Source: Pseudomonas sp. S04 (lineage in GTDB: Bacteria; Pseudomonadota; Gammaproteobacteria; Pseudomonadales; Pseudomonadaceae). From it: a stretch of DNA of 64,000 nt. The DNA lies in assembly GCF_009834545.1 (NCBI RefSeq), contig NZ_CP019427.1:682001-746000 (forward strand), in the 5' to 3' direction. Positions within the stretch are counted from its first letter, which is position 1; every line of letters starts with the position of its first letter. The notes beneath the pieces were generated by a model. That model was not told the DNA's origin. It did no database searches and saw only the letters and a program-made list of their open reading frames with translations. The position numbers were made by a program, and so were the translations under genes. Shown here one piece after another: positions 1 to 64,000 of the stretch.

Positions 1-337
1 CTTGGAACGGGTACAGGTTGACCGCCACCAGATCGATCGGCTTGATGCCGTGCTCGTTCATGATCGCGTCGTCGATACCGCGACGACCGAGGATCCCACC
101 GTGGATTTTCGGGTGCAGGGTCTTCACCCGACCGTCCATCATTTCGGCAAAACCGGTGTAATCCGCGACTTCCACAGCGGCTACGCCATTGTCCTGCAGC
201 AGCTTGAACGTCCCACCGGTGGAGAGGATCTCAACCCCAAGGGCTTCAAGCTCCTTGGCGAATTCGAGGATCCCGGTCTTGTCGGAAACGCTGATCAAGG
301 CGCGGCGGATCGGCAGGCGGGTAGTCTGGTCGGTCAT
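1..337 (-). CDS. purH: Bifunctional IMP synthesis protein PurH, N-terminal part (runs off the window)
   Basis: The minus strand reads [20 protein letters not shown], then the DKTGILEFA and LSTGGT motifs of the N-terminal IMP cyclohydrolase (MGS-like) domain, and [13 protein letters not shown] further on. The frame is open to the window edge, so only about 112 residues of a roughly 535-residue protein are present. PurH carries out the last two steps of IMP synthesis, AICAR formylation and FAICAR ring closure, in the cytoplasm. An in-frame ATG exists four codons upstream (base 349), but the MTDQ start is the usual one in the family as I recall it. purH lies just downstream of fis on the same strand, past a terminator-like hairpin, and the dusB-fis-purH order is typical of pseudomonads. 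Confidence 0.93.
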
Positions 338-368
338 CTCAATTTCCATCAAAAGCAAAGGAAGTCAG

Positions 369-402
369 CAAAAAAGGCGACCGGTTTTACGCGGGCGCCT
401 TT
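369..402 (-). terminator. Rho-independent terminator after fis
   Basis: The arms AAAGGCG (373-379) and CGCCTTT (396-402) form a hairpin. Read on the minus strand it is followed by a run of six or seven T residues. It lies 18 bases past the fis stop codon and before purH, so it should end or attenuate the dusB-fis transcript. Confidence 0.7.
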
Positions 403-419
403 CTGGTTTGATTAAATGC

Positions 420-740
420 TTACAGCAAATCGTACTGCTTGAGTTTCTTGCGCAGGGTGCCGCGGTTCAGTCCCAGCAGCTCACTGGCCTTGGTCTGGTT
501 ACCCTTGACGTAGTTCATCACGCTTTCGAGCAGGGGAGCCTCGACTTCGGAGAGCACCAGGTTGTACACATCCGTGACGGCAGCGCCCTCAAGGTGGGCG
601 AAATAATTGTGCAGCGCCTTCTCGACACTCCCGCGAAGGGTCTGGCCTTCTTCGCTCGGCGTATTGAGGTGCTGTTTCAAATTCACGTTGTCGCTCACGG
701 GTGTTGTTCCACTCACTAAAGTCTCGGTCATCATCGTCAT
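420..740 (-). CDS. fis: DNA-binding nucleoid protein Fis
   Basis: This 106-residue protein ends in the classic Fis helix-turn-helix, with [20 protein letters not shown] at the C-terminus; E. coli Fis is 98 residues. Fis bends DNA as a homodimer and controls rRNA promoters, recombination and growth-phase expression. Its start overlaps the dusB stop by 4 bases, so the two are translationally coupled, as in the enterobacterial dusB-fis operon. The N-terminal 20 residues are variable in the family. A terminator-like hairpin follows the gene. Confidence 0.97.
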
Positions 741-1747
741 GCGGCCACCCCTTCTCCGTCCCCTGTCAGGCTCTTATAACGCTCGGCAAAAAACTCCCGG
801 ACGTTGGCGCATTGTGTTTCCGTTCCATCCAAACGATTGAAGTGGGCGCGAAATTCCCTGGCGCCCGGCAAGGTTGCGAGATACCAGCCGACATGCTTGC
901 GCGCAATGCGTACGCCCATGACGTCTCCATAAAAAGCATGGAGTGCGGCCAGATGCTCAAGCAGAATACGTTCCACTTCGCTCAGCTGCGGAGCCGGCAG
1001 TTTTTCGCCGGTACGCAGGAAATGCTCGATCTCACGAAAAATCCATGGCCGCCCCTGGGCAGCCCGGCCTATCAGCAGGCCATCGGCACCGGTCGCGTCA
1101 AGCACGTGCCGGGCCTTCTCGGGCGAGTCGATGTCGCCATTGGCGAACACCGGAATCGACACCGCCTGCTTGATCGCGGCAATGGTGTCGTACTCGGCGT
1201 CCCCGGTGTACAGGTCGGCACGGGTGCGCCCGTGCACCGCCAGCGCCGTGATCCCGGCCTGCTCGGCGATCTTCGCCACGGTCAGGCCGTTCTTGTTTGC
1301 CCGGTCCCAGCCGGTGCGGATCTTCAAGGTGACCGGCACATCAACCGCAGCCACCACGGCCTGCAGGATCTCGGTCACCAGTGCTTCATCTTTCAACAGG
1401 GCGGACCCGGCGGCCTTGTTGCAGACCTTCTTTGCCGGACAGCCCATGTTGATATCAATAATCTGTGCGCCCAGCTCGACGTTGGCCCGGGCCGCGTCCG
1501 CCAGCATCTGTGCATCACCACCGGCGATCTGTACCGAGCGAGGCTCGGGATCACCTTCGTGGACCATGCGCAGGCGCGACTTGCGGGTGTTCCACAAGCT
1601 CATGTCGCTGGTTACCATTTCCGAAACTACTAACCCTGCGCCCAGTCGCTTGCACAGCTGACGAAAGGGCTGGTCGGTGACGCCCGCCATCGGGGCGAGA
1701 ATCAAGCCGTTGTGCAATGTATATGGGCCGATGCGTACCGCCGACAT
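737..1747 (-). CDS. dusB: tRNA-dihydrouridine synthase B
   Basis: At 336 residues this has the usual Dus length. It is an FMN-dependent TIM-barrel enzyme that reduces specific uridines in the tRNA D-loop. The start [20 protein letters not shown], the catalytic-cysteine motif [18 protein letters not shown] (about residues 101-118) and the FMN-phosphate motif [14 protein letters not shown] are visible. A GGGAAG ribosome site precedes the ATG. It is the first gene of the dusB-fis unit; in other gammaproteobacteria its promoter drives fis. Confidence 0.97.
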
Positions 1748-1798
1748 AGGACTTCCCTGTTGTGGGGTCGGATCATGAGAGTTCGAAAAAGGGTTGGC

Positions 1799-1827
1799 AT
1801 GATACCCGCTCTCGATGACTGGTTAAA
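1799..1827 (-). promoter_or_regulatory. Candidate sigma70 promoter for dusB-fis
   Basis: On the minus strand a TATCAT -10 element (1804-1799) sits 17 bases from a weak TTTAAC -35 element (1827-1822), about 52 bases before the dusB start. The -10 matches consensus at five of six bases and the -35 at only three. The position suits the main dusB-fis promoter, which in enterobacteria is growth-rate controlled; this is inference. Confidence 0.4.
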
Positions 1828-1933
1828 GGCTGAATTGGATAAAATCTGAACAGTTACTTTGTTATTGCCAGTAGTTTGGTGCGCCTCGCCAGCCGTCAGA
1901 AAGCCACCGTCAAAGGCAGGACACTGAACCGAT

Positions 1934-3187
1934 TCACTCGGGCGAGTGAAAGCTGAGGCTGTAATTCACGGCCTTGGAGCCGGGGTCGAGGATGTCCAGG
2001 GCGATGTGGATCGGCGTTTGTGGCGGCATCTCCGCCAGGCCGGCAAGGTCGCCATTGAGGTATTCCCCCGGCTTGAATCGCCGACTGGCGATCAGGTGGC
2101 CGTTGAGGTCGGCAAATCGCAACTCCAGCAGCGGGAACGGCTGGGAGAACGGCGCACGGTTATAGATGATGGCGTCCACCACCAGGGCGCCGCTGAAGTC
2201 CGGGTGGCTGCGCACCACCAGGTTACTGCTCTTGATTTTGGCGATGTCGACCTTGGACGGCACATTGCAGCCAATCTGTGGGCACAGTTGCTGGAACCAG
2301 GGGCGGTACTGGTCCTGGCGGGCCAGTTCGTCGAAGTGGTAGGCGATGTACTGGCCGGCCAGGGCGCCGCCCGCCAGCAGCACCATCAAGCCCCAGAACA
2401 GGCGTCGGCCCCAGGGCGAGCGGCGCTTTTGCCAGTCCAGTTGCAACGGGTCGTCGACCAGGTCCTGCAGCACTTCATCATGGCGGGCGGACTCGTTGCG
2501 CGGGCGTTTCTTGCGCGGCGGTTCGATAACCTGGGGCTGATCTTCCAGCTCGTCGTCATCGGTGGCGGACAGCCGTTCGTGGCGCTGGTCCGGCCTGGCG
2601 TCCTCTTCCACAGGCTCAAGGCGCAGTTGCGGAGCCTCGGGTTCGTCGTCATCAAGATCGACCAGCGACAGCGAAGGCTCGGTGCGTGAGGAGGTGTGGG
2701 GTTCGTCGAGATCGTCGATCGAGACGTTGCCTGTTGCCGGGCTGTCGTCGTTGGTCAAGGCGCGTTCGGCGGCAGACTCGCTGAACAGGCTGTCGGACCA
2801 GGGTTCTTCGCTTTCGCCGCTGTCGCGCCGGGCACTGAGCGAGTCTTCCCGAGGCTTGCGCTCCTGGCCGAACTCCTTGGTCGGCTGGATTTCCCGCTGC
2901 TCCAGCCGGGCCAGTTCCTCGTCGAGGTCGAGGTGGTCCAGGTCAAGCTCGGCGGCGGTCCACTGCTTCTGGCTGATCGCTCGTTGCTCGGGAGCAGGTA
3001 TGACCGGCGGCGGGGTAAGCGGGGCTGCTTGCTGACCCTGGCGTTGCTCGAGCAACTGGCGGGCGGCGTTGAACACTTGCAGGCACGAGCCGCAACGAAC
3101 CACCCCGCGAGCCACGCTCAATTGAGTGTGGCTGACGCGAAAACTGGTCTGACAGTGCGGGCATTGAGTGACGAAGCTGTCGGTCAT
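1934..3187 (-). CDS. Zinc-ribbon and DUF3426 single-pass membrane protein
   Basis: A 417-residue protein. The N-terminus is an MJ0042-type zinc ribbon with two CxxC pairs (CPHC near residue 9, CGSC near residue 33). A long acidic, low-complexity, probably disordered region spans about residues 60-250. One transmembrane helix (FWGLMVLLAGGALAGQYIAY) follows, then a periplasmic DUF3426 domain of about 150 residues. The start MTDSFVTQCPHC is preceded by CCGGA and fits better than an upstream in-frame codon. It lies between prmA and dusB, as in other pseudomonads, but its function is unknown. The layout suggests a regulator or scaffold anchored in the inner membrane. Confidence 0.85.
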   Translation of the reverse strand: MTDSFVTQCPHCQTSFRVSHTQLSVARGVVRCGSCLQVFNAARQLLEQRQGQQAAPLTPPPVIPAPEQRAISQKQWTAAELDLDHLDLDEELARLEQREIQPTKEFGQERKPREDSLSARRDSGESEEPWSDSLFSESAAERALTNDDSPATGNVSIDDLDEPHTSSRTEPSLSLVDLDDDEPEAPQLRLEPVEEDARPDQRHERLSATDDDELEDQPQVIEPPRKKRPRNESARHDEVLQDLVDDPLQLDWQKRRSPWGRRLFWGLMVLLAGGALAGQYIAYHFDELARQDQYRPWFQQLCPQIGCNVPSKVDIAKIKSSNLVVRSHPDFSGALVVDAIIYNRAPFSQPFPLLELRFADLNGHLIASRRFKPGEYLNGDLAGLAEMPPQTPIHIALDILDPGSKAVNYSLSFHSPE

Positions 3188-3217
3188 GCGGCCATCCGGA
3201 GTCTGCAAGCGCTCATT

Positions 3218-4096
3218 CTAGCGCCGACGGCCGGTAATACGCACCCAGCCGTCGCGATTGGCGATCGGGTCGAGATCAAAGTCCTGGGCATAAGCACCAG
3301 CGACCTCGTCACCTTGCTCGGCAAGGATCCCCGACAGCGCCAGGCGTCCGCCGGACTTGACCAGGCTGGACAGTTGCGGTGCCAGTGAAACCAGGGGGCC
3401 GGCCAGAATGTTGGCGACCAGCACATCGGCCTGCACCGGTGGCAGATCTTGTGGCAGGTACAGTGGGAACAGCTCTTCGGCAATGTTGTTGCGCCCGGCG
3501 TTGTCGCGCGATGCTTCCAGCGCTTGCACGTCGATATCGGTGCCGACCGCTTGTTTCGCGCCGAGCAGCAGGGCGGCAATGGCCAGGATCCCCGAGCCGC
3601 AGCCGAAGTCCAGCACGTTGCAATCTTGCAGGTCCTGGCCGTCGAGCCACTCCAGGCACAGCGCGGTGGTCGGGTGAGTACCGGTGCCAAACGCCAGGCC
3701 CGGATCCAACAGCAGGTTTACCGCGTCGGGCTCGGGGGCGGCGTGCCAGCTTGGCACGATCCACAGGCGTTGGCCGAACTGCATCGGCTGGAAGCCATCC
3801 ATCCAGCTGCGTTCCCAGTCCTGGTCTTCGATCACTTCGCTGTGATGCTCGGGCAGCGGGCCGCCGGTCAGCAGCTGAAGGTGAGCCAGCACCGGGCCAG
3901 GCTCGGTGCCACCTTCAAACAGGGCCAGCAGGTGAGTGTGCGACCACAGCGGGGTGGTGTTCAGTTCCGGCTCGAAGATCGGCTGATCTTCGGCGTCCAT
4001 GAAGGTCACCGAGACGGCGCCCACTTCAAGGAAAGCGTCTTCGTAGGTTTCGGCTTGTTCTGGGCTGATGGCGAGACGGACTTGCAGCCAAGGCAT
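3218..4096 (-). CDS. prmA: Ribosomal protein L11 methyltransferase
   Basis: A 292-residue protein, matching the usual length (E. coli 293). It begins [10 protein letters not shown] and carries [12 protein letters not shown] and the SAM-binding motif [15 protein letters not shown], with the post-I motif VGTDID. PrmA trimethylates several residues of L11 using S-adenosylmethionine. The start at MPWLQ has an AAAGGTG ribosome site; a longer upstream reading frame has no support. It is the first gene of a same-strand run toward dusB-fis. Confidence 0.97.
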
Positions 4097-4487
4097 GGCG
4101 GGCACCTTTGAAAAATATTGATTGCAGCCTAGCGGTCTGCGAGAAGCCCGCAAGTTTACGCGAGCGCGAAGGTTTTGTGGGAGTGGGGTGTGAGCTGGGG
4201 CGAGGGAGCTTGCTTGCGTGGCGGCCTCTGGGGGGGTGTTGGATTAGGCGGAGTACATATCCATTTTTGCGGTAACGGCCACCTATGGTTCCGCTTTTAC
4301 AGCGGCTCACTTTTGGAGGAGCCCAAAAGTAAGCAAAAGGCTCTTGCCCCACCACTTGGCACCTCGCTTGGGCTCGGTGTGCCCTCACTCCGGCTTGAAT
4401 CCGTGGGCCGCCGCCACGCGCCATCCATGGCGCGGGGCGGCTAACCCGGCGTCCTGCCGGGTTACCCACGGCTTCAAGCCTGCGTTC

Positions 4488-4682
4488 GGCCAGCGTGGTT
4501 AACGGGGCGCCCAGGATCAAAAGCCAAAGCCAGAGCCAGAGCCAGAGCCAGATCAAAAGATTGCTGACTTCGTCAGCGTCTTGGGAAGTAGAAGCGACAC
4601 CGCGCATGCCCTAGCGATCAGGTCGGCTTTCAGGCCGCCTCGCTTTGTTTTTGATCCTGGGCGCCCGTTAACCACGCTGGCC
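4488..4682. repeat. Inner near-perfect inverted repeat
   Basis: Arm 4488-4522 and arm 4649-4682 are reverse complements except for one extra G. Both carry GGCCAGCGTGGTTAACGGG and CGCCCAGGATCAAAA. The 126-base centre contains the hexamer array and a GCTGACTTCGTCAGC hairpin near 4562-4576. It lies at the axis of the giant palindrome. Confidence 0.85.
4523..4552. repeat. Hexamer tandem repeat GCCAGA (five units)
   Basis: One GCCAAA unit is followed by four perfect GCCAGA units, close to the axis of the palindrome. Short arrays like this can vary in copy number by slippage. Confidence 0.85.
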
Positions 4683-4789
4683 GTACTCCGATATTGATTT
4701 GGGGGGTAAACCGGCAGGACGCCGGTTTAGCCGCACTGGGCCAGGGAGGGCCCATTGCGGCGGCCCCCCAAATCAATGTCGGAGTACGG
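4681..4789. repeat. Secondary inverted repeat with a central hairpin
   Basis: Arm 4681-4706 and arm 4764-4789 match as reverse complements at 25 of 26 positions (CCGTACTCCGA, then ATTGATTTGGGGGG). Between them is the hairpin AAACCGGC-AGGAC-GCCGGTTT. It overlaps the right-hand side of the giant palindrome. Confidence 0.85.
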
Positions 4790-5061
4790 GCATGCCGAGC
4801 CTAAGCGAGGCACCGAGTGGTGGGGTAAGAGCGTTTTGCTTACTTTTGCGCTGTTCAAAAGTGAGCCGCCGTCAGGCGGAACCATAGGAGGCCGTTACCG
4901 AAGAAATGGATATGTACTCGGACCAGGATCCAGCATCCTGGTCGGCCCAGAGGTCACTACGCAAGCAGGTGCAACGTCGCACCACAGTTGTGTAGATACC
5001 TATGCCCTGCGCGGGCAAGCGGAGCGCCGCCCGGCCCGCTCCCACAAGGTGGATGGTGCAG

Positions 5062-5090
5062 AAACAACAAAGCCGCCCGAAGGCGGCTTT
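5062..5090 (-). terminator. Rho-independent terminator of accBC
   Basis: The perfect 9-bp stem AAAGCCGCC (5069-5077) and GGCGGCTTT (5082-5090) with loop CGAA is followed on the minus strand by TTGTTGTTTC. It lies 21 bases past the accC stop. Confidence 0.85.
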
Positions 5091-5110
5091 GTCAGGTGCA
5101 GCTTCGAAGC

Positions 5111-6469
5111 TTAGTGCTTCTCGCCCGCCAGCTTGTGCTCGAGGTAGTGAATGTTCACGCCCCCTTTGCAGAAGCCTTCATCGCGGACCAGGTCGCGGTG
5201 CAGCGGGATGTTGGTCTTGATCCCGTCAACCACGATTTCGTCCAGCGCATTGCGCATGCGCGCCATGGCTTCGTCACGGGTTGCCCCGTAAGTGATCAGC
5301 TTGCCAATCAGCGAGTCGTAGTTCGGCGGAACGGCATAACCACTGTACAGGTGCGAATCGACGCGAACGCCGTTGCCGCCTGGCGCGTGGAAATGCTTGA
5401 CCGTGCCCGGGCTCGGCATGAAGGTTTTCGGGTCTTCGGCGTTGATCCGGCACTCCAGCGCGTGACCGCGGATGACCACGTCATCCTGGGTGAACGACAG
5501 CTTGTTGCCAGCGGCGATGCTCAGCATCTCCTTGACGATGTCGATACCGGTGACCATTTCCGAAACCGGGTGCTCAACCTGAACGCGGGTGTTCATTTCG
5601 ATGAAATAGAACGCGCCATTCTCGTACAGGAACTCGAAGGTGCCGGCGCCACGGTAGCCGATGTCGATGCACGCCTTGACGCAGCGGGCGAAGACTTCCT
5701 GGCGAGCCTTCTCGTCGATGCCCGGTGCCGGCGCTTCTTCGAGAACTTTCTGGTGGCGACGTTGCAGCGAGCAATCGCGGTCACCCAGGTGGATGGCGTG
5801 GCCCTGGCCATCGGAAAGCACCTGGACTTCCACGTGACGTGGGTTGGTCAGGAATTTTTCCAGATAGACCATCGGGTTGCCGAACGCCGCGCCTGCTTCG
5901 GAGCGGGTCAGTTGTGCCGAGGAGATCAGGTCTTCTTCTTTATGCACCACGCGCATGCCGCGACCACCGCCGCCGCCAGCGGCCTTGATGATCACCGGGT
6001 AGCCCACTTCGCGACCGATGCGCAGAGCGGTTTCTTCGTCTTCGGGCAGCGGGCCGTCGGAGCCTGGAACGGTGGGTACGCCGGCAGCGATCATGGCGTG
6101 CTTGGCCGAAACCTTGTCGCCCATCAGGCGGATGGTTTCAGCTTTCGGGCCGATGAAGGCAAAACCGGAGTTCTCCACCTGTTCGGCGAAGTCGGCGTTT
6201 TCCGCGAGGAACCCGTAGCCTGGGTGAATGGCGGTAGCGCCGGTCACTTCGGCTGCGGCGATGATTGCCGGGATGTGCAGGTAAGAGTGCGCGGCCGATG
6301 CCGGACCGATGCAAACGGATTCGTCTGCCAGGCCCAGGTGCATCAGCTCCTTGTCGGCCTTGGAGTAAACGGCGACGGTCTTGATACCCATCTCTTTGCA
6401 GGCGCGCAGGATCCGCAGGGCAATTTCACCGCGGTTGGCGATCAGGACTTTTTCCAACTTCGCAGTCAT
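5111..6469 (-). CDS. accC: Acetyl-CoA carboxylase, biotin carboxylase subunit
   Basis: A 452-residue ATP-grasp enzyme. It carboxylates the biotin on AccB with bicarbonate and ATP, the first half of malonyl-CoA formation for fatty-acid synthesis. It shows [18 protein letters not shown] at the N-terminus, the glycine-rich ATP loop [11 protein letters not shown] near residue 160, and the catalytic stretch [15 protein letters not shown]. The ATG at 6469 is preceded by GGAG at good spacing; an upstream TTG would overlap accB and is less likely. It follows accB by 17 bases and ends at a strong terminator. Confidence 0.97.
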
Positions 6470-6486
6470 CAAAGGCACTCCGCGGT

Positions 6487-6948
6487 TCAAACGATGGTGA
6501 ACAGCGGTTGGTCGTACTCAACCGGCTGGCCGTCTTCAACGAGGATGGATTCGATCACACCGCTGGTTTCAGCTTCGATGTGGTTCATCATCTTCATGGC
6601 TTCGACGATGCACAGGGTGTCGCCTTTCTTCACGCTTTGGCCTACTTCAACGAAGGACGGCGAAGTCGGCGAAGACTTGCGATAGAAGGTACCTACCATT
6701 GGCGAGCGGGCCACGGTGCCGTTGAGCACGGGTGCGGCCGGAGCGGCAGGTGCAGCGGCAGCAGCAGGCGCTGCAGCAACCGGGGCGGCAACAGGTGCAG
6801 CCATTGGCGCCGGAGCGTAGTACTGCTGGGCTGGAGTCTTGCTGTGGCGGCTGATACGTACGGACTCTTCGCCTTCCTTGATCTCGAGCTCGTCGATGCC
6901 GGACTCTTCCAGCAGTTCGATCAGTTTCTTAACTTTACGGATATCCAT
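6487..6948 (-). CDS. accB: Acetyl-CoA carboxylase, biotin carboxyl carrier protein
   Basis: A 153-residue protein with a conserved N-terminus ([20 protein letters not shown]), an Ala/Pro-rich flexible linker (about residues 45-75), and a C-terminal biotinyl domain with [10 protein letters not shown]; biotin is attached to Lys119. It shuttles carboxybiotin between AccC and the AccAD transferase. It is the first gene of accBC, 48 bases downstream of aroQ on the same strand. Confidence 0.98.
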
Positions 6949-6996
6949 GAATCATCAACTCCCAAGGGTCGGTCAGGGGCGTTTAACGCTTGTTGT

Positions 6997-7449
6997 TCAA
7001 GCCGTTGCCGGTCTTTCAAGCTGTTCCAGGGCGGCCTCCAGGGCCAGTCGATAACCGCTGGCGCCAAGGCCGCAGATCACTCCCACCGCTACGTCGGAGA
7101 AGTAAGAGTGATGGCGGAAAGGTTCGCGTTTGTGCACGTTAGACAAATGCACTTCGATGAATGGGATGCTCACCGCCAGCAGCGCGTCACGTAATGCGAC
7201 ACTTGTATGCGTAAAAGCTGCTGGATTGATCAGGATGAAGTCCACGCCCTCGACACGAGCTGCGTGAATACGATCGATCAATTCATACTCGGCGTTGCTT
7301 TGCAGGTAGAGCAAATGATGGCCGGCGTTACGTGCCCGCTGTTCCAGGTCCTGATTGATCTGGGCCAGGGTCACAGCCCCGTAGACGCCCGGTTCACGGG
7401 TGCCGAGCAGGTTCAGGTTGGGGCCGTGCAGCACCAGTAGGGTCGCCAT
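6997..7449 (-). CDS. aroQ: 3-dehydroquinate dehydratase, type II
   Basis: A 150-residue flavodoxin-like enzyme of the shikimate pathway that converts 3-dehydroquinate to 3-dehydroshikimate. Visible motifs are [20 protein letters not shown] (catalytic Arg and Tyr loop), [17 protein letters not shown], and [19 protein letters not shown] with the catalytic histidine. The aroQ-accB-accC order is common in gammaproteobacteria. Confidence 0.97.
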
Positions 7450-7655
7450 CTGCTGTTCCTTGTGATCTATGCGTAGTTATCAGAACCCGGCGACTATGCC
7501 GCAAAGCAAATATGACTGTCCAGTTCTCTGCAATAGCCAGCACGATTACCGATGATTGCGCGAAGTATATGACCAACTGATTAAATCTGGTCATTCAAGT
7601 TGGCTGCACGTTCGGCGAAGTCCCGGCGACAGGCGAAGCGCCTGCAACAGGTCGC

Positions 7656-9617
7656 TCAAACACGAAAGGCCTGCACTGCCGTATGCAGTTGCCCACCCAG
7701 CACCAACAGGTTCTCGCCCTGGCTGCGCCCTTGGCCAATGCGCAGCAGATTGTCCCCGCCCAGTTGATGAATGCGTTCGCTGTGATCACGGATTTCGCTG
7801 ACCGCGCCACTTTGCTGGGCCGTGACATCGGCGATGCGCACGGCGGTATCGGCGATGGTCTGGATCGCATCGACGATTTTATCCAGGGCGCCGTCAGCCG
7901 CCTGCGCCTGGCTGGCGGTGGCCTCGGCGTGCTCGACCTGGGCGCGCATGCCGTCCACCGACAAGCGCGCCGCCTGTTGCAAGCCGGCAATCAGGGTCTG
8001 GATTTCGGCGGTGGCGCCGGCGGTGCGTTGGGCCAGGGAGCGAACTTCCTCGGCGACCACTGCAAAACCACGGCCCATTTCCCCGGCGCGGGCGGCTTCG
8101 ATGGCGGCGTTCAGGGCCAGCAGGTTGGTCTGGTCGGCAATCGAGCGAATCACTGTCAGCACGCCGCCGATGGTCGCTGACTCCTCGGCCAGGTGCTCGA
8201 TCATCTGGGCATTGCCCTGGACCTCGTCGACCAACGCGTGCAGCCCGGTCAGGCTCATGCCGATCACCTGCTGCCCGTGGGCGACTGCCAGGCCCGCATG
8301 GCGACTGGCGTCGGCCGCCTGGCTGGCATCGCCGGCCACTTGCACGATAGTGGCTTCCAGCTCGCCCAGGGAGTCGCGGATCAGCGCGGTGTCGCCAGCC
8401 TGATGCTCGGCACCGCTGTGCAGTTCGTTGCTCAGTTCGGCCAGCACACGGCTGCTGCCGGCGACTTGTTCGGCGTTGCGCCGGATGGTGCCCACCAGAT
8501 CCACCAGGTAGGCGCGCAGGCGATTGAGCGATGCCTCGATGTCGTGCAGTTCACGGTTGGTCGCCCCCAAGTGGATGTCGGCGCTGAAATCCCCTTCGGC
8601 CCAGGTCGACAAGGCCGGTGCCAGGTTGCTCAGGACTCGTGCCAGGCGTCTTTGCAGAGTGTCGATCAGCAGGGCGATCAACAGAATCAGGCCGATCATC
8701 GCGCCCTGGAGCAAGCGCACTTCGCCTTGAATCTGCCCATGCTGAGCGCGCACCACGGGCTCCAGCCCGGCGATGGCCTGCTGCACGGCGTCGATTTTCA
8801 GGTGGGTGGCGGCGCTCAGTTCGCTGCGTTGGCGGATCTGTTCGCGGGTTCGGGCCAGTTCAGCCGGGTAGCGGGCGAGCAGGCTGGCCAATTCGCGCTT
8901 GTAGCCGGTGCCGGCATCTTCGGCGACCGTTTGTTCGTTGCCTTGCAGGCCCATCATCGCGGCGAAGTCGTCGCTGTTCGACGCCTGGCTGCTCGCCACG
9001 CCGAGCAATGGCAAGGCGTCGATCAGCTCGGCCTGGCTGCGGATGTTGGTCACTTCACGCTCGACATCGACCGCCAACTCACTGCGGCCACTGCTCACCA
9101 ATTTGTCCCGGGCCAGGGACAGCTTGCTCAGGTGTTGGGCCGCCGCCAGCAACGCCGGCAAGTAAGCGGCGGATTCCGGGCCGGGGCTGGCGGTGGCGTA
9201 CTGGCCGAGTTGCTCCAGGCTGGCCCCCAGTTCGCGTTCCGCTTGCAGCAGCAGCGCTTGTGGATCGCCAGCCAGCTTGCCCGCCGCCAGCAGCTCGGTG
9301 TTGCTGAACACCTCGAGGCTGGCCAGGCTTGGGCGCAGGCTTTGCGCCAGCTCGGGGGGCATTTCATCCAGGCCTTGTTGCAGCGCGGCAATCGCCTGGG
9401 TGGCGCTGCTCAGGCGCAAGGCGTCGCCGCTTTGCAGGTAGTCTTCGATCTTGCGTGCCACTTGGTTCTGGAACTGCTGGGAGAGTCCCAGGTAACGCTC
9501 CATCAACAGATAAGGACGTTCCAGGGCTTTTTGCGACCACCACAAAGTGGTGCCGAGTGCGAGGCACACCGCCACTAACAGCAGGGTATTGAGATTGGTC
9601 AGCCACTTCAGGCGCAT
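7656..9617 (-). CDS. Methyl-accepting chemotaxis protein (CtpL-like)
   Basis: A 653-residue receptor. It has a transmembrane helix at about residues 7-27, a helical periplasmic sensor to about 300, a second helix ([17 protein letters not shown]), a HAMP-like segment and a cytoplasmic signalling domain with the conserved tip [20 protein letters not shown]. It clusters sensory input to CheA/CheW. In PAO1 the gene at this position between aroQ and gcbA is CtpL (PA4844), a receptor linked to phosphate taxis; the symbol is withheld because the sensor domain cannot be compared here. No CheR-tethering pentapeptide is visible at the C-terminus. Confidence 0.85.
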
Positions 9618-9669
9618 CAGGTTTCTACCGACGACAGAATGGTAAGCGCCCGAAGTTATTGCGTTCGTA

Positions 9670-11340
9670 TTACAGCGTTATGACCAAATCGGTGGTTTCC
9701 GTGGAAAAAGTGGCACTTTGCCTTGATTGCTGCGCAGCCTGCACCCGATTGCGACCTGCCGCCTTGGCGCGATACAGGGCTTCGTCCGCCTGGCTGGCCA
9801 TCATCAGGCTGTCGCTGTCTTCACTTAGGTCGACCACGCCGGCGCTAAAGGTGCACCACAGGTCTTGCGGTTGGGCTGGGTAGTGAATCTCGGCAAAGCG
9901 TCGACGGATCTGCTCGAGTACTTTGTAGGCCGATTCGATATCGGTGTCGGGCATGACGATGGCGAACTCTTCGCCGCCATAACGACCAATGAAGTCGGTC
10001 TTGCGCAGGCGTTGCTTGAGAAACAGCGCCAGGCTCTTGATCACCCGGTCGCCCATGGGGTGGCCGTGGCTGTCGTTGACCCGCTTGAAGTGGTCGATGT
10101 CGAGCATGGCAAAACTCAAGGGCTTGTTCTCGCGGCGGGCGCGGAAGCTGCAGTCTTCGAGCAGTTGCAGGATATGGGTGTGGTTATACAGGCCAGTCAG
10201 GCTGTCGCGGACCATGCGCGCCTTGAGGTTGCGGGCCCGGGCCGCGCGATTGCGCACGGTGGTGATCAGGTGGCGCGGCTTGATCGGCTTGGTCAGGAAG
10301 TCGTCGCCCCCTTCGCTCATGGCGTCCAGTTGCTTGTCCAGGTCATCCTCGGCCGACAGGTAGATGATCGGCACGCTGACATAACGGTCGTTGTGTCGGA
10401 TCACCTTGGCCAGTTCGGTACCGGTGCAGGCCGGCATGTACATGTCGAGAATGATCAGGTCGGGCTGGAAGTCCGCCAACTCGGCCATGGCCTGGATCGG
10501 CTCGATCAAGGTGCGGGTAATGATCCCGGCACTGTTGAGCAGGCGCTCGGTGTACATGGCCTGGGCGCGGGAGTCGTCGATGATCAGCACTTTGTAGGGT
10601 TCGTACTGGGCGATGCAGGTCAGCACTTCGATCTTTTCCAGCAGGCTCGAGGCCTCGAGGGTGCCGGTGAGGAACTCCTGGCCGCCGGCCCGGACCGCGG
10701 CCAGGCGCGTCGGCGTGTCGGTTTCCAGCAGGCTGAAAAACAGCAGCGGCAGCTTGTGCTCCAGGCCTTCCTGGGCTTGGGCCGCCAGTTGCAGGCCCAA
10801 GCCCGGGCCCTCGAAATCGACGTCCATGACAATCGCACTCGGCAGGCGCTCGACCATCGCCGCGCGAAACGCCGCCACGCTGTCCAGGGACTGGGCACTC
10901 AGGCCAAAAAACTCCAGCTGCTTGGCCAGGCGTTCGGCACGGTCGTGATCCTGCAGCAATACGTACACCGGCTTGCGCAAGGGTGGCAGATAGGTTTGCT
11001 CGAGCTGGTCGCCCTGGCGCAGGCCGGTGCGCGACAAGCGTTGCATCAAGCGGTTGAGGTCGCTGATCAGGCCACTGCTCAAGCGTCCACGATTGGCGTC
11101 GACGGCCTGCAGGGACTGGTTGATACCGTGCGCCAACTGGGTATGTTCGGGCTGTTCGAAGCGCTCGGCGAAACGTAGCAGGCGCAGGTTGGCTTCGCTG
11201 AGCTCCGCCAGGTCGGTTGTCGACCACTCACTGCCTTGCAGGCGCTGCCAAATCTCAAGAATCTGACGTGCCTGATGAATTACCCGCTGGGCAAAGTGCT
11301 GCTTGAGGCGCTCACGGCTGGGGTCTTCTGGCTCGGTCAT
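9670..11340 (-). CDS. gcbA: Diguanylate cyclase with tandem receiver domains (GcbA family)
   Basis: A 556-residue protein that makes c-di-GMP from two GTP. An N-terminal helical, HPt-like region (1-110) is followed by a degenerate receiver (about 120-235), a canonical receiver (about 250-365, VLIIDDS and LIILDMYMP with the phospho-acceptor Asp) and a GGDEF domain (about 385-540). The active-site signature is GGEEF. An inhibitory-site RxxD (RKTD) lies five residues before it, so product inhibition is expected. Position and architecture match PA4843/GcbA, which promotes attachment in Pseudomonas. It is in the same orientation as the chemoreceptor, 52 bases upstream of it. Confidence 0.9.
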
Positions 11341-11625
11341 ATCCTGACTACTAGTGAGGGTGCATGCTGAGGTCGAGTGGTGGCTCTATGCTAGCACCAC
11401 TTTCCAGTTGCATGAGTGTCGCCAGTCAATATTGTGCAAAGCGACTCCATTCAGTTTATGACCGACTAGTCTCGTAGGCTCGTGGCTCTGCTTCATCTAT
11501 AGTGCTCGCTCGACCGCCAGACATGCGGCGCCGTGCCAGGGCAGGATTAATCCGCTGCTGGCGAGGCACGATGGAGTAGGGTTGTGGTCGAACCGATGAA
11601 CTCAAGTGATTGAAAGGATATCGCC

Positions 11626-12693
11626 ATGCTGGACTGGAAGAACCGTGCAGGCAGCGCGCCCGAGCGCGCCGCCGAACCCAAGTCGGACACCCGCAGCTAT
11701 TTGGGTGGCCTGCTGTTCAGCCGTGCGCTGGCTACGCTGATCGGTCTGTATCTGCTGGTGACCATCGGCCTGGGCTGGTACTGGAGCGAGGAGCCTGCGC
11801 TGTTCCCGGTCCAGCAGAACGCCCAGATCGCCGCTGAGAAAGACGGCAAGCAGATGGTCGTCGGCTACACCACGGTGGAAACCCTGAAGTCGGTGGCCGG
11901 TACCTTGCTGAACAAGCCAGGCGGCTACATTTCCAACGACCGGTTCCCGCCGGGCCTGTGGATGGACAACATGCCGAGCTGGGAATACGGAGTGCTGGTA
12001 CAGGTCCGCGACCTGACCCGGGCCCTGCGCAAAGACTTTGCCCGCTCGCAATCGCAGTCGGCTGAAGACGCCGACCTGGCCAAGGCCGAGCCGCGCTTCA
12101 ACTTCGACAACAAGAGCTGGGTGCTGCCTTCCAGTGAGTCGGAATACCAGGAAGGCATCAACTCCCTGACCCGCTATCAGGCGCGCCTGTCGGACCCTTC
12201 GCAAAAGAACGCGCTGTTCTATGCCCGCGCCGACAACCTGAACAACTGGCTGGGCGATGTCGGCACCCGCCTGGGTTCGCTGTCGCAACGCCTGTCGGCC
12301 AGTGTCGGCCGGGTCAAGCTGAACACCTCGCTGAAAACCGAAGTCGTGGCCCCAGGCCAGGTGCTGCAGGTCGACGAGGAAGTGGTGGAAACCCCGTGGA
12401 TGCAGATCGACAACGTGTTCTATGAGGCGCGCGGCCAGGCGTGGGCCCTGTCGCACTTGCTGCGGGCGATCGAAGTCGACTTTGCCGATGTCCTGGCCAA
12501 GAAGAACGCCACCGTCAGCGTGCGCCAGATCATTCGTGAGCTGGAAGCCTCGCAGGAGCCAGTCTGGAGCCCGATGATCCTCAATGGCAGCGGTTTTGGT
12601 CCATTGGCCAACCACTCGCTGGTCATGGCCAACTACATTTCGCGGGCCAACGCAGCGGTGATCGACCTGCGTCAGCTGCTCAACCAGGGCTGA
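11626..12693 (+). CDS. DUF2333 family membrane-anchored protein
   Basis: A 355-residue protein with one N-terminal transmembrane helix (ALATLIGLYLLVTIGLGWYW, about residues 37-56) and a soluble, mostly helical periplasmic domain. It is conserved among pseudomonads between gcbA and the NUDIX gene, and has no known activity. A GAAAGGATATCGCC leader gives a good ribosome site. It is followed after 3 bases by the NUDIX gene, so the two should be co-transcribed. Confidence 0.8.
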   Translation: MLDWKNRAGSAPERAAEPKSDTRSYLGGLLFSRALATLIGLYLLVTIGLGWYWSEEPALFPVQQNAQIAAEKDGKQMVVGYTTVETLKSVAGTLLNKPGGYISNDRFPPGLWMDNMPSWEYGVLVQVRDLTRALRKDFARSQSQSAEDADLAKAEPRFNFDNKSWVLPSSESEYQEGINSLTRYQARLSDPSQKNALFYARADNLNNWLGDVGTRLGSLSQRLSASVGRVKLNTSLKTEVVAPGQVLQVDEEVVETPWMQIDNVFYEARGQAWALSHLLRAIEVDFADVLAKKNATVSVRQIIRELEASQEPVWSPMILNGSGFGPLANHSLVMANYISRANAAVIDLRQLLNQG

Positions 12694-12696
12694 GTC

Positions 12697-13254
12697 ATGG
12701 TTGATCAAGCCCGGGAGGCCGCGCACCGTGCGGCCTCGGATGCCGAGCAGATCGCCTGGGTTGACGAGCAGGACCACCTGCTCGGCTCACTGGTGCGCTC
12801 AGAGTTGCGCGAGCGCGGGCTGATCGGGCGCGGCACCTACATCATGCTGTTCAACTCCAGCGGTGAGTTGTGCGTGCATCAGCGCACCTTCAGCAAGGCG
12901 CTCTATCCCGGATTCTGGGATGTGGCGGCCGGCGGCATGGTCGGTGCCGATGAAAGCTACGCCGAGTCGGCGGCCCGGGAGCTTGCGGAGGAATTGGGGG
13001 TGAGCGGGGTGGAACTGACCGCCCACGACCATTTTTTCTTCGAGGACACCGACAGCCGCCTGTGGTGTGCGGCGTTTTCGGCGGTCTGGGACGGGCCCTT
13101 GATACTGCAGCCGGAAGAGGTGCTGCAGGCGCGTTTTATCCCCCTTGCCCAGGTCATGCAGGAAATCAGCGAAAAGCCTTACTGCCCGGACTCTTTGGCG
13201 GCCTTGAAACGCTATCTGCGGGCGCGCGGCATCGACGTCGCAAAAGATGCATAA
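12697..13254 (+). CDS. NUDIX hydrolase
   Basis: A 185-residue protein with a complete Nudix box, GGMVGADESYAESAARELAE then ELGV (about residues 77-100), fitting Gx5Ex7REUxEExGU. The fold resembles the IPP-isomerase/YfcD branch that hydrolyses nucleoside diphosphate derivatives; the substrate cannot be predicted. It starts 3 bases after the DUF2333 stop with only a weak ribosome site, which suggests translational coupling. Confidence 0.88.
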   Translation: MVDQAREAAHRAASDAEQIAWVDEQDHLLGSLVRSELRERGLIGRGTYIMLFNSSGELCVHQRTFSKALYPGFWDVAAGGMVGADESYAESAARELAEELGVSGVELTAHDHFFFEDTDSRLWCAAFSAVWDGPLILQPEEVLQARFIPLAQVMQEISEKPYCPDSLAALKRYLRARGIDVAKDA

Positions 13255-13312
13255 ATTGGCGCCGATTGGCTCTTAGCAAGTGAGCTTTTTGTCGTTACAC
13301 TGCGCGACCTTT

Positions 13313-13338
13313 TGTAGGAGCGAGTGCCCGCTCCTACA
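13313..13338. repeat. REP-like palindrome
   Basis: The perfect 10-bp arms TGTAGGAGCG and CGCTCCTACA surround AGTGCC. The GTAGGAGCG core is the common Pseudomonas REP motif. It lies 58 bases past the NUDIX stop and may also stabilise or end that transcript. Confidence 0.75.
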
Positions 13339-13455
13339 GTGAAATGCTTGTTGTACCGTTCCAGTAGCGCTGCCCCTGCCTGAGTGGGGCTTCGCGGTCG
13401 ATAGCCCGTGCCAACGTGGCTGCGACCAGTCTTTGTCCTCCTAAGAGGATTGCCG

Positions 13456-13827
13456 GTGGCCAAAAAAGCCGCATCCTTCGCCGCCCTTGGTGGCCTGGTA
13501 TTTTCCACCGACGCAGGTCGACATTGCCCGGACTGTAGCCAGCCCGTGGCAGCCTGTATCTGCCAACAAACCGTTATCCCGGCCGGTGATGGCATCGCGC
13601 GCGTGCGCCGCGAAAGCAAGGGCCGTGGCGGCAAGACGGTGACCACCATCAGCGGCGTACCGCTGGCCGAAGACGCGCTCAAGGACCTGGCCACGACGTT
13701 GAAGAAACGCTGTGGCACCGGCGGTGCGTTGAAGGACGGGGTCATCGAAATCCAGGGTGATCATGTCGAGCTACTCTTGGCAGAGCTGATCAAACACGGT
13801 TTCAAAGCGAAGAAATCCGGCGGCTAG
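13456..13827 (+). CDS. SUI1/YciH family translation-initiation-like factor
   Basis: A 123-residue protein related to eukaryotic eIF1. It has an N-terminal zinc-binding-like CPDCSQPVAACIC motif and a C-terminal SUI1 fold with RVRRESKGRGGKTVTTISG. The GTG at 13456 is preferred: TAAGAGG precedes it, whereas the upstream ATG frame has no ribosome site and an unlikely N-terminus. Bacterial YciH can discriminate against aberrant initiation complexes, but its in-vivo role is unclear. The gene sits between the NUDIX gene and speA as in PAO1 (PA4840). Confidence 0.88.
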   Translation: MAKKAASFAALGGLVFSTDAGRHCPDCSQPVAACICQQTVIPAGDGIARVRRESKGRGGKTVTTISGVPLAEDALKDLATTLKKRCGTGGALKDGVIEIQGDHVELLLAELIKHGFKAKKSGG

Positions 13828-13911
13828 CAGCCTCTGTGAAGACCACCCGACTTGACGCAGGCCTGATCCCGATCAGCGTCGGCGGCGTCTCCATGGTTTT
13901 CACAGAGCCTG
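13828..13911 (+). promoter_or_regulatory. Long hairpin between the SUI1-like gene and speA
   Basis: The 13-base arms CAGCCTCTGTGAA (13828-13840) and TTCACAGAGCCTG (13899-13911) pair with one mismatch. Inside, GACGC (13854) pairs with GCGTC (13876), and TGATC with GATCA around a CC loop. There is no T-run, so it is not a standard terminator. It could be an RNA element ahead of speA or a 3' stabiliser. Confidence 0.5.
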
Positions 13912-14048
13912 TTCTGACCGGTTTCTAAACTCAGGGCTGCATTCGAGGTCTATCCCCTCGTTGCAGGCTAATCGTCATTTTCATTCTTTAAGCTGCGCCA
14001 GCCCTCAACCCGGGTGGCGCTCTTTGACTTCATTTATAGGGGACTTCG

Positions 14049-15962
14049 ATGTCCGTACGACGCACACGCAAAGACGATGGCAGCCAATGGACAGTTGCGG
14101 ACAGCCGCAGTGTTTACGGGATTCGCCATTGGGGGGCCGGGTATTTCGCGATCAATGACGCCGGTCGCGTCGAAGTTCGTCCGAACGGTCCGAGCAGCTC
14201 GCCTATCGACCTGTTCGAGCAAGTCGACCAGTTGCGCAAAAGTGGCCTGTCCTTGCCGTTGCTGGTCCGTTTCCCGGACATTCTGCAAGACCGCGTGCGT
14301 CAGTTGACTGGCGCCTTCGATGCGAACATCGAGCGCCTGGAATACCAGAGCAAATACACCGCCCTGTACCCGATCAAGGTTAACCAGCAAGAAGCGGTGA
14401 TCGAGAACATCATCGCTACCCAGGATGTGTCCATCGGCCTTGAAGCCGGTTCCAAGCCTGAGCTGCTGGCCGTGCTGGCCCTGGCGCCGAAGGGCGGCAC
14501 CATCGTCTGCAACGGTTACAAGGACCGTGAGTTCATCCGCCTGGCGCTGATGGGCCAGAAGCTCGGTCACAACGTATTCATCGTGATCGAGAAAGAATCC
14601 GAAGTCGGCCTGGTGATCGAAGAAGCCGCCTCGCTCAAGGTCAAGCCACAGGTCGGCCTGCGGGTACGCCTGTCGTCCCTGGCTTCGTCCAAGTGGGCGG
14701 ACACCGGTGGTGAGAAATCCAAGTTCGGCCTGTCGGCGGCGCAACTGCTGTCGGTGGTCGAGCGCTTCCGCGCCGCTGGCCTGGACCAGGGCATCCGCCT
14801 GCTGCACTTCCACATGGGTTCGCAGATCGCCAACCTGGCGGACTACCAGCACGGTTTCAAGGAAGCAATCCGTTACTACGGCGAGTTGCGCAACCTCGGC
14901 CTGCCGGTCGACCACATCGACGTCGGCGGCGGCCTGGGTGTGGACTACGACGGTACGCACTCGCGTAACGCCAGTTCGATCAACTACGACATGGACGATT
15001 ACGCCGGTGTCGTGGTCGGGATGCTCAAGGAATTCTGCGACGCGCAGAGCCTGCCACACCCGAACATCTTCTCCGAAAGCGGCCGCTCCCTGACCGCCCA
15101 CCACGCCATGCTGGTGGTGCAGGTGACCGACGTCGAGAAACACAACGACGACGTACCGCAGATCGAGAACAAGGAAGCGCTGCCGGAAACCGTGCAATGG
15201 CTGGTGGACCTGCTGGGTCCGACCGACATCGAGATGGTCACCGAAACCTACTGGCGCGCCACTCACTACATGAGCGACGTGGCGGCCCAGTACGCCGATG
15301 GCAAGCTGACCCTGGCCGAGAAAGCCCTGGCCGAGCAATGCTACTTCGCCGTCTGCCGTCGCCTGCACAACTCGTTGAAGGCCCGTCAGCGCTCGCACCG
15401 CCAGGTGCTCGACGAACTCAACGACAAGCTGGCCGACAAGTACATCTGCAACTTCTCGGTATTCCAGAGCCTGCCGGACACCTGGGCCATCGGCCAGGTC
15501 CTGCCGATCCTGCCGCTGCACCGTCTCGACGAAGAGCCGCTGCGCCGCGCCGTGCTGCAAGACCTGACCTGCGACTCCGACGGCAAGATCAAGCAGTACG
15601 TCGACGAGCAGAGCATCGAGACCAGCCTGCCGGTGCATGCCCTCAAGGACGGTGAAGACTACCTGCTGGGGATCTTCCTGGTGGGCGCCTACCAGGAAAT
15701 CCTCGGCGATATGCACAACCTGTTTGGTGACACCGACTCGGTGAACATCTACCAGAATGCCGACGGCAGTGTTTATCACGCTGGGATCGAGACCCACGAC
15801 ACCATCGAGGACATGCTGCGCTACGTGCACTTGTCGCCGGAAGAGCTGATGACTCACTACCGCGACAAAGTCGCCAGCGCGCGGATCACCGCTGCCGAGC
15901 GTACCCAGTTCCTCGACGCACTGCGCCTGGGCCTGACTCGTTCTTCGTACCTGTCTTCCTGA
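14049..15962 (+). CDS. speA: Biosynthetic arginine decarboxylase
   Basis: A 637-residue PLP-dependent fold-III enzyme that converts arginine to agmatine, the first step of the agmatine route to putrescine and polyamines. The PLP lysine lies in [10 protein letters not shown] (Lys110). The PLP-phosphate glycine loop appears as [13 protein letters not shown] near residue 300, and the active-site [14 protein letters not shown] follows. Length matches E. coli SpeA (658 with a longer N-terminus). GGGGAC precedes the ATG. It stands alone, after the hairpin region. Confidence 0.97.
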
Positions 15963-15998
15963 GGTAACGAACCGCTGAAACCAGGCTGTCTGAAAATG

Positions 15999-16092
15999 TT
16001 CCGCGTCTTGCGGAAAATTCGGATGGTCTGGTAAGGCGATTCCTAGTTTTTTCAGCGATTTTTAATGGTGTAGCACTATCAACGATGGTGCT
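15999..16092 (+). terminator. Two small hairpins between speA and vgrG
   Basis: TTCCGC-GTCTT-GCGGAA (15999-16015) is followed by AATTC. AGCACTATC-AAC-GATGGTGCT (16072-16092) pairs over nine positions with one U-G. Neither has a proper T-run, so they are weak terminator or operator candidates. The surrounding 120 bases are noticeably AT-richer than the neighbouring genes. Confidence 0.3.
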
Positions 16093-16195
16093 TCCTCATT
16101 TCATGTAGTCCATTTCCCAAGTTGTATTTCGGCACTCTACTCGGCCATGTCTCTCAGCGAGAATCCCCGGCCGCCCCTCCTGTAGAGAAAAGCCG

Positions 16196-17743
16196 ATGTT
16201 CGATCCCCTTTACGAGCCGTCATTTCGTCTGGAGATAGCGGGTCAACCCCAGCCCCTGGTCGTGGTCGCGTTAAGCGGCAGCGAAGCCATCAGCCAACCC
16301 TTTGAGTTCCTGCTGGACTTGCACCTGGACGAGCGCCAGTTGGACCTGTCCAGCCTGATGTTTCGCGCGGCCTATCTGTGCTTCGGCACGGCGGTCAGCG
16401 GCATTCATGGACAGATCCAGGGCCTGGTGCCGCTTCACGATGAAGCACAACCTGGCCTCTGGCGTGTGACCCTGGGCCCGCGACTGGCCTGTCTGGCACG
16501 TCGCTTCACCCAGCGTGTATTCAGCGGATTGTCGGTGCCGCAGATCCTCGCCCAGGTATTGAGTGAGCACGGCATTGACGGGCAGGCTTGCCGATTCGAA
16601 TTGCGCGGTGAGTATCCGGCACTGGAGTTCTGCACTCAGTACCGTGAATCCGACCTGGCGTTTGTCCAGCGCCTGTGTGGCCAGCAGTCGATTGACTACC
16701 ACTTCCGGCACCGCCGAGCAGGTCATTGCCTGGTGTTTAGCGATTGCGGGCAGCACCACTGCGTGGCCGAGACGCTTAGCTTCGGGGTTGAAGGTGCCGC
16801 CGGTGTCAGGCGATTTGCAGTGCATGCGCAAGCGGACGGCATCCATGTGCAGGCAGCAACCGAGCGGCCCACAGTGCGCGCGGGGCGGCTTTTATCCTGC
16901 TCCGGACACCCCAGCACCGAGGGCACTGGCCAGTGGTTGATCACCCGGGTCGAACATTGCGCGAGCCAGCACGACGTGCCGCACTATCACAATCGACTGC
17001 GGGCCATTCCGTGGGGCGTGCCGTGCGTGCCAGCCGAATCGCCGGCGAAACCGCGCATGAGCAGCCTGCAACTCGGCTGGGTGGTGAGCGTGGACGGCCA
17101 ACACCGTGATGCGCAGCAGCGGATCGCGGTGCAACTGGAGTGGCTGTACCAGGGCGAGGGCGGTCGTCCCAGTCATTGCTGGTTGCCGGTGTCTGCGCAT
17201 TTATCTGTCCAGGCGATAAACGCTCTCAGGGCAGGTGTGGAGGTGTACGTCAGCTATACCGAGGGTGATCCGGATCAGCCCTTGATCTGTGGCGTGCTCG
17301 TCACGCCACTGCAGACCGGGGATAACCTGGCTGCTACCGGCTCGCCTGCGGCACGCTTGCAACTGCAGATCAGTGCGGCAGCATTCATGGGGAGCGAGCA
17401 ACAGTTGCAAGTGTCGCCCGGGCCGGCACAGGCCGTTGGCCCCAGCGTTGAACGGCAATTCAAGGTCGGTTGCAGCGAAGTGAGTTTCGACGGTGAAACC
17501 TTGCGCCTGTCCAGCCCGAACATTCATCTCAAGGCCATGCAACCGCCCACGGTCGAGACCCCGAGTGCAACCATGGAGGAAGTGCCCGCGATCGCGGCCC
17601 AGGACTTGCTGACCCTGCTGCGCACCAGTCAGCCGCTGGTGTTGCTGTGCCTGCTGCCCGGTGGTGGCAGCTACAGCCATTGCCGCCAGTTCATCTGCGT
17701 GTGTCGCACGGCGACAGGTGATGGCCTGAGTGGTGCAGCATGA
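16196..17743 (+). CDS. Short VgrG-like type VI secretion tip protein
   Basis: A 515-residue protein. Residues 1 to about 330 show the gp27-like VgrG hub, including VQRLCGQQSIDYHFRH and LEFCTQYRESDLAFVQ. The gp5-like OB region follows, with the signature VYVSYTEGDPDQPLICGVLV. After about residue 400 only some 110 residues remain, without the long beta-helix spike of typical 600-700-residue VgrGs; the end is cysteine-rich and ordinary in composition. It overlaps the DUF4123 gene by 4 bases (ATGA). No other T6SS gene is nearby, so it would depend on an apparatus elsewhere in the genome. Confidence 0.82.
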   Translation: MFDPLYEPSFRLEIAGQPQPLVVVALSGSEAISQPFEFLLDLHLDERQLDLSSLMFRAAYLCFGTAVSGIHGQIQGLVPLHDEAQPGLWRVTLGPRLACLARRFTQRVFSGLSVPQILAQVLSEHGIDGQACRFELRGEYPALEFCTQYRESDLAFVQRLCGQQSIDYHFRHRRAGHCLVFSDCGQHHCVAETLSFGVEGAAGVRRFAVHAQADGIHVQAATERPTVRAGRLLSCSGHPSTEGTGQWLITRVEHCASQHDVPHYHNRLRAIPWGVPCVPAESPAKPRMSSLQLGWVVSVDGQHRDAQQRIAVQLEWLYQGEGGRPSHCWLPVSAHLSVQAINALRAGVEVYVSYTEGDPDQPLICGVLVTPLQTGDNLAATGSPAARLQLQISAAAFMGSEQQLQVSPGPAQAVGPSVERQFKVGCSEVSFDGETLRLSSPNIHLKAMQPPTVETPSATMEEVPAIAAQDLLTLLRTSQPLVLLCLLPGGGSYSHCRQFICVCRTATGDGLSGAA

Positions 17744-18525
17744 GCCTGACCCGCACAGCGCAATGGCTGTTGCTCGACATACCCGCCGCACCGCAGGCCT
17801 GCAGCCGGTTGCAGCACGGCTTTGCCGGCGCGGTGCGGCACGCGTTGTTTGCCAACACCGACCTGCATGGGTTGCGCGAGCAGGGGCCGCAGGTGATCGA
17901 ATTGGCGAGCCACGCGAGGCTGGCCGATTGCGTCCATGATCAGCCGGAAGACTGGCCTGGGCTCCTGTTGCAGACCTCGGTGTCGGCAGGTCCGTTGCTC
18001 GAGCACTTGCGGCGCATGCTCACGGTGACCTTCGGCCTGCATCACAAGGGCCTGTTGAGCTATTACAACCCCTGGACCGCCAGCTACTTCTTCGATGCCC
18101 GCGACGCCAGTGAGTTAAGCCGCTGGTTGGGGCCGATCGACCGGTTGTACTGGTACGGCGGCACCTGGGCGGATCGGGCCATGGGCAGCCTGGGGTGGCA
18201 GCAGATGGTCAATCCGCGCCGGGCTGTAAGTGAGCTGGCGATCGAAGACAACCTCAGCCAGCACCAGCAGGATAAGTTGCAGACGTGTTTGCTGGAGCGC
18301 CATGCCTGGTCGTGGTGCCGGGCCACTGGGCATGATTATGGGGTGATCTGGTGCTGCCTCGAGGAAGGCTTGGAACAGGGCTTCACCGAGCACGCGGTGC
18401 TGGACGGCTGGTTGCGCCTGCGCCTGCAATACCCATCCGCCACGTTGCAGGTGGTTCTGCCGGGAGGCACTCAGCAGGAGCGCCTGGACAGCCTGCGTCA
18501 GCACTGGCGCAACGATCCGACTTGA
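17740..18525 (+). CDS. DUF4123 adaptor (T6SS effector chaperone family)
   Basis: A 261-residue protein with a DUF4123-like N-terminal half (QWLLLDI; FGLHHKGLLSYYNPWTASYF; WYGGTWADRAMG). Characterised family members (TEC/Tap) load a cognate effector onto VgrG. Start and stop are clear, and it is coupled to vgrG by a 4-base overlap. Normally an effector gene follows, but here the next gene is a convergent MATE exporter whose stop lies 28 bases away. The cargo is therefore missing, or encoded elsewhere. Confidence 0.8.
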   Translation: MSLTRTAQWLLLDIPAAPQACSRLQHGFAGAVRHALFANTDLHGLREQGPQVIELASHARLADCVHDQPEDWPGLLLQTSVSAGPLLEHLRRMLTVTFGLHHKGLLSYYNPWTASYFFDARDASELSRWLGPIDRLYWYGGTWADRAMGSLGWQQMVNPRRAVSELAIEDNLSQHQQDKLQTCLLERHAWSWCRATGHDYGVIWCCLEEGLEQGFTEHAVLDGWLRLRLQYPSATLQVVLPGGTQQERLDSLRQHWRNDPT

Positions 18526-18552
18526 AGCCGGCGTCTGCGCCAGGACGGTGGT

Positions 18553-19902
18553 TCACTGCGTGTGGCCGGTGAACCATTGGTCCTTGTTGCGCAGGTGCCA
18601 GGCGAATACACCCAGGGTCAGGCTGCGCAGCAACATGAACAGCAGGAATGTCAGCCACAGGCCATGGTTGCCCAGGCCTTGCAGGGCCCAGGCGAACGGC
18701 AGGACGATGACCACGGTCAACAGCATGCCGTTGCGCATTTCCCGCGCGCGGGTGGCGCCGATGAACAGGCCGTCGAGCAGGTAGCTCCAGACCGCAATCA
18801 GGGGCAGGGCGGCCAGGTAAGGCAAGTAGCAGAAAGCGGTGTCGCGCACGCTCTGGATATCCGTCTGCATTTCAATGAACAGGTGCCCGGCACACAGAAA
18901 CAACAGGGCGAAGCCGGTGCTGGCGATCAACGACCAACCGCAAGCCACCACCAGCGAGCGGCGCAGGGCCTGGCGATCACGGGCGCCGATGGCGTGGCCG
19001 CACAGCGCCTCCACGGCATGCGCCAGGCCATCGAGGGCGTGGGCCGTCAACAGCAGGCCGTTGAGCAACAGGGCATTGGCTGCCACCGTCGCATCACCGA
19101 GTCGGGCGCCCTGCACCGTGATCATGAAAAATACCGACTGCAGCGCCAGGCTGCGGATGAAGATATCCCGGTTGACCGCCAGCAGCGGCCGCCAGCTCTG
19201 CCAGATCGCCAGGGCCGCCCAGGCCATATGCCCGGGAAAAGCGCGCAGGGCGCTGCGGGTCATGGCCAGGCCGAGCAGGGCGCCAGTCCATTCGGCGATC
19301 ACCGACGCCCGGGCCGAGCCGACCACGCCCCACTCCAGGCCAATGACGAACCACAGGTTGAGGGCAATGTTCACCAGGTTGGTGGTCAGCAGGATCGCCA
19401 GTGGCGCGCGGGCGTTCTGGGTGCCGAGGAACCAGCCGACCAGCGCATAGCTGGCCAGGGCCGCAGGCAAGCCAAACAGCCGGGTGTGGAAAAACTCCCG
19501 AGTCAGGTGTTCGAGCTCCGCCGACGGCTGCATGAAGTGCAGCGCCACGCCACTCAGTGGCACGCCCAGGCTGCCCAGCAGCACGGCCAGCCCCAGCGCC
19601 AGCAGCAGGCCCTGCAGCAAGATCTGGCGCAAGGCCGCGCCGTCCCCGCGTCCGGCGGCCTGGGCCGCGAACCCGGTGGAGCCCATGCGCAGGAAACCCA
19701 TGGCCCAGGCCAGGAAGGTGTACAGGCTGGCACCGACCGCCACGGCGCCCAGTTGGTGGGCGTGGGGCAGGTGGCCGATCACGGTACTGTCGACCAGCGC
19801 CACCAGCGGCACCGAGAGGTTGGAGAGAATCATCGGCGCGGCGAGCGCCCAGACACGGCGGTGGGTCGGGCGGTCGCGCCAGTCGTTGATCAGGGTGGAC
19901 AT
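18553..19902 (-). CDS. MATE family multidrug efflux transporter (DinF-like)
   Basis: A 449-residue protein with 12 predicted membrane helices. It begins after MSTLINDWRDRPTHRRVWAL with MILSNLSVPLVALVDSTVIG, the DinF-type helix 1, and has LLLTTNLVNIALNLWFVIG in the middle. MATE proteins export cationic drugs or other solutes in exchange for Na+ or H+. The ATG at 19902 is preceded by AAGGAG; a longer frame to 20013 lacks support. It is convergent with the DUF4123 gene and divergent from the macroglobulin gene. Confidence 0.9.
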   Translation of the reverse strand: MSTLINDWRDRPTHRRVWALAAPMILSNLSVPLVALVDSTVIGHLPHAHQLGAVAVGASLYTFLAWAMGFLRMGSTGFAAQAAGRGDGAALRQILLQGLLLALGLAVLLGSLGVPLSGVALHFMQPSAELEHLTREFFHTRLFGLPAALASYALVGWFLGTQNARAPLAILLTTNLVNIALNLWFVIGLEWGVVGSARASVIAEWTGALLGLAMTRSALRAFPGHMAWAALAIWQSWRPLLAVNRDIFIRSLALQSVFFMITVQGARLGDATVAANALLLNGLLLTAHALDGLAHAVEALCGHAIGARDRQALRRSLVVACGWSLIASTGFALLFLCAGHLFIEMQTDIQSVRDTAFCYLPYLAALPLIAVWSYLLDGLFIGATRAREMRNGMLLTVVIVLPFAWALQGLGNHGLWLTFLLFMLLRSLTLGVFAWHLRNKDQWFTGHTQ

Positions 19903-20080
19903 GCAGGCTCCTTGGGCGAGCGGCATTGTAGCGGCAGATCCGCAGGGGCGGTGGTTCGGGATCAGCGGCGATCTGCTCCCGGGCGCAGAACCAAACACCC
20001 AACCGTCGGTCAATCACTCCAGCCCGGCAAGCGCTTGGGCTATAGTTCAACCCTTCGATACTCCTGCCCACGAGTGCCCC

Positions 20081-23000
20081 ATGCTTAACAAAGGATTGTT
20101 TCTGGCCGCTGCGCTGACCTTGCTCAGTGCCTGCGATTCATCGACGCCCGGCCAACCCCCGGCCAGCTCCGCACCGGCGGCCACGGTCAGCGCCGCCAAG
20201 ACGCACGCCGGGCAAGACCTGGCGGCGCTGAAGCAGCGCTACGCCGGCCGTGAGTTGAGCGTGGTGGATGTCTCGGAAATCCAGCTCGACGGTGCCAGCA
20301 CCCTGTCGGTGAGCTTTTCGGTGCCGCTGGACCCCCAGCAGAAATTCGCCGACAAGCTGCACCTGGTCGACAGCAAAAGCGGCAAGGTCGATGGTGCCTG
20401 GGAGCTTTCCGACAACCTGATGGAGCTGCGCCTGCGTCACCTTGAGCCGCAGCGCAAGCTGGTGCTGACGGTGGATGCCGGATTGCTGGCGGTCAACGAC
20501 GCCAAGCTGACCGGCGAATATGTCAGCCGCCTGGAAACCCGCGACCTGCAACCGACCGTAGGGTTTGCCAGCCGTGGCAGTCTGCTGCCGACGCGCCTGG
20601 CCGAAGGCCTGCCGGTGATTGCCCTGAATGTCGACAAGGTCGACGTCGAATTTTTCCGGATCAAATCCGAGTCGCTGCCAGCGTTCCTCGCCCAATGGGG
20701 TCGCAACAACAGCCTGCAAAGCTATGAGTCCCGTGAACTGCTGCCCATGGCCGAGTTGGTGTATGGCGGCCGCTTTGACCTGAACCCGGCGCGCAACACC
20801 CGTGAAACCCTGCTGTTGCCGATCGCCGGCCTCAAGCCGCTGCAGCAACCGGGCGTCTACCTGGCGGTCATGCGCGCCTCGGGCACGTACAACTATTCGC
20901 AACCGGCGACCCTGTTTACCCTCAGTGACATTGGGCTTTCGGTGCACCGCTACCAGAACCGCCTGGACGTGTTCACCCAAGCCCTGGAGGGCGGCAAGGC
21001 GCTGGACGATGTCAGCCTGGAACTGCTCGACAGCGACGGTCGCGTGGTCGGCCAGGGCAAGACCGGGCAGGGCGGCCACGCTCAGTTGCCGCTGCCGAAA
21101 AAAGCCGAAGTACTCCTCGCCCACCAGGGCCAGCAGACCAGCCTGCTGCGACTCAACAGTGCAGCGTTGGACCTGGCCGAATTCAACATCGGCGGCCCCC
21201 AGTCCCATCCATTGCAGTTCTTCGTGTTCGGCCCGCGTGACCTCTACCGCCCCGGCGAAACCGTGCTGCTCAACGCCCTGCTGCGCGATACCGACGGCAA
21301 CGCGGTCAAGCCGCAGCCGGTGAGTGTCGAAGTGCGGCGCCCGGACGAGCAGGTCAGTCGCAAGTTCGTCTGGGACGCCGATGCCTCCGGCCTGTATCAG
21401 TATCAGTTGCAGTTGGCCGGCGAAGCGCCGACCGGGCGTTGGCAGTTGGTGTTCGACCTGGGCGACGGCAAGCCACAACTCTACGAGTTTCTCGTCGAAG
21501 ACTTCCTGCCCGAACGCCTGGCCCTCGAACTCAAGGGCAGCGAGCAACCGATCAAACCGGGCGACACCGCGCAAATCAGCGTCAATGGTCGTTATCTCTA
21601 CGGCGCGCCGGCCGCCGGCAATCGCTTGAGTGGCCAGGTGTACGTGCGACCGCTGCGTGAGGCGGTCAAGAGCCTGCCGGGTTATCAATTCGGCTCGGTG
21701 ACCGAAGAGGAGCTGAGCCAGGACCTGGAGCTGGAGGAAACCGCGCTGGACGAAGACGGCGAAGTGCTGATCTCCCTGGACAGCAAATGGGCCGAAGCCA
21801 AGTCACCGCTGCAACTGATCGTCCAGGCCAGCCTGCAGGAGTCCGGTGGCCGGCCGATTACCCGGCGCGTGGTGCAACCGGTGTGGCCGGCCGAGCGCAT
21901 GCCGGGGCTGCGCGCCTTGTTCGATGGCGAGGAAACCGACGGCGATGGTCCGGTCGAGTTCGAACTGTTGATGGCCAACAACCAGGGCCAGAAGCTGGCC
22001 GCCGACAACCTCAAGGTGCGCTTGATTCGCGAGCGCCGCGACTACTACTGGAACTACTCGGACAACGATGGCTGGAGCTATCACTTCAACGAGAAGTTCC
22101 TCAACCTTGCCGAAGAGACCCTGAGCATCAAGGCCGGTGACACGGCCAAGGTCAGCTTCCCGGTGGAGTGGGGCCCTTATCGGGTGGAAGTCGAAGACCC
22201 ACAGACCGGGGTGACCAGCAGCCTGCGCTTCTGGGCCGGCTACCGCGCCCAGGACAACGCCGAAGGCGGAGCAGTGCGTCCGGACCAAGTGAAACTGGCG
22301 CTGGATAAACCGGCCTATGCCGATGGCGACACGGCCACGGTCACGGTAACGCCACCGGCGGCCGGAAAAGGCTACCTGCTGGTGGAGTCGGCCGATGGCC
22401 CGCTGTGGTGGCAGGAAATCGAAGTGCCGGCCGAGGGCAAGAGCTTTGCCGTGAAGCTCGATCCGAAATGGTCGCGGCACGATCTGTATGTCAGCGCGCT
22501 GGTGATTCGTCCCGGTGAGCGCAAGGCCAACGTCACCCCCAAGCGTGCGGTCGGCGTGCTGCACCTGCCGCTGGATCGGACCCAGCGCAAGCTTGGCCTG
22601 AGCCTGAGTGCACCGGAAAAAATGCGCCCCAAACAGCCGCTGAGCGTGAAGATCCAGGTCAGGAATGCCGACGGCAGCGTGCCAAAACAGGTGCACGTGC
22701 TGTTGGCTGCGGTCGATGTCGGCATCCTCAATATCACCGAGTACCCGACCCCGGATCCCTACTCCAGCCTGTTTGGACGCAAGGCCTACGGCGCTGACCA
22801 ATTGGACGTCTACGGGCAATTGATCGAAGCCGGCCAAGGCCGTCTGGCCAGCCTGGCCTTTGGTGGTGATGCGGCGCTGGCCAAGGGCGGCAAACGCCCG
22901 GACACCAGCGTGACCATCGTCGCCCTGCAGAGTGCGCCGGTTACCCTCAACGAGCAGGGTGAAGGTCAGGTCAGTGTCGATATTCCGGACTTCAACGGTG

Positions 23001-24982
23001 AACTGCGCTTGATGGCCCAGGCCTGGACCGACGATCGCTACGGTATGGCCGAAGCCAAGACGGTGATCGCCGCGCCCTTGATCGCCGAACTCTCGGCGCC
23101 ACGCTTCCTCGCTGGCGGCGACCAGACCAGCCTGGCGCTGGACCTGTCGAACCTCTCGGGCAAGGCGCAGACGCTGCAGGTGCAACTGAGCACCGAGGGC
23201 CAACTGGCCCTAGTGGACACGGCGGCCCACAGTGTGGCGTTGACCCCGGGCCAGCGCACCACCTTGCGCATTCCCCTGCGCGCCCTCGGTGGTTTTGGCC
23301 AGGGCAAGGTCAAGGTGCTGGTCAACGGCCTCGACTTACCGGGCGAGAGCCTGCCGCCGTTTACCCGGGAGTGGACCCTGGGCGTGCGGCCGGCCTATCC
23401 GGCGCTGCTCAAGCACTATCGCGCGGTACTCAAGGAGCAACCCTGGAGCCTGCCTGACAGTGAACTGGCACTGTTCGAACCGGCCGGGCGCGAAGCCTTG
23501 CTCAGCCTGTCGAGCCGGCCACCGCTGAACCTGGGCGAGCAGATCCGTGCACTCAAGGCCTACCCCTATGGTTGTTCCGAACAAACCACCAGCGGCCTGT
23601 ACCCGTCGCTGTATGCCGACGCGGCGAGCCTGAAACGCCTGGGCCTGGAAGGCGAGCCGGAAGCTGCGCGCAAGCGCAAGATCGAACTGGGCATCGAACG
23701 TTTGCTGGGCATGCAGCGCTACAACGGCAGCTTCGGCCTGTGGGGCGCCGACGGGGAGGAGGAGTACTGGCTGACAGCCTACGTCACCGACTTCCTGCTG
23801 CGCGCCCGCGACCAGGGTTTCGGCGTGCCGGCCGATGCCCTGAAAAAAGCCAACGAGCGCCTGCTGCGTTACCTGCAGGAGCGCAACCTGATCGAAGTCG
23901 ACTACAGCGAAAACGCCGAGCACACGCGGTTTGCGGTGCAGGCCTATGCCGGCCTGGTATTGGCCCGCAGCCAACAGGCACCTTTGGGCGCGCTGCGCAG
24001 TCTGTTCGAGCGGCGCAGCGATGCCCGTTCCGGGTTGCCACTGGTGCAATTGTCGGTGGCCCTGCAGCTCATGGGCGATCAACCACGCGCCGCGCAGGCG
24101 CTGGTCGCGGGGCTTGCGGCGACACGCAAGGCCAACGACTGGCTGGCCGACTACGGCAGCCCGCTGCGGGACCAGGCGCTGATTCTGGCGTTGCTGCAGG
24201 AATACGACCTGGACAAGGGCAAGCGCGAAGAGCGCTTGTTCGAGCTGTCCGACCAGTTGGCTGCCAGCCCGTACCTGTCGACCCAGGAGCGCAACTCGCT
24301 GTTCCTCGCCGGCCGTAGTTTGCTGGGCAAGCCTGAAGCCAACTGGACTGCGCAGTTGAGCAGTGGCACGCAAACCCGTGAGCTGAACAACGCCCAGCCC
24401 GGGCTCAAGCTGCAAGGGCCGTTGCTGGCCTCGCCGCTGACGCTGAGCAATGCCGGCAGCGAGCCGGTCTATCAACAGCTGACCATCTCCGGTTATCCAC
24501 TGCAGGCGCCAGCGCCGGGTGGCGAGAACCTGAACATCCGCCGTGAGTACCTGGGCATGAACGGCCAGCCGCTGGACCTCAAGGCGTTGGCCAGCGGCGA
24601 CCTGGTACTGGTGCATATCGCCGTCAGCGCCAAGCAGCGCGTGCCGGATGCCCTGGTGGTGGACTTGTTGCCGGCCGGCCTGGAACTGGAAAACCAGAAC
24701 CTGGCCCAAAGCGCTGCGAGCCTGGAAAACGCCAGCAGCAAGGTCAAGGAGTGGCGTGAGTCGATGCAGAACGCCAGCCTCAAGCACCAGGAGTTCCGTG
24801 ACGATCGTTACGTCGCAGCGTTGAACCTCGACGGCTATGGCACCACGCACCTGCTGTATCTGGCGCGGGCGGTCACGCCCGGCACCTATCGTGTACCGCC
24901 GCCGCAAGTGGAGTCGATGTACCGGCCGAACTGGCAGGCGGTGGGTGAGACGGTGCCAGAGATGGTAATCAAGGGCCGTTGA
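20081..24982 (+). CDS. Bacterial alpha-2-macroglobulin lipoprotein (thioester type, YfhM-like)
   Basis: A 1633-residue protein. It starts with a lipoprotein signal (MLNKGLFLAAALTLLSAC, Cys18), followed by Ala/Pro linkers and repeated MG-type beta-sandwich domains. The thioester motif is CSEQ at Cys1165-Gln1168, inside the alpha/alpha toroid domain; E. coli YfhM is 1653 residues. It is thought to be a periplasmic protease trap that covalently captures attacking proteases and protects the envelope. Its link to pbpC, found here 430 bases downstream, is a known genomic pairing. Longer upstream reading is rejected because the lipobox fixes the start. Confidence 0.94.
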   Translation: MLNKGLFLAAALTLLSACDSSTPGQPPASSAPAATVSAAKTHAGQDLAALKQRYAGRELSVVDVSEIQLDGASTLSVSFSVPLDPQQKFADKLHLVDSKSGKVDGAWELSDNLMELRLRHLEPQRKLVLTVDAGLLAVNDAKLTGEYVSRLETRDLQPTVGFASRGSLLPTRLAEGLPVIALNVDKVDVEFFRIKSESLPAFLAQWGRNNSLQSYESRELLPMAELVYGGRFDLNPARNTRETLLLPIAGLKPLQQPGVYLAVMRASGTYNYSQPATLFTLSDIGLSVHRYQNRLDVFTQALEGGKALDDVSLELLDSDGRVVGQGKTGQGGHAQLPLPKKAEVLLAHQGQQTSLLRLNSAALDLAEFNIGGPQSHPLQFFVFGPRDLYRPGETVLLNALLRDTDGNAVKPQPVSVEVRRPDEQVSRKFVWDADASGLYQYQLQLAGEAPTGRWQLVFDLGDGKPQLYEFLVEDFLPERLALELKGSEQPIKPGDTAQISVNGRYLYGAPAAGNRLSGQVYVRPLREAVKSLPGYQFGSVTEEELSQDLELEETALDEDGEVLISLDSKWAEAKSPLQLIVQASLQESGGRPITRRVVQPVWPAERMPGLRALFDGEETDGDGPVEFELLMANNQGQKLAADNLKVRLIRERRDYYWNYSDNDGWSYHFNEKFLNLAEETLSIKAGDTAKVSFPVEWGPYRVEVEDPQTGVTSSLRFWAGYRAQDNAEGGAVRPDQVKLALDKPAYADGDTATVTVTPPAAGKGYLLVESADGPLWWQEIEVPAEGKSFAVKLDPKWSRHDLYVSALVIRPGERKANVTPKRAVGVLHLPLDRTQRKLGLSLSAPEKMRPKQPLSVKIQVRNADGSVPKQVHVLLAAVDVGILNITEYPTPDPYSSLFGRKAYGADQLDVYGQLIEAGQGRLASLAFGGDAALAKGGKRPDTSVTIVALQSAPVTLNEQGEGQVSVDIPDFNGELRLMAQAWTDDRYGMAEAKTVIAAPLIAELSAPRFLAGGDQTSLALDLSNLSGKAQTLQVQLSTEGQLALVDTAAHSVALTPGQRTTLRIPLRALGGFGQGKVKVLVNGLDLPGESLPPFTREWTLGVRPAYPALLKHYRAVLKEQPWSLPDSELALFEPAGREALLSLSSRPPLNLGEQIRALKAYPYGCSEQTTSGLYPSLYADAASLKRLGLEGEPEAARKRKIELGIERLLGMQRYNGSFGLWGADGEEEYWLTAYVTDFLLRARDQGFGVPADALKKANERLLRYLQERNLIEVDYSENAEHTRFAVQAYAGLVLARSQQAPLGALRSLFERRSDARSGLPLVQLSVALQLMGDQPRAAQALVAGLAATRKANDWLADYGSPLRDQALILALLQEYDLDKGKREERLFELSDQLAASPYLSTQERNSLFLAGRSLLGKPEANWTAQLSSGTQTRELNNAQPGLKLQGPLLASPLTLSNAGSEPVYQQLTISGYPLQAPAPGGENLNIRREYLGMNGQPLDLKALASGDLVLVHIAVSAKQRVPDALVVDLLPAGLELENQNLAQSAASLENASSKVKEWRESMQNASLKHQEFRDDRYVAALNLDGYGTTHLLYLARAVTPGTYRVPPPQVESMYRPNWQAVGETVPEMVIKGR

Positions 24983-25016
24983 ATGCTGCGGCTTTATCTA
25001 CGAGGGGTTGGGTGGT

Positions 25017-25310
25017 TCAGTGAATCACCCAACTCAACACCCATAACCCCAATACCAGCCAGATGATCCCGCCGATGATCGAGGCGCGCATGAAGGCGCG
25101 GATGGCCGAGTACAGCAGCAACAGGCCGACCACCAGCGCAAGGATGCTGACGATCGACGTGTCCATGCCCAGCGCCTGTGACAGCCCTTCGACAAAGTTG
25201 CCGCCAGCGTGGCTCAAGGTGTTGAACAACCCGCTGAGTATGTCGACGATGAAGCGGATGACCGACCCCAGCGCCTGGCCGAGCCATTCGAAAAAGCTTT
25301 CTACCTGCAT
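25017..25310 (-). CDS. Small two-helix membrane protein of unknown function
   Basis: A 97-residue protein with an amphipathic N-terminal half (FFEWLGQALGSVIRFIVDIL) and two C-terminal transmembrane helices (IVSILALVVGLLLLYSAIRA and ASIIGGIIWLVLGLWVLSWV). AGGA precedes the ATG at good distance. It is antisense-oriented between the macroglobulin gene and pbpC and would be read convergently with the former. No family is recognised. Confidence 0.65.
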   Translation of the reverse strand: MQVESFFEWLGQALGSVIRFIVDILSGLFNTLSHAGGNFVEGLSQALGMDTSIVSILALVVGLLLLYSAIRAFMRASIIGGIIWLVLGLWVLSWVIH

Positions 25311-25409
25311 GTGTGCATCCTGATGAAAGAGTGGGCGTGGGTGCCAGAACTGAGTCTTTGGCTGTTGAATCTGTGGGTGAGTTCCCTTGAAGCATAGAGG
25401 TTTGCGGGT

Positions 25410-27773
25410 TTGATTTTTCCAATACTAACGCGGCGCCTGGGTTCGTGGTGCAAGCGGGCGTGGCGTTGGCTGCTGGGCAGCGTGGTGCTGCTGGTGGTCC
25501 TGGTGTGGCTGGCCGACCGGCTCTGGCCGTTGCCCCTGCCCAAGGACGATCTGGCGCGGGTGGTGCTGGCCGAAGACGGCACGCCGCTGTGGCGCTTCGC
25601 CGATGCCAACGGCGTGTGGCGCTACCCGGTGCAGACGAGCGAAGTCTCGCCCTATTACCTCCAGGCACTGCTGACTTACGAAGACCGTTGGTTTTACCAG
25701 CATCCCGGGGTCAACCCGCTGGCGCTGGGCCGGGCGGCGTGGCAGAACCTGAGCGGCGGTCGGGTGTTGTCCGGCGGTAGCACGCTGTCGATGCAGGTGG
25801 CGCGTCTGCTCGATCCCCATCCGCGGACGCTGTTGGGCAAGTCGCGGCAACTGTGGCGCACGGCCCAGCTGGAATGGCATTTGTCCAAGGAGCAGATTCT
25901 CAACCTGTACCTCAATCGCGCGCCGTTCGGCGGCACCTTGCAAGGCGTGGCCGCCGCCAGTTGGGCGTATCTGGGCAAGTCTCCGCAGCACCTGACCCAC
26001 GCCGAAGCGGCGTTGCTTGCGGTGTTGCCACAAGCGCCCAGTCGCTTGCGCCCTGACCGCCATCCGGCCCGCGCACAAGTAGCGCGGGACAAGGTGCTGC
26101 GCCGGCTCGGTGAATTTGCCGTGTGGCCGCAGTCGGCGGTCGACGAGGCCCTGGAGGAACCCTTGCTGCTGGCGCCCCGCCTGGAGCCCAGCCTGGCGCC
26201 CTTGTTGGCGCGCCGCTTGAACCGCCCGCACAGCCCGCCGCTGATTCGCACCACCCTCGACGCCAATTTGCAGCGGCGTCTCGAGGACCTGTTGCTGGGC
26301 TGGCGCGCGCGCTTGCCTGAGCACACCTCGGCGGCGATTCTGGTGGTCGAGGCACAAAGCATGGCAGTGCGTGCCTACCTGGGCTCGGTGGACATCAACG
26401 ACCCCCGGCGCTTCGGCCATGTCGACATGATCAGCGCCCTGCGCTCGCCGGGGTCGACGCTCAAGCCGTTCCTCTATGGCATGGCCATGGACGCCGGGCT
26501 GATCCATTCCGAGTCGCTGCTGCAGGACGTGCCCCGGCGTTATGGCGATTACCGCCCGGGCAACTTCTCCATGGGCTTCAGCGGCCCGGTGCCGGCCAGC
26601 AGTGCGCTGTCGACTTCCCTGAACCTGCCGGCGGTGCAGTTGCTCGAAGCCTACGGTCCGAAACGCTTTGCCGCCGAAATGCGCATCGGCGGCATGCCAT
26701 TGGCCTTGCCGCCCCTGGCCGAGCCCAACCTGTCGCTGATCCTCGGCGGTGCCGGGAGCCGGCTGGAGGACTTGGTCAGCGGCTACAGCGCCTTTGCCCG
26801 TGGCGGCAAGAGCGCCACTATCCGCTTGCAGCCCGACGACGAACTGTGCGAACGGCCGCTGCTGTCGCCGGGTTCGGCGTGGATCGTGCGGCGCATTCTC
26901 AGTGGGCAGGCGCGCCCCGACCGTGACCCGCGAGCCGAGTTGGTGCAGCGCCCGGTGCTGGCCTGGAAAACCGGCACCAGCTATGGTTTTCGTGATGCCT
27001 GGGCGATTGGCGTCGGCCCGCGTTACCTGATCGGCATCTGGATCGGCCGCCCGGACGGCACCCCGGTGCCCGGGCAGTTTGGCCTGGCCTCGGCGGCACC
27101 GCTGATGCTGCAGGTACACGATGTGCTGATCAACCGTGACAGTCAGCGTGGCATCAGCGCCCCGGTGCAGCCGGTGCCCTTGAACGTCGGGGTGGCTGCG
27201 ATCTGCTGGCCCCTGGGACAGCCCATGAGCCGTACCGACCCCAACTGCCGCCGCCAGCGCTTCGCCTGGACCCTGGACGGCACCACGCCGCCGACCTTGC
27301 AAGCCATGGACCAGCCCCTGGGCGTGGGCCTGGTGGAAAAAATCTGGGTTAACGAGCGTGGGCTGCGAGTCGACGCCAAGTGTCCGGGGGCGGTGGCCCG
27401 GGATATCGCCTTGTGGCCGGCACCGCTGGAGCCTTGGTTGCCGCGGGTCGAACGGCGCGAAGCGCGCTTGCCGGCCAACGATCCGGATTGCCCGGGTCCG
27501 CTGCTGGCGGCATCCTCACCGTTGTCGATCGTCGGCGTGCGCGAGGGTGATCAACTACGACGCCCGGCCGCCAGCCAGGAGTTGCTGCGCCTGAAGTTGT
27601 CGGCATTGGGGGGCAGCGGTCGGCGCTGGTGGTTCGTCAATGGCGGACCGCTGGGTGACAGCGCTAACCAGGACAGCATCAACGCGACTTTCGAACAGCT
27701 TGGCCGGGTTGAATTGAGCGTGCTGGATGAGGGCGGGCAGACGGCGCGGGTCGAGTTCAATGTCGTCGATTAG
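25410..27773 (+). CDS. pbpC: Penicillin-binding protein 1C
   Basis: A 787-residue bifunctional peptidoglycan synthase. It has one N-terminal membrane helix (WLLGSVVLLVVLVWLADRLW) and a GT51 glycosyltransferase domain with EDRWFYQHPGVNPLALGRA and GGSTLSMQVARLL. The transpeptidase domain carries STLK (Ser349, Lys352), SLN and KTGTS (Lys520), and there is a C-terminal PBP1C-specific domain. The start appears to be TTG at 25410 with AGAGG nine bases before it. It follows the macroglobulin gene, its usual genomic partner in periplasmic defence and cell-wall repair. Confidence 0.94.
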   Translation: MIFPILTRRLGSWCKRAWRWLLGSVVLLVVLVWLADRLWPLPLPKDDLARVVLAEDGTPLWRFADANGVWRYPVQTSEVSPYYLQALLTYEDRWFYQHPGVNPLALGRAAWQNLSGGRVLSGGSTLSMQVARLLDPHPRTLLGKSRQLWRTAQLEWHLSKEQILNLYLNRAPFGGTLQGVAAASWAYLGKSPQHLTHAEAALLAVLPQAPSRLRPDRHPARAQVARDKVLRRLGEFAVWPQSAVDEALEEPLLLAPRLEPSLAPLLARRLNRPHSPPLIRTTLDANLQRRLEDLLLGWRARLPEHTSAAILVVEAQSMAVRAYLGSVDINDPRRFGHVDMISALRSPGSTLKPFLYGMAMDAGLIHSESLLQDVPRRYGDYRPGNFSMGFSGPVPASSALSTSLNLPAVQLLEAYGPKRFAAEMRIGGMPLALPPLAEPNLSLILGGAGSRLEDLVSGYSAFARGGKSATIRLQPDDELCERPLLSPGSAWIVRRILSGQARPDRDPRAELVQRPVLAWKTGTSYGFRDAWAIGVGPRYLIGIWIGRPDGTPVPGQFGLASAAPLMLQVHDVLINRDSQRGISAPVQPVPLNVGVAAICWPLGQPMSRTDPNCRRQRFAWTLDGTTPPTLQAMDQPLGVGLVEKIWVNERGLRVDAKCPGAVARDIALWPAPLEPWLPRVERREARLPANDPDCPGPLLAASSPLSIVGVREGDQLRRPAASQELLRLKLSALGGSGRRWWFVNGGPLGDSANQDSINATFEQLGRVELSVLDEGGQTARVEFNVVD

Positions 27774-27817
27774 AGCGCCAGCGTGAGCAGACGGAGCTGT
27801 GCTGAATACGGTGGAGC

Positions 27818-27859
27818 CTGTGGGAGCGGGCTTGCCCGCGATCTGTCGCTTAGCGACAG
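27818..27859. repeat. REP-like element with two adjacent hairpins
   Basis: CCTGTGGGAGCGGGCTTGCC contains the Pseudomonas REP core, with GCGGGC-TT-GCCCGC forming a stem (27826-27839). It is followed at once by CTGTCGCT-T-AGCGACAG (27843-27859). It lies between pbpC and the MazG-like gene. Confidence 0.75.
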
Positions 27860-27910
27860 CTTGCTTCCTGCGGTCATCCGCCCGAAGCTATACGCCTTCA
27901 GGAGAGCCCG

Positions 27911-28213
27911 ATGAACCTTGTTGAACTGACCGAACGCCTGCACAGCATCCGCGACCGCAATGACTGGCGGCAATTTCACAGCCCGAAAAACCTCGCCATG
28001 GCCGCCAGTGTGGAAATGGCCGAGCTGGTGGAAATATTCCAGTGGCTGAGCGAAGACCAGTCGCGCCAGTTGCCGCCCGACACCCTGGCCCACGCCGGGC
28101 AGGAAGTGGGGGACATCGTGCTTTATCTGCTGCTGCTGTGCAGCGAGCTGGGGTTGGATATGGAGCAGGTGGTGCGCAGCAAGCTGGCCGACAGCGAACG
28201 GCGGTTCAGCTGA
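27911..28213 (+). CDS. MazG-like nucleotide pyrophosphohydrolase
   Basis: A 100-residue all-alpha protein with the MazG/RS21-C6 metal motifs EMAELVE (about 36-42) and EVGDIVLYLLLL (about 66-77). Related enzymes hydrolyse dCTP or other (d)NTPs to monophosphates, cleaning the nucleotide pool. AGGAG precedes the start. Its stop shares one base with the cmoM start (TGATG), so the two are coupled. Confidence 0.85.
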   Translation: MNLVELTERLHSIRDRNDWRQFHSPKNLAMAASVEMAELVEIFQWLSEDQSRQLPPDTLAHAGQEVGDIVLYLLLLCSELGLDMEQVVRSKLADSERRFS

Positions 28214-28962
28214 TGAGCGACCGTCATTTCGATCAATTGGCGACCCGTTTCGCGGAAAAAATCTACGGCGGTGCCAAAGGCGCGATCCGCCTCGCGGTGT
28301 TGCAGGCGGACCTGGCGGAAACCTTGCCGGACCGCCCGCTGCGGGTGCTGGACATCGGCGCGGGCCTGGGCCACATGTCGCTGTGGCTGGCCGAGCGCGG
28401 CCACCAGGTGACCCTGGCCGAGCCGGCCGCACCGATGCTCGAAGGGGCGCGCCAGCGTTTCGCCGAGGCCGGACAAACTGCGACCTTCATCCAGGCGCCC
28501 TGGCAGGAACTGCTCGGCCAACTCACCGAGCCCTATGACCTGGTGCTGTGCCATGCGGTGCTGGAGTGGCTGGCCGAACCCCATGCGATTCTGCCGGTGC
28601 TGCATCAACTGACCGCGCAGGGCGGTTGGTTGTCGCTGGCGTTCTACAACCGCGACGCACTGATTTACCGCAATCTGCTCAAGGGTCACTTCCGCAAAAT
28701 GCGCAAGAACGACATGGCGGGCGAGAAGCAGAGCCTGACCCCACAGATGCCTCTGGATCCGCGTGAACTGGCGACGCAACTGCAGGGCCTGTGGACGGTC
28801 GAAACCCAGAGTGGAGTGCGGGTTTTCCATGACTACATGCCCGTGGAATTCCAGGCCCGTGCCGAACTGCTCGACTTGCTGGAGATGGAACTGGCGCACC
28901 GTCGGCACCCGACATTTGCCGGGCTGGGACGTTACCTGCACTGGATCTGCCGCCCGGCCTGA
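28213..28962 (+). CDS. cmoM: tRNA 5-carboxymethoxyuridine methyltransferase
   Basis: A 249-residue SAM-dependent methyltransferase (SmtA/CmoM family; E. coli 261). It begins [20 protein letters not shown], carries motif [21 protein letters not shown] and ends [11 protein letters not shown]. CmoM methylates the carboxyl of cmo5U34 in certain tRNAs to form mcmo5U. The start is set by the family N-terminus and by the TGATG junction with the MazG-like gene. Confidence 0.9.
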
Positions 28963-28985
28963 CCCCAATACCCGTGGAGGGCATC

Positions 28986-29606
28986 ATGAACCGCCGCCTT
29001 GGATTGATCGCCTTGTGCCTGGGGCTTGGCGCCTGCCAGGGCAGCAACCCGTATGTCGCCAGCTCCAGGCCCTTGCCACCGGCGCCGCCGCAAGCGGCCC
29101 AGACGTTTGATCGCAGCGCCTACCCTGCGGCTCCGCGAGACTTCAGTCGCTACCGCAGTTGGGCCTGGCTCGACGGCCAGATGCCCAATGGCTCGGCCTG
29201 GGCGGACTCGGCTCAGATCGCCGAAACCGTGAGCAACGCCCTCGACCAGCGAGGCCTGCGCCCCTTGCATGACCAGCGCACGGCAGACCTGCTGGTGAGT
29301 GCCGACCTGCACCAGGAAACCCGCTTGCAGCAAGTGCAGGACGATTATGGCTATGGCGCCTACGGTGGTTACAACCGTTATGGCAACGGCTATGGCAGTG
29401 GCGTCGGCATGTACAACACGGTGCCCGTTGTGCGCACCTACCAGATCCAGGTGCTGGTGGTGCGGGTCGATCTGTACGACGCGGGCACCGGCCAACCGGT
29501 GTGGAGTGCCAGTGCTGAAACCAGCGTCGATGGAACGCAACGCGAACGCGGTGACGCATTAAGAGAAGCTGTTCAAAAGGCCGTAGCGGCGTATCCTCCT
29601 TCTTAA
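28986..29606 (+). CDS. DUF4136 lipoprotein (first of a pair)
   Basis: A 206-residue protein with lipobox LGLGAC (Cys17). A Pro-rich segment precedes the DUF4136 beta domain, which has [29 protein letters not shown] and [18 protein letters not shown] Gly/Tyr-rich insert ([19 protein letters not shown]) lies in the middle. The start at 28986 follows GGAGG. Probably an outer-membrane-associated lipoprotein; its role is unknown. Confidence 0.85.
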
Positions 29607-29646
29607 TGACTCGCATTCGTGTGCGGGCCTGCACCGGAGAAAAACC

Positions 29647-30204
29647 ATGTTCCGCCGTCTCGCATTTGTGGCATGTGCTGTGTTGCTCAGTGCTTGCCAG
29701 TCCAACCAGATCAATCACGACTTTGACGCCAGCCGCGACTTCGCCGCCTACCACAGTTGGACCTGGAAGGAGCCCGCCCTGCAATATCGCCCGGATGATC
29801 CACGGATCCAGAGCGACCTCACCGAGCAACGTATTCGCCAGTCGGTGGCCGATCAGCTCGACCAGCGCGGCTTGCGCCCGGCAGCCGGGAGCAGCAAGGG
29901 TGACCTTAATGTGCAGACCTACCTGATCATCGAAGAGCGCCAGCAACAGGTCACCACCAACTACGGCGGCGCCTGGGGCAACCCCTGGAACGGTTACTGG
30001 GGCGCACCGATGTACAACGAAACCCGCAATGTCAGCTACAAGGTCGCGACCATCCAGATCGACCTGCTGGACGGCAAGGACGGCAAGTTGGTATGGCGCG
30101 GCAGTGACGAACAGATGCTCAGCAGCTCCCCCAATCCCAGCGATCGCAGCAATGCGATTCGTGAGACCGTGACGCGGATCCTGAGTAACTATCCGCCAAG
30201 ATAA
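29647..30204 (+). CDS. DUF4136 lipoprotein (second of a pair)
   Basis: A 185-residue paralogue of the upstream gene. It has lipobox LLSAC (Cys17), then [31 protein letters not shown] and IQIDLLDGKDGKLVWRG, aligning with the neighbour over the whole DUF4136 domain. Its central insert is GGAWGNPWNGYWGAP. A CGGAGA ribosome site precedes the ATG, 40 bases after the first copy, so the pair is likely one operon produced by tandem duplication. Confidence 0.85.
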   Translation: MFRRLAFVACAVLLSACQSNQINHDFDASRDFAAYHSWTWKEPALQYRPDDPRIQSDLTEQRIRQSVADQLDQRGLRPAAGSSKGDLNVQTYLIIEERQQQVTTNYGGAWGNPWNGYWGAPMYNETRNVSYKVATIQIDLLDGKDGKLVWRGSDEQMLSSSPNPSDRSNAIRETVTRILSNYPPR

Positions 30205-30308
30205 GCACGCCTGACGGACTATCTGGCAGCGGCACTGGCAACTTGCCAGCGCTGCGCGCGTGCGTTGACTACACTGCGAGCACTACTGGAGGTAGCAAGG
30301 AGTGCTCG

Positions 30309-32255
30309 ATGTCTCCTCGTTCATGCTTTCGCGGTCGAAGTCGCCAGCGTGGGGCCATCGGCTTGGTTGCGGCGATGACCCTGGGCCTGGCGCTATTGTT
30401 TGCGCTGTTGGTGGTCGACAGCGGTCGGCTGTATCTGGAACAGCGCAAGTTGCAGCGGGTGGCGGACAGCGCTGCGCTGGAAGCTGTCAGCCGCCGCGGA
30501 AATTGTCTGCCCGGCCTCACAGCAGCTACGTTTGCTGGACAAAACGCGGTTCGTAATGCCTTTGTTGTCGGTCCCTCCAGCACGCTGACCACCACCTGCG
30601 GGGTGCTGGTCACAGCCGCCAGTAACCTGCGTACATTTGCCGTTGATGCCAGCCAGTCCGCGGCCATCCGCGTGGTTGCCACTCAGGTCGTACCGACCTC
30701 TGCGGTGAGCGCGCTACAAGGGTTGTTTGGCGGGACTGCGGTGAGCATCAACACCCCCCTGACGGCGACTGCCGTGGCGGCGAGCCCCAAGCCGACACTG
30801 GCGCAGTTAAGCATTCGCAGTACGCTGCTTAGCGTCGATACGGCCAGGTCGAACATTCTCAATCCGTTGTTTTCCTCGCTGTTGGGCGGCAACGTGAACC
30901 TGACGGCGGTGGGCTGGGATGGCCTGGTCAAGACGGACATCAATCTGCTGAAATTCATGGATCAGTTGGCGATCGAACTGGGCGTCACGGCGGGCGACTA
31001 TACGGCGTTGCTCCAACAGCAAGGCTCGGTCACCCAATTCATCCAGGCGGCGGTCAAGGTAGCACCTATCAATGGCGCCACGGCCGATGTCAAAGCGGCA
31101 CTGGCCAGTCTGCAGGTCGGGGCAATCAATGCGCCACCGATCAAGCTGGGTGACATTCTGCAATTGCAAACCGGAACTACCGCCGCCGGGCTGGATGCGA
31201 CGGTGCAATTGTTCCAGTTGGTGCAAGCCTTCGTGCAGTTGGCTAACAAAAATTCGGCGGTGACTGCCGTTTTGCCGGTCAATGTGCTGGGCCTGCTGGG
31301 CATGACCACCAGGGTCAAAGTGATCCAGCCGCCGCAGTTTTCGGCCGTGGGCGATCCTGAGCTGGCCAAGGTCTCGCCCGAGTTCGGGGTGAACCGGATC
31401 TATGTCAAAACCGCGCAAGTGCGGGCACTGGTCGCGGTGGATCTGTCGCTGATCAACGCGGTGCTGCAGCTCGTCAACTCGCTGTTGAGCGCGGTGGTGG
31501 TCACGATCAACACGTTGCTGGCCCCCGGCTGTTTGCTGGGCGGAAGTTGTACGCAGACGGACCTGCAAATATTGCCGGCAGGTCTCAATCTGGATGTCGG
31601 GCTGGAGGCTGGCGTGGGCTCCAGTTATGTCACTGACTACGCCTGTAACCTGCCCACCCGCAAAAGCCTGACCGCGACCACGGAAGTCACCGCGCTCAAG
31701 CTCAAGGTCGGTCGTATCGACCCGGCAACCTGGTTTTCCTCCTTGTCGTCACCGGCACCGACTCCGATCACCCTCTACGACATTGGCAGTTTGGCCTGCC
31801 AGGGACACTTGCTGGCCCCCATGACCTGTGGTGCGCGCACCCCCTTTGCTGGTGGCGGCGCTGAAATCATGATCGATTCATCGGTGGTGGGCAGCAAAGA
31901 GTCCAACTATGTCTATGACAATCCCAAGGACGTCAACGTAGCGCCCATACCGCTGCACTCGGTTGCCGTTTCCGATGTCGTGGGTAGCTTGAGCGGGACG
32001 CTGGGTGGGGTGAAGCTCAAATCCTATCCGGTGACGCTCAGCTCCGGTCTGCTTGGCCTGGTGCTGGGTACGCTGCTCTCGACGCTGACCCAGGTCTTCG
32101 ATTTGCTGACCGTTGCGATCAATGGCCTGCTGGCGCCCTTGGTCGACCCGCTGCTGAACAGCCTGTTGTTCAATCTGGGGATTGATGTCAACAAGGTCGA
32201 TGTGGGATTCAACCTGACCTGTGGGCAAAAAGGCAAAGCCTATCTGGTGATCTAG
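30309..32255 (+). CDS. tadG: Flp pilus assembly protein TadG
   Basis: A 648-residue protein with an N-terminal TadE/G-type membrane helix (GAIGLVAAMTLGLALLFALL) after a basic leader and a long hydrophilic, periplasmic or extracellular C-terminal part. TadG-like proteins are part of Flp pilus assembly. The helix lacks the Glu5 of true pilins, as usual in TadG. AAGGAG precedes the ATG at 30309. The gene stands apart from the main tad operon, on the other side of pprA. Its stop overlaps the pprA stop inside CTAG. Confidence 0.8.
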   Translation: MSPRSCFRGRSRQRGAIGLVAAMTLGLALLFALLVVDSGRLYLEQRKLQRVADSAALEAVSRRGNCLPGLTAATFAGQNAVRNAFVVGPSSTLTTTCGVLVTAASNLRTFAVDASQSAAIRVVATQVVPTSAVSALQGLFGGTAVSINTPLTATAVAASPKPTLAQLSIRSTLLSVDTARSNILNPLFSSLLGGNVNLTAVGWDGLVKTDINLLKFMDQLAIELGVTAGDYTALLQQQGSVTQFIQAAVKVAPINGATADVKAALASLQVGAINAPPIKLGDILQLQTGTTAAGLDATVQLFQLVQAFVQLANKNSAVTAVLPVNVLGLLGMTTRVKVIQPPQFSAVGDPELAKVSPEFGVNRIYVKTAQVRALVAVDLSLINAVLQLVNSLLSAVVVTINTLLAPGCLLGGSCTQTDLQILPAGLNLDVGLEAGVGSSYVTDYACNLPTRKSLTATTEVTALKLKVGRIDPATWFSSLSSPAPTPITLYDIGSLACQGHLLAPMTCGARTPFAGGGAEIMIDSSVVGSKESNYVYDNPKDVNVAPIPLHSVAVSDVVGSLSGTLGGVKLKSYPVTLSSGLLGLVLGTLLSTLTQVFDLLTVAINGLLAPLVDPLLNSLLFNLGIDVNKVDVGFNLTCGQKGKAYLVI

Positions 32256-34996
32256 GCCGGCGGCACAATCGGCAACTCAATGCAGAAACAAGCACCCAGC
32301 TCGGCATTGAGCACGCTCAACTGGCCGCCCATGTTCTGCACGATGCCATAGCTCACCGACAACCCCAGGCCGGTGCCGACACCCACCGGCTTGGTGGTGA
32401 AGAACGGTTCGAAGATGCGCTCCAGCAGGCGCGGGTCGATGCCGCCGCCGTTGTCTTCGACCCACAGGCGCACCACGCGCGCATCGGCTTCGGCGCGCAG
32501 GCTGATCCAGGGTTCGAATTCGCGCTGCACTTCACGCTTGCTCAACAGGGCATCGCGGGCATTGACCAGCAGGTTGATCAACACTTGCTCGAGTTGATCG
32601 ACATGGCCGCGGACCTGTACCTCGAAGTCGAGGGAGGGGATGCGCAACTCCACGCCTTTGCCGCGCATGCCTTCGGCCAGCAGGGCCAAGGTGCCTTCCA
32701 CTGCCTGGGCCGGATTGAACGGCTGCTGCTCGATCTCCGAACGCCGGCCAAACACCCGCATGTGATCGACCACCCGCGCCGCGCGCTGGACCTGGGTGTC
32801 GATCCGGCTGAGCTTGTCTTGCAGGTAGTCGACCGGTACCTCGCCGTTGCTCAAGCGCTTGAGCACATTGACGATGGCCATGCGCATGACGTTGAGTGGC
32901 TGGTTGATTTCATGAGCCAGGCCCGTGGCCATTTCCCCAAGGGTGGCCATCTTGGCGCTTTGCATCAGCTGTTGCTGGGAGCGCCGCACTTCAGTGTTGT
33001 CGCGGCCCACCGCCTGGACTTCCAGCAGTTGCCCCTGTTCATCGAACACGCCGCGGTCCGACCACACCCACCAGGCGTGTTCGCGACCCGGCAGTTGCAG
33101 GCTGATTTCTGCGGTGCTGACCGGGAACTCCGGCGTCAGTTGCTGGATGCGCAGCAGGAAGGCAACGCGCTGCTCGGCTGACAACCAACTGCCCAGGTCG
33201 ACCCCCGGCAATTGCTCCGGCGGGCATTCCAGGTACTTGGCCAGCGGACGGTTGGCGAAGGTCAGCGTCAAGTCGGGACGATAACGGCAGATCATCGCCG
33301 GCGAATCCTCCACCAGGATCCGGTAGCGCTCCTCGCTCTGGCGGACCTGCTCGGTGGCCAGGGTGGCTTCGGTATCGTCCAGCCACAGGCCGACCGCCTC
33401 GACTGGCAAACCCAGGTCATTGCGCAGCAACCGGGCCTCATCCAACAGCCAGTGGTAATCGCCGGCCCGGTCACGCATGCGGTAGCGTGCACGCACATTG
33501 CCTTCGCGCAACAGCTGGCGCGTGCGGGCGAAATACAGGTCGCGATCGTCAGGGTGAATCCGCTCGATCAGGCTGGTTTCCGTCAGTTCGCTCAGTTGCC
33601 AGCCGAGCAGCGGCAGCAGGCTGTCACTGAAAAAGCATGGTTGCAGGGCACCTTCCTCATACCGCTGTACGTAGATCACCGCGGGCGAACTGGCGATCAG
33701 ATTGTCCAGCCGGGCATGGGCGGCGGCGGCCTGTTGCTGCTGGTTCTTGATGTCGCTGATGTCGAGCATGACCCCCACTGGCCGACGTTGCTCGCCCAAC
33801 TGCAACAGCTGGCCTTGCAGGCGATACCAGATCGGCGCCTGGAACTCGTCGCGAGCTTGCAGGCGCACACTGAGTAGCAGCGGTCGGTCGCCCTGCAGCA
33901 GGTCCTGCAGGCGGCTCTGCAGCTCGGCACGGTCGACCGGATGGAACACCGCCAGCCATTCGCCGAGGGACAATCGCGCGTGTTCCAGGTGCAGGTTGCG
34001 GGCCAGTTGCGGGGCCAGTTGCACCCCCTCGTGCAGTTCCCACCAGCCGCTGCCGAGCAGCCCTTGCAGGGCATCGAGGCGTTGCAGTTGCTGCTGTTGT
34101 TGCTGCTCACGCAAGCGCCCCAGTAGCGGCGCGGCCAGGGCGGCGAGCAGCAGCAACCAGTCACGCTCACCGAGGGCTGGCGCAGGCTGCACTGCCGGAT
34201 AAAAACCACAGAGCAGCCAGGCACCGATCCCGTGGGCGTCGCGATACGGCACCAGTAAGCCTTCGGCATCGGCAAAAATGTCCCGCAGACGCGGCGCAAG
34301 ACTGACACCTGCAGCATCATGCAACGCGTGGGGACGACTGCCGTCCAGGCTGTCCAGGGCGCTGCCCAGCGACTGATCGGTGTGCCAGAGCCGGGGAGCA
34401 TCGTGGGCGTGGTAATGGCTGTGGATCCGCCAGTCCTGTTGCGCCTCATCGAGCAGGACAATCGCCACACAGGGGATTCGCCACTGCTGGGCCAGGTCCT
34501 GCAATTGCTCACGCAGAACCTGTGGCAAGCGCGACAGGCTGCACAGGCGCAGGTGTTCACTGCAGCGTGCGGCCAGCGCCTGGCAGGTGTCCCGGGCCTG
34601 GGCCTGTTGCCGCTCTTGCAGCAAATCATCGATATCGAGCAATTGCAGGAGCCAGCCATCCTCAGCCGGTTGTGCCCAGCCGCGCAGGTGCAGGGTGGTT
34701 GCACCAAGACCTGTGAAGTCCAGGTCCAGGCTGTGTCCGTGCCATTCGCTGGGCGGGCCTTCGACGGCCAGCCGGCTGCCGGGCAGGAGGTAGTCGCTCA
34801 GGTGCAGGGCGGTGCTGCCCGATAATCGATGGGCGAGCAAATCGCGCATGGGGCCGCTGATCTGTAGCACCCGGCCTTGCGAGTCCAGGTGCAATTGCAG
34901 CCCCACGCTGGGCACCACCGGGCGCGCAAGGGTGTCGAGTGGCAGGGTAGGGGAACGCTGCAACAGTCGCCCGAACAGCTTGCCGGCAGGACTCAA
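32252..34996 (-). CDS. pprA: PAS-domain sensor histidine kinase PprA
   Basis: A 914-residue cytoplasmic-type kinase without obvious membrane helices. It has several PAS domains, a GAF-like region (about 160-290), a HisKA domain with the phospho-acceptor His in GLAHEINQPLNVM, and a HATPase domain with NLLVNARDAL, WVEDNGGGIDP and GTGLGLSVS. In P. aeruginosa PprA/PprB control Flp pili, the CupE fimbriae and biofilm adhesins. The start is a TTG overlapping the tadE-like stop, so it depends on coupled translation; no good ribosome site is visible, and a later start is possible. Confidence 0.85.
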   Translation of the reverse strand: MSPAGKLFGRLLQRSPTLPLDTLARPVVPSVGLQLHLDSQGRVLQISGPMRDLLAHRLSGSTALHLSDYLLPGSRLAVEGPPSEWHGHSLDLDFTGLGATTLHLRGWAQPAEDGWLLQLLDIDDLLQERQQAQARDTCQALAARCSEHLRLCSLSRLPQVLREQLQDLAQQWRIPCVAIVLLDEAQQDWRIHSHYHAHDAPRLWHTDQSLGSALDSLDGSRPHALHDAAGVSLAPRLRDIFADAEGLLVPYRDAHGIGAWLLCGFYPAVQPAPALGERDWLLLLAALAAPLLGRLREQQQQQQLQRLDALQGLLGSGWWELHEGVQLAPQLARNLHLEHARLSLGEWLAVFHPVDRAELQSRLQDLLQGDRPLLLSVRLQARDEFQAPIWYRLQGQLLQLGEQRRPVGVMLDISDIKNQQQQAAAAHARLDNLIASSPAVIYVQRYEEGALQPCFFSDSLLPLLGWQLSELTETSLIERIHPDDRDLYFARTRQLLREGNVRARYRMRDRAGDYHWLLDEARLLRNDLGLPVEAVGLWLDDTEATLATEQVRQSEERYRILVEDSPAMICRYRPDLTLTFANRPLAKYLECPPEQLPGVDLGSWLSAEQRVAFLLRIQQLTPEFPVSTAEISLQLPGREHAWWVWSDRGVFDEQGQLLEVQAVGRDNTEVRRSQQQLMQSAKMATLGEMATGLAHEINQPLNVMRMAIVNVLKRLSNGEVPVDYLQDKLSRIDTQVQRAARVVDHMRVFGRRSEIEQQPFNPAQAVEGTLALLAEGMRGKGVELRIPSLDFEVQVRGHVDQLEQVLINLLVNARDALLSKREVQREFEPWISLRAEADARVVRLWVEDNGGGIDPRLLERIFEPFFTTKPVGVGTGLGLSVSYGIVQNMGGQLSVLNAELGACFCIELPIVPPA

Positions 34997-35439
34997 AATT
35001 GAATGCTCGACTGCGCACTCAGGCTGGTTGGCAGGCTGGGAACCGTGCCCAATCCCGGCAACACCAAAAACGGAATCACCTGGTTGAGCTTGCTGGTGGG
35101 GTAGCTCACGCTAGCGGTCAACTGACCGGCGCTGTAGACCGCCTTGGCATCGCCGCCAGTGCCGTAGGTGAGGTTGAAGGCCTTGGGCACCCAGGACAGT
35201 TGTTGCTGCAGGACGGAGTTGGCGAGATTGACCACCGCGGTTGGGTAGTCGCTGGTATTGGGGTCCATGGCGACGCTGCGCCGCACCGCCTCGGCCGTGG
35301 CTTCATTGAAGGACTGCATCAGCAACAGCGGCACGCTGTAACTGACGATGGCGTAGAACACCGCAAAAAAAATCACGAACACCAAGGCGAACTCAATGGC
35401 GACAGCGCCTTTTTGTGTGTGTGGCAGGTCTGTTTTCAT
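34993..35439 (-). CDS. TadE-type pseudopilin (Flp pilus assembly)
   Basis: A 148-residue protein. The leader MKTDLPHTQKG precedes AVAIEFALVF: a Gly before the cleavage site with Glu5-Phe6, the TadE/TadF prepilin-like motif, so FppA should process it. A single membrane helix is followed by a periplasmic domain. The MKTD start is chosen because upstream sequence is antisense to fppA. Its stop overlaps the start of pprA, tying a pilus subunit to its regulator in one transcript. Confidence 0.82.
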   Translation of the reverse strand: MKTDLPHTQKGAVAIEFALVFVIFFAVFYAIVSYSVPLLLMQSFNEATAEAVRRSVAMDPNTSDYPTAVVNLANSVLQQQLSWVPKAFNLTYGTGGDAKAVYSAGQLTASVSYPTSKLNQVIPFLVLPGLGTVPSLPTSLSAQSSIQF

Positions 35440-35496
35440 GAGTGCGTCTACCCTGACTACTACGACGTGCCTTGAGCATAGAATCATTCCGCCAAC

Positions 35497-35985
35497 ATGG
35501 ACGATTATTCCCTGATGCACAGTCTTGTCCTGATGATCTGGCTGGCGCTGTGCGCGGTCCAGGATGTCCAGCAACGCCACATTGGCAATCGCCTGACCTT
35601 GGGAGCGGGGGCTGCGGCATTGGCCTATCTGCTCTGGAGCGGCACTACCTGGCTGGGCGCACCGGCCGAGCAGGGTGGCTGGGCTTTCCTTCTGGCAGTG
35701 GCGTTCACTTTGCCGGGTTATGCGCTGGGACGGATGGGCGCCGGCGACGTGAAGATGATGGCGACGATCGGCTTGGCCACCGAGCCGGTCCATTTGCTGG
35801 GCAGTTTTATCGGTGCCGGGGTCCTGAGTGCCCTCTGGCTGTTATTGGCGCCAACGGTCTGGCCACTTATGGCTCAAGGACTTAGGAAGCGTGTTGTGTT
35901 TCTTGCACCTGAGCTGTCAAAAAACCCACCTTTTGCCCCGTTCGTTTTCCTCGGCATGTTTCTGACGATGGCCTGGATTCAATAG
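35497..35985 (+). CDS. fppA: Prepilin peptidase of the Flp/Tad system
   Basis: A 162-residue aspartic protease (TadV/CpaA type, peptidase family A24) with 4-5 membrane helices. The catalytic aspartates lie in CAVQDVQQRHI (about Asp23) and GRMGAGDVKMM (about Asp84). It cleaves the leader of Flp pilins and of TadE-like pseudopilins. Compared with PilD it lacks the N-terminal methylase domain, as expected. It is divergent from the TadE-like gene and precedes pprB. Confidence 0.92.
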   Translation: MDDYSLMHSLVLMIWLALCAVQDVQQRHIGNRLTLGAGAAALAYLLWSGTTWLGAPAEQGGWAFLLAVAFTLPGYALGRMGAGDVKMMATIGLATEPVHLLGSFIGAGVLSALWLLLAPTVWPLMAQGLRKRVVFLAPELSKNPPFAPFVFLGMFLTMAWIQ

Positions 35986-36110
35986 GCTCCGTGCAGCTAT
36001 ATCGCTATGTACATAGTCAGGAAGTACGTCTATTTTCAGATCACAAGTTGTACAGTTCCCGGCTGTAGGTACAGCAATCATCAACCTTCGGCCTGAGCAT
36101 GGAGTGGCGC

Positions 36111-36902
36111 GTGAACAAGTCCCCATCGGCAGTAAAAGTATTAGTGGTCGACGATGAACCGTTGATTGTTGAAGAGCTCTGCGAACTCCTCGAAAACAGC
36201 GGTTACTCCTGCATTCCCTGTGAGTCCGGCCAACAGGCCATCGAGCTCTTTTGCCAGGACACCGATATCGGCCTGGTGCTCTGTGACTTGCGCATGCCAG
36301 ACCTCGATGGCATCGAGTTGGTGCATGCGCTACAGCGTGTGGCGGGCAAGCACCGAGCGTTCGAAGCGATCATGCTCACTGGGCGAGCCGACAAGCAGGA
36401 TGTGATCAAGGCGCTGCGGGCCGGGATTGCGGACTACTACCAGAAACCGATCAACCTCAATGAACTGCTGGAGGGTCTGCAGCGCCAGGAGGCAGCCCTG
36501 CAGGAGCGGCAGAAGGAGTTGCAGCTGGGGCATTTGAACCAGAAGCTGCAGCACCTTTCCGAAACCATCAACGACCTCTACCAGGACATCGACAAAGCCC
36601 GCCGGGCACCGTCGGCCGACGCCTCGCATACCCTCGCAGCCGACGCCGCAAGTGCCGCAGGGCAAGCTCAGATCCCGGCCCTGTTCAACCAGCTTTCACC
36701 CCGTCAGCTGGACGTCGCGCGCCTGGTCGGCAAGGGCCAGACCAACTATCAGATCGCCTGCGAGCTGGGCATCACCGAGAACACGGTGAAGCTGTATGTG
36801 TCCCAGGTCCTGCGCTTGACCCACATGCATAACCGCACGCAGTTGGCGTTGGCGTTGTCGCCGAGCAATTCGGGAATGCGCCGGCAAGTGACCGCGCATT
36901 AA
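36111..36902 (+). CDS. pprB: Response regulator PprB
   Basis: A two-domain regulator of about 263 residues. A receiver (VLVVDDEPLIV; acceptor Asp in LVLCDLRMPDLDG; QKPI) and a coiled-coil linker (about 130-165) precede a LuxR-type helix-turn-helix with LSPRQLDVARLVGKGQTNYQ and GITENTVKLYVSQVL. PprB activates flp/tad transcription in P. aeruginosa. GTG at 36111 has GGAG six bases upstream; an ATG at 36099 would add four residues with a poorer ribosome site. PprA is encoded on the opposite strand nearby. Confidence 0.88.
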   Translation: MNKSPSAVKVLVVDDEPLIVEELCELLENSGYSCIPCESGQQAIELFCQDTDIGLVLCDLRMPDLDGIELVHALQRVAGKHRAFEAIMLTGRADKQDVIKALRAGIADYYQKPINLNELLEGLQRQEAALQERQKELQLGHLNQKLQHLSETINDLYQDIDKARRAPSADASHTLAADAASAAGQAQIPALFNQLSPRQLDVARLVGKGQTNYQIACELGITENTVKLYVSQVLRLTHMHNRTQLALALSPSNSGMRRQVTAH

Positions 36903-36925
36903 GCGCTGGGCACTCGCCTGCGGCG

Positions 36926-37198
36926 CTAGTCGCTGCTCTGCAAGTGGCCTTCCTTGCCCTGCTCGAACAGGTCTGGAATATCGTAGGTGAATTTTTTCAG
37001 CCAGCGTTGCATCGCCAGCTCACGCTCCATCGCGGTGGCTGTCTGCGGGATGGGCGAGGCAACCTGGTTGCTGCTTTGCAGCGTCAGCCAGCCCTCGGTC
37101 TCCTGTTGTTGCACCGAGGAGGGGCCCGGGTCGATGGCCATGGCGCTCAGAGGCAGGCACAACACAAGCAGGCCGCCAGCAATGTTCAGTGTGGACAT
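36926..37198 (-). CDS. Small exported protein of the tad operon (PA4298-like)
   Basis: A 90-residue protein with a signal peptide (MSTLNIAGGLLVLCLPLSAMA) and a short polar mature part with MQRWLKKFTYDIPDLFEQGK near its end. The ATG has GGAG upstream; a GTG seven codons earlier would overlap tadD. It closes the tad operon, matching the small gene beside tadD in PAO1. Unknown function. Confidence 0.7.
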   Translation of the reverse strand: MSTLNIAGGLLVLCLPLSAMAIDPGPSSVQQQETEGWLTLQSSNQVASPIPQTATAMERELAMQRWLKKFTYDIPDLFEQGKEGHLQSSD

Positions 37199-37215
37199 GA
37201 GCCTTCTCCGGTAAA

Positions 37216-37938
37216 TCACTTGAGGCTAGCAGGTTGGGTGTCGGTTATCGCCGCGACTTGCGCGCCGGCCACTGGCCTGGCCTTCGCGGGGGCCTTGAGG
37301 CGTTCGGCGTGGGCCTGGGCGGCGGTGAACTGCTGCGGGCTCAAGCCTGATTTACTGACCACTTCGGCGGCCTGTTGCCAATTGTCCTGGTAGATCAGCA
37401 GGGTCACCAGATTGACCGAGGCCAGTTGATCGCTTTGCTTGAGCTCAATGGCCGTCAGGAACTCGAAGCGCGCCTCTTCCAGGCGCAACTGGTTGAGGTA
37501 CACCACTCCCAGGTCATTGCGGATTTTTTCGTTGGTCGGCGCCAGGCGGGCAGCCCGCTGCAGGTGCGCCTGGGCCTGGTCGTTATCACCGCGGGCGGCA
37601 TACAGCTGGCCCAAGCCGTGCTCGGCTTCGGCTGACACACAGCTACCGATCAGGCTGCGATACAACGGTTCGGCCTCGCTGCGCCCCAGCAGGCGATAGA
37701 CCCTGGCCTTGCGCAAACGCACCTCGTTGAGGTTGTCCGGCAGCTTTTCCAGATTGGCCAGGCTGGCGTGCAGCTTGCCGTCGCTGCCCATGTCGTCGGC
37801 CAGGTTCATCGCCAGTTCCTGGTCCGAGGTCAACTTGGCGCAACTGCCAGCGCCGGTCATGGCGGTCCAGGGTGTTGCGCCGTTACTGGCGCAGCCGCTG
37901 AGCAGTAGCGCGCCCAATACAGCAATCGTTGCTTTCAT
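37216..37938 (-). CDS. tadD: Tetratricopeptide lipoprotein TadD
   Basis: A 240-residue protein with a lipoprotein signal (MKATIAVLGALLLSGC, Cys16) and TPR-type repeats between about 80 and 190, such as AEHGLGQLYAARGDNDQAQ and DLGVVYLNQLRLEEARFEF. TadD acts like PilF-type pilotins and helps assemble the RcpA secretin in the outer membrane. The start is fixed by the lipobox. Confidence 0.9.
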   Translation of the reverse strand: MKATIAVLGALLLSGCASNGATPWTAMTGAGSCAKLTSDQELAMNLADDMGSDGKLHASLANLEKLPDNLNEVRLRKARVYRLLGRSEAEPLYRSLIGSCVSAEAEHGLGQLYAARGDNDQAQAHLQRAARLAPTNEKIRNDLGVVYLNQLRLEEARFEFLTAIELKQSDQLASVNLVTLLIYQDNWQQAAEVVSKSGLSPQQFTAAQAHAERLKAPAKARPVAGAQVAAITDTQPASLK

Positions 37939-37948
37939 CAGATTCCCT

Positions 37949-38833
37949 CTAGGAAGCGAACGCCCGGGCGATGGCGGTGAAGCCAGGGCCGGCCAGGACA
38001 ATCAGTAATGCCGGAAACAGAAACAGCATCATCACTACCGACATCTTCGCGGACATTTTCGAAATGTATTCCTGCAGGCGTGTCAGGCGCCGGTCGTCGA
38101 GCAATTGCTTGAGCGCCAGCAGCGACTTCATCGCGCCGCCGCCTTGCACCAGCAGTTGCTGGAGAATCACGCAGGTATCGGTGAATTCATCTACCGCCAG
38201 CAAGCCGGCGGACTTGTTCAGTTCCTGGCCCAGGTCCAGGCCCGAGTCGACTCGGCTTAGAATCAGGCGTAACTCGCTTGTCAGTTCCGGCAGCAGTTTT
38301 TGCCCATCGCTGCCGAGCACTCGTAGCGACTGCTCCACGGCCATGCCCGACTCGAACAGAATCCGCAGCAAGGGAATGAATGTCGAGATTTCGTGTGCGA
38401 TCTGCTGTTGTCGGCGTTTGACGGCATACGCCAGCACGCGCTTGGGCAGCAGGTATCCCATGCCCAGGCCCAGCAGCGGCGCGAGCCAGAGGTTTTGCGC
38501 GTCGGGGTAAAACACTTCCTCCAGGAACAGCACCAGGCCCAGCAGCAGGATCGGGGTGCCCACCTGGCAGGCGGCGAACAGCGAGCGTTCACTGGTGGTG
38601 CGCCAGCCCAGGCGGGCCAGCAGGGTCTGGGTTTCGCCATCGATGCTGACCGAGCGCTGGCCGAACTTGCTGTCTCCGAGTAAACGCAGCCAACCACCGA
38701 GCTTGTTGTCGCGCAGCATCTGGCCTTGCAGGCGCTGGGTAATCTGGCGCTGGCGGCGCTGCTGTTCCAGCAGGTTGAGCAGCACCAGCAACAGGGCCCC
38801 GAAAAGCAGCAACAGACTGGCCAGGATCGCCAT
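37949..38833 (-). CDS. tadC: Flp pilus inner-membrane platform protein TadC
   Basis: A 294-residue protein with a T2SSF (GspF-like) domain, an N-terminal helix (LASLLLLFGALLLVLLNLL), two central helices and a C-terminal pair with MSVVMMLFLFPALLIVLAG. It forms the assembly platform with TadB. GGAG precedes its start, one base past the tadB stop. Confidence 0.93.
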   Translation of the reverse strand: MAILASLLLLFGALLLVLLNLLEQQRRQRQITQRLQGQMLRDNKLGGWLRLLGDSKFGQRSVSIDGETQTLLARLGWRTTSERSLFAACQVGTPILLLGLVLFLEEVFYPDAQNLWLAPLLGLGMGYLLPKRVLAYAVKRRQQQIAHEISTFIPLLRILFESGMAVEQSLRVLGSDGQKLLPELTSELRLILSRVDSGLDLGQELNKSAGLLAVDEFTDTCVILQQLLVQGGGAMKSLLALKQLLDDRRLTRLQEYISKMSAKMSVVMMLFLFPALLIVLAGPGFTAIARAFAS

Positions 38834-38834
38834 C

Positions 38835-39719
38835 TCAGATACTCCGCAACATGCGCGACAGCGCCAGGCAGCCGAAGACTTCCAGGCCTACTGCGGCGAA
38901 CAGCATGTGTTGCCCGGACGAGTCGTTCCACATGCCCAGCAAGTAGCCGGGATTGGTCAGCATGAAGTATCCGGCGATCAGCACCGGCAGGGCCGCCAGC
39001 ACCCAGGATGTCATCCGGGTTTCACCCGTCATGGCCCGCAGTTGCCGGGCGCCTTGCTCGCGCTCGCGGATCAGCTTGATCAGGTTTTCCAGCAGTTCGC
39101 TGGCATTGCCGCCGTAGCGGTGATTGACCTTCAGCCCCAGGGCCAGCATGCGCAGTTCATCCTGGTCATACAGTTCGGCAAAGTCATGCACCGCATCCGG
39201 CAGGCTGACACCCAGTTGCACGTTGCGCTGGACCCGCCCCATGGCGCTTTTCAAAGGCTCGGCGCTGGTGTCGATGGCGCCCATGACGGCATCGGCCAGG
39301 GTGCGTCCGGACTTGAGGCTGCGGATGGTGTGATCGAGCATGGGCGGCAACTGTTCGATCATTCGTTTGAGGCGCAATCGATAGCGCAAGGAGATGTACA
39401 TCCGCAACACCAGGGGTGGTAGCAGCAATACGATGAGCATTCCTGGCCAGTCGGCGAGCAGCAGGCCCAGGAGCGTGGCGCCGGCCCACAACAGCAGCCA
39501 CAAGCTCAGGCGTTCGGTGGGGCGGCCCAGGCCGGCGCGCAGGAATGCACGCTCAAGGCCGGCCCACACCGGCTTTTCGACGATCAGTTGCGGTTGGCCG
39601 TAAGCCAGGCGATTGAGCACCCGCTCGGTATTGGTTTTACGCAGGCCCTGGAAAAACAAGCGGATCGACAACCCCAGTAACAGCAGGCAGATCAGGCTCA
39701 ATACTAGCGGTCCGATCAT
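38835..39719 (-). CDS. tadB: Flp pilus inner-membrane platform protein TadB
   Basis: A 294-residue protein, the GspF-family partner of TadC. It has an N-terminal helix (LVLSLICLLLLGLSIRLFF), a central WLLLWAGATLLGLLLADW region and the cytoplasmic F-domain motif LKSGRTLADAVMGAID. It sits between tadA and tadC, as in all tad loci. Confidence 0.93.
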   Translation of the reverse strand: MIGPLVLSLICLLLLGLSIRLFFQGLRKTNTERVLNRLAYGQPQLIVEKPVWAGLERAFLRAGLGRPTERLSLWLLLWAGATLLGLLLADWPGMLIVLLLPPLVLRMYISLRYRLRLKRMIEQLPPMLDHTIRSLKSGRTLADAVMGAIDTSAEPLKSAMGRVQRNVQLGVSLPDAVHDFAELYDQDELRMLALGLKVNHRYGGNASELLENLIKLIREREQGARQLRAMTGETRMTSWVLAALPVLIAGYFMLTNPGYLLGMWNDSSGQHMLFAAVGLEVFGCLALSRMLRSI

Positions 39720-39737
39720 CAGGTGCGCCTCGCCAGA

Positions 39738-41015
39738 TCAGTGAGTGGGGAGCAGGCCGCTGAGGCGGCGCAGCTTGTCGCCGGCGGGATTGAGCGCCTC
39801 GCGCAGGAAGCCGAAGCCGGTGCGGCGGTCGAGGCGAAACAGGGTGTTGGTGACGTAGATGTCGTCGCGAATGCCCACCACTTCCACCACCTCGCTGACA
39901 CAGCGTCGACCGTCGGGCATGCGCGTCAACTGGATCACCACATCGAGCGCGGCGCAGATCATCTGGCGCAGCGTGCGCTCGGCGATCTGGCGACCGGTCA
40001 GCCCCACCAGGGTCTCCAGGCGTAACAAAGCGTCCTGGGCGTTGTTGGCGTGCACGGTGCTCATCGAACCGTCGTGGCCGGTGTTCATCGCGGTCAGCAC
40101 GTCGAGCACTTCGACGCCGCGAATCTCCCCGAGGATGATGCGGTCCGGGCGCATCCGCAGGGCGTTGCGGATCAGGTCGCTGGCCTTGACCTCACCATGG
40201 CCCTCGGCATTCGGCGGGCGGGTTTCCAGGCGCACCACATGGGGATGGCCCAGTTGCAGTTCGGCGATGTCTTCAATGGTGACCAGGCGTTCGTGGGGGT
40301 TGATCAACTGGCTGAGAATGTTCAGCAAGGTAGTCTTGCCGGTGCCGGTACCACCACTGATGAGGATGTTGCAGCGGCGGCCGACGGCTTCCTGGATGAA
40401 TTCGAAGATAGCCTGGTCGATGGTTTGCATGGCCATCAGGTCGCTGCTCTTGAGCATGTCCTTGCGGAATTTGCGAATCGACAGGCAGGGGCCGTCCAGG
40501 GCAATCGGCGGGATGATCGCATTGACCCGGCTGCCGTCGGGCATGCGCGCATCGACCATCGGCGAGGACTCGTCCAGGCGCCGGCCGAGGGGCGCGAGGA
40601 TGCGTTGCATGACCCGTTCGACATGGTGTGCGTCGATGAAACGCAGGTCGCTCTGGTGCAGCACCCCGTCGCGCTCGATGAACACCCGGTGCGGGCCGTT
40701 GACCAGGATCTCGGTCACGGCGGGGTCGCGCAGTAGCACTTCGAGGGGGCCGAAACCGGTCAGCTCATCGACGATTTCCTCGGCCAGGCGCTCCATTTCA
40801 TAGCGGGAAACGGCCAGGTGCAGGCGGGCGATGTAGTCGGCGACCTTGTCGATGACAAACTGCGCCAGCAGTTGGCGCGAGCCTTCCAGGAGGTTTTTCC
40901 CGGACTCCTCGATGGCGTCGATGATGTAGCGGTGCAGGGCCAGTTTCAGGCCTTCGTGGTCACTGTTGCCGACCGTTGGCCGGGCCGTGGCGCCAAACAG
41001 TTTTTCGCCGCTCAT
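39738..41015 (-). CDS. tadA: Flp pilus assembly ATPase TadA
   Basis: A 425-residue secretion ATPase of the VirB11/CpaF branch. The Walker A ISGGTGTGKTTLLN lies near residue 220, followed by the Asp box TIEDIAELQL and the His box TGHDGSMSTVHANN. It powers pilin polymerisation. The ATG at 41015 overlaps the tadZ stop (ATGA) and has GAGG upstream, so a nine-codon longer start is rejected. Confidence 0.96.
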   Translation of the reverse strand: MSGEKLFGATARPTVGNSDHEGLKLALHRYIIDAIEESGKNLLEGSRQLLAQFVIDKVADYIARLHLAVSRYEMERLAEEIVDELTGFGPLEVLLRDPAVTEILVNGPHRVFIERDGVLHQSDLRFIDAHHVERVMQRILAPLGRRLDESSPMVDARMPDGSRVNAIIPPIALDGPCLSIRKFRKDMLKSSDLMAMQTIDQAIFEFIQEAVGRRCNILISGGTGTGKTTLLNILSQLINPHERLVTIEDIAELQLGHPHVVRLETRPPNAEGHGEVKASDLIRNALRMRPDRIILGEIRGVEVLDVLTAMNTGHDGSMSTVHANNAQDALLRLETLVGLTGRQIAERTLRQMICAALDVVIQLTRMPDGRRCVSEVVEVVGIRDDIYVTNTLFRLDRRTGFGFLREALNPAGDKLRRLSGLLPTH

Positions 41016-42202
41016 TTGCTGCCTCGCAGACGGTTCAGCCAACTGGCCTTGGGTTTGTCCGGGTGTTCGGAGCGCCGGGCGAGCCGTTCTCCCAGGCTGC
41101 GCAGGGCTTGAGTCAGGCCTTCGCGGGGGGCCAGTTCGAACAGGGTTACCCCCTGGTTTTTCGCATTGAGGCGTACCTCTGGGCTGTAGGCCAGCGTGGC
41201 CATGACTTCCAGGCCAAAGCTTTTACCCAGGGTTTGCGAGTCGGGGGCAACGTTGCGCAGGTAGCGATCCACCAGCAGTTGGGCATGTTCGAGCTTCATG
41301 CCTTTTTCACGCCACAGGTTGAGCACGGCCAGGTTGCGTCGACAGTCGAGCACGCTTTGGTCGGTGTACCACAGCAACTTGTCGCAGTGGCTGACGAAGG
41401 TGCGCACCGCTTCGCTGTCGGGCTGGCCGGTGAGGTTCACCACGATGTGCTGGAAGTGTTGGCGCAAGGCGCTGAGCAACATGTACAGCTCGGCGGCGCT
41501 GGTGTGCTCCAGCGGTTCGTCGTTGCTGGCGTAGGCGAGGATGCGCATGCCGCTGGGTGTGCAGGTAAAGGCGCTGTCGATCAAGGTTGCATCGATACGC
41601 CGCAGGTGGCGTAGCGCGTCACCGAAGTGGAACGAGCTTTCCAGACCGAGCAAGGCCAGGCTGTCGCCGCGGGGTAAGCCCAGGTCCAGCAGCAGGGTCT
41701 GCTGGCCACTCTTTTGCACGACCAGCGCCAGGTGACTGGATAACAGCGCACCGTCGGCGTCGCTTTGGGTGCCGAACAACACGCTCAACCCTCCCAGTTG
41801 GGTGTTTGGCACCACCGGCGGCAGTCGCTTGCTCAAGCGCCGAACCAGCCCGGCGACTTCGCTGGAGCGTGAGCCGTAGGCGACAAAATCCCGTGCTCCG
41901 GCGCGCATCGCGTTGAGCACCAGTTGATTGTCCATGCCGTCGCCCAGGGCGACGATCGCCAGCATCGGCTTGGCCTCCAGGGCGCCTTCGATCAGGGCGC
42001 TCTGGGCCACCACGTGTTCGCGATCCAGGCCGATGAACACCAGGCTGGCGAAGGTCACGTCGACCAGTGCCAGCAACTCGTCAAGGCTGCCGACGCCAGC
42101 GCTGACTACCTGGCCCAGGGGCGCCAGTGCTCCTTGCAGCCACTCAAGGTCGGTGCTGTTGCGCGTGATGGCGACAAAGGTCTGGCTCAGGCTCTGGCTC
42201 AT
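41012..42202 (-). CDS. tadZ: Pilus localisation ATPase-like protein TadZ
   Basis: A 396-residue protein with an N-terminal receiver-like domain without acceptor motif (1-130) and a C-terminal ParA/MinD-like domain. The P-loop position reads LFGTQSDADGALLSS, which lacks a GKT, as expected for an atypical ATPase. TadZ localises the Tad machine to the pole or membrane. It overlaps rcpA and tadA by 4 bases each. Confidence 0.88.
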   Translation of the reverse strand: MSQSLSQTFVAITRNSTDLEWLQGALAPLGQVVSAGVGSLDELLALVDVTFASLVFIGLDREHVVAQSALIEGALEAKPMLAIVALGDGMDNQLVLNAMRAGARDFVAYGSRSSEVAGLVRRLSKRLPPVVPNTQLGGLSVLFGTQSDADGALLSSHLALVVQKSGQQTLLLDLGLPRGDSLALLGLESSFHFGDALRHLRRIDATLIDSAFTCTPSGMRILAYASNDEPLEHTSAAELYMLLSALRQHFQHIVVNLTGQPDSEAVRTFVSHCDKLLWYTDQSVLDCRRNLAVLNLWREKGMKLEHAQLLVDRYLRNVAPDSQTLGKSFGLEVMATLAYSPEVRLNAKNQGVTLFELAPREGLTQALRSLGERLARRSEHPDKPKASWLNRLRGSK

Positions 42203-43422
42203 TGCGATAACCCGCTGCGGTTGTCGAAGTTGCCGTTTTCCAGGAAGAACATGCGGTAGAAATTCGGGTCGTAGTTGCGCAGCTTTTCACCCGGCAGGGA
42301 CGGCAACTGGGCATCGGCCGCCAGCGGCTGAACCAGGTGCGGGGTGACGATCATCAGCAGTTCGCGTTCCTCGCGGTTGATGTTGGTCTCGCGAAAGAAC
42401 GCGCCGAGGATCGGGATGTCCCCCAGCCCCGGAAACTTGTTGACCTGGGAGCTGTTGCGGGTGCTGATCAGGCCGCTGATGACGAAGCTCTCACCATCGG
42501 CCAGGGAGATGCTGGTGTCGGTACGCCGGATGGTCAGCGCCGGAACGGTGGTGCCGGCGATTTCCACGGCATTGCTGAAATCCAGTTCGCTGACTTCCGG
42601 CGCCACCTTGAGGGAAATCCGGTTGCGCCCGACGATGGTCGGGGTCAGGGTCAGGCGGATCCCGAACTCCTTGTACTCGATGGACACGTTGTCACTACCG
42701 GAGCTGGGAACCGGAATCGGTACTTCGCCGCCGGCCAGGAAACTCGCGCTCTGGCCACTGAGTGCCACCAGGCTGGGGCGGGCCAGGGTGTAGGCAAACC
42801 CGCTGCCTTCCAGGGCATTGATCATCACCATGGTCTTGCCGCCGATCCAGGAGAAGTTGAACTGGTCGTTGTTCACCGGCAAGCGTCCCTGGACCACGCC
42901 GTCGATGGTGGGCAGGGTTCTGGGTGAGCCGAACAGAAAGTTGCCACGGGTGCCGAAGATCGAGGCCGACGCTTCCTTGAGCTTGGTGCGGCTGACTTCC
43001 ACAAAACGAATGTCGGTCTGTACCTGGCTGGGCAGCAGCGGGTCTTCGGTGGGCAGTTCGGCAGCGCTGGTCATGGCCGCCGTGGCCTTGCCCTGGACGA
43101 ACACCATGCTTTGGCGCGGAGCGCTCGAACAGGCGGTCCAGACCATCAGGCTGGTAGCCCCCGGTGCCATCCCGGTGAGCAGAAATGCGTTGCTGCCATT
43201 GGGGTGGACATCGGCGATCTTCGGGTCGCCGATGGCCAGACGAGTAATCGCCACTGGCGACTGCAGGACCTGTTGCAATCCTTCCCCCACTTCCAGTACC
43301 GCAGGCATTTGCCCCAGCGCGCTGCAATTGCCAGTCGTTGCCAGGGCGACATCGACCGGCATGCCCGCCAGGAGCAAGGCACAGATCACGCGGTTGTAAC
43401 GCAGCATGGAACGACTATGCAT
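42199..43422 (-). CDS. rcpA: Flp pilus outer-membrane secretin RcpA
   Basis: A 407-residue protein. It has a signal peptide (VICALLLAGMPVDVALA), an N-terminal BON/N-type domain and a C-terminal secretin domain with VPIPVPSSG, FGIRLTLTPTI and VNKFPGLGDIPILGAFF, the usual closing motif. It forms the outer-membrane pore for the pilus. An alternative start lies five codons later. It overlaps tadZ by 4 bases (ATGA). Confidence 0.94.
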   Translation of the reverse strand: MHSRSMLRYNRVICALLLAGMPVDVALATTGNCSALGQMPAVLEVGEGLQQVLQSPVAITRLAIGDPKIADVHPNGSNAFLLTGMAPGATSLMVWTACSSAPRQSMVFVQGKATAAMTSAAELPTEDPLLPSQVQTDIRFVEVSRTKLKEASASIFGTRGNFLFGSPRTLPTIDGVVQGRLPVNNDQFNFSWIGGKTMVMINALEGSGFAYTLARPSLVALSGQSASFLAGGEVPIPVPSSGSDNVSIEYKEFGIRLTLTPTIVGRNRISLKVAPEVSELDFSNAVEIAGTTVPALTIRRTDTSISLADGESFVISGLISTRNSSQVNKFPGLGDIPILGAFFRETNINREERELLMIVTPHLVQPLAADAQLPSLPGEKLRNYDPNFYRMFFLENGNFDNRSGLSQ

Positions 43423-43442
43423 AGATATGCATCCTTGCTCGA

Positions 43443-44405
43443 TCAGGGAGTTTGTTGGGCGGTCTGGTTACCGCGAATGACCTCAATGCCGCGTCGTGGC
43501 GTCGGCGCTGGTTGGGCGCTGAATGCAGTTGGATTTTTTCCAGGGTTGCTGAAGGCCAGTTGATTGAACTGCAGCAACTGGTTGCTGACTGCATCCAGCC
43601 GGGCAGGGGACTGGCTTTCGCCGGCCCAGTACTTGGCCAGGCGCTGTTCGTCGCTGCTGCGCACGGCCAGGCGCAAGGTCCCGGCTTGAGCGGCCAACAT
43701 CAAGCGACTCAGCAGTTGTTCCGGGACTGCCAGCACGACCGTGCGAGCGGCAACGCGGCGTTGCTCCTGCTTGAGTTTTTCTTCGGGGCTCACGGCCGGG
43801 TTGGCCGGTCTGCCGTCATTGGTCAGGCCGAGTTGCTCGCCCACGCCCAGCACGCGCATTGCCGGTATGACGATCTGTGCCGACTGCTGCGGGTTGCTGC
43901 TGTCCTGGCGCAGAAAGAGCAGGATGTCGACGTAATCGCCAGGCATCAGTTGTCCACCGGCACTGACGACTTCGTCCACGGCTACCGCCAGTGCTCGTTC
44001 ATCGCTGCGGATCATGCGGGCCAGCGGGCCGCCAGCATTGAAGCTCTCATCGCTCAGCCAGGTGCCCGCGCTCAGGGGGCGCCAAGGCGTGCGGCCAATG
44101 GCCTGGTCCAAGTTGTTGAGGCTACCGGCAGGTGCGTTGCGCAGTTTTTCCAGCGTCACGTCAGCAGCGGTCAGGGGGGTATAGGGCGGGACGTCATGGA
44201 CCAGCACCACCACGGCTTGACGGGTTTGGTCCTCGGCGCGGGTTACGGTTTTTTCCACCGACGCCATGACCGGTGTCGCCACCGGCGCAACGACCGGTTC
44301 CGCCAAGGGTTGGGGTTGGCGACTTAGCACCAGGCCCCAATACCCGAACAGCAAGGCTGCCACTAACATCAGCCCAGCCAGGCCCATAGTGATACGACTG
44401 TTCAT
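43443..44405 (-). CDS. rcpC: Flp pilus assembly protein RcpC/CpaB
   Basis: A 320-residue protein with an N-terminal helix (MGLAGLMLVAALLFGYWGLV), an SAF domain (VPPYTPLTAADVTLEKL) and the CpaB core VSAGGQLMPGDYVDILLFL. It is thought to stabilise the secretin or bind peptidoglycan. GGGAG precedes the ATG. It is the first gene of the minus-strand tad operon and is divergent from flp. Confidence 0.93.
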   Translation of the reverse strand: MNSRITMGLAGLMLVAALLFGYWGLVLSRQPQPLAEPVVAPVATPVMASVEKTVTRAEDQTRQAVVVLVHDVPPYTPLTAADVTLEKLRNAPAGSLNNLDQAIGRTPWRPLSAGTWLSDESFNAGGPLARMIRSDERALAVAVDEVVSAGGQLMPGDYVDILLFLRQDSSNPQQSAQIVIPAMRVLGVGEQLGLTNDGRPANPAVSPEEKLKQEQRRVAARTVVLAVPEQLLSRLMLAAQAGTLRLAVRSSDEQRLAKYWAGESQSPARLDAVSNQLLQFNQLAFSNPGKNPTAFSAQPAPTPRRGIEVIRGNQTAQQTP

Positions 44406-44737
44406 GACGGCTCTCCCTTTCCTGCTGCATTACTGGCTCATAAATACTAATGAGCACATTTCGCAATCAGGCAGCTATGAACATGCAACTCTTTCGCTAT
44501 TTGCAAGGTAGCGCAGCTAAGCCAAAACGCCATTACTGCGCAGAGAAATAACTCGGGAAATTCAGGTAAGCACTTATTTTTATCCGCTTTTTGCTCATCC
44601 GGTGGGGGCTTAATACTTTCTGATTAACTCGTTCTTACAGTTGTTGGAGTGGGGTTTGTTGACAATGCTCCGATGGCACAGAGCAATCATGTTGTCGCCC
44701 CGCTACAACTGCGTCCCTGACGCAAAGGAGAAGTCGT
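44406..44737. promoter_or_regulatory. Divergent control region between rcpC and flp
   Basis: This 332-base region is AT-richer than its surroundings. On the plus strand TTGACA (44659-44664) is 17 bases from a poor -10 (AGCAAT, 44682-44687), 51 bases before the flp ATG. The weak -10 fits an activator-dependent promoter, and PprB is the obvious candidate. No clear direct repeat that would mark its site was recognised. No gene seen. Confidence 0.45.
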
Positions 44738-44941
44738 ATGTTCCTTAACTTCGTGCGCTACCTATACGTTCGTTACCAACTGTTCATGACAAGGACCGAG
44801 GGCGCTTCAGCCATTGAATACGCGTTGATCATTGCAATGGTGGCATTGGTAGTCATTACGTTTGTCGGCCCCCTGGGCAACTCGGTCAAGGGCACTTTCA
44901 ATAAAGTCATCACGGCACTGGGCGGGACCGTTGTGACGTAA
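44738..44941 (+). CDS. flp: Flp type IVb major pilin, copy 1
   Basis: A 67-residue prepilin. The basic leader ends EG, with cleavage before ASAIEYALIIAMVALVVITF, which shows Glu5-Tyr6 of the Flp motif. A short C-terminal tail ends GTFNKVITALGGTVVT. Processed by FppA and assembled by TadA/B/C. AAAGGAG precedes the ATG. Confidence 0.96.
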   Translation: MFLNFVRYLYVRYQLFMTRTEGASAIEYALIIAMVALVVITFVGPLGNSVKGTFNKVITALGGTVVT

Positions 44942-44988
44942 GAAAAGGGAATGAGAACCCTTGGATCAGTCAGTGACGGGAGTTGTCC

Positions 44989-45402
44989 ATGAAGCCTTCT
45001 TCAGCCCAGCGCCAACCACTGCTTCTGGTGGACGATGAAGAGGATGCCTTGCTGGAACTTGCCGAGTTGCTGGAGGGCGAAGGTTTTACCTGCTTTACGG
45101 CAACCTCGGTCAAGCTCGCCCTGCAGCACCTGACCCGTCACCCCGACATTGCGCTGGTCATCACCGACCTGCGCATGCCGGAAGAAAGTGGTTTGTCGTT
45201 GATTCGGCGCTTGCGCGAACACACTTCCCGCCAGCACTTGCCGGTGATCGTGATCTCCGGTCACGCGGACATGAACGACGTCAGCGACCTGCTGCGCATG
45301 CAGGTCCTGGACCTGTTTCGCAAACCTATCTATCACGTGCGCCTGCTGGAAACCCTGAACAACCTGTTCCCTCAACCGAAGATATCTGAAGTCGCCCCCT
45401 AG
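44989..45402 (+). CDS. Stand-alone receiver-domain protein between the flp genes
   Basis: A 137-residue single CheY-like receiver. Acidic pocket LLLVDDEEDAL, acceptor Asp in ALVITDLRMPEESG, ISGHAD with the conserved Ser, and FRKPIYHVRLLE with the Lys are all present, so it should be phosphorylatable. There is no output domain. GGGAG precedes the ATG at 44989. It resembles the PprB receiver and may draw on the same kinase, act as a phosphate sink, or touch pilus proteins directly. Its placement between pilin genes is unusual in my memory. Confidence 0.88.
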   Translation: MKPSSAQRQPLLLVDDEEDALLELAELLEGEGFTCFTATSVKLALQHLTRHPDIALVITDLRMPEESGLSLIRRLREHTSRQHLPVIVISGHADMNDVSDLLRMQVLDLFRKPIYHVRLLETLNNLFPQPKISEVAP

Positions 45403-45442
45403 AGCTTTTTTTGCAGGCTCTGCACTTGGCAGGAGAAGTCGT

Positions 45443-45643
45443 ATGTTGGTTCATTTTGCGCGCTACCTATCCATCCGTATCCGGCTGTTCATGCAGCGAA
45501 GCGAAGGTGCATCGGCTATTGAATATGCCCTGATCATTGCCATGGTCGGCCTGGTCGTCATTGCCTTCGTCACCCCGTTGGGCGGCTCGGTCAAAGACAC
45601 CTTCAACAAGGTGGTCGGCGCACTGGGGGGAACCCAAGTGTGA
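45443..45643 (+). CDS. Flp type IVb pilin, copy 2
   Basis: A 66-residue prepilin nearly identical to copy 1 in the processed helix (ASAIEYALIIAMVGLVVIAF) and similar at the tail. The upstream sequence AGGAGAAGTCGTATGTT is shared with copy 1, so the duplication took the ribosome site with it. The leader is more diverged. It may be a second major or a minor pilin. Confidence 0.95.
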   Translation: MLVHFARYLSIRIRLFMQRSEGASAIEYALIIAMVGLVVIAFVTPLGGSVKDTFNKVVGALGGTQV

Positions 45644-45665
45644 TGACCCACCGCTGACGTGACGT

Positions 45666-45685
45666 GGAGCGAGTGCGCTCGCTCC
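45666..45685. terminator. Hairpin after flp copy 2
   Basis: Perfect arms GGAGCGAG and CTCGCTCC with loop TGCG, 23 bases past the second flp stop. There is no clear T-run; the sequence resembles a REP core and may be a stabilising or terminating hairpin. Confidence 0.55.
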
Positions 45686-45811
45686 TGTCTAAGATGGGGC
45701 GTGCAGCCACATCCCAGATGCTATCAATCCCTTCAATACAAGGCCTCTCCAGTTCGAGACTTAAGTTTGGGGCGCTATACTGCGCACCTATTCGAGTCCT
45801 TGGAGATCTAC

Positions 45812-46261
45812 ATGCCGGCCCCCGTCTGGTGGTTACTTTGTCTGCCGTTAGTGGCAGGCGCCTTCCTGCCGCTGCAAGCCGGGATCAACGGCCAGTTGGC
45901 CAAGCAGGTTTCCAGTGTGCTGTCTGCCGCGTTGATTTCGTTTTTTGTCGGCACCATGGCGCTGTTGATGCTGGTGCTGATCCAGCGTGAAACCCCGACC
46001 CTGGCAGCGCTCAAGAGCCTGACCTGGTGGCATTGGAGCGGTGGTTTGCTGGGTGCGTTCTTCATTACTACTGCCGCGTTTGCCGGGCCGCGCATCGGCG
46101 CGATGCTGTTCATGGCGCTGGTCCTGGCCGGGCAACTGGGCATGGCGCTGGCGCTGGATCATTTTGGTTGGGCAGGATTTCGCGAAGCCCCCATCAGCGC
46201 CGGCAAGATTGCCGGGCTGGTGTTGATTTTGGCGGGGGTGTTCCTGATTCGGCGCGGTTGA
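45812..46261 (+). CDS. DMT family transporter (DUF606/YdcZ type)
   Basis: A 149-residue protein with five predicted helices. It begins MPAPVWWLLCLPLVAGAFLP and contains ALISFFVGTMALLMLVLIQ and AGLVLILAGVFLIRRG. Its length fits a single five-helix DUF606 half-transporter that would dimerise. GGAG lies six bases before the ATG. Substrate unknown. Confidence 0.88.
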   Translation: MPAPVWWLLCLPLVAGAFLPLQAGINGQLAKQVSSVLSAALISFFVGTMALLMLVLIQRETPTLAALKSLTWWHWSGGLLGAFFITTAAFAGPRIGAMLFMALVLAGQLGMALALDHFGWAGFREAPISAGKIAGLVLILAGVFLIRRG

Positions 46262-46265
46262 GCGC

Positions 46266-47120
46266 TCAGGCCAGCGGCTGCCAATGGCCGTGCATATGCT
46301 GCAGCGCGCCATGGCCGTTCAGTTGCAAGGCGCCACTTGAGCCCGCCGCGCTGGCCAGCAGGATCACCTCGCTGGGCAGGCGCACTGGTTTGTTGAACTG
46401 CACCGCGATCTCCAGGTTCGAGCTGGGCAGATGCCCACTGAGTGCCGCCAAGGTACGAGCCTTGATCCACAGCCCGTGGGCGATCGCCTGGGGGAAGCCG
46501 AAGAGCCGGGCACTCAGTGCGCTCAGGTGAATCGGGTTGTAGTCACCCGAGACCTTGGCGTACTGCCGGCCAATTTCGGCCGGCGCCCACCAGCGGCTGA
46601 CCTCGTCGATATCCTGGGTGTCCTGCGCGATGGGTTCCGGCAACTCGCCCGCAAGCTTCACGCCTTTGCACAGCATCCGGCTTTCGGCTTCCCACAGCGG
46701 CCCCAGGGCATCGTCCAGGCGGGTGATCAGGTCGAACGTCGCGCCCTTGGCGTGGGGTTGCAGGTTCTGCACGTGGACGCTGGCCCGGACTCGACTGAGC
46801 CCGCCCAGGGGTCGCAGCAGGCGAATGCGGTTGGCCAGGTGGACCAGTCCCAATAGCGGGAAGGGGAAGGCCTGGGCGGTGAGCAACTGCAATTGCAGAC
46901 CGAACGCCAGCACATGGGGATAGGTCGGCGGCAGCAAGCCGTTCTCGGTAAATCCACAGACCTTGCGGTAGGCCGCCACTGCCTGGGGGTCGACGTTGAG
47001 CCAGGCGCGCAGACCGTCATCGGGCAGGACGCTGCCGGTGATCTTGCGTCGCGTCGCGGCCCGCCAATACAGCTCGGGCAACTTCGGTGCGCCCGCTACA
47101 ACCCGCCAGTTCGTCGTCAT
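46266..47120 (-). CDS. MaoC-like hot-dog dehydratase
   Basis: A 284-residue protein with two hot-dog halves. The C-terminal one has the hydratase signature SGDYNPIHLSALSARLFGFP then AIAHGLW. Such enzymes hydrate or dehydrate enoyl-CoA or acyl-carrier thioesters. It starts 2 bases after the stop of the upstream reductase gene, so the pair is an operon. Together with the divergent thiolase it forms a three-enzyme lipid module (PA4785-PA4787-like). Confidence 0.87.
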   Translation of the reverse strand: MTTNWRVVAGAPKLPELYWRAATRRKITGSVLPDDGLRAWLNVDPQAVAAYRKVCGFTENGLLPPTYPHVLAFGLQLQLLTAQAFPFPLLGLVHLANRIRLLRPLGGLSRVRASVHVQNLQPHAKGATFDLITRLDDALGPLWEAESRMLCKGVKLAGELPEPIAQDTQDIDEVSRWWAPAEIGRQYAKVSGDYNPIHLSALSARLFGFPQAIAHGLWIKARTLAALSGHLPSSNLEIAVQFNKPVRLPSEVILLASAAGSSGALQLNGHGALQHMHGHWQPLA

Positions 47121-47122
47121 GC

Positions 47123-48475
47123 TCAGGCTCCCAGGACACTTTGGCCACAAACCCGCAGCGCTTGCCCGCTGACCGCGCCACTGCCGGGCTGGGCCAGCCA
47201 GGCCACGGCTTCAGCGACGTCCTGGGGCAGGCCACCCTGGCCCAGGGAACTCATGCGCCGCCCGGCTTCGCGCAGGGCGAAGGGGATGTGTGCGGTCATC
47301 TGGGTTTCGATGAACCCCGGCGCTACGGCGTTGATGCTGATCCCGCGCTCGCCGAGCAGCGGCGCCCAGGCCTGCGCCAGGCCGATCAGCCCGGCTTTGC
47401 TGGCGGCGTAGTTGGTTTGGCCACGGTTACCGGCGATGCCACTGATCGAGGCCAGCAGGATCACCCGGCCGTGGTCCTGCAGGGTGCCGCTGTCGAGCAG
47501 GGCCTGGGTCAGCACTTGCGGGGCATTGAGGTTGACAGCCAGCACCGCATCCCAGAATTCCGGGGTCATGTTGGCCAGGGTCTTGTCACGGGTGATGCCT
47601 GCGTTGTGCACCACGATGTCGATGCCCTGGGGCAACTGTTCGATCAGGCGTGCGGCGGCATCTTCGGCACAGATGTCCAGGGTGATGCTGTTGCCTCCCA
47701 GGCGGGCGGCGAGGGCTTCGAGATCGCTCTTGGCTGGGGGCACGTCGAGCAGCACGACTTCGGCGCCATCGCGGGCCAGGGTTTCGGCAATCGCCGCGCC
47801 GATGCCGCGCGCGGCACCGGTGACCAGGGCCTGGCGTCCCGCCAGTGGCCGGGTCCAGTCCTGGACTTGGCTGGCGCAGGCGTTGAGCCGCACTACCTGG
47901 CCGCTGACGTAGGCACTTTTCGGCGAGAGGAAAAACCGCAGCGCGCCTTCGAGTTGTTCTTCGGCACCGCTGTCGACATAGAGCAATTGCAAGGTGCCGC
48001 CGCTGCGCAACTCCTTGGCCAGTGAGCGGCTGAAACCTTCCAGGGCCCGTTGCGCACTGGCGGCGAAGGGGTCGCTGAGGCTTTCCGGCGCACGCCCGAG
48101 GATCACCAGGTGGGCGCTGTGGTCGAGGTTTTTCAGCAGTGGCTGGAAGAACTCGCGCAACTGCTTGAGCTGGCCGGTTTGCAGCAGGTCGCTGGCATCG
48201 AACAGCACGGCCTTGAGCTTGGGCCCATGCCCGGGAATCCATGCCTGGGCCACCAGCGGTTCGGCGCCGTAGCTGTAGATCTGCTCGGTCAGTTTGTTGG
48301 CGAAGGCCTGGACCTTACTGGCCAGCGGGCCGCCGCCGATCAGCAGTGCGCCGTCCACCGGCCGCAGCCGACCGGCTTCCCAGCGTTCCAGGCGGACCGG
48401 CGACGGCAGGCCAAGGGCGCCGACCACGCGGTGGCCGAGGGACGAGTTGGCGAAGTCGATATAGCGGTCTGACAT
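47123..48475 (-). CDS. 3-oxoacyl-ACP/CoA reductase with an extra N-terminal domain (FabG4-like)
   Basis: A 450-residue protein, much longer than FabG (about 245). Residues 1-205 form a degenerate Rossmann-like domain. Residues 210-450 are a full SDR with VTGAARGIGAAIAETL (about 217-232), NAG (291-293), Ser343/345, Tyr356 and Lys360. The architecture resembles the high-molecular-weight FabG4 of mycobacteria. It reduces 3-oxoacyl thioesters with NAD(P)H. GGAG precedes its ATG. Its operon partner is the MaoC-like gene. Confidence 0.9.
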   Translation of the reverse strand: MSDRYIDFANSSLGHRVVGALGLPSPVRLERWEAGRLRPVDGALLIGGGPLASKVQAFANKLTEQIYSYGAEPLVAQAWIPGHGPKLKAVLFDASDLLQTGQLKQLREFFQPLLKNLDHSAHLVILGRAPESLSDPFAASAQRALEGFSRSLAKELRSGGTLQLLYVDSGAEEQLEGALRFFLSPKSAYVSGQVVRLNACASQVQDWTRPLAGRQALVTGAARGIGAAIAETLARDGAEVVLLDVPPAKSDLEALAARLGGNSITLDICAEDAAARLIEQLPQGIDIVVHNAGITRDKTLANMTPEFWDAVLAVNLNAPQVLTQALLDSGTLQDHGRVILLASISGIAGNRGQTNYAASKAGLIGLAQAWAPLLGERGISINAVAPGFIETQMTAHIPFALREAGRRMSSLGQGGLPQDVAEAVAWLAQPGSGAVSGQALRVCGQSVLGA

Positions 48476-48593
48476 GGAACGCGCTCCAGCGGTTGGGGTT
48501 CAAAGTGTGGACCACGAATCGTCATCAGTCGTTCGATCCGCGAGATAAGGCCTACGCTTGTGGGTCATGGCTTTCACAGAATAGGAGCTTTTC

Positions 48594-49871
48594 ATGACTC
48601 AGCTGCGCCGCGTCGCGATCATCGGTGGCAATCGCATCCCCTTCGCCCGCTCCAATGGCCCCTATGCCACCGCCAGCAACCAGGCGATGCTGACGGCCGC
48701 GCTCGAGGGTCTGATCGAGCGCTACAACCTGCACGGCCTGCGCCTGGGCGAAGTGGCGGCGGGGGCGGTGCTCAAGCATTCCCGGGACTTCAACCTGACC
48801 CGCGAGTGCGTACTCGGCTCACGGCTGTCGCCGACCACCCCGGCCTACGACATTCAGCAGGCCTGCGGCACGGGGCTGGAAGCGGCGTTGCTGGTGGCGA
48901 ACAAGATCGCCCTGGGGCAGATCGACTGCGGTATTGCCGGCGGCGTCGACACTACGTCGGACGCGCCGATCGGGGTCAACGAAGGCCTGCGCAAGATTCT
49001 GCTGCAAGCCAATCGCGCCAAGACCACTGCCGATAAACTCAAGACCTTCCTGCAGTTGCGTCCCCGGCACTTGCTGCCTGAGCTGCCGCGCAACGGTGAA
49101 CCGCGCACCGGCTTGTCCATGGGCCAGCACTGCGAGTTGATGGCGCAGACCTGGAATATTCCCCGGGCCGAACAGGATCAACTGGCGCTGGAAAGTCATC
49201 AGAAAATGGCCGCCGCCTATGCCGAAGGTTGGCACAACGACCTGATGACACCTTTCCTCGGCCTGACCCGTGACAACAACCTGCGTGGGGACCTGACCCT
49301 GGAAAAACTGGCGGCGCTCAAACCGGCTTTCGACAAGACTGGCAAGGGCACACTCACGGCGGGTAACTCGACGCCACTGACCGATGGCGCCTCCCTGGTG
49401 CTGCTGGGCAGTGAAGCCTGGGCGCAAGAGCGTGGCCTGCCAGTCCTGGCGTATCTGCGCGATGGCGAAGCGGCGGCGGTGGACTTCGTCAACGGCGCGG
49501 AGGGGTTGTTGATGGCCCCTGTGTATGCCGTACCGCGTCTGCTGGCACGCAACGGCCTGACTCTGCAGGACTTCGACTACTACGAAATCCACGAAGCCTT
49601 CGCCGCGCAAGTGCTGTGCACCTTGAAGGCCTGGGAAGACGAGGACTACTGCAAGAGCCGCCTGGGAATTGACGGGGCATTGGGCTCGATCGACCGCAGC
49701 CGCCTCAACGTCAAAGGCAGCTCCCTGGCCGCCGGCCATCCGTTTGCGGCGACGGGTGGGCGCATCGTCGCCAGCCTGGCCAAGCTGCTGCAAGTGGCGG
49801 GGCAGGGCCGCGGACTGATCTCGATCTGCGCCGCCGGGGGGCAGGGAGTGACGGCAATTATCGAGCGTTAG
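48594..49871 (+). CDS. Acetyl-CoA/acyl-CoA C-acyltransferase (thiolase)
   Basis: A 425-residue thiolase. It shows QQACGTGLEAALLVAN with nucleophile Cys91, YEIHEAFAAQVL with His, AAGHPFAATGGRI and CAAGGQGVTAI with the second Cys near the C-terminus. The enzyme cleaves 3-ketoacyl-CoA or condenses acetyl-CoA. AGGAG precedes the ATG. It is divergent from the SDR/MaoC operon across a 118-base promoter region; FadI-type annotation is common. Confidence 0.93.
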   Translation: MTQLRRVAIIGGNRIPFARSNGPYATASNQAMLTAALEGLIERYNLHGLRLGEVAAGAVLKHSRDFNLTRECVLGSRLSPTTPAYDIQQACGTGLEAALLVANKIALGQIDCGIAGGVDTTSDAPIGVNEGLRKILLQANRAKTTADKLKTFLQLRPRHLLPELPRNGEPRTGLSMGQHCELMAQTWNIPRAEQDQLALESHQKMAAAYAEGWHNDLMTPFLGLTRDNNLRGDLTLEKLAALKPAFDKTGKGTLTAGNSTPLTDGASLVLLGSEAWAQERGLPVLAYLRDGEAAAVDFVNGAEGLLMAPVYAVPRLLARNGLTLQDFDYYEIHEAFAAQVLCTLKAWEDEDYCKSRLGIDGALGSIDRSRLNVKGSSLAAGHPFAATGGRIVASLAKLLQVAGQGRGLISICAAGGQGVTAIIER

Positions 49872-49889
49872 GCACCCCCAGCCCTTTGA

Positions 49890-51836
49890 TCAGGTGCGGA
49901 ACCTTCGCACCAAGCCATCCAGCTCATTGGACAACCCGGCCAGGCTCTGGGAGTCCAGGCGTGCCGAGTTCGCCAGTTCCGCCACCAGTTGCGCATCGCC
50001 ATGGATCTGGCTGATGTGCCGGTTGATGTCTTCGGCGACCTGGTGTTGTTCCTCGGCGGCGGTGGCGATCTGGGTGTTCATGTCGCGGATCACGTCCACC
50101 GATTCGCGGATCTGCCCGAAGCTGTTGCGTGCCTCACCAATGCGGCTTACCGACTGTTGCGAGACTTGCAGGCTGGCGTGCATTTGCTGGGTCACCTGGC
50201 TGGTGCGTTTGGCCAGGTTGCCCAGCAGGCCGTCGATTTCCGCCGTGGAGTCGGCGGTGCGTTTGGCCAGGGCGCGGACTTCGTCGGCCACCACGGCAAA
50301 GCCGCGACCCTGTTCACCGGCGCGTGCCGCTTCGATGGCCGCGTTCAGGGCCAGCAGGTTGGTCTGCTCGGCGATGGAGCGAATGGTGCCGAGAATCGAC
50401 TGGATGTCATTGCTGTCGCGTTCCAGCTGTTGCATCGATAACGCCGACTGCTCGATTTCCTGGCTCAAACGGTCGACGCTGCTCACGGCGGCGTCGATCT
50501 GTTGCTGGCCTTCGTGGGCCTGGCGTTGACCGTTGTCCGCCGAATCGGCGGCCTGGCTGCACGAGCGGGCGACTTCGTTGGCGGTGGCGACCATTTCATG
50601 GAACGCCGTGGACACCATGTCCACCGCTTCGCGCTGGCGCCCAGCGGCTTCGGCCATCTCGCCGGACACTTGGGTGGCGTTGTGGGAGTTGGCGAGGATC
50701 TTGGTCGCGGCGCCGCCGATGTGCTGGATCAGGCTGCGAATCGCTGCCAGGAACTGGTTGAACCAACTGGCCAGTTGCGCGGTTTCGTCGCTGCCACGGA
50801 CCTGCAGGTTCTGGGTCAGGTCGCCTTCGCCTTGCGCGATGCCTTCCAGGCCACTGGCGACACTGCGGATCGGCCGTACGATCAGGCTGGCGAAACTGGC
50901 CCCGACCACGGCGAAGATCGCCGCCAGGACTGCGGCGATGATCGCGATCAGCCAGGTCAACTGGGTGGCCTCGCTCATGACGTCGGCTTGCTTGATCAGG
51001 CCGATGAACGTCCAGCCCAGTTGCTCCGACGGCCAGACGTTGGCCATGTAGCGCTCGCCGTTCAGTTCGACTTCCACCAGGCCCTTGCCGGCCTTGGCCA
51101 GCTGCGCGTAACCCTCGCCCAGGGAGTTCAACGGCTTGAAGTTGTGTTCGGGCCGTTGCGGGTCGACCAGCACGGTGCCGTTGTTTTCCATCAGCATCAG
51201 GTAGCCGGTTTCGCCGAGCTTGATCTGTTTGACCAGTTCGGTGAGCTGGGTCAGCGTCACGTCGATACTGACCACGCCACCGTTAGGCCCCAACTGGTTA
51301 TCGAGGGTGCGCACGGTGCTGACGTAGGTGGTGTTGTTATCGGTCCAGTAATAGGCCGCGGTGCGCAGCGGTTTGCCCGGGTTGGCCTGGGCGGCCTTGT
51401 ACCAGGGACGCTGGCGCGGGTCGTAGTTGGTCAGTTGGGCGTCATCGGGCCAGGACACGTAGCCGCCGGCGCTGGTACCGACGATGGCATAGGCGTAGGC
51501 CGGGTGACTGTTGCCCAGGTTCTGCAGGAGGGCGAACACTTGCTTGTCCATCTCGCCCTGCGGGATGTCCGCCGCGTTGGCAGCCATGTAGGTCTTGAGG
51601 CTGGCGTCGGTGTTCTTGATCAGCGGCAGCGAGGCCAGGTAGTCGACGTTCTGGCTGATGCCGTCGAAGAACATTTGCATGGCGTTGCTGACCTGGCGGA
51701 TCTCGCGACCGCTGCTGTCGACAAAGCTGTCCTTGGCATCACTGCGCAGGTTCATCACCACCAGTGTGGCAACCAGGACCACGGGCAAGCAGGCAATGAT
51801 TGCAAATGCCCAGGTCAGTTTTTGTTTGATGTTCAT
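49890..51836 (-). CDS. Methyl-accepting chemotaxis protein with dCache sensor
   Basis: A 648-residue receptor: helix 1 ([20 protein letters not shown]), a periplasmic dCache_1 domain (about 35-280), helix 2 ([20 protein letters not shown]), HAMP, and a signalling domain with tip [20 protein letters not shown]. In the sensor Tyr138, Arg143, Trp145 and Tyr146 fit YxxxxRxWY, Asp166 lies after YYWTD and Asp192 in SIDV, which resembles the amino-acid-binding signature of PctA-type receptors. It is likely an amino-acid chemoreceptor. GGAG precedes the ATG. Confidence 0.9.
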
Positions 51837-52182
51837 CCGCGCTCCAGAATTGTTCTTATTGGCCGATTGTCAGACAAATCCTTTTGTCATGGATGACTTC
51901 GGCCGCTGGAGGGGGAAATTGAGGTTTTATTGGAAAAAAACCTACATGGTGCTGGCTTTTGGATTGCGCACTCTGTCGCAAATGCCTGCTAATCCGGCTG
52001 CTAACCTGAGTCAGAGTCTGGGCTATGATCTGCCCCGGTCCTCAGGATTGAGTGGATAAATCTGGCACATTGAGTGCATCCACAGGGTTCATAGGTCGGC
52101 AACCCCTCCCCGCCGTGAGTGGATTGCCGTATAACGAATGACTTTCGCGTGTTTGGTAATAAAGGACCCACAATAAAAGCTG
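51837..52182. other. Divergent intergenic region between the dCache receptor and the RIO kinase
   Basis: 346 bases with promoters for both genes presumably inside. Only AT-rich patches are visible (near 51925-51960 and 52150-52182). No convincing -35/-10 pair, repeat or small gene was identified. Confidence 0.4.
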
Positions 52183-53076
52183 ATGAAGACTCCAAAACGC
52201 ATTGAACCCCTGATCGAGGACGGTCTGGTCGACGAGGTGCTGCGCCCACTCATGAGTGGTAAAGAAGCAGCTGTTTATGTGGTGCGCTGCGGCAACGAAT
52301 TACGTTGCGCCAAGGTTTACAAGGAGGCGAATAAACGCAGTTTCCGCCAGGCCGCCGAATACCAGGAAGGCCGCAAGGTGCGCAACAGCCGACAGGCCCG
52401 GGCCATGGCCAAGGGCTCCAAGTTCGGTAAAAAAGAAACCGAGGATGCCTGGCAGAACGCCGAAGTGGCGGCGTTGTTCCGCCTGGCCGGTGCCGGGGTA
52501 CGGGTGCCCAAGCCGTTCGACTTCCTGGAAGGCGTGCTGCTGATGGAGCTGGTGGCCGACGAGTTCGGCGATGCCGCTCCGCGCCTGAACGACGTGGTAC
52601 TGGATGCCGATCAGGCGCGTGAATATCACGCCTTCCTGATTTCCCAGATCGTACTGATGTTGTGTACCGGTCTGGTGCACGGTGACCTGTCGGAGTTCAA
52701 CGTGCTGCTGACGCCGGACGGTCCGGTGATCATCGACCTGCCGCAAGCGGTGGATGCGGCGGGCAACAACCACGCCTTCAGCATGCTCGAGCGGGATGTG
52801 GGCAACATGGCCTCGTACTTCGGGCGCTTTGCCCCGGAGCTCAAGCGCACCCGCTACGCCAAGGAGATGTGGGCCCTGTACGAAGCCGGGACCTTGCACC
52901 CGGCCAGTATCCTGACCGGCGAGTTCGACGAGCCGGAAGAACTGGCGGACGTCGGCGGCATCATGCGTGAGATCGAAGCCGCGCGCCTGGACGAGGAGCG
53001 CCGCCAGGCGATCCGCGCCGCAGACGACGCGCCACCGAGCAAAGCCGAAGAGCCGCCTCCGCCCTGGATGCAGTAA
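52183..53076 (+). CDS. RIO1-family atypical serine kinase
   Basis: A 297-residue protein. The RIO fold is evident in LMSGKEAAVYVV (glycine loop), RCAKVYKEANKRSF (ATP-binding Lys), the catalytic loop VHGDLSEFNVLL and the metal-binding IIDLPQAVD, which carries Leu where RIO kinases usually have Phe. The C-terminal tail is acidic and proline-rich (PPPPWMQ). RIO kinases serve ribosome maturation in archaea and eukaryotes; the bacterial role is unclear. The ribosome site is weak (AAAGGACC). A strong terminator follows. Confidence 0.9.
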   Translation: MKTPKRIEPLIEDGLVDEVLRPLMSGKEAAVYVVRCGNELRCAKVYKEANKRSFRQAAEYQEGRKVRNSRQARAMAKGSKFGKKETEDAWQNAEVAALFRLAGAGVRVPKPFDFLEGVLLMELVADEFGDAAPRLNDVVLDADQAREYHAFLISQIVLMLCTGLVHGDLSEFNVLLTPDGPVIIDLPQAVDAAGNNHAFSMLERDVGNMASYFGRFAPELKRTRYAKEMWALYEAGTLHPASILTGEFDEPEELADVGGIMREIEAARLDEERRQAIRAADDAPPSKAEEPPPPWMQ

Positions 53077-53087
53077 TCGCGAGCAGG

Positions 53088-53114
53088 AAAAACCCGGCCT
53101 CGGCCGGGTTTTTT
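53088..53114. terminator. Bidirectional terminator between the RIO kinase and cueR
   Basis: AAAAACCCGGCC and GGCCGGGTTTTT form a perfect stem around a TC loop, with T-runs on both strands. It serves the two convergent genes. Confidence 0.92.
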
Positions 53115-53130
53115 GTGGGTGCCTACAGGG

Positions 53131-53544
53131 TCAGCTATGAGCGGGTTTGGCGCAGCAGCCCGACGCCAGTTCCTTGAGGATCGGGCAGTCCGGGCGGTGA
53201 TCGCCCTGGCAGTGCTCCACCAGGTCCTGCAGGGTGTCGCGCAACTGGCCCAGCTCAAGGATTTTCTGGTTCAGTTCGTCGATGTGCTGGCGGGCCAGGG
53301 CCTTGACGTCGGCGCTGGCCCGTTGGCGATCCTGCCACAAGGCCAACAGCTTGCCGACTTCCTCCAGCGAGAAGCCCAGGTCACGGGAGCGCTTGATGAA
53401 GGCCAGGCTGTGCAGGTCCTGCTCGCCATACAGACGGTAGCCACTGTCGGTGCGGTGCGCCGGCTTGAGCAGGCCGATCGACTCGTAGTAACGAATCATC
53501 TTGGCGCTCAGGCCACTTTGCCGGGCGGCTTGGCCAATGTTCAT
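53131..53544 (-). CDS. cueR: Copper-responsive MerR-type regulator CueR
   Basis: A 137-residue regulator with a winged helix ([20 protein letters not shown]), [12 protein letters not shown], a dimerisation helix and the Cu(I)-binding pair C..C in [13 protein letters not shown]. CueR untwists promoters with 19-bp spacers when Cu(I) binds. It overlaps the copA stop by 4 bases, so copA-cueR is one operon under its own control. Confidence 0.95.
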
Positions 53545-55937
53545 TCCAGATCCTCCAGTTTTTTCGGCTTCCAGGTCTTGAGCAGCAGGGCGTTGCTGAC
53601 CACGCTGACGCTGGACAGGGCCATCGCCGCACCGGCCATGACCGGGTTGAGCAAGCCGAATGCGGCCAGCGGGATCCCGATCAGGTTATAGACGAAGGCC
53701 CAGAACAGGTTCTGGCGGATCTTCGCATAGGTCTTGCGGCTGATCTCCAGCGCTGCCGGCACCAGCCGAGGGTCGCCGCGCATCAGGGTGATGCCGGCCG
53801 CGTGCATGGCCACGTCGGTGCCGCCGCCCATGGCTATGCCGATGTCTGCCGCCGCCAGTGCCGGAGCGTCGTTGATGCCGTCGCCGACCATCGCCACCAC
53901 CCCGGTTTTCTTCAGTTCGGTGACGGTCGAGGCTTTTTCCGCGGGGAGCACTTCGGCGTGCACGTTGCTGATGCCCAGGGCTTGGGCGACCACCTTGGCG
54001 CTACCCCGGTTGTCGCCCGTCAGCAGGTGGCTGCCGATGTGCTGGCTGTTCAGTTCCTCAATGGCTTGCAGGGCGCCGGGCTTGAGGGTGTCGCCAAAGG
54101 CGAACAGGCCCAGTACCCGCAACTCGGGGCTTTGTTCGATCAGCCAGGACAGGGTCCGGCCTTCTGCTTCCCAGGCCGTGGCCGAGTCTGCCAGGGCCCC
54201 GGCGTTCAAGCCGCTTTCCTCGAGCATGCGGCGATTACCCAGGGCCAATTGCCGGCCGTCCAGGATGCCGGCAATGCCGCGACCGGTCAGAGACTGGCTG
54301 GCAGTGACGTCGGCCACGGCCAGCTCACGTTCGGCGCAGGCGTCCAGCACGGCCTTGGCCAGCGGGTGTTCACTGCCGCGCTGCAGGGCGCCGGCTTGTT
54401 GCAACAGCGTCGCTTCGTTGCCGTCGACGGCGCTGAAGTGGGCGATGCGCGGGGTGCCGGAGGTCAGTGTGCCGGTCTTGTCGAATACCACCACACTGAC
54501 TTCGTGGGCGCGCTCCAGGGCTTCGGCGTCCTTGATCAGAATGCCGTGGCGGGCAGCGACGCCGGTACCGGCCATGATCGCGGTAGGTGTGGCCAGGCCC
54601 AGTGCACAAGGACAGGCGATCACCAGCACGGCCACTGCGTTGATGACTGCGGTTTCCAGAGGTGCACCGTACAACCACCAACCGATCAGGGTGGCCAGGG
54701 CCAGCAGCAGCACCACCGGCACGAACACCTGGCTGACCTTGTCCACCAGCTTTTGAATGGGCGCCTTGCCAGCCTGGGCGTCTTCGACCAGGCGGATGAT
54801 CCGCGCCAGCACGGTTTCCGCCCCGAGGGCCAGGGTCCGTACCAGCAGGCGGCCTTCGCCGTTGATGGCGCCGCCGGTGACGCTGTCGCCGGGCTGCTTG
54901 GGCACCGGCAGGCTTTCACCGCTGATCAGGGCTTCGTCGGCGTGGCTCTGGCCTTCGACCACCTCACCGTCCACCGGGAACCGTTCGCCGGGCTTGACCA
55001 GCACCAGGTCACCGAGGCGCAAGGCACTGATGGCAACGTCCTGTTCGCGGCCGTCGATCACCTGGATCGCCCGCTCCGGACGCAAGGCTTCAAGGGCCCG
55101 AATGGCGCTGGCGGTCTGGCGTTTGGCGCGGCTTTCCAGGTACTTGCCGAGCAGGACCAGGGCGATCACTACGGCCGAGGCCTCGAAGTACAGGTGCGGT
55201 TCGGTGCCCGCGCTGGCGGTCGCCCACAGGTAGATGCTCAAACCATACCCGGCGCTGGTGCCCAGGGCGACCAGCAAGTCCATGTTGCCGGCACCGGCGC
55301 GCACGGCTTTCCAGGCGGCGACATAAAAACGCGCACCGAAGATGAACTGCACCGGAGTGGCCAGGATGAACTGCACCCAGGCCGGGAGCATCCAGTGCAG
55401 GCCGAAGGGTTGCACCAGCATCGGCAGCACCAGTGGCAACGCCAGGAGCACGGCCAGCAGGACGCTCCAGCGCTCACGTTGCAGGCGCTGTTGCTGGTCG
55501 TCATTGGAGCGTTGCTCGGCTTGCCAGACGCTGGCGCTGTAACCGGCCTTGGTCACCGCATTGATCAGCACCTGCGGGTCGATCTGGCCGAGCAACTCCA
55601 GGTGTGCCCGCTCGCTGGCCAGGTTGACGCTGACGCTCTTGACCCCGGCCACCTTGTTCAACGCGCGCTCGACGCGACCGGCGCAAGAGGCGCACGTCAT
55701 GCCGCCGATGCTCAGTTCCAGGCTCTGGGCGGGAACGCTATAGCCGGCTTGCTGCACGGCCTGCATCAAGGCCGGCAAGCTGTCGCGCGGGGCCTGGACA
55801 CGCGCCTGTTCGGTCGCCAGGTTGACGCTGACAGAGGTGGCGCCCACGACTTTACTGAGCGCCCGCTCGACACGCCCGGCGCAACTGGCGCAGGTCATGC
55901 CGGCAATCGGCAGATCGAAGGTGGTGGAATCGGACAT
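53541..55937 (-). CDS. copA: Cu(I)-exporting P1B-type ATPase
   Basis: A 798-residue protein. Two N-terminal heavy-metal domains each carry [15 protein letters not shown] (about residues 13-27 and 78-92). Eight membrane helices follow, with the CPC metal site [11 protein letters not shown], the phosphorylation site [25 protein letters not shown] and the terminal [16 protein letters not shown]. It pumps Cu(I) into the periplasm. A CueR-type dyad lies just upstream. Confidence 0.97.
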
Positions 55938-55973
55938 CGGTCTTACTCCCTGTAGAAATGACCTACAGGTTCA

Positions 55974-55994
55974 ACCTTGCCATGCTGGCAAGGT
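55974..55994 (-). promoter_or_regulatory. CueR operator/promoter of copA
   Basis: The 21-base dyad ACCTTGCC-ATGCT-GGCAAGGT has perfect 8-base arms. On the minus strand TTGACC (-35) and GAACCT (-10) are separated by 19 bases, the long spacing typical of MerR-family activated promoters. It lies 36 bases before the copA start. Confidence 0.9.
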
Positions 55995-56045
55995 CAAGCG
56001 CCATGTGCAAAACGCCACACCCCACAGGTCGGCGGGTAGCGGGAG

Positions 56046-56423
56046 TCAATAACCCAATGTCGCCGGCTTCAGGTACATGCCCTGGGCGTTCATGGCGACG
56101 CGGTACTTGTGGATATCTCCGGCGCGCAGGGTGATGTTCTGCGAACCGGGCGCGAGCATCCCGGGGTTGCAGCCGGGCACTTGGCCAGGCAGCAGTTTCA
56201 GGCGCAGGGAGAAGGTCCCGGGCGGCAGGTTGAACGACGTGCTTTGCTCCTGGAACAGCCGCGCGGACAGCTGGTCCTGGATGTACACACCGATTTCGCA
56301 CGAGGTCGCGACTTCCAGGCGCTCGCGCGAAATGATCAGTACCCCGTAGTCTTGCGCACTGGCCGGCGAGGCGGTGGCGCAAAGACTGAGCATGCCCAGT
56401 AGGCTGAAAGCGTGCCAGCGCAT
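56046..56423 (-). CDS. Unknown secreted protein in the copper locus
   Basis: A 125-residue protein with a signal peptide (MRWHAFSLLGMLSLCATA then SPASAQ) and a mature part of about 100 residues rich in beta strands (FNLPPGTFSLRLKLLPG; ITLRAGDIHKYRVAM), weakly reminiscent of PEGA-type beta domains. It has two mature cysteines and no His/Met-rich copper motif. The MRWH start is chosen because of the signal peptide. It lies upstream of copA on the same strand, with one CueR dyad on each side, so copper control is possible but unproven. Confidence 0.7.
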   Translation of the reverse strand: MRWHAFSLLGMLSLCATASPASAQDYGVLIISRERLEVATSCEIGVYIQDQLSARLFQEQSTSFNLPPGTFSLRLKLLPGQVPGCNPGMLAPGSQNITLRAGDIHKYRVAMNAQGMYLKPATLGY

Positions 56424-56509
56424 GGCTGAGTCTCCTGCTTGTATGTCATGGATGGCCAAGCTTGACCGAGCATGCGGTGCAATGCCAGCCCGGCCGTTCA
56501 TCGCGGAAC

Positions 56510-56540
56510 TTGACCTTGCCACGGTGGCAAGCTCAAGACT
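56510..56540 (+). promoter_or_regulatory. CueR operator/promoter of copZ
   Basis: The dyad ACCTTGCC-ACGGT-GGCAAGCT (56513-56533) lies between TTGACC (-35, 56510-56515) and AAGACT (-10, 56535-56540), with a 19-base spacer. Same architecture as the copA site, with one arm mismatch. It also faces the secreted-protein gene on the other strand. Confidence 0.88.
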
Positions 56541-56569
56541 GCTGCCAACCCCATCAAAGGAGATGCCCC

Positions 56570-56770
56570 ATGCAAGTATTCAACGTTCAAGGTATGTCGT
56601 GCGGTCACTGTGTCCGCACGATTACCCAGGCCCTGCAGGCCAAGGATCCGGCGGCCAGTGTGCGGGTCGACCTGGCGGCGAAGGAAGTGGGTGTGGAAAG
56701 CGGCTTGTCGGCCGAGCAGGTGATCAGTGCGATCAGCGAGGAAGGGTACGCGGTCAAACTGGCAGGATGA
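56570..56770 (+). CDS. copZ: Copper chaperone CopZ
   Basis: A 66-residue heavy-metal-associated domain, MQVFNVQGMSCGHCVRTI, with the Cu(I)-binding MSCGHC. It carries copper in the cytoplasm to CopA. AAAGGAG precedes the ATG; an upstream frame extension is rejected because it would include the promoter. The gene ends before bcr. Confidence 0.95.
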   Translation: MQVFNVQGMSCGHCVRTITQALQAKDPAASVRVDLAAKEVGVESGLSAEQVISAISEEGYAVKLAG

Positions 56771-56860
56771 AAAATATTAGTTAGCGACCTATCGGAATGT
56801 TCAAGGCGTCCAAGCGCGGCTAGACTGTCGGGCTGCCGACTGATGTGAGCTGGACGCCTG

Positions 56861-58054
56861 ATGAATTTCCGTACCATTCTGATTCTTGGCGCCTTGAGCG
56901 CTTTTGGGCCGCTGGCCATCGATTTCTACCTGCCCGCCTTTCCGGCCATGGCCGCCGCGTTCGGCACCGACGAAAAACACGTGCAGATGACTCTGGCCGC
57001 GTACTTCCTCGGCTTGTCGCTGGGACAGTTGGCCTATGGGCCGGTGGCCGATCGTTTCGGTCGACGTATTCCGCTGCTGGTGGGCGTGACCCTGTTCACC
57101 CTGGCTTCGCTGGCGTGTGCCTTCGCGCCGAGCCTGGATTGGTTGATCGCCGCACGTTTCGTGCAGGCCCTCGGCGGTTGCGCCGGGATGGTGATTTCCC
57201 GTGCGGTGGTCAGTGACAAGTGTGATGCGGTGGGCTCGGCGAAAGTCTTTTCGCAATTGATGCTGGTGATGGGCCTGGCCCCGATCCTCGCGCCGATGCT
57301 CGGGGGGCTGCTGGTCAACCTGCATGGCTGGCAGTCGATCTTCATCGCCTTGACCGCGTTCAGTGCCCTGTCAGCCCTGGCGGTGGCAATGGGCCTGCCG
57401 GAAAGTCTGCCGGCCAACCAGCCACGCCAGCCATTGTCCGGCGCGCTGCGCCAGTACGGTCTGTTGCTCGCGGACAAGGTCTTCCTTGGGCACGCCCTGA
57501 CCGGGGGCGTTGCGATCGCCGGGATGTTTGCCTACATCGCCGGCTCACCCTTCGTGTTCATCAAGCTGTACGGCGTACCGCCGGAGCATTTCGGCTGGCT
57601 GTTCGGCCTCAACGCGGCGGGTTTCATCCTGGTGGCGCAACTCAATGCACGCTTGCTGTCCAAGCGTGGGCCGGCGTTCCTGCTGGCGCGCGCGGTGTGG
57701 GTCTATCTGGCGGCGGGCCTGACCCTGCTGGCGGTCAGCACGCTGCACACCGAGCAGCTCTGGCCCTTGCTGATTCCGCTGTTCATTTGTATTGCCAGCC
57801 TTGGCTGCATCATTCCCAACGCCGCGGCCTGCGCCATGAACGGGCAGGGTGCGCGCGCCGGCAGTGCCTCGGCCATGCTCGGCTGCCTGCAGTTCAGTGT
57901 CGCCGCCGGGGCAGCGGCGTTGGTGGGGGTGTTGCACGACGGCACGGCCATGCCGATGGCGATGGTCATCAGCCTGTGCGGGATACTGGTGGTGAGCGTC
58001 GCGATGCTCACCCGTCGCCTGCAAGTCGTCCGGGCGGCGCAGGCCCAGGCTTGA
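56861..58054 (+). CDS. Bcr/CflA family drug-resistance MFS transporter
   Basis: A 397-residue, 12-helix proton antiporter. It starts MNFRTILILGALSAFGPLAI with DFYLPAFPAM, carries the motif A loop GPVADRFGRRIPLL and the DHA1 motif C-like FVQALGGCAGMVISRAVVSD. The family exports bicyclomycin, sulfonamides and other compounds. A weak ribosome site precedes the ATG. Separate transcription from copZ is likely. Confidence 0.93.
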   Translation: MNFRTILILGALSAFGPLAIDFYLPAFPAMAAAFGTDEKHVQMTLAAYFLGLSLGQLAYGPVADRFGRRIPLLVGVTLFTLASLACAFAPSLDWLIAARFVQALGGCAGMVISRAVVSDKCDAVGSAKVFSQLMLVMGLAPILAPMLGGLLVNLHGWQSIFIALTAFSALSALAVAMGLPESLPANQPRQPLSGALRQYGLLLADKVFLGHALTGGVAIAGMFAYIAGSPFVFIKLYGVPPEHFGWLFGLNAAGFILVAQLNARLLSKRGPAFLLARAVWVYLAAGLTLLAVSTLHTEQLWPLLIPLFICIASLGCIIPNAAACAMNGQGARAGSASAMLGCLQFSVAAGAAALVGVLHDGTAMPMAMVISLCGILVVSVAMLTRRLQVVRAAQAQA

Positions 58055-58055
58055 G

Positions 58056-58226
58056 TCAGCCGGCCGCTCGTTGCTGGGGTTCAGGGAGGTAATGGGGGGC
58101 GTGCAAGCGGGCCTCGAGGGTCGAGGTAAAAGCCCGGGCTTCGGCTTCGGAGCGGAAGTTCACGGTCTGATTGTCCAGGCGTACTTGCCAGCGGGATTTT
58201 GCCAGTTCTTTTATCAGGATCTTCAT
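58056..58226 (-). CDS. Small conserved-looking basic protein
   Basis: A 56-residue protein, MKILIKELAKSRWQVRLDNQ, then FRSEAEARAFTSTLEARL and a Pro/Arg tail. GGAGGTCAGCA precedes the ATG. It resembles short pseudomonad proteins with a single alpha/beta unit; function unknown. It is convergent with bcr, whose stop lies 2 bases away. Confidence 0.6.
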   Translation of the reverse strand: MKILIKELAKSRWQVRLDNQTVNFRSEAEARAFTSTLEARLHAPHYLPEPQQRAAG

Positions 58227-58372
58227 TGCTGACCTCCGTGCGTAAAAGAGAGCATTGCGTGAGCTGTCGATTGTAGTCTCGAACTCACGCAAAATTGTGA
58301 CACGGATCAACTCTCTGACTGACGGCGCCCCGCGCGCAAATTCTCGCGCGCGCGGGGCCCAGTCCTTCACAT

Positions 58373-59386
58373 TCAGAAACCTTCGAGGACAATCTTGCCC
58401 TTGGCCGTGCCGCTCTCCAGCAACTCATGGGCCCGGCGCAGGTTGGTCGCATTGATGGTGCCGAAGTGCTCGCCGACGGTGGTTTGCAAGGTGCCGTCGT
58501 CGATCAACGCGGCGACCCGGTTGAGCAGCTTATGCTGCTCCAGCATGTCGGCGGTCTCGAACAGCGACCGGGTGTACATGAACTCCCAATGCAGCGACAG
58601 GCTCTTGCGCTTGAGCTGGGTGATGTCCAGCGCCTTGGGATCGTCGATCAGCGCGAGCTTGCCTTGGGGCGCCAGGGCCTCCACCAGTTGGGCGAAGTGC
58701 TGGTCGGTCTGGGTCAGGCTGGCCACATGCGTGACCTGGGGCTGGCCGACGCGCTTGAGTTCCTCGCTCAGCGGCAGGCGGTGATCGATGACCAGGTCAG
58801 CGCCCAGGCTTTCTACCCAGGCGTGGGTTTGTGGGCGTGAGGCGGTGCCAATCACCTTCAGGGCCGTGAGTCGGCTGGCGAGTTGGGTAAGGATCGAACC
58901 CACGCCACCGGCAGCCCCGACGATCAGCAGGCTTTGCCCTTCAGCCGTGTTGCCCTCGCGCACCTGCAGGCGTTCGAACAGCAGTTCCCAGGCGGTAATC
59001 GCAGTCAGCGGCAGCGCCGCAGCTTGGGCAAAACCCAGGGACTTGGGCATGTGCCCGACAATCCGTTCGTCGACCACGTGCAACTCGCTGTTGCCCCCGG
59101 CGCGGGCAATGGAGCCGGCGTAGTAGACCTTGTCACCGGGCTTGAACAGGCTCACGTCAGTGCCGACTGCCTTGACCACGCCGGCCACATCCCAGCCCAG
59201 GACTTTGGCGGCGCCACCTTCAGGTGCGACGTTCTGGCGGACCTTGGTGTCCACTGGGTTGACGGAAATGGCTTTGACTTCCACCAGCAAGTCACGGGGA
59301 CCGGCGACGGGTGCCGGCAGCTCGATGTCCTGCAGGGCGTTCGGGTCGCTGATGGGCAGGCTGTGGTAGTAGGCAATGGCTTTCAT
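58373..59386 (-). CDS. Zinc-binding-type alcohol dehydrogenase/quinone reductase (MDR family)
   Basis: A 337-residue protein of the ZADH/QOR group. MKAIAYYHSLPISDPNALQD is followed by VKAISVNPVDTKVR, GWDVAGVVKAVG, and the NAD(P)-binding VGAAGGVGSILTQLA. The catalytic-zinc ligands are not clear, so it is closer to quinone oxidoreductases. The ATG at 59386 matches the MDR N-terminus; a longer open frame is antisense to the LysR gene. Divergent from the LysR gene, which is probably its regulator. Confidence 0.9.
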   Translation of the reverse strand: MKAIAYYHSLPISDPNALQDIELPAPVAGPRDLLVEVKAISVNPVDTKVRQNVAPEGGAAKVLGWDVAGVVKAVGTDVSLFKPGDKVYYAGSIARAGGNSELHVVDERIVGHMPKSLGFAQAAALPLTAITAWELLFERLQVREGNTAEGQSLLIVGAAGGVGSILTQLASRLTALKVIGTASRPQTHAWVESLGADLVIDHRLPLSEELKRVGQPQVTHVASLTQTDQHFAQLVEALAPQGKLALIDDPKALDITQLKRKSLSLHWEFMYTRSLFETADMLEQHKLLNRVAALIDDGTLQTTVGEHFGTINATNLRRAHELLESGTAKGKIVLEGF

Positions 59387-59503
59387 GGGCGGTTGGGCTC
59401 GGTGGTCTTGGGATGCAGCAGATGATTGGCTATTTATCTGCAAGATAAAACCCGCTAAAAGCACAGTCTCTTTCAATAGTTTTTTGATAATGCGAGGGCG
59501 CCG

Positions 59504-60433
59504 ATGCTGCGTTTCGATGACTTGCTGCTGTTTGTACGGGCGGCTGACCTGGGCAGCCTGTCGGCGGCGGCGCGGGGTATGGACATGTCGCCGGCGGTGG
59601 CCAGCGCGGCGTTGAAGCGGATCGAGCAGCAACTGGGTGCGCGGCTGTTGGCGCGCTCCACCCGCAGCCTGCGCCTGACGGCAGAGGGCGAGGGGTTCCT
59701 GGTGTATGCCCGTGCGGCGTTGGGCCAGTTGGATGAAGGGCGGCGTTTGCTGGCGCGCGGCCAGGACCAGGTCAGCGGGGTCCTGCAACTGTCGGCCCCC
59801 TCGGACTTTGGACGCAATCTGTTGTTGCCGTGGCTGGACGAGTTCCAGCGTGAGCATCCCCTGCTCACGGTGCGCCTGCTGCTGGGCGACCGGATCGCCG
59901 ACCTGTTCCGCCAGCCAGTGGACATCGCCCTGCGTTATGGCGAGCCGGAAGACTCCAGCCTGGTGGCGCTGCCCATTGCCCCGGACAATCGCCGGGTGTT
60001 GTGTGCCGCCCCGCAATACCTGGCGAGGTGCGGCGTACCGCGCCAGTTGGAGCAACTGGCCCAGCATAATTGCCTGCTGTACATGCTGGGCAGCCGGGTA
60101 CACGACCACTGGAGCTTTCACGATGGCAAACGGGACGTGAGCCTGACGGTCAGCGGCGATCGTTTCAGTGATGACGCCGATGTGGTGCGCCTGTGGGCGG
60201 TGGCGGGGGCCGGGATTGCCTACAAGTCCTGGCTGGACGTGGCCGCCGATGTGCTGGCCGGACGCTTGACGGTGTTGCTGCCGGAGCTGCAGGGAGAACG
60301 TGCACCGCTGAATTTGTTGTGCGCTCATCGCGCCCAATTGAGTAAGCCGGTGAACCTGCTAAAAGAAATGCTCAAGCGTCGGTGTGAGCATTTGAGTGGT
60401 CAATTTTCGACAAGATTTGTCGTGAGCCATTAA
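59504..60433 (+). CDS. LysR-type transcriptional regulator
   Basis: A 309-residue regulator. The N-terminal winged helix (about 1-60) shows MLRFDDLLLFVRAADLGSLS and LKRIEQQLGARLLARSTRSL; the effector domain is about 90-295 with VRLLLGDRIADLF. GAGGG precedes the ATG. It is divergent from the alcohol dehydrogenase gene, the usual LysR arrangement. Confidence 0.93.
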   Translation: MLRFDDLLLFVRAADLGSLSAAARGMDMSPAVASAALKRIEQQLGARLLARSTRSLRLTAEGEGFLVYARAALGQLDEGRRLLARGQDQVSGVLQLSAPSDFGRNLLLPWLDEFQREHPLLTVRLLLGDRIADLFRQPVDIALRYGEPEDSSLVALPIAPDNRRVLCAAPQYLARCGVPRQLEQLAQHNCLLYMLGSRVHDHWSFHDGKRDVSLTVSGDRFSDDADVVRLWAVAGAGIAYKSWLDVAADVLAGRLTVLLPELQGERAPLNLLCAHRAQLSKPVNLLKEMLKRRCEHLSGQFSTRFVVSH

Positions 60434-60739
60434 TCGCACTCACATAGCGAAATTTCACTCAGCAGCTATCAGCTTTGGCGGTTTCCCCGGGGCAGGAACC
60501 GTCGTTCATCACGCTTATACTAGCGCCCGCCTGGGGTCGCGAACCCAGGCAGCCTTGCTCGATCCCCCGGTTTGCGCAGCAGAAAATCACTGGGATGGCT
60601 TGAGGATTTCGAAGAAGTTTGTCGCGTTAACTGATTTTTTAGCCCGGTTTTTGGCGGTTATCACGCCTTGGCCGGCATTCTATTACTGATCAAGATGTCC
60701 CCCGAGCAGTAGACAAATGATTCAACAGGGAGTGAATAC
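60434..60739. other. Intergenic region upstream of the ArsR-like gene
   Basis: 306 bases without a gene. GCCTGGG (60529-60535) and CCCAGGC (60544-60550) form a hairpin with an 8-base loop. TATACT (60516-60521) just before it could be a -10 element, but no good -35 was found. The rest shows nothing clear. Confidence 0.4.
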
Positions 60740-61474
60740 ATGGAACATGCACCTTGCATCAGTCAGATCGCCACACTACTGGCTGACCCGAAGCGTAGCG
60801 CGATGATGTGGGCCTTGATGGATGGGATTGCCCGGCAATCGGAGGAACTGGCATTGCTGGCCGGTTTGTCGCCGTCCTCGGCCAACGCCCATCTCGGGCG
60901 TTTGTTCAGCGGTGGACTGTTGAAGATCGAGGAGCGTGGACGCAAGCGGTTCTACCGACTGGCCGCGCCCGAAGTCGGGGCGGCGGTCGAGGCATTGGCC
61001 AGTGCCACCCTCGCCAGTTCGCCGGGCAACATTGCCCAGGTATTCAAGCGTACCAGCGCGCTGGCCAAGATCCAGGCAGCCCCGTCGTCGCTGCTGCGGG
61101 CCCGCCTCTGCGAGGAGCACTTGGGCGGTACCCTGGCGGCTGATCTGTTTCAGCGCCTGCTGGATGCGGGATGGATCGAGCAATTGGACAAACGCATCAT
61201 GGTGACCCACAAGGGCGCCATTCAACTGGCCAGCCATGGGGTCTTCGTCCAGGCATTGGCCCATAGCAACTCGCAAGTGGCCTGTGCCTGCCCCGACTGG
61301 AGCGAGCGTCGACCGCACCTGGGGGGCACATTGGGGGCCGCGTTGTTGCAGTTGTTCATCCAGTCTGGCTGGCTGAGTGTGTCCGGCGATTCACGGGCCT
61401 TGCAGGTGTCCCCGACCGGTGTCCGGGAACTGGAACTGTTCGGCAAAGTGCCTGAGCTGGAAATGGCCCTTTAA
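60740..61474 (+). CDS. ArsR-like winged-helix transcriptional regulator
   Basis: A 244-residue protein. The N-terminal ArsR-type helix-turn-helix covers about residues 8-85 (ISQIATLLADPKRSAMMWAL; LAGLSPSSANAHLGRLFSGG). A C-terminal part of unclear fold carries a cysteine pair in QVACACPDWSERRPHLGGTL. Larger than simple ArsR (about 100), it belongs to the two-part form common in pseudomonads. GGGAG precedes the ATG. The MFS transporter 134 bases downstream may be its target. Confidence 0.88.
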   Translation: MEHAPCISQIATLLADPKRSAMMWALMDGIARQSEELALLAGLSPSSANAHLGRLFSGGLLKIEERGRKRFYRLAAPEVGAAVEALASATLASSPGNIAQVFKRTSALAKIQAAPSSLLRARLCEEHLGGTLAADLFQRLLDAGWIEQLDKRIMVTHKGAIQLASHGVFVQALAHSNSQVACACPDWSERRPHLGGTLGAALLQLFIQSGWLSVSGDSRALQVSPTGVRELELFGKVPELEMAL

Positions 61475-61608
61475 TCGCCGTTGCGATCGACGTCTGCAGC
61501 CGCCGGTTCAGACGTCGCTCAGGGCTGTTGCCAGGTCGTATCCAGCAATCTTCCACCCCGGCGTTCGCGCACACTCGATCCGCGGATTATCGGATCGGGG
61601 GACGTGGC

Positions 61609-62982
61609 ATGGATACACAAGGCTACAGTGCGGCAGAACGTCTGGAACGGTTACCCATCAGTGGGTATCACCGAGTCATTTTCATCATCATTGCCCTGGC
61701 GTTTTTCTTCGACTCCATGGACCTGGCCATGATGACTTTCCTCCTGGGCTCGATCAAAGCCGAGTTCGGCCTGAGCACGGCGCAAGCCGGGTTGCTGGCC
61801 AGTTCGAGCTTCTTCGGCATGGTCCTGGGGGCATCGTTGTCCGGCATGCTGGCGGACCGTTTCGGGCGCAAGCCGGTGTTCCAGTGGAGCATCGTGCTAT
61901 GGGGGATCGCCAGCTACCTGTGTTCCACGGCGCAAACCGTCGAGACCCTGACCTTGTTCCGTATCCTGCTGGGGATTGGCATGGGCATGGAGTTTCCGAT
62001 TGCCCAGTCGATGTTGTCCGAGCTGATTCCGGCCCAGCGGCGTGGGCGTTACATCGCCTTGATGGATGGCTTCTGGCCGCTGGGGTTTGTCGCGGCGGGG
62101 GTGTTGTCGTATTTCCTGTTGCCCGTGATCGGCTGGCGCGACATCTTCCTGGTGCTGGCGGTACCGGCGGTGTTCGTGCTGGCGATCCGTTTCTTCATTC
62201 CCGAATCACCGCGCTGGCTGGAGCAGGCTGGGCACCATGCTGCCGCCGACAAGGTCCTGCTGCGAATCGAGGACAAGGTCCGGGCCTCCCTGGGACACGC
62301 CGATCTGCCGACGCCGATTCGCCTGCCCAGGGCCGAGCACCGTCCCGGCAACTTCTTTAGCGCCTTGCGGCAAATCTGGTCGCCGCTGTATCGCCAGCGC
62401 ACCATGATGATCTGGAGTGTCTGGTTCTTTGCCCTGCTCGGTTTCTACGGCCTGACGTCCTGGCTCAGCGCGCTGCTGCAACAATCCGGGTTTGCCGTGA
62501 CCCAGTCGGTGTATTACACGGTGCTGATTTCCCTCGGCGGGATTCCCGGGTTCCTCATGGCGGCCTGGTTGGTGGAGCGCTGGGGGCGCAAGCCGGTGTG
62601 CGTCATCACGTTGCTGGGCGGTGGGGTGATGGCGTTTTTGTATGGGCAAAGCGCGGTGTTTGGCGGCAACGTCAGCCTGCTGATCGGCTCGGGGCTGTTG
62701 ATGCAGTTCTTCCTGTTCGGCATGTGGGCGGTGCTCTACACCTATACCCCGGAGCTGTACCCGACTTCAGCGCGGGCCACGGGGTCTGGATTTGCCTCGG
62801 CGATTGGCCGCGTGGGTTCGTTGCTGGGACCGCTGGTGACAGGGTTGGTGTTCCCGATCACCGGGCAGGGCGGAGTCTTTGCGTTAGGCGCGATGTGCTT
62901 CGCGATTGCTGCGGCGGTGGTCTGGTTGTTCGGGATGGAGACGCGGGGCAAGACCCTGGAGGAGTTGACCGAGGCCGTCTGA
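61609..62982 (+). CDS. MFS transporter (sugar/aromatic acid type, NiaP-like)
   Basis: A 457-residue, 12-helix symporter. MDTQGYSAAERLERLPISGY leads into FFFDSMDLAMMTFLLGSIKA, then motif A GMLADRFGRKPVF, RILLGIGMGMEFPIAQSML and PESPRWL after helix 6. The family imports organic acids, nicotinate or sugars with protons; substrate uncertain. The start at 61609 is preferred because upstream codons are not MFS-like and lack a ribosome site. Confidence 0.9.
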   Translation: MDTQGYSAAERLERLPISGYHRVIFIIIALAFFFDSMDLAMMTFLLGSIKAEFGLSTAQAGLLASSSFFGMVLGASLSGMLADRFGRKPVFQWSIVLWGIASYLCSTAQTVETLTLFRILLGIGMGMEFPIAQSMLSELIPAQRRGRYIALMDGFWPLGFVAAGVLSYFLLPVIGWRDIFLVLAVPAVFVLAIRFFIPESPRWLEQAGHHAAADKVLLRIEDKVRASLGHADLPTPIRLPRAEHRPGNFFSALRQIWSPLYRQRTMMIWSVWFFALLGFYGLTSWLSALLQQSGFAVTQSVYYTVLISLGGIPGFLMAAWLVERWGRKPVCVITLLGGGVMAFLYGQSAVFGGNVSLLIGSGLLMQFFLFGMWAVLYTYTPELYPTSARATGSGFASAIGRVGSLLGPLVTGLVFPITGQGGVFALGAMCFAIAAAVVWLFGMETRGKTLEELTEAV

Positions 62983-62985
62983 AAA

Positions 62986-63010
62986 GATCGCAGCCGCGCA
63001 GGCTGCGATC
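62986..63010. terminator. Bidirectional terminator between the MFS gene and the deaminase gene
   Basis: GATCGCAGCC and GGCTGCGATC form a perfect 10-bp stem around GCGCA. The minus-strand side runs into TTTTC, the plus-strand side into CTTTG. The two genes are convergent. Confidence 0.85.
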
Positions 63011-63018
63011 CTTTGTAT

Positions 63019-63981
<963 letters not shown>

Positions 63982-64000
63982 TCATCAGGTGCTTATGGCG

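Follow-up and report, generated by a model that had tools for sequence, protein, structure and literature searches.

Organization of the prmA–accC locus

The window, which is the whole 64,000-nucleotide stretch of the Pseudomonas sp. S04 chromosome that was analysed, contains a large palindromic element between prmA and accC. The element was composed of a core, in which two half-modules face each other across a central spacer, and of shell pieces outside the core. It had the following features (window coordinates):

4175..4187, no strand: REP piece on the low-coordinate side, inverted partner of 5035–5047
4195..5004, no strand: whole element (remnant of one shell, the core dimer, and the other shell intact with its end), delimited by flank agreement between copies; low-coordinate end truncated relative to other copies
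4195..4232, plus strand: REP-like piece within the low-coordinate shell, from an alignment of 62 ends by eye; 4211–4232 pairs with 4946–4967
4251..4527, plus strand: left half-module, outer to inner
4385..4487, minus strand: twin-hairpin branch of the left half, Rfam RF01731 TwoAYGGAY, 50.9 bits (gathering score 43)
4528..4643, no strand: central spacer; a run of AGCCAG-like hexamers starts at about 4522
4644..4919, minus strand: right half-module, outer to inner, inverted relative to the left
4669..4802, plus strand: twin-hairpin branch of the right half, Rfam RF01731 TwoAYGGAY, 56.7 bits (gathering score 43)
4987..5004, minus strand: terminal inverted repeat CATAGGTATCTACACAAC, the sole end remaining in the window copy (chromosome 686987–687004)
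5005..5014, no strand: CCCTGCGCGG, the flank where other copies show a 10-bp duplication by sequence comparison; the partner side is lost
5035..5047, no strand: REP piece on the high-coordinate side, inverted repeat with 4175–4187; REP pairs occur in the same gap of relatives

The sequence-only reading had described a nested giant palindrome at 4249..4922. Its outer arms were recovered as three inverted blocks, 4251–4294 with 4876–4919 (93%), 4299–4315 with 4856–4872 (94%), and 4312–4407 with 4765–4860 (78%). The first inner repeat was recovered as 4484–4506 with 4664–4686 (96%) and 4505–4527 with 4644–4666 (91%), and the second as 4678–4706 with 4764–4792 (93%). When the region 4200–4960 was folded, the plus strand gave −558.5 kcal/mol versus −312 kcal/mol for shuffled sequences (n = 20), with a z value of −29, and the minus strand gave a z value of −28 versus 20 shuffles. 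The palindrome is real, and chance is excluded. Its extent had been drawn too narrowly, as the mobile unit spans approximately 4195–5004. The shape was also revised. Instead of a single simple hairpin, the core comprises two inverted units of a module that carries a Y-shaped branch. In the predicted fold of the window copy, the outer arms formed a long stem with three branches, of which the first and the third were the twin-hairpin Ys.

The window copy lacked the terminal repeat that other copies carry outside the REP-like piece at 4195..4232, and by eye its low-coordinate end was lost near 4195. Because one end is lost, this copy should be immobile. It contained short ORFs only, in agreement with the earlier statement that no transposase is present, and the larger ORFs in other copies were part of inserted insertion sequences (IS).

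Copies in the host chromosome

The host chromosome, a single contig of 6.10 Mb, gave 88 matching pieces when searched with the core, and many loci matched on both strands. After merging, these pieces represented at least 34 loci, which is a lower bound because 40 of 99 candidates were scored. The forward pieces showed 79–99% identity to the window copy. The element was therefore dispersed, as the sequence-only reading had proposed as one possibility, and the contrary case that it had named, a single copy with unconserved arms, was not observed. IS-free copies with both ends and the core were 760–898 bp in length, and the longest exact hexamer run of the central spacer ranged from 0 to 15 units across 17 other intact copies.

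In some copies, blocks of the left arm were identical to the right arm. These identical blocks suggest arm-to-arm conversion, for which pairing loss in the other copies would be the alternative. At a 35th locus (1390529–1390657), two shells alone were left in 129 bp, with the core gone and perfect 10-bp duplications flanking. This collapsed copy resembles the expected product of a long-palindrome deletion, and fits the instability that had been expected of such a structure. Elsewhere, the dimer appears to persist owing to the divergence of its arms and to the separation of its inner ends.

Terminal repeats, target duplications and REP targets

The flanks of the copies agreed past the limits given in the sequence-only reading, via mosaic shell pieces, out to CATAGGTATCTACACAAC, and the sequences outside this repeat were mostly REPs. 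At up to two mismatches, CATAGGTATCTACACAAC gave 53 matches in the genome, whereas the reversed control gave 0. All 53 matches lay within the 35 loci, 7 of them 1.4–2.9 kb from the core at loci with an inserted IS. At the same threshold, at least one end was found in 33 of the 35 loci, both ends in 20, and none in 2.

Copies with both ends were flanked by duplications of 9–10 bp, above an orientation-matched control. In this control, partners were shuffled within each flank-orientation class, because most copies share one REP part and their flanks are alike anyway. For 21 copies of the host, 169 of 210 bases matched, whereas 5000 shuffles gave 143.9 on average and 162 at most, and 8 identical 10-mers were found versus a mean of 2.4, a number reached in 2 of 5000 shuffles. 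The 32 elements tested from other genomes had 267 matches in 320 bases (mean 200.6, maximum 232) and 19 identical 10-mers (mean 2.9, maximum 9). A filter for duplicates removed three elements of genome G058 from this test, L284 and L295 (10/10) and L293 (0/10), and the 3.6-kb copy L341 was left out as above the length limit. The duplication was 9 bp in L288 and in L010, which fits after a shift. Seven of the 21 host copies matched at 8 or fewer of the 10 flank positions; apart from L010, these weakly matching copies may be recombinants or old. The targets were mostly in the tail of the REP palindrome, and the host copies L003 and L010 were in non-REP palindromes by eye.

The REP pieces inside and around the element, together with three Y1_Tnp matches in the host genome, would suit a composite REP element of BIME or REPIN type moved by Y1 transposases (RAYT) of the host. 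Target duplications are not expected from Y1 single-strand transposition, and movement by RAYT was set aside because duplications of 9–10 bp were present. The end repeat is also common to IS with a DDE transposase, as described below, and this origin is considered very improbable.

Elements with the same ends and the transposase

The exact 21-base end was found in 9 of 149 genomes of the genus, including the host. Elements with the same ends in other Pseudomonas genomes were 94–549 bp in length and carried duplications. A single half-module was enclosed in the same shell at five loci of four other genomes (L224, L228, L230, L232, and L233), and L305 of G058 (829 bp) contained two inverted half-modules in this shell, with a duplication of 10/10. 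Lone ends were present in G058, G105, and G107, and the loci read there held no transposase-bearing element.

An autonomous element with the same ends was seen on plasmid pANC7924.1 of Acinetobacter sp. ANC 7924 and not in the Pseudomonas genomes searched. This IS (L266, 2501–3870) had CATAGGTATCTACACA at both ends, exact over 16 bases, and a 9-bp duplication by eye. Its transposase of 409 aa matched DDE_Tnp_1 with 36.2 bits (cut-off 23) and the NCBIfam IS4 models with 88.5 bits, below their cut-off of 160. Related IS with similar ends were observed on plasmids of two other species. In Aeromonas media, the ends had 2 and 1 mismatches and the duplication was 9 bp; in Arsenophonus nasoniae, the ends had 1 and 0 mismatches, the transposase gene was broken, and no duplication was seen. 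In Acinetobacter SAAs470/474, one end was exact and the other end was not found.

A search for the L266-type transposase, run with no positive control, gave matches in 0 of 14 chosen genomes, and a PDB search with it gave no match. In Pseudomonadaceae, only remote matches were obtained, in 3 of 398 genomes; two of these had other ends, and the third was a single copy with no clear limits and no end repeat at five mismatches. The host genome contained 11 DDE_Tnp_1 matches, which represented two types of IS, both with other ends, and these were rejected as the autonomous partner. The partner transposase in Pseudomonas is absent, diverged or unsampled. A plasmid collection and a phage collection gave one partial match to the element each, and an ORF of the element had five matches in viral contigs. 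A lone end repeat was located beside apparent tail genes in a viral contig (L220:11706–11723), with no partner end in the locus.

The window copy is interpreted as a transposase-less, MITE-like element because the same ends and duplications occur elsewhere and a transposase-bearing IS has the same ends. We consider it probable (roughly 0.8) that the element is a non-autonomous transposable element, MITE-like but large, that spread in trans and landed mostly in REPs. The earlier suggestion of a non-coding element mobilised in trans is thus well supported by the number of loci, the inverted-repeat ends, the duplications, the transposase-less copy, and the occurrence of these ends on a transposase-bearing IS of a different genus. 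From comparison of the sequences we infer that transposition took place. A DDE transposase of the IS4-like group that recognised these ends would have moved the element in trans. Such a transposase would be of the type carried by the IS on the Acinetobacter plasmid, and may have been lost from the host genome or may never have settled there. Intergenic REPs would be tolerated landing places. The partner transposase not found in Pseudomonas, the one-ended window copy, the two loci with no end, the seven weak flank matches, and the shell-less inverted dimers of other species described below count against this interpretation.

The core module and the TwoAYGGAY family

The core consisted of two modules of approximately 280 bp with their inner ends facing, and the module was found single or paired in other Pseudomonas. 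From 40 modules found, 18 were distinct, and 17 of these, including four from the host, were aligned, with L093 left out. In the RNAalifold structure of the 17 modules, 98.5% of the cells paired, whereas slid versions paired at 34–45%. Both sides changed in 17 of 71 pairs, and the covariation score was reached by 0 of 500 shuffles, although the structure was taken from the same alignment and kinship inflates such counts. One of the five covariation measures was ordinary, with 27 further pair types versus 25.0 (94 of 500 shuffles). Palindrome correction directed by a template could imitate selection on the module fold. The second possibility of the sequence-only reading, a self-folding RNA, would be compatible with this covarying fold and with the TwoAYGGAY scores.

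The same pairing bears on a coding gene, which, like a fold-back artefact of the assembly, is hardly credible as the source of the palindrome. Counterparts of the core ORFs of 48–62 aa were present in most copies, but all of the four ORFs varied in length and three of them were missing from 1 to 4 of 17 other copies, while pairing was kept. A single misassembly was ruled out because the at least 34 loci have different flanks.

The TwoAYGGAY family, to which both branches of the window copy belong by scores above gathering, gave at least 67 matches in the host genome, where 150 of 283 candidates were scored; each of the 67 listed matches fell in a copy of the element. In the genus, at least 58 of 99 genomes had a match at an E value of 0.001 and at least 51 of 99 had a match that exceeded the cut-off, where 25 candidates were scored in each genome; none of 14 control genomes had a match. 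The best TwoAYGGAY locus was taken from each of 30 genomes, including the host, and a half-module was matched by blastn at all 30, covering the hairpin part alone in L310 and at near 69% in L318 and L319. Two facing halves, some partial, were present at 13 of the 30 loci. The same shell was found in one (L305) of 17 dimers inspected, ten of which had been picked from paired matches in G023, G096, and G067. The other 16 dimers, in other species, are shell-less. The shell thus accounts for amplification in the host genome, but neither for the module itself nor for its spread in the genus.

It is possible, but clearly less probable than the reading above is in its own right, that the core multiplies by a route of its own, as a selfish and independent structured module of RNA or single-stranded DNA, and that the CATAGG shell captured it in a few species, including the host. 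The presence of TwoAYGGAY in so many genomes of the genus, often with many matches, the half-module at every sampled locus, the facing halves, and the shell-less dimers in G023, G096, G067, and others are consistent with such a module. Neither a transposition gene nor ends or duplications specific to the module were identified, and old copies may descend vertically, as L335 and L336 have alike flanks in two genomes. This alternative adds to the interpretation as a MITE-like element more than it opposes it. Tentatively, the TwoAYGGAY half-module may be a previously unrecognised selfish nucleic acid of Pseudomonas, self-multiplying, often in facing inverted dimers, and an occasional cargo of DDE-type MITEs that land in REPs.

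Other arrangements of the module were observed. In G045 (L340, L300), two half-modules were oriented alike, which shows that facing pairs are not the only arrangement. A 342-aa ORF lay between two inverted half-modules in L079:1365–3558; judged by a sequence motif, it resembles an IS110-family transposase. In G010, Rfam matches to C4 antisense RNA (53–70 bits) were located near half-modules (L081:881–966, L084:680–767, L086:635–724, and L087:1024–1117); at least those in L081, L084, and L086 were also close to small genes whose products start with MIKxTPNPP.

Insertion site and genomic context

The element was found at the prmA–accC locus in none of 80 named relatives, fetched by PrmA at 94–97% identity; two of them had merely a 34-base match, far from the gap. 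The gap was measurable in 74 relatives and was 162–365 bp in 71 and 1620–1935 bp in 3. These long gaps of 1.6–1.9 kb before prmA (L153, L169, and L200) had content unrelated to the element. By eye, a GTGGGAG-type REP pair was held in 8 of 16 gaps inspected, and therefore the insertion in the window may have hit a REP of that kind.

Four kinds of IS had landed in the palindrome or its relatives (L031–L038, L040–L046, and L261–L264). An IS481-like IS in 8 loci and an IS3-family IS in 4, perhaps 5, loci were inserted at fixed, mirror-image sites in both arms. Another IS3-family IS was located in the middle region of 3 loci, and all four copies of a DDE_Tnp_1 IS were in arms of this or a related module.

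By crude gene calling, none of 32 copies tested was inside a predicted gene. The 28 copies with both neighbours called lay in 12 convergent, 14 codirectional, and 2 divergent gaps, as raw counts with no background rate. In this survey, L031 and L033 were placed from one end and L001 by hand. The absence from predicted genes, the 12 convergent gaps, and the covarying fold of the module would agree with a functional RNA or a bidirectional terminator under selection between genes. The site of the prmA–accC copy is, however, not common to relatives, the REP targets and IS-interrupted copies suggest tolerance, and template-directed palindrome correction can also yield compensatory changes. Such a function is regarded as unlikely.

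Comparison with known elements

MITEs have a size of a few hundred bp. Terminal inverted repeats, target duplication, and absence of a transposase gene were all found here, while small size was not. The element is classed as a large, MITE-like variant because its IS-free copies reach 760–898 bp and its sisters with the same ends are 94–549 bp. As in the bacterial MITEs of the available part of a review, the ends are inverted repeats, the target is duplicated, copies are many and transposase-less, and an IS has like ends (PMC10969869). It differs from them in its length, in the giant inverted dimer in mid-element, and in its REP targets. A Pseudomonas element of this kind was not described in that part of the review (PMC10969869).

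A preference for REPs is shared with ISPpu9, ISPsy8, and ISRm22, the last of the IS4 family; according to the available text, these are autonomous and make duplications of 2, 3 and 6 bp, in contrast to 9–10 bp here (PMC1525189). REPINs, associated with RAYT, are likewise palindromic, intergenic, present in many copies, and involve REP sequences in the part of the description available (PMC3116915). Unlike in REPINs, REPs are the target here, and the ends are CATAGG repeats that belong to a DDE-type element with 9–10 bp duplications; membership was rejected.

In the accessible portion of its published entry, TwoAYGGAY is probably an RNA with no cis-regulatory role, listed from human gut, γ-Proteobacteria, and Clostridiales; unlike in that listing (PMC2864571), the Pseudomonas sequences belong to a module that is repeated and partly mobile. 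The R200 repeat of P. fluorescens SBW25 is described, in the section available, as intergenic, 320 bp, and present in 47 copies, with inverted repeats not listed for it (PMC2718517). Its size and copy number would fit the half-module, and identity of the two is offered as a lead only. By title or start of abstract, the literature gave no description of this element (subscription papers and supplements being outside the scope), and four 15-base pieces of the ends and arms had no match in the text of open papers.

Implications

The element links transposition into REPs with long palindromes, which should be unstable, and with a family of structured RNAs whose role is unknown. Its copies, about 35 long palindromes within a single chromosome including the collapsed one, provide a natural set for studies of palindrome stability, arm-to-arm conversion, and deletion. 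Loci annotated as TwoAYGGAY in Pseudomonas probably represent parts of a repeat. If the module is indeed selfish, TwoAYGGAY in Pseudomonas would be a hairpin of a mobile element and not a regulatory RNA.
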